From NCBI GenBank assembly GCA_014859225.1, contig JACUUP010000023.1, forward strand, positions 1 to 15,559: 15,559 nt of DNA, read 5' to 3'. Source of the stretch: Candidatus Aerophobota bacterium (GTDB lineage Bacteria; Aerophobota; Aerophobia; Aerophobales; B3-G15). A program made the translations under genes and the position numbers. The notes under the pieces are model-generated. The model had not been told where the DNA came from. It saw only the letters and a list, made by a program, of their open reading frames with translations, and searched no databases. Position 1 is the first letter of the stretch. The number at the start of each line of letters is the position of its first letter. This document shows, one piece after another, positions 1 to 15,559 of the stretch.

Positions 1-20
1 CCCTGGAGTTTATCTAACAT
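1..20 (-). CDS. secY: Preprotein translocase subunit SecY, N-terminal fragment (cut by window edge)
   Basis: Only the first six complete codons are present, reading MLDKLQ, before the window ends. An ATG at 18-20 overlaps the rplO TAG stop and is preceded by a GGAGG Shine-Dalgarno at 28-32 with 7 nt spacing. SecY is the gene that normally follows rplO in the spc operon, and a short hydrophilic start of this sort, ahead of the first membrane segment, is typical of the family. SecY forms the channel of the Sec translocon in the inner membrane. The start is seen directly. The product name rests on gene order plus this short N-terminus, so the rest of the gene must be read from the adjoining sequence. 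Confidence 0.7.
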
Positions 21-457
21 TTGATAACCTCCGCATCTCCTCCTGCTTCTTCAATTTTTTTCTTTGCTGCATGAGAAAAGGAATGAGCTTTTACATGCAG
101 GGATTTATTCAATATACCATTTCCCAGAACCTTAATTTTTTCAATATTTTTAACAAAACCCTTTTCCCTCAGAAAAACAGGGTCAACAACTGTATTATCC
201 TCTACTATATTTAAATCAGTCACATTCACAATTTCAAATTCTTCCCTTTGAACAGGATGAAAACCTCTTTTAGGGAGTCTGCGGGTTAAAGGCATCTGAC
301 CTCCCTCAAACCAGGGATATACCTTTCCTCGCCCACGAGATTTTTGTCCCTTATGACCCCGGGTAGAAGTTTTCCCGTGACCTGAGCCTGGCCCTCTACC
401 CACCCTTTTTCTCTTATGGATAGCTCCAGAAGGAGGCTTAAGTATCTTGAGATTCAC
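14..457 (-). CDS. rplO: 50S ribosomal protein L15
   Basis: L15 is a late-assembly protein of the large subunit that threads a long basic extension into 23S rRNA. The 147-residue product has the family's Gly/Arg/Lys-rich N-terminal extension (about residues 15-44) and then the signature [17 protein letters not shown] (50-66). The start is GTG at 455-457. The upstream frame soon meets a stop, and an AAGG-type ribosome binding site lies 9-10 nt away inside rpsE. The gene overlaps the end of rpsE by 20 nt, which leaves no room for rpmD (L30), its usual upstream neighbour. It ends in TAG, overlapped by the secY start. Length and motifs are normal for the family. Confidence 0.97.
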
Positions 458-971
458 TTTGTCTATCCTTTTTTCCCCTTAATTTAAAAATTTCCTGTGG
501 ATGTTTTAAGCTCTTCAATCCCTCAAGGGTAGCTTTAGCTAAATTGAGAGAATTATTGCTACCAAGCGATTTGGTCAAAATATCCCTTATGCCGGCAAGC
601 TCAACTATAGCCCTCACTGCTTCTCCCGCAATAACTCCTGTTCCTGGAGAAGCCGGTTTTAAAAGAACTTTTGAAGCCTTGAACTTTCCCGTAACCTCGT
701 GAGGAATAGTACCGTTCATTAGAGGAACCCGAATGAAGTTTTTCTTAGCTTCACGACGCCCCTTGTTAATAGCAAGTAAAAGTTCTCTTGCCTTACCTAA
801 CCCTAAACCAACCCATCCATTTCTATTTCCCACCACCACCAGAGCATTAAATCCTATTTTTCGACCGCCTTTAACTACTGTGAAAACTCTTCTAACCCTT
901 ATAAGCTTATCTTCCAGTTCTCCGATTTCCTCTGGTAGCCCTAAAAGCTCCTCAGTTACTTCTATTTGCAT
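438..971 (-). CDS. rpsE: 30S ribosomal protein S5
   Basis: S5 lies at the mRNA entry side of the small subunit and affects decoding fidelity and spectinomycin response. The N-terminal double-stranded-RNA-binding-like domain (about 19-85) contains the loop KGGRK (34-38) followed by [12 protein letters not shown]. The C-terminal domain has the conserved GTIPHEV (87-93), [14 protein letters not shown] (103-116) and [11 protein letters not shown] (130-140). At 177 residues, with a short polar tail after about residue 165, it is within family range. The ATG start has an AAGGGG ribosome binding site 5 nt upstream. The TAA stop lies inside rplO, so the two genes are probably translationally coupled. 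I see nothing abnormal in the core. Confidence 0.98.
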
Positions 972-988
972 TTTAACCCCTTAACATA

Positions 989-1357
989 TTAAAATTCAAT
1001 TTCCTTTTCTCTTATCCCTTCAGCAAGGGCTTTAACTATACCATGGTAAGGATAGCCACTTCTATCTAAAACTAACCTTTTTATACCCTTATCTGCAATA
1101 ATCTTTCCCAAGTCTTGCCCAATTTTCCTGGCAACACCTGCACTCTTGCAGTTCTGCTTATCCTTTTCTTTGTATTTGATAGATGATGCAGATGCAACTG
1201 TCACCCCTCTTATATCATCTACTAATTGAGCATAAATATAGCGGTTGCTCTTATATACACAAAGACGTGGTTTATCGTAAGTCCCCTCTATCTTCTTCCT
1301 TATCCTCTTTTTTCTTCTTTCTCTTGCCCGTATCTTTTCTTTTGGTGATAAAGCCAT
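989..1357 (-). CDS. rplR: 50S ribosomal protein L18
   Basis: L18 binds 5S rRNA together with L5 and helps dock it in the central protuberance. The 122-residue protein has the expected very basic N-terminus (RARERRKKRIRKK, about 11-23), the core RLCVYKSNRYIYAQLVDD and the C-terminal signature KRLVLDRSGYPYHGIVKALAEGIRE. The ATG start is preceded by AAAGGA at 6 nt spacing. It sits between rplF and rpsE as in the standard spc operon, 17 nt before rpsE. Length and motifs are typical. Confidence 0.97.
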   Translation of the reverse strand: MALSPKEKIRARERRKKRIRKKIEGTYDKPRLCVYKSNRYIYAQLVDDIRGVTVASASSIKYKEKDKQNCKSAGVARKIGQDLGKIIADKGIKRLVLDRSGYPYHGIVKALAEGIREKEIEF

Positions 1358-1383
1358 TATTTATCCTTTCAGGGTTTTTCAGA

Positions 1384-1401
1384 GCTCTCTAAATAGAGAA
1401 C
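1384..1401 (-). other. Small RNA hairpin in the rplF-rplR gap
   Basis: The 52-nt gap between rplF and rplR (1358-1409) holds an inverted repeat: arms 1384-1390 and 1395-1401 with a 4-nt AAAT (plus-strand) loop. In the minus-strand transcript this gives 7 base pairs, one of them U-G. No run of U follows, so it does not look like an intrinsic terminator. It may be an mRNA stabiliser, a processing site or chance; the function is unknown. Confidence 0.35.
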
Positions 1402-1409
1402 TAACGTAA

Positions 1410-1958
1410 CTAGCCCTTGGTTCCCAGGGCAGCTTTGCCCACCTTCAGCTTTACAACTTCATCTTTGTATCGTACCCCTTTTCCCTTATATGGTTCAGGC
1501 TTTCTCAGGCTCCTTATCTGAGCAGCTACCTGTCCTACCTTCTGTTTGTTGCATCCTGAAACTCTTATAGTAGTGGCATCAGGAACCTCAAGCTTTATCT
1601 CCTCTGGTGGCGTATATTCCACAGGATGAGAAAATCCTAAGTTCAGGATGAGCTTTTCGCCCTCCAATCTTGCTCTGTAACCCATACCCACAATCTTTAA
1701 TTCTTTCTGGTATCCTTCAGATACACCCTTTATCATATTAGAAATTAAACTACGGATGGTTCCATGTAAAGCTTTACTCTGTTTATCTTCTCTTAACCTG
1801 TCAACTGCAATCTCGGCACCTTCAATGCTCACTTTAAGGCAGGAAGGATATGTTTGAGTAAGCTCTCCTTTAGAACCTTTAACAGTTACCTTGCTATCTT
1901 TAATAAAAACTCCCACCTTCTGGGGAACAGGAATTGGTTTTTTCCCAACTCGGGACAT
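1410..1958 (-). CDS. rplF: 50S ribosomal protein L6
   Basis: L6 sits at the base of the L7/L12 stalk next to the sarcin-ricin loop and the factor-binding site. The 182-residue product begins MSRVGKKPIPVPQKV, as in most bacteria, and carries the two tandem alpha/beta L6 domains (about 1-82 and 83-170). The universally conserved PEPYKGKGVRYKDE lies near the C-terminus. The ATG has an AAAGGAG ribosome binding site 7 nt upstream, positioned 15 nt after the rpsH stop. It follows rpsH and precedes rplR as expected. Length is normal (family about 175-185). Confidence 0.98.
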   Translation of the reverse strand: MSRVGKKPIPVPQKVGVFIKDSKVTVKGSKGELTQTYPSCLKVSIEGAEIAVDRLREDKQSKALHGTIRSLISNMIKGVSEGYQKELKIVGMGYRARLEGEKLILNLGFSHPVEYTPPEEIKLEVPDATTIRVSGCNKQKVGQVAAQIRSLRKPEPYKGKGVRYKDEVVKLKVGKAALGTKG

Positions 1959-1973
1959 TGAATAGCTCCTTTA

Positions 1974-2369
1974 TTACCAGATATAACAGAGAACCTCTCC
2001 TCCTACCCCAAATCTCCTGGCTTTTTCTCCTGAAAGAATACCCCTGGGAGTAGAAAGAATGCATATGCCCAGTCCACTGCGCACTCTAGGAATCTCATCT
2101 TTTTTAACATAAAATCTTCTTCCCGATTTGCTCACTCTCTCTAAATGAGTAATTACTCTTTCCTTATCATGAGAGTATCTCAAATGCAGCTCTATAGATT
2201 TCTTCCCCTCTTCTGTTTTTATCCTGTATCCTTCAATATACCCTTCTTCAGCTAAAACCGCGCCTATAGACTCCTTAACTTTAGCGAAAGGAAGTACAAC
2301 CGTTTCTTTATAAACCATATTAGCATTTCTAATCCGGGTTAGAAAATCGGCAATTGGATCGGTCTGCAT
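1974..2369 (-). CDS. rpsH: 30S ribosomal protein S8
   Basis: S8 binds the central domain of 16S rRNA and, in enterobacteria, also represses the spc operon. The 131-residue protein starts [16 protein letters not shown] and ends with the signature [26 protein letters not shown] region (the last two dozen or so residues), both diagnostic of S8. The ATG has an AGGGG ribosome binding site at 5 nt spacing. I could not recognise an S8-type mRNA operator near rplE, so regulation of this operon by S8 is not claimed here. Confidence 0.98.
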
Positions 2370-2403
2370 CTTATCCCCTTTTTCCTATTTAGTTATTTTG
2401 CAA

Positions 2404-2589
2404 TTACCAGCTCGCCTTCCTGATACCGGGAAGATATCCCTTGTGAGCTAACTCTCGGAAACATAACCTACAAAGACCAAAATGGCGAATGTATCCTCGA
2501 GACCGCCCACAGCGGGCACATCTATTATACTTTCGAACCTTAAATTTTGCTTCCCTTTTGTTTTTCTCAATTAGAGCTTTTCTTGCCAT
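2404..2589 (-). CDS. rpsN: 30S ribosomal protein S14, zinc-binding type (S14Z)
   Basis: S14 is a small protein of the 30S head. This is the short zinc form: 61 residues, [20 protein letters not shown] followed by a zinc ribbon with Cys24, Cys27, Cys40 and Cys43 and the ending GIRKASW. The frame is open six codons further upstream (ATG at 2607). I chose the ATG at 2587-2589 because it gives the standard 61-residue length and N-terminus and has a GGTGG ribosome binding site 6 nt away. The zinc form is typical of Gram-positive and many deep-branching lineages; the longer zinc-free form of proteobacteria is absent here. Some databases call this gene rpsZ. Confidence 0.96.
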
Positions 2590-2624
2590 ATTTAACCACC
2601 ATTCCAATCATTCTTTACAATAAT

Positions 2625-2656
2625 TTATTATAATAATTATAATTGCCCTTTGCTAA
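2625..2656 (-). promoter_or_regulatory. Possible weak internal promoter before rpsN
   Basis: The very AT-rich gap between rplE and rpsN, extending into the last codons of rplE, contains two TATAAT hexamers on the minus strand (2636-2641 and 2627-2632). The second is within a 12-bp perfect palindrome (2625-2636). A TTAGCA at 2651-2656 is 18 bp upstream of the second hexamer and matches 4 of 6 bases of a sigma-70 -35 box. AT-rich DNA produces such matches by chance, so this is only a candidate. Confidence 0.22.
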
Positions 2657-3185
2657 AAGGCATACCTAATTTCTGGAGAAGCTTTTTAGCCTCTTCATCA
2701 CTCTTTGCAGTAGTTACAATGCTTACTGAAAGACCCGCCAGCTTGGAAGCACTCTGATAATCTGCTTCGGGAAATATCATATGGTCTCTCAAGCCCAGGG
2801 TAAAGTTCCCCTTGCCATCAAAAAGCTTGTCAGAGAATCCCTGAAAATCACGAATACGGGGCATTGTCAGGTTAAATAGCCGGTCTAAAAACTCATACAT
2901 CCTGTTTCCTCGTAGGGTAACCTTACAACCAATTACCATACCTTTTCTAAGATTGAATCCAGCAATTGATTTCTTAGCTTTCGTTACAACAGGTGCCTGA
3001 CCCGTAATGATAGATAAAGAACTCTTAGCAAGGTCCATCAACTTAGTGTCAGTTTTTGCTTTACCTAACCCTATATTTACACAAACCTTCTCCACGCGGG
3101 GAACCCTCATAGGATTATCTAAACCTAATTCCTGCATTAGCTGAGGTACAACTTCGGTTTTATAAAGCTCTTTTAATCGCGTCAT
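2637..3185 (-). CDS. rplE: 50S ribosomal protein L5
   Basis: L5 binds 5S rRNA in the central protuberance and contacts P-site tRNA. The product starts MTRLKELYKTEVVPQLM and carries the conserved PRVEKVCVNIGLG, GQAPVVTKAKKSIAGFNLRKG and the MPRIRDFQGFS segment, with PEADYQS further on. The frame could open two codons earlier at a TTG (3189-3191), but the AAAGGA ribosome binding site directly abuts that TTG, leaving no spacing. It sits 6 nt from the ATG at 3183-3185, so the ATG is the better start, giving 182 residues. It lies 10 nt after rplX, as in the canonical spc operon. Confidence 0.97.
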   Translation of the reverse strand: MTRLKELYKTEVVPQLMQELGLDNPMRVPRVEKVCVNIGLGKAKTDTKLMDLAKSSLSIITGQAPVVTKAKKSIAGFNLRKGMVIGCKVTLRGNRMYEFLDRLFNLTMPRIRDFQGFSDKLFDGKGNFTLGLRDHMIFPEADYQSASKLAGLSVSIVTTAKSDEEAKKLLQKLGMPFSKGQL

Positions 3186-3195
3186 TGTCAATCCT

Positions 3196-3522
3196 TTAGT
3201 CTATAACCTCTCCACATTTCTTGCATGTTCTAAGCTTTTCTTTTTCTCCTTCCTCCAGCAAAGTTATCTTCGTCCCGATTCTTGTTCTCTTGCCGCAGCG
3301 AGGACAAACAAGCATCACTTTGCAGGCAGGAAGCGGAGCCTCTCTTTCAACTATACCACTTTCTTGACCTCTTTTTTGAGCTCTGACATGCCGTTTGGTG
3401 ATATTAAGTCCCTGTATTACTACCTTATCCTCCTCAGGTATTCGTTCAATTACTTTACCTACTTTCCCTCTGTCTTTCCCCGAAATGACAACCACTTCAT
3501 CTCCCATCTTTACCCTGGACAT
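3196..3522 (-). CDS. rplX: 50S ribosomal protein L24, zinc-ribbon type
   Basis: L24 is an assembly-initiator protein binding the 5' region of 23S rRNA near the exit tunnel. The 108-residue protein has an N-terminal KOW domain ([18 protein letters not shown], about 7-24) and a C-terminal zinc ribbon with Cys73-Pro-Arg-Cys76 and Cys100-Lys-Lys-Cys103. These four cysteines are retained in some lineages and lost in others such as Bacillus. The ATG at 3520-3522 has GAGGT about 4-5 nt upstream. The gene begins right after the hairpin in the rplN-rplX gap, so its translation could be affected by that structure (inference). Confidence 0.97.
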
Positions 3523-3544
3523 AACTACCTCTTTATTTAGTTCA

Positions 3545-3593
3545 TAGTTGATAGCTCATAGCTCGCATAGGTTTTGCTATCAGCTATCAGCTA
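3545..3593 (-). repeat. Heptamer-repeat hairpin between rplN and rplX
   Basis: The largest gap in the window (3523-3597, 75 nt) is mostly one inverted repeat. The left arm 3545-3562 and right arm 3576-3593 (gctatcagctatcagcta) are complementary at 16 of 18 positions around a 13-nt loop. Each arm has a 7-nt period, a tandem of GCTATCA units (TAGCTGA on the minus strand) with small changes. Such short-period palindromes resemble dispersed intergenic repeats seen in many bacterial genomes. No U-run follows the stem, and the operon continues, so a terminator is unlikely. The structure ends about 22 nt before the rplX start. Confidence 0.8.
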
Positions 3594-3597
3594 TTAT

Positions 3598-3966
3598 TTA
3601 AAGCACCTCCGGGGCAAGAGAAATTATCTTCATGAAATTCTTATCCCGTAGCTCCCTTGTCACAGGTCCAAATATGCGTGTACCTTTAGGATTCCCCGTA
3701 TTATCAATAATTACTCCCGCATTATCATCAAACCTTATGTATGTCCCGTCCTTTCGTCTTATCTCCTTTTTTGTCCTCACCACTACTAATTTCACCACCT
3801 CACCCTTGGGTATGTCAGAATTAGGAATAGTTTTCTTAACCGAAGCTACAATGACATCTCCAATACTTGCATATCTACGGGAGGAGCCTCCTAACATTCC
3901 AATGCACATTACCTTCTTCGCACCCGAGTTATCTGCTACTGAAAGCTGTGTTCTGAGCTGTATCAT
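3598..3966 (-). CDS. rplN: 50S ribosomal protein L14
   Basis: L14 forms part of the intersubunit bridge region with 16S rRNA and is the binding site of the silencing factor RsfS. The 122-residue product matches the family end to end: [58 protein letters not shown], and the C-terminal signature [20 protein letters not shown]. The ATG at 3964-3966 has only a weak GAGA-type ribosome binding site, with 25 nt separating it from the rpsQ stop. Length is exactly typical. Confidence 0.98.
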
Positions 3967-3991
3967 TTATTTTCTCTTTTAGTTTTGTTTT

Positions 3992-4243
3992 TTATTCTTT
4001 TCTTTTCACTATTTCAATTACCATCCAATGTTTTTCTCTGGATAGAGGTCTCGTCTCTTCTAACCTTACGATATCGCCTATCCCGCACTCATTTTTCCCG
4101 TCATGTGCCTTAACTTTTTTTTTCTTTCTCAAGGTTTTACTATAAAAAGGATGCGAAACTGTCCGCTCAAGCTCAACTACCACAGTCTTATCCATCCTGT
4201 TGCCAACTACCATTCCTTCTCTAACTTTAGAACCTTTTGTCAA
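3992..4243 (-). CDS. rpsQ: 30S ribosomal protein S17
   Basis: S17 is a primary 16S rRNA-binding protein with an OB fold. The 83-residue product has the family pattern KVREGMVVGNRMDKTVVVELERTVSHPFYSKTLRKKKK, here split across residues 6-43, and later DIVRLEETRPLSREKHW. The start is TTG at 4241-4243, preceded by AGAGGAG at 6 nt spacing. The 11-residue stretch before MVVGNRMDKT is present in homologues, so a start at the internal Met11 would be too short. The gap to rpmC is 1 nt, suggesting coupled translation. Confidence 0.96.
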   Translation of the reverse strand: MTKGSKVREGMVVGNRMDKTVVVELERTVSHPFYSKTLRKKKKVKAHDGKNECGIGDIVRLEETRPLSREKHWMVIEIVKRKE

Positions 4244-4244
4244 T

Positions 4245-4460
4245 TTAAGCTCCTCTATTTATCCCTAATTCTTTTTCCCTTAATAACGTTTTTATTCGTG
4301 CTATATCCTTCCTCGCCTTCTCTATTTTAGAAGGAGTGGTCATTCTGCCATGATGCATCTCTATTCTCAAATCTAAAAACTCATTCTCAAGCTGTTTTAA
4401 TCTATCAAGCAAATCTCTCTCCTCTAGCTGCCTCAAATCATCCATGTTTATATCGCTCAT
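4245..4460 (-). CDS. rpmC: 50S ribosomal protein L29
   Basis: L29 is a small two-helix protein by the polypeptide exit tunnel, part of the docking site for trigger factor and SRP. The 71-residue protein has the helical hairpin pattern [20 protein letters not shown] and the family motif with [27 protein letters not shown] following it. I chose the ATG at 4458-4460, which overlaps the rplP stop in an ATGA arrangement and has GAGG at 7 nt spacing. The internal Met6 has no ribosome binding site. Order rplP-rpmC-rpsQ is standard. Confidence 0.96.
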
Positions 4461-4879
4461 ACCAGAACCTCGTGCGTGGAGATAAACTTTGTCTTTATAG
4501 AAAGTTTATAAGAGGCTAAATTAAGAGCATCTCTTGCTCTTGCTTCTTCAACACCTCCAATCTCAAAAAGCACTCTTCCTGGTCGAACAACTGCCACCCA
4601 AAAAGCGGTATCTCCTTTTCCTTTGCCCATTCTTGTCTCTAAGGGTTTTTTGCTAACAGGTTTATCGGGAAAAATCCTAATCCAGAGTCTTCCCGTATGT
4701 TTCAAACTGCGCACAATAGTAACGCGAGCAGATTCTATCTGACGAGCAGTTACCCATCCTCCCTCCCGGGCAAGTAAGCCATATTCTCCAAAACTTAATC
4801 GCGAACCACTGCTCGCCACTCCTTTAATACTGCCCCTTTGCATTTTTCGGTACTTAACTCTTTTCGGCTGTAGCGGCAT
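4457..4879 (-). CDS. rplP: 50S ribosomal protein L16
   Basis: L16 lies between the peptidyl transferase centre and the A-site tRNA elbow. The 140-residue product carries [12 protein letters not shown] near the start, FGEYGLLA (30-37), [24 protein letters not shown] (about 66-89, including Arg83, the position hydroxylated in E. coli L16) and [14 protein letters not shown]. The ATG at 4877-4879 is inside the end of rpsC, giving a 26-nt overlap, and an AAGGAG site lies 10 nt upstream. The start agrees with the usual N-terminus of the family. Confidence 0.97.
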
Positions 4880-5546
4880 CTTCTTCTAACTCCTTCCCTG
4901 GTAAATTTTCTGCAGAAGGAAGCAAATCACCTTTATAAATCCAAACTTTAACACCAATACATCCATATGTAGTGTGAGCTGTAGAGGACCCATAATCAAT
5001 ATTGGCTCTTAAAGTATGTAGAGGAATTTTACCTTCCTTCGTCCACTCTTTCCTGGCTATCTCTGTTCCTCCTATTCTCCCTTTACACATCACCTTCACT
5101 CCTAATGCTCCACGATCCAAGGCTCTTGAAATAGCTTCTCTCATTGCTCTTTTAGTACTAATCCTTCTTCCTAATTGAAAAGCAATCCTGTCAGCTACTA
5201 TTTGAGCATTAAGTTCTGGTTGGGGAACTTCTTGAACATTTAAAAATATCTTTGCATCAGGAGCATAGCGGGATAACTCCTCTTTTGTCTTATCAATAGT
5301 TTCCCCTTTTTTCCCAATTATTATGCCAGGACGAACGGCAAATATGGTTATCCTCAGTTTGTTGGTAGCTCTTTCTATTAAAATATTAGAAACACTGGCC
5401 TGTTTAAATTTATTTATAAGATGTTCTCTTATCTTAAGATCTGTGTGTAAAAACTTTGCATATTCTTTATTATCGGTATACCAATAAGACTGCCATCCTT
5501 TAACTATACCTATCCTTAACCCTTCTGGATGTATTTTTTGTCCCAA
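4854..5546 (-). CDS. rpsC: 30S ribosomal protein S3
   Basis: S3 lines the mRNA entry tunnel of the 30S subunit. The 230-residue protein starts [13 protein letters not shown]. It has a type II KH domain with the GxxG loop Gly78-Lys-Lys-Gly81 in [12 protein letters not shown], and a C-terminal S3 domain with [20 protein letters not shown] and [13 protein letters not shown]. The start codon is TTG (5544-5546). It is secured by a near-perfect AAGGAGGT Shine-Dalgarno at 5551-5558 (4 nt spacing) and by the invariant MGQK N-terminus. A small hairpin ends within this ribosome binding site. The C-terminal tail overlaps rplP by 26 nt. Confidence 0.98.
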
Positions 5547-5550
5547 ACTT

Positions 5551-5577
5551 ACCTCCTTGCAATTTCTAACATTGCAA
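5551..5577 (-). promoter_or_regulatory. rpsC ribosome binding site joined to a hairpin
   Basis: In the 41-nt gap between rplV and rpsC, a perfect 7-bp inverted repeat (plus strand ttgcaat 5557-5563 and attgcaa 5571-5577, 7-nt loop) sits immediately 5' of the rpsC start. The strong Shine-Dalgarno AAGGAGGT (complement of 5551-5558) shares its first two bases with the stem. The start codon behind it is TTG. The stem is weak (mostly A-U), so it could modulate initiation or be incidental. Confidence 0.45.
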
Positions 5578-5587
5578 AATTCTTTTT

Positions 5588-5923
5588 TTAGGCTCTATTT
5601 TCCAGAACAATAGTAATGTGAGAAGTTCTCTTACGCATCAAATCAGCCCTTCCTCTTGCTCTTGGTTTCATCCTCTTTAAAGTAGGTCCTTTATCTACCA
5701 TAGCACTTTTGACAAACAAAGTCTTCTCCGTTAAGTCATGCTTGTTCTTAGCATTGGCTATAGCTGAATTAAGAATATCCTTCATAATATTGCAGGTCTT
5801 TTTTGGAGTTAAAGTTAGAATATTCAAAGCCTCATCTACTGATTTTCCTCTTATTAGAGCGGCAACTTTTTGAGCTTTAAAAGGAGATATCCTTATATAC
5901 TTTCCTGCAGCTCGCACTTCCAT
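5588..5923 (-). CDS. rplV: 50S ribosomal protein L22
   Basis: L22 spans the large subunit; its long beta-hairpin lines the narrowest part of the exit tunnel near L4, where macrolide-resistance changes occur. The protein contains RISPFKAQKVAALIRGKSVDEAL and the hairpin region GPTLKRMKPRARGRADLMRKRTSHI near the C-terminus, with no deletion in the loop. The frame is open to an ATG at 5939-5941. I prefer the ATG at 5921-5923, because it has a GAGG ribosome binding site at 8 nt spacing and gives the usual MEVRA beginning, while the upstream ATG has no site. Product: 111 residues, normal for the family. Confidence 0.95.
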   Translation of the reverse strand: MEVRAAGKYIRISPFKAQKVAALIRGKSVDEALNILTLTPKKTCNIMKDILNSAIANAKNKHDLTEKTLFVKSAMVDKGPTLKRMKPRARGRADLMRKRTSHITIVLENRA

Positions 5924-5949
5924 CTTATCAACCTCACTCATCAGTTAGT

Positions 5950-6234
5950 TTATTTAGGTGCGATAACCCTCCTGGTATGAGCACCGTGACGATCAAATCT
6001 TCGAGTGGGAGCAAATTCTCCTAACTTATGTGCCACCATCTCTTCTGTTATATAAACATTATGAAAATCCTTTCCGTTATGCACAGCAAAGGTAAAACCC
6101 ACAAATTCAGGAATTACAGTAGATCTGCGAGACCATGTTTTAATGGGCTTCTTTTGCCCTTCCTTTTTCATTTTTTCCACTTTCTCCATTAAAGATTCAT
6201 CCACCCATGGCCCTTTTTTAACAGAACGTCCCAT
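5950..6234 (-). CDS. rpsS: 30S ribosomal protein S19
   Basis: S19 is in the 30S head and contacts A-site tRNA and helix 38 of 23S rRNA. The 94-residue product begins [19 protein letters not shown], has [23 protein letters not shown] (about 33-55) and ends [20 protein letters not shown] plus a short tail, all standard. An AGGAGG ribosome binding site lies 6 nt from the ATG. It follows rplB by 10 nt and precedes rplV, the usual S10-operon order. Confidence 0.98.
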
Positions 6235-6244
6235 AAACAGCCTC

Positions 6245-7072
6245 CTATTTTGTTCTGCGTTGAACTATAAACTTCTGAGAAGGTTTACCCTTCTTTCTGG
6301 TCTTCTTTCCCTTCGTTGGTTTTCCCCAGGGAGTTACAGGATGCCTCCCGGGACCACTTCTACCTTCCCCCCCTCCGTGAGGATGGTCAACTGGATTCAT
6401 ACAAGAGCCCCGAACATAGGGTCTTCTACCCATAAGACGAGCCCTGCCTGCCTTCCCTATCCGGATATTCTCGTGCTCCACATTACTTACCCCTCCTATA
6501 GTAGCTCTGCAATCCAGACTTATAAGCCGTATCTCACCTGAAGGAAGTTTAACCTGCGCGTACTTTTCTTCCTTGGACAGAAGCTGTGCTGAAGTACCCG
6601 CAGAGCGAACAAGCTGACCCCCCTTACCTTTTTTCAGCTCTATGTTGTAAATAAAAATGCCCTCCGGTATCTTAGCTAAAGGAAGAACATTGCCTGGTTT
6701 TAACGGCGCCCTCTCACCTGAGATTACCTCATCACCCACCTTAAGATTAACAGGAGCAACGATGTATCTTTTTTCACCATCCACATACTGCAAAAGAGCA
6801 ATACGTGCAGAGCGGTAAGGGTCATATTCAATGGAGAGCACCTTTGCAGGTATTCCATCTTTATCACGCTTAAAATCTATTATCCTGTATTTTTTCTTTA
6901 CTCCACCTCCTCTATGGCGTGAAGTAATCTTGCCCTGATTGTTTCTACCCGCAGCTTTTTTTAAATCCACAGTTAAGGATTTTTCCGGCTTCTGTTTAGT
7001 AATCTCGGAAAAGCTCGCACCAGTCTGATGCCTTCTCCCTGGAGATGTGGGTTTATAAACTTTAATAGCCAT
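6245..7072 (-). CDS. rplB: 50S ribosomal protein L2
   Basis: L2 is the largest and most conserved 50S core protein, needed for subunit association and peptidyl transferase assembly. The 275-residue product has the N-terminal [47 protein letters not shown], and the C-terminal signature [16 protein letters not shown] with His230 and His232 (equivalent to the functionally important histidine region around His229 in E. coli). The tail is highly basic. The ATG is 2 nt after the rplW stop, with AGGAG at 7 nt. Length is exactly typical. Confidence 0.98.
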
Positions 7073-7074
7073 AA

Positions 7075-7365
7075 TTAAACTCCTAATTTCTCAATAGTAT
7101 ATCCTTCTTTTAACTTTACAATTGCTTTTTTCCACTGAGAAGTTTTTCCAACTACTCTTCCCCTCCACTTTCTGCGTTTTGACCTTACATGAAAGGTCCT
7201 AACTTTTTCTACTTTTACATTAAAAAAATCCTCCACAGCATTTTTCACATCAATTTTATTAGCTTCGGGAGGAACTTTAAATATATATACATGTTCCTTT
7301 TGAAGGTCGGTTGCTTTTTCAGTTACCACCGGACTTATTATTATATTATATGGACTTTTATTCAT
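7075..7365 (-). CDS. rplW: 50S ribosomal protein L23
   Basis: L23 sits at the exit of the peptide tunnel and is the main docking site for trigger factor and SRP. The 96-residue product shows [23 protein letters not shown] (about 9-31), [21 protein letters not shown], and [22 protein letters not shown], matching the family throughout. The ATG overlaps the last codons of rplD by 8 nt and has GAGG at about 7 nt spacing, so its translation is probably coupled to rplD. Confidence 0.97.
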
Positions 7366-7996
7366 TTTTCAACCTCTTAACCACCCCTTGCAAAGAATCT
7401 TGCGTGAAAAAGATGTTATCATGACAAAGAACATGGTATGCACAAACATTATTTGCCAGAACTAACCTGAGATTAGGTATATTGGAGGATGCCCGACGAA
7501 GTTTTTCATCAGGCTGTGTAACTATAGCAAGATTTTTCCCGTCAATGCTGGTTATCCTGCTAAAACTTTTTAGAAAAGAGGCTATTTCTTTCGTTTTACC
7601 GCTCTCCACTGTTAGATTATCCAATAAAAATAACCTGCCTTCTTTTACCTTTACTCTAAGTGCTGATATTAAAGCTCCCTTCTTCTTTTTTTTAGAAAGC
7701 ATATACTCAAAACTGCGTGGTTTAGGCCCAAAAGTAATTCCTCCCCCTACCCAGAGAGGAGATCTGATACTACCTGCTCTTGCTCTCCCTGTTCCTTTTT
7801 GAGGGTAAGGCTTTCTGCCTCCTCCACTCACTTCTGCCTTTGTCTTGGTTGAAACTGTCCCCTGACGCTGGTTAGTCTGGTAGGCAAGATACGCTTCTCT
7901 TAAAACAGGCTCGTTTACCTCACCTGCAAAAAGAGTATCATCTAATCTCAAATTACCCACCTTTTCCCCTTGCATATTATAAATATTCCACTCCAT
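7358..7996 (-). CDS. rplD: 50S ribosomal protein L4
   Basis: L4 has a globular body on the 50S surface and an extended loop reaching the exit tunnel constriction. In enterobacteria L4 also represses the S10 operon. The 212-residue product has the loop region GGGRKPYPQKGTGRARAGSI and SPLWVGGGITFGPKPRSFEY (about 58-98), with the lysine and arginines of the KGTGRAR motif intact. The body contains SALRVKVKEGRLFLLDNL and a C-terminal nucleotide-fold-like half. The ATG is 1 nt from the rplC stop, with AGAAGG ahead. I see no recognisable L4-type leader upstream of rpsJ. Confidence 0.96.
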   Translation of the reverse strand: MEWNIYNMQGEKVGNLRLDDTLFAGEVNEPVLREAYLAYQTNQRQGTVSTKTKAEVSGGGRKPYPQKGTGRARAGSIRSPLWVGGGITFGPKPRSFEYMLSKKKKKGALISALRVKVKEGRLFLLDNLTVESGKTKEIASFLKSFSRITSIDGKNLAIVTQPDEKLRRASSNIPNLRLVLANNVCAYHVLCHDNIFFTQDSLQGVVKRLKNE

Positions 7997-7997
7997 G

Positions 7998-8627
7998 TTA
8001 CCTTCTTTCTTCTCTTACTATTAAAAGCTCCCCGTTTTTTCCCGGGCAGGCGCCCTTCACCCATAAAACATGTGCATCTTTATCCACATCTACAACTTTT
8101 AAACCTCTTACAGTTACTCTTTCTCCACCCATTCTACCAGGCATTTTTTTACCTTTAAACACACGAGAGGGACTGGCTGATGCTCCTATTGAGCCTGGAC
8201 GACGATGCCATTGACCTGCCCCATGAGAAGCCGGACCTCCTTTAAATCCATGTCTTTTCATCACTCCGGCAAATCCTTTCCCCTTGGATACACCAGTTAC
8301 ACTTACCAGATCGCCCTTTTTAAAAATATCCACAGTTATTTCATCTCCTATCTTATAGGAAGATGAAGCTTCCTCGCTCACTTTCACTTCACGCAAATAA
8401 CGCCTGGGAGGTATTTTATACTTTTCAAAGTGTCCAAGTTGTGGTTTATTTAAAATTTTTTCCTTTACCTCTTCAAATCCTAATTGCACTGATGAGTATC
8501 CATCTTTTTCCCTCTCTTTTTTCTGAACCACGACGCAAGGTCCTGCCTTTAAAATAGTTACAGAAACAACCTCATCCCCTTCGTTAACCTGTGTCATTCC
8601 TAATTTTTTCCCCAGCATTGCTTTCAT
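7998..8627 (-). CDS. rplC: 50S ribosomal protein L3
   Basis: L3 binds near the 3' end of 23S rRNA and its extension reaches towards the peptidyl transferase centre. The 209-residue product starts MKAMLGKKLGMTQV. It has the conserved extension GKGFAGVMKRHGFKGGPASHG, WHRRPGSIGASASPSRVFKG and KKMPGRMGGERVTVRGL. The start at 8625-8627 has GAGG at 5 nt spacing, 7 nt after rpsJ; the alternative Met4 lacks such a site at good distance. Length and motifs are typical. Confidence 0.98.
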   Translation of the reverse strand: MKAMLGKKLGMTQVNEGDEVVSVTILKAGPCVVVQKKEREKDGYSSVQLGFEEVKEKILNKPQLGHFEKYKIPPRRYLREVKVSEEASSSYKIGDEITVDIFKKGDLVSVTGVSKGKGFAGVMKRHGFKGGPASHGAGQWHRRPGSIGASASPSRVFKGKKMPGRMGGERVTVRGLKVVDVDKDAHVLWVKGACPGKNGELLIVREERR

Positions 8628-8634
8628 TTTTTCC

Positions 8635-8943
8635 TCACAACTTAACCTCTACATGGACTCCCGTGGGTAAATTTAGCCCCATAAGAGCATCAATAGTTCT
8701 GGGATTTGAATCCAGGATATCTATAACTCTTTTATGAATTCTCATTTCAAACTGCTCCCTGGAATCCTTATGCGTATGGGGAGAACGAAGCACGGTAAAT
8801 CTTCTAATCTTTGTAGGTAAAGGAATGGGCCCACAAATCCGCGCACCTGTGCGCTCTATTGTATCTACAATACGTCCCACTGATTGGTCCAGAATTTTAT
8901 GGTCATAAGCTTTCAACCGAATTCTGATTCTCTGCTTAGGCAT
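8635..8943 (-). CDS. rpsJ: 30S ribosomal protein S10 (NusE)
   Basis: S10 is a 30S head protein that also acts as NusE: with NusB it binds boxA RNA in antitermination and it links the ribosome to NusG. The 102-residue product is canonical: [62 protein letters not shown] and a C-terminal [14 protein letters not shown]. The ATG has AAGGAG at 9 nt. It follows fusA after only 30 nt, so the S10 operon is fused directly to the str operon with no tuf gene and no visible terminator or promoter between them. Confidence 0.98.
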
Positions 8944-8973
8944 AATTTCTCGCTCCTTGCTTTCTATCTTATC

Positions 8974-11040
8974 TTATTTGCCCAGAATCTTTTTTACCTT
9001 CTCTTCAGGGACTTCCTGATAGTGAGAGAACTCTATATTTGACAAAGCTTTCCCCTGAGATAAGGACCTCAGATGGGTAATATAGCCAAAGAGTTCTGCC
9101 AATGGAGCATAGGCAAAAATAACTTTTAAACTGCCAATATTTTCTGTAGATAATATCTGTCCTCGTCTGGAGCAAAGATCAGCGATAATATCACCCAAAA
9201 ATTCTGAAGGTGTTCTAATCCTCAATTTCATTACAGGCTCAAGGAGATAAGGATCGGCCTGCTGGGCAACTTTGCGAAAAGCAATAAATGCAGCAGTTTT
9301 AAAAGCATACTCTGAAGAATCAACCGGATGAAAAGAACCATCAAGAAGAATGGCTTTGACATTCACAAAGGGGTATCCGCCAAGCACACCTGAGAAAAAA
9401 GCCTGCTCTACACCTTTTCTGATAGCTGAAATAAACTCTCTGGGAATTACTCCTCCTTTAGTCCTGTCTTCAAAAGTTTCCTCACCATTATTGCACGGTT
9501 CTACTTGAAGAACTACGTCTCCGTACTGACCTTTTCCTCCACTCTGACGAATGTATTGACCTTGAGCTACAGCCTTTTTCCGTACACTCTCCCGATAGGC
9601 AACTTGAGGCTCGCCACTGTTAACATGCAGACCAAATTCTCGTCTTAGCCTGTCTAAAATTATCTCTAAGTGAAGCTCTCCCATTCCGGAAATTATAGTT
9701 TGCCCCGTTTCCTCATCCTGTTTAACTTTAAAAGTCGGATCCTCTCTGGTCAGCTTGGAAAGAGCATTAGCTAATTTATCCTGGTCTACTCTAGATTTTG
9801 CTTCAATAGCTATAGAAATTACGGGCTCGGTAAACTTTATTGACTCAAGCACTAAAGGATAGCTCTTATCACAAAGAGAATCACCCGTATCAATATCCCT
9901 GGGACCCACTAAGACTCCGATTTCTCCTGCATGCATTCTTTTTCTTTCTATGCGAAAATTGCCATGCATCTCAAGTATGCGAGCCACCCTTTCCCTTTTA
10001 TTCTTGGTTGAGTTGTAAATGTATGTTCCTGTAGCTATTGCACCAGAGTAAATTCTAAAGTACGTAATCCTTCCTACATAAGGGTCAGTGGCTACTTTGA
10101 AGGCAAGAGCAGAAAAAGGCTCTTTATCAGAAGAAACCCTTTTTTCTTTTTTCCCGCTTGCAGGATTTATACCTTCTACCGGAGGAATATCCAAGGGAGA
10201 AGGTAGATAGTCTACCACCCCATCCAACAGGGTCCTTATTCCTTTATTTCGTAGAGCACTTCCACAAAAAATAGGAACAGCACGATGTTCCAACGTTAAC
10301 TTTCTTATACCCTTCTTCATATCTTCTTCTGATAGAAAACCACCTTGTAAAAATTTCTCTAAAAGTTCATCACTTGTCTCAGCTACCTTCTCTACCAGAT
10401 TTTGATGCAGCTCATGAACTTTTTTTTGCAAATACCCGGGAACATCTCCCTCCATAATTTTTGCATCCAATGTATCAGTTTCCCAGATAAGTGAGCACAT
10501 CCTGATTACATCAACTACCCCTCTAAAGTTTTCCTCATCCCCTATTGGTACTTGAAGAACAAGTGGAGTCAGTTGAAATTTTTCCTTAATTTGTTCAACT
10601 ACTCTAAAAAAGTTAGCCCCGACGCGGTCCATTTTATTAATGAAGGTAATACGTGGAATACTGTACTGATTCGCCTGACGCCAGACTGTCTCTGACTGAG
10701 GTTCAACCCCTTCCACTCCACAGAAGATAATAACTGCTCCATCAAGAACCCTGAGAGCTCGCTCAACTTCTACAGTAAAGTCAACATGCCCGGGGGTATC
10801 AATGATGTTAATACGGTGCCCTTTCCAATTGCAGGTGGTAGCCGCAGAGCTTATAGTAATACCCCTCTCCCTTTCCTGTTGCATCCAGTCCATTACCGCT
10901 GTTCCCTCATCCACTTCACCTACCTTATAAATCTTGCCCGTATAATAGAGAATCCTCTCAGTAGTTGTAGTTTTACCTGCATCAATATGGGCAACAATTC
11001 CAATATTTCTTATTTTTTCCATAGAAAAGCTTTCACTCAT
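8974..11040 (-). CDS. fusA: Translation elongation factor G
   Basis: EF-G is the GTPase that drives ribosomal translocation and, with RRF, recycling. The 688-residue protein shows all five domains. The GTPase domain has the P-loop AHIDAGKTT (17-25), RGIT switch I, DTPGHVD (81-87, His85), NKMD (135-138) and GSAL (260-263). Domain II follows at about 291-400, domain III has GMGELHLEI (452-460), domain IV has [10 protein letters not shown] (498-507) and the tip loop [11 protein letters not shown] (571-581), and domain V has LEPVMKL and SRRGQI. The frame opens 11 codons upstream inside rpsG, but the start [14 protein letters not shown] aligns exactly with the family and has AGGTGG 10 nt away. The binding site includes the rpsG stop. 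It looks like canonical EF-G rather than a specialised paralogue. Confidence 0.98.
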
Positions 11041-11047
11041 AAAAGTA

Positions 11048-11518
11048 TCACCACCTGTAATGGGCAAAGGCACGATTAGCCTCGGCCATCTTATAGGTAT
11101 CTATTTTCTTTTTAACTGCCGCGCCTTCCCCTCTGGAGGCTAACATAATCTCTTCAGCCAATTTTTCTTTCATGGGTCTGCCTTTTCTTCCTTGACTGAA
11201 CTGGATAATCCAGCGCATAGCAAGCGTCTCCGCTCTATCAGGTCTAACCTCTGTGGGAACCTGATACGTGGCCCCTCCTACCCTGCGAGAGCGAACCTCA
11301 AGTGTGGGCCTGACATTATCCATAGCACTCAGAAAAACGTCTAAAGGGTTCTTCTTTGTCTTTTTCTCTACTATATCAAAACATCCATAGCAGATTTTTT
11401 CTGCTTTACTCTTTTTCCCATCCTTCATCAATTTATTCATAAACTTGGCTAAAATTTTGCTGTTGTAAATAGGGTCCGCTGTTATTTCCCTTTTTGCAGC
11501 AATTCTTCTTCGGGCCAT
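11048..11518 (-). CDS. rpsG: 30S ribosomal protein S7
   Basis: S7 nucleates assembly of the 3' domain of 16S rRNA and touches E-site tRNA. The 156-residue product begins [20 protein letters not shown] and carries [47 protein letters not shown] and the C-terminal [13 protein letters not shown], all standard. The ATG has AAGGGAG at 6 nt. A 37-nt gap separates it from rpsL and 7 nt from fusA. In E. coli S7 represses the str mRNA at the rpsL-rpsG gap; I cannot recognise that operator in the short gap here. Confidence 0.98.
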
Positions 11519-11555
11519 CTATATCTCCCTTATTTAAGCTTTTGATTTGTAAACA

Positions 11556-11930
11556 TTAACCACCCTTTTTCTTCTGTCCATATTTGGAGCGAGCCTTTTT
11601 CCTGCCTTCAACACCTGCTGTATCCAGAGTCCCTCTCACTATATGGTACTTTACCCCCGGCAAATCCTTAACTCTACCTCCCCGGACAAGAACAATTGAG
11701 TGCTCTTGAAGATTGTGTCCCTCACCGGAAATATATGCAGTAACTGTCTTACCCGTAGAAAGTCTAACCCTGGCTATCTTCCTTAAAGCAGAATTAGGTT
11801 TTTTAGGAGTAAGGGTTCTAACCGCTACACAGACACCCTTTTTTTGAGGGGACTTTTCTAAAGCTAAGCTTTTGCGCTTTTTTTTAGGTTTTTTCCTACC
11901 TTTTTTTACAAGTTGATTTATAGTAGGCAT
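11556..11930 (-). CDS. rpsL: 30S ribosomal protein S12
   Basis: S12 is in the decoding centre and governs accuracy and streptomycin response. The 124-residue product starts [20 protein letters not shown] and contains [20 protein letters not shown] and [19 protein letters not shown]. The lysines that are mutated in streptomycin-resistant strains (Lys43 and Lys88 counting Met1, i.e. 42 and 87 in E. coli numbering) are both present, as is Asp89, the residue methylthiolated by RimO in E. coli. The ATG is 19 nt after rpoC, with GGAGAGGTG ahead. The close spacing suggests co-transcription with rpoC. Confidence 0.98.
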
Positions 11931-11949
11931 TAATTTTCACCTCTCCTAT

Positions 11950-14900
11950 TCAGGTTTCATTTTTTAAATTATTATATTCATCCAACCTGCCTCTAAAACC
12001 AGTTCCAGCTGGAATTAATCTACCCAAAATCACATTTGCCTTTAATCCCCAAAGATTATCCACCTGACCTTTTATCGCTGCATCTGCAAGTACCTGTTTT
12101 GTCCGCTGGAAAGAAGCAGCAGATAAAAAACTGTCCTTATCTTCCTGAGCTGCTTTTGGAATAGCAAGTAAAATTGGCTTTACCGTGGCAGGCTTTCCAC
12201 CTTGCTCTTTAATTTTGCGATTTACCTCTTCAAATTCAATTCTATCTACCTGTTCTCCCGGTAAATAACCTGTATCTCCAGGTTCCTCCACTTCTACCTT
12301 TCTCATCATCTGCCTGATGATTACCTCAAAATGCTTCACATTAATTTTAACTCCCTGAGCCCGGTAGACAAACTGAGTTTGATTAACCAGATACTTCTGG
12401 ACAGCTCTTACTCCTATAACGTTTAAAAGAACACGCGGATTTACTGCTCCCTCAATAATTTTCTCCCCTGCCTCTACCGTATCACCTTCTGAAACCAGAA
12501 TTTCTCCATCTACCTCATATAAAACTTCCCTTTCGTCCTCACCTTTGACCTTCACCAAAGAATGGCCTTCTCTTTCCTCAAGAAATACTTTTCCCTCAAT
12601 TTCACTAATGAGTGCTTCTTCGCCTTTTCTCTGATGAATTTTGCCTTTCTTTGAATAAGACTGCTTCCTGGGTTCAAAAAGTTCTGTAGCCCTGGGTAAA
12701 CCTTGAGGGATATCACCCCCTCTCCTGAAGATACCTCCGGTATGAAAAGTTCTCAGAGTGAGCTGGGTTCCCGGCTCCCCAATAGACTGAGCTGCAATAA
12801 CCCCTACCGCTTCTCCCAAACTAACTATACGATGAATGGAGAGGTCCCACCCATAACATTTCTGACAAATCCCCAGATTAGCCTGGCAGGTAAGGGGCGA
12901 GCGAACCCTGACTTTTTTAATTCCTGACTTCTGAATCTTTCTGGCAACCTCGTCATTTATCACCTGATTGGCACCCATCATCTCCTCCCCTGTTTCAGGG
13001 TTCATAACAGGGACAGCAGTTACCCGTCCTACAATTCTCTCATCAAGAGGCTCTATTTCCTGTCCTTCCTGTATAAGAGCTTCCATTTCAAAACCATCCA
13101 CAGTTCCACAATCCTCCCCTGTAACTATGACATTTTGAGCAACAGCTACTAATTTACGAGTGAGATATCCTGCGTAAGCTGTTTTTAATGCAGTATCAAT
13201 AAGCCCCTTCCTTCCCCCAGTAGTAGATATGAAATACTCGGGCGCTGAAAGCCCTTCTTTGAAACTTGAACGGATGGGCTCTTCACCAATCCGACCCACT
13301 AACTTTCCTCCTGGAGCTGGATAGAAATACTGCCGAATAACATCGGTGGGAATAGGTAAATCCCGGCGAAATGCCTCTTCCCAAAGCTCGCGTCTGTAAG
13401 TTTCTCTGATGGAACGAGACATCAATCCTCTCATTCCTCCAATTTGACTGAGCTGATTAGCTGAGCCCCTTGCCCCGGAGTGCCACATCATATAAAGAGG
13501 ATTAAGCTTATCCCGGGATACATACTGGAGCACTTTCTCTCCAATTTGTTCGGTAACTCTTGCTACAAGGTCAATTACATCTATATATCTTTCTTCTGAA
13601 GTTATTGCTCCCTCCTCAGCAAGCATTTTATACCCTGCAGCCTCATCTTCTATATCTTCCAATAGCTTGGCTTTCTCCTTAACTACCGGTATATCAGCTA
13701 AAGAAAAAGTTAGACCAGATTTGGTGGCAAATTTAAAACCTAATTTTTTTATCTCATCCAGAACCAAAACAGTCTCCCTATCTCCATAATCTTTCCAGAT
13801 ACGAATTATAAGCTGAGAAAGAGCGGATTTATCAAATGTGCGGTTCTGAAACTCCGTACCCCGGGGAAGAACCTGGTTAAATATAACTCTACCAGGACTT
13901 GTTTCTAACCACATTTTATTCATCAGCACTTTAATTTTGCCATGAAGCTCAACCTTACCCATATCATAAGCCAGTAAAACTTCTTCTGGTGAAGAAAAAG
14001 CCCTCACGGGTTTCTCGTTTTCATCTATCACAAGAGTAAGATAGTAGCATCCAAGAGTAATATCCTGACTGGGAGTAACAACTGGCTCACCATGTGCAGG
14101 AGAAATCAGGTTATTAGGAGGAGACATAAGGAGCATTGCCTCAAGTTGAGCCTCGGTTGATAAAGGAATATGCACAGCCATCTGGTCTCCATCAAAGTCA
14201 GCATTAAAAGAGGCACATACAAGCGGATGCAGGTGTATAGCCGCTCCCTCTACGAGTAGAGGTTGAAAAGCCTGAATACCCAATCTATGTAGCGTAGGAG
14301 CCCTGTTAAGAAGGAGAGGATGGTCTTTTACTACCTTCTCCAGTGTCTCCCATACAAAAGGATCCGCTTTTTCAATCAGGTCATTAGCCCTTTTTATAGT
14401 CTCAGCTTTTCCCTCTCTTAAGATCTCTCCTAAGACAAAAGGTCTATAAAGCTCCAGAGCAACTTTTTCCGGAAGGCCGCACTCATTAAGTTTTAGCTCA
14501 GGACCGGGGACAATAACTGCTCTACCCGAATAATCAACTCTTTTTCCAAGAAGATTCTGGCGAAATCTTCCCTGTTTACCTTTTATAATCTCGCCCAGAG
14601 ATTTAAGTGGTCTTCCCCCTGCACCTAAAATAGGTTGAGATAGCTTCTCATTTTCAAAAAGGGCATCTACCGATTGTTGCAGCATCTTCTTTTCATTTTG
14701 AATAATAATCTGAGGTGCTCCAATCTCTAAGAGATACTTAAGACGATTATTGCGGTTAATAATCCTGCGGTAAAGGTCATTTAAATCAGAATTGGCAAAT
14801 ATACCACTTTCCAGTTGAACCATAGGTCTAAAATCTGGAGGAATAACGGGCAAAAGTTTCAGTATCATCCACTCCGGCTTATTACCCGAACGAAGGAAAC

Positions 14901-15540
14901 TTTCCACCACTTCCAGTCTCTTAATAAGTTTTACCTTCTCTCCCTTTGGCCCTCCCTGAAGAAGCTTCTCCTTCAACCTTTCTTTGAGAAAGTCCAGTTT
15001 TAAATTTGTCAGGATACGCAAGATAGCCTCAGCTCCCGTGCCAACCTCAAAAGCATCCTCACCGTATTTCTCGCGCAGAGCCTGATATTCTTCCTCTTCA
15101 ACGAGCTGCATCGGTTTTAGAGAAGTATTACCCGAATCAATAACTACATAGCTGGCAAAATAAACTATCTTTTCTACGTCATTTCTCCTCATTCCAAGAA
15201 AAAGAGGTAGATACTTTTTCGTATACCATATGTGAACTATTGGGGCAGCAAGTTCAATATGACCCATTCTTTCTCTTCTAACCCTTGAAGAGGTTACTTC
15301 CACTCCACAGCGCTCACACTTAACCCCCTTGTATTTCATCTTCCTGTATTTGCCGCAGTAACATTCATAGCTTTTACTGGGACCAAAAATTTGTTCACAA
15401 AAAAGACCTCCCCTTTCCGGGCGAAAGGTCCGATAATTAATGGTATCTGTCTTTTTTACCTCTCCATGAGACCAGCCCCTTATCTCCTCTGGAGAGGCAA
15501 GTTTTATTTTTATTTTTCCTATAGCATCAGTTTTCCACAA
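11950..15540 (-). CDS. rpoC: DNA-directed RNA polymerase subunit beta'
   Basis: This is the largest RNA polymerase subunit, forming the clamp and much of the active site. At 1196 residues it is close to the Bacillus form. It has the N-terminal zinc site Cys60, Cys62, Cys75, Cys78, lid and rudder region (about 231-345), the catalytic NADFDGDQMAVH with Asp448, Asp450 and Asp452 binding magnesium, bridge helix (from about 767), second zinc site Cys811, Cys885, Cys892, Cys895, and trigger loop QLTLRTFHTGG (926-936). The TTG start (15538-15540) has AAGGAGGT 5 nt upstream, and the following sequence matches the family. Oddities: an extra stretch of about 37 residues at 708-745 before the F-loop, a shortened altered segment at 105-117, and enlarged trigger-loop tip and following linker. 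No SI3-type domain. rpoB is expected just beyond the right edge. Confidence 0.98.
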   Translation of the reverse strand: MWKTDAIGKIKIKLASPEEIRGWSHGEVKKTDTINYRTFRPERGGLFCEQIFGPSKSYECYCGKYRKMKYKGVKCERCGVEVTSSRVRRERMGHIELAAPIVHIWYTKKYLPLFLGMRRNDVEKIVYFASYVVIDSGNTSLKPMQLVEEEEYQALREKYGEDAFEVGTGAEAILRILTNLKLDFLKERLKEKLLQGGPKGEKVKLIKRLEVVESFLRSGNKPEWMILKLLPVIPPDFRPMVQLESGIFANSDLNDLYRRIINRNNRLKYLLEIGAPQIIIQNEKKMLQQSVDALFENEKLSQPILGAGGRPLKSLGEIIKGKQGRFRQNLLGKRVDYSGRAVIVPGPELKLNECGLPEKVALELYRPFVLGEILREGKAETIKRANDLIEKADPFVWETLEKVVKDHPLLLNRAPTLHRLGIQAFQPLLVEGAAIHLHPLVCASFNADFDGDQMAVHIPLSTEAQLEAMLLMSPPNNLISPAHGEPVVTPSQDITLGCYYLTLVIDENEKPVRAFSSPEEVLLAYDMGKVELHGKIKVLMNKMWLETSPGRVIFNQVLPRGTEFQNRTFDKSALSQLIIRIWKDYGDRETVLVLDEIKKLGFKFATKSGLTFSLADIPVVKEKAKLLEDIEDEAAGYKMLAEEGAITSEERYIDVIDLVARVTEQIGEKVLQYVSRDKLNPLYMMWHSGARGSANQLSQIGGMRGLMSRSIRETYRRELWEEAFRRDLPIPTDVIRQYFYPAPGGKLVGRIGEEPIRSSFKEGLSAPEYFISTTGGRKGLIDTALKTAYAGYLTRKLVAVAQNVIVTGEDCGTVDGFEMEALIQEGQEIEPLDERIVGRVTAVPVMNPETGEEMMGANQVINDEVARKIQKSGIKKVRVRSPLTCQANLGICQKCYGWDLSIHRIVSLGEAVGVIAAQSIGEPGTQLTLRTFHTGGIFRRGGDIPQGLPRATELFEPRKQSYSKKGKIHQRKGEEALISEIEGKVFLEEREGHSLVKVKGEDEREVLYEVDGEILVSEGDTVEAGEKIIEGAVNPRVLLNVIGVRAVQKYLVNQTQFVYRAQGVKINVKHFEVIIRQMMRKVEVEEPGDTGYLPGEQVDRIEFEEVNRKIKEQGGKPATVKPILLAIPKAAQEDKDSFLSAASFQRTKQVLADAAIKGQVDNLWGLKANVILGRLIPAGTGFRGRLDEYNNLKNET
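13306..13419 (-). other. Lineage-type insertion in the beta' F-loop (rpoC residues 708-745)
   Basis: Most bacterial beta' proteins read GMRGLM-AKPSGEIIETPI-xxNFREGL just before the bridge helix. Here GMRGLM (702-707) is followed by about 38 residues, and only then by KLVGRIGEEPIRSSFKEGL (746-764), which aligns without gaps to the usual KPSGEIIETPI segment. The inserted stretch begins with a charged, probably helical part (RETYRRELWEEAFRR, 712-726) and ends in a proline- and glycine-rich turn (PAPGG, 741-745). It stays in frame and both flanks are intact, so it is not a frameshift artefact. The family comparison is from memory. Confidence 0.75.
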
Positions 15541-15545
15541 TTTTT

Positions 15546-15553
15546 ACCTCCTT
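15546..15553 (-). promoter_or_regulatory. Strong ribosome binding site of rpoC
   Basis: The minus strand reads AAGGAGGT here, nearly the full anti-Shine-Dalgarno complement, 5 nt before a TTG codon. No ATG or GTG in the right frame lies nearby, and the protein aligns with other beta' N-termini soon after this point. The site therefore fixes the TTG as the start of rpoC. Confidence 0.85.
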
Positions 15554-15559
15554 GAACCT

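Follow-up and report, generated by a model that had tools for sequence, protein, structure and literature searches.

How a normally invariant part of RNA polymerase could take on a large extension beside its active site, and what such an extension might do there, is the question raised by a 15,559-nucleotide stretch of DNA (the window) from Candidatus Aerophobota bacterium (assembly GCA_014859225.1, contig JACUUP010000023.1), which comes from a genome of 1.8 Mb in 273 contigs. Few parts of cellular RNA polymerase are as highly conserved as the F-loop and the bridge-helix hinge, whose control of bridge-helix kinking and trigger-loop folding is a proposal that is as yet unproven. A natural 38-residue enlargement of the F-loop, fixed across the uncultured phylum Aerophobota (Candidatus Aerophobetes) together with changes in the hinge, fork loop and D-loop, offers a ready-made test of these proposals.

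The window encodes the RNA polymerase beta' subunit on its minus strand (rpoC, 15540..11950) as a complete frame of 1196 residues with zero internal stops, beginning at a TTG start codon 19 bases off the contig edge. Its translation contains Pfam RNA_pol_Rpb1 domains 1-5 and the catalytic NADFDGD motif, identifying it as a bacterial RpoC. Between GMRGLM and KLVGRIGEEPI, just where the initial annotation had placed it, lies a segment of 38 residues, SRSIRETYRRELWEEAFRRDLPIPTDVIRQYFYPAPGG (residues 708-745; 13306..13419, minus strand), bounded by GMRGLM on one side and KLVGRIGEEPIRSSF on the other. The remainder of the F-loop, KLVGRIGEEPI (residues 746-756; 13273..13305, minus strand), resembles the PQKK(I/L)TGxxGEIIExPI type discussed below. 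In Aerophobota, the residue at the F-loop tip, A748 in Escherichia coli, is replaced by 38 residues, and because the 11 residues after the insert stand for KPSGEIIETPI, the net gain over the canonical loop is 37 residues, falling to about 30 when measured against the 19-21 residue "PQKKITGQVGEIIE" loop.

The same segment is present in all 16 other genomes examined from the order, whose RpoC proteins are 69-82% identical to that of the window. In this sample of 17 genomes from one order, with completeness ranging from 69 to 93%, the sequence that follows GLM, through EEP(I/V), invariably measures 49 residues, of which 23 columns are invariant, with the consensus xRSIRETYRRELWDEVFKRxLNISSExIKQYFYPxSGGRLKGRIGEEPI. 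Pairwise codon comparison gave a pN/pS of 0.19 for the insert against 0.16 and 0.13 for its flanks, values that are rough since pS is near saturation, and the codons of the insert are under purifying selection. Since its length is shared by 17 of 17 related genomes, the insert can be explained without invoking a frameshift or an assembly error, and it is close to certain that the insertion is genuine and restricted to this lineage.

The lineages sharing the insert come down to one. A scan of approximately 85,000 species recovered 16 loci encoding it, all from the Aerophobota group: 14 under the name Candidatus Aerophobetes and two under "Clostridia bacterium"; as the scan accepted only exact matches to short degenerate patterns, strongly diverged inserts may have escaped it. 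The two "Clostridia bacterium" records (JAUWRC010000017.1 and DAOWIY010000003.1; loci L042 and L043) contain an insert-bearing Aerophobota rpoC and match genomes assigned to this Aerophobota order, so their names are probably wrong. In this sense, the insert serves as a one-locus molecular signature of Aerophobota, flagging these two species as Aerophobota-like. When a profile of the insert was searched against 386 genomes, only chance-level scores were obtained outside the order, the best being 22.7 bits; where the loci of these weak matches were checked, none lay within RpoC, which removed spread to other lineages from consideration. Viral contigs scanned for further homologues of the insert yielded none, and a search of the PDB with the same profile returned chance matches only. 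The insert occurs in no bacterial chain among the PDB matches listed, and 6wvj chain D, the best relative with a solved structure, aligned on both flanks with one residue in its place.

An ordinary F-loop/bridge-helix profile was used to catch inserts of any sequence. The spacing from GLM to xF was 14 or 19-21 residues in 139 non-Aerophobota genomes, with none longer (loops that could not be parsed were judged by eye), as compared with 51 residues in Aerophobota, and the position of the insert is occupied in other bacteria by one to eight residues. A wider survey covered 369 other genomes, of which 347 matched the ordinary profile and had no insert, one of two outliers proving to have a normal loop and the other to run into the end of its contig, while the remaining 22 had no profile match and are uninformative on the F-loop. 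Several nearly complete genomes without such a match (G057, G340, G347, G278 and others) are possibly missing sequence. By the species scan, the 386-genome profile search and the F-loop survey, the insert is confined to Aerophobota, and the best explanation is that the enlargement is phylum-wide and vertically inherited, a normally invariant part having been rebuilt once and retained by the whole phylum.

The initial annotation held that nearly all bacteria have a single residue at this point, which is correct for the commonest loop type; it is not universal, given that about one third of the sampled bacteria have a 19-21 residue loop. This spacing mostly goes with PQKK(I/L)TGxxGEIIE, and the common second type, AKPQKK(I/L)TGxxGEIIExPI, exceeds the textbook loop by 5-7 residues and, as in L019, L023 and L113, occurs in about one in three of the other bacterial families. 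The two loops occupy the same position, and the C-terminal half in Aerophobota, (G)G(K/R)LxGRIGEEPI, resembles PQKK(I/L)TGxxGEIIExPI, whereas the PQKK type is about 30 residues shorter and lacks RETYRRELWDEVFKR...QYFYP. With its 51 residues and the KLxGRIGE-like part alone in common, the Aerophobota loop does not belong to the PQKK type. Because its post-insert half resembles that motif, it may nevertheless have descended from such a loop by growth of about 30 residues.

The F-loop region of archaeal and eukaryotic Rpb1 is likewise expanded relative to bacteria, to about 32 residues in yeast Rpb1 (Pol II), and has a GG bridge-helix hinge as in Aerophobota, a feature also found in 18 of 139 ordinary bacteria. 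The archaeal/eukaryotic loop is, however, shorter and unrelated in sequence, and comparison of its motif GQQSVEGKRI...LPHF...KGF with the Aerophobota sequences led us to reject a common class. Another parallel is provided by SI3 and the other beta' insertions of the BEAN/HABAS survey (PMC11515920), which are, like the insert, lineage-restricted, vertically inherited and located in loops of the catalytic subunit near the active site. SI3, a larger domain, interrupts the trigger loop, whereas the Aerophobota insert comprises 38 residues in the F-loop, is predicted to be helical and has no Pfam match. In agreement with the initial annotation, which had set the insertion apart from SI3, this RpoC lacks SI3: its trigger loop, HTGGIFRRGGDIPQGLPR, is uninterrupted, and its tip follows the insert at a distance of about 190 residues. 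Compared with BEAN/HABAS domains, the insert has no Pfam match and a low-confidence helical prediction, and the text of that survey (PMC11515920), which covers seven sites, makes no mention of the F-loop. Lineage-specific insertion into RNA polymerase is thus a known phenomenon, and, as the initial annotation had supposed, we did not find a description of the F-loop as an insertion site in that survey (PMC11515920) or in text searches.

The insert falls within the bridge-helix cap, formed on the bridge-helix hinge by the F-loop, fork loop, D-loop and link; the F-loop touches the trigger helices, and the cap has been linked to catalysis (PMC2993669; PMC2988716; PMC4029172), in keeping with the proximity to catalytic elements originally noted. 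Several parts of this cap are altered in Aerophobota; the beta' residues are compared with the 139 other genomes in E. coli numbering transferred via the profile (positions 2-110 corresponding to 718-826). In the bridge-helix region, STTGGRKGLIDTALKTAYAGYLTRKL (residues 772-797; 13150..13227, minus strand), the hinge changes from HGA to (S/T/G)GG: H777, which precedes the hinge glycine, is replaced by S, T or G in 17 of 17 Aerophobota and is H in 129 of 139 others, and A779G is found in 17 of 17 versus 18 of 139. Since approximately 11-13% of other bacteria have GG, the GG hinge is not a unique mark of Aerophobota; N792Y is fixed in 17 of 17 and found in 0 of 139. In the archaeal polymerase, two hinge glycines are needed for kinking (PMC2988716). 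The tip of the trigger loop and its C-terminal arm, HTGGIFRRGGDIPQGLP (residues 933-949; 12694..12744, minus strand), contain no SI3 and read HTGG(I/V)F(R/Q/H)(R/K)GGD at the tip, with I/V-F in 17 of 17 genomes.

On the side of the beta subunit, fork loop 2 changes from RAGFE to QAKEE in 15 of 15 Aerophobota and in 0 of 20 others, and the D-loop from EGPN to EGQN in 15 of 15, with Q in 1 of 20 others. At H777 and A779, variation is likewise seen in some bacteria that have no insert, and Aerophobota beta shows further unusual residues away from the cap, so this co-variation may reflect shared ancestry only, and a statistical enrichment of cap changes is not claimed.

AlphaFold2 was run twice, on full RpoC and on a 151-residue fragment, with 17 sequences, giving mean pLDDT values of 45 and 40 and approximately 25-50 in the insert. 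Both models place helices at residues 710/711-725 and about 732-739. The first predicted helix, SIRETYRRELWEEAFR (residues 710-725; 13366..13413, minus strand), includes the nearly invariant RETYR..LW.E.F; the second (residues 732-739; 13324..13347, minus strand) leads into the invariant YFYP. The two helices appear in both models, as anticipated by the helix-turn-helix of the initial annotation, but at a pLDDT of approximately 25-50 they hint only weakly at a helical hairpin, and the models, which contain beta' alone, are of too low confidence to place the insert. The amphipathic character once ascribed to the first half was not borne out: its hydrophobic moment of 0.12 is below the mean of 0.32 for shuffled sequences.

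We favor, with a probability of roughly 0.6, the reading that the insert extends the bridge-helix cap as a fixed structural element and thereby tunes bridge-helix kinking and trigger-loop folding, a mechanism that we infer. The insert would form a small helical hairpin packing on the secondary-channel side of the cap, and the cap, so stiffened or re-shaped, would change the ease with which the N-terminal bridge-helix hinge kinks and, with it, the folding of the trigger loop. The speed, pausing or backtracking of the Aerophobota polymerase could thereby be altered.

Another reading is that the insert is a dock for an Aerophobota-specific transcription factor or a shield of the cap pocket against natural inhibitors, e.g., of the salinamide class. 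Several of its invariant residues, charged or aromatic (RETYR, LW, YFYP), resemble an interaction surface, and the site belongs to the bridge-helix cap, which, F-loop included, is the target of salinamide, the drug pocket facing the secondary channel (PMC4029172). Packing on the polymerase itself, however, predicts equal conservation, and we regard a dock or shield as unlikely. Rather doubtful, too, is a broader proposal in which the whole phylum-rebuilt cap, comprising F-loop, glycine-rich hinge, fork loop 2, D-loop and trigger-loop tip, would act as a built-in regulator partly replacing missing secondary-channel factors.

For the projection at the secondary channel and the effects on pausing or channel factors that the initial annotation put forward, the one pertinent observation concerns the Gre factors. 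The N- and C-terminal Pfam domains of GreA/GreB were undetected in 17 of 17 Aerophobota genomes, with positive controls, and genome incompleteness (69-93% complete) is very unlikely to have caused all 17 absences; a DksA/TraR zinc finger was detected in just 4 of the 17, three above the curated cut-off and one below. The insert might accordingly be imagined as a built-in secondary-channel element that offsets the loss of Gre through more intrinsic RNA cleavage or less backtracking, by analogy with what has been proposed for the Gre-less cyanobacterial RNA polymerase, in which substitutions in the bridge helix and trigger loop raise hydrolysis (PMC7026648). Both enzymes combine the lack of Gre with lineage-specific substitutions in the active center and an insertion near the active site, whereas the cyanobacterial insertion is the large SI3 in the trigger loop, other residues are altered and hydrolysis has been measured for the cyanobacterial enzyme. 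Against the analogy, the Gre C-terminal domain (PF01272) is also absent from 41 of 147 other genomes (~28%), whose readable F-loops are ordinary (e.g., G018, G019 and G026), so the insert is not needed for Gre-less life. These 41 genomes weaken Gre loss as the cause of the insert; a link between the two is speculative, and the compensating role improbable.

An insertion that is neutral or inert in structure, became fixed through descent and has no functional effect would suit the occurrence in a single lineage and the tolerance of loop tips for insertions, of which the +5 to +7 version is common. It sits poorly with the lack of length variation among 17 genomes differing by up to 30% in RpoC, with the 23 invariant positions of 49 and with the low pN/pS, and we give it little credence. 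An artefact of sequencing, assembly or frame, suggested by the metagenome-assembled data and by a window that stops just past the rpoC start, or a self-removing element such as an intein or intron, has a negligible probability, as 17 homologues of identical length and alignable sequence from several depositing projects rule out the artefact, the insert has no Pfam match, and 38 residues are too short for an intein, whose splicing domain is well over 100 residues with terminal Cys/Ser and Asn motifs, as opposed to an end in GG followed by K/R.

Other peculiarities of rpoB and rpoC were encountered among the relatives. In G003 (L046:676-7446; JAGGXI010000072.1), rpoB and rpoC form one uninterrupted frame of 2257 residues, an apparent fusion of genes that are separate in its relatives. 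A single TGA lies in frame in the rpoC of G009 (L005/L043), shortly before the F-loop (MWK*GGRGS), at a position held by S in its sister genome G010, and reflects either a sequencing error or a mutation. The rpoC of G002 (L034, ~5290-5368) falls into two overlapping frames in the region of codon 482, the likely cause being an assembly frameshift. In the rifampicin-binding region of rpoB (L032-L046), residues that are otherwise near-invariant differ: all sequences have Y in place of the F of SQFMDQ (E. coli F514), and most have R, T or S in place of the Q of SSQLSQ; the natural rifampicin response of Aerophobota may be altered.
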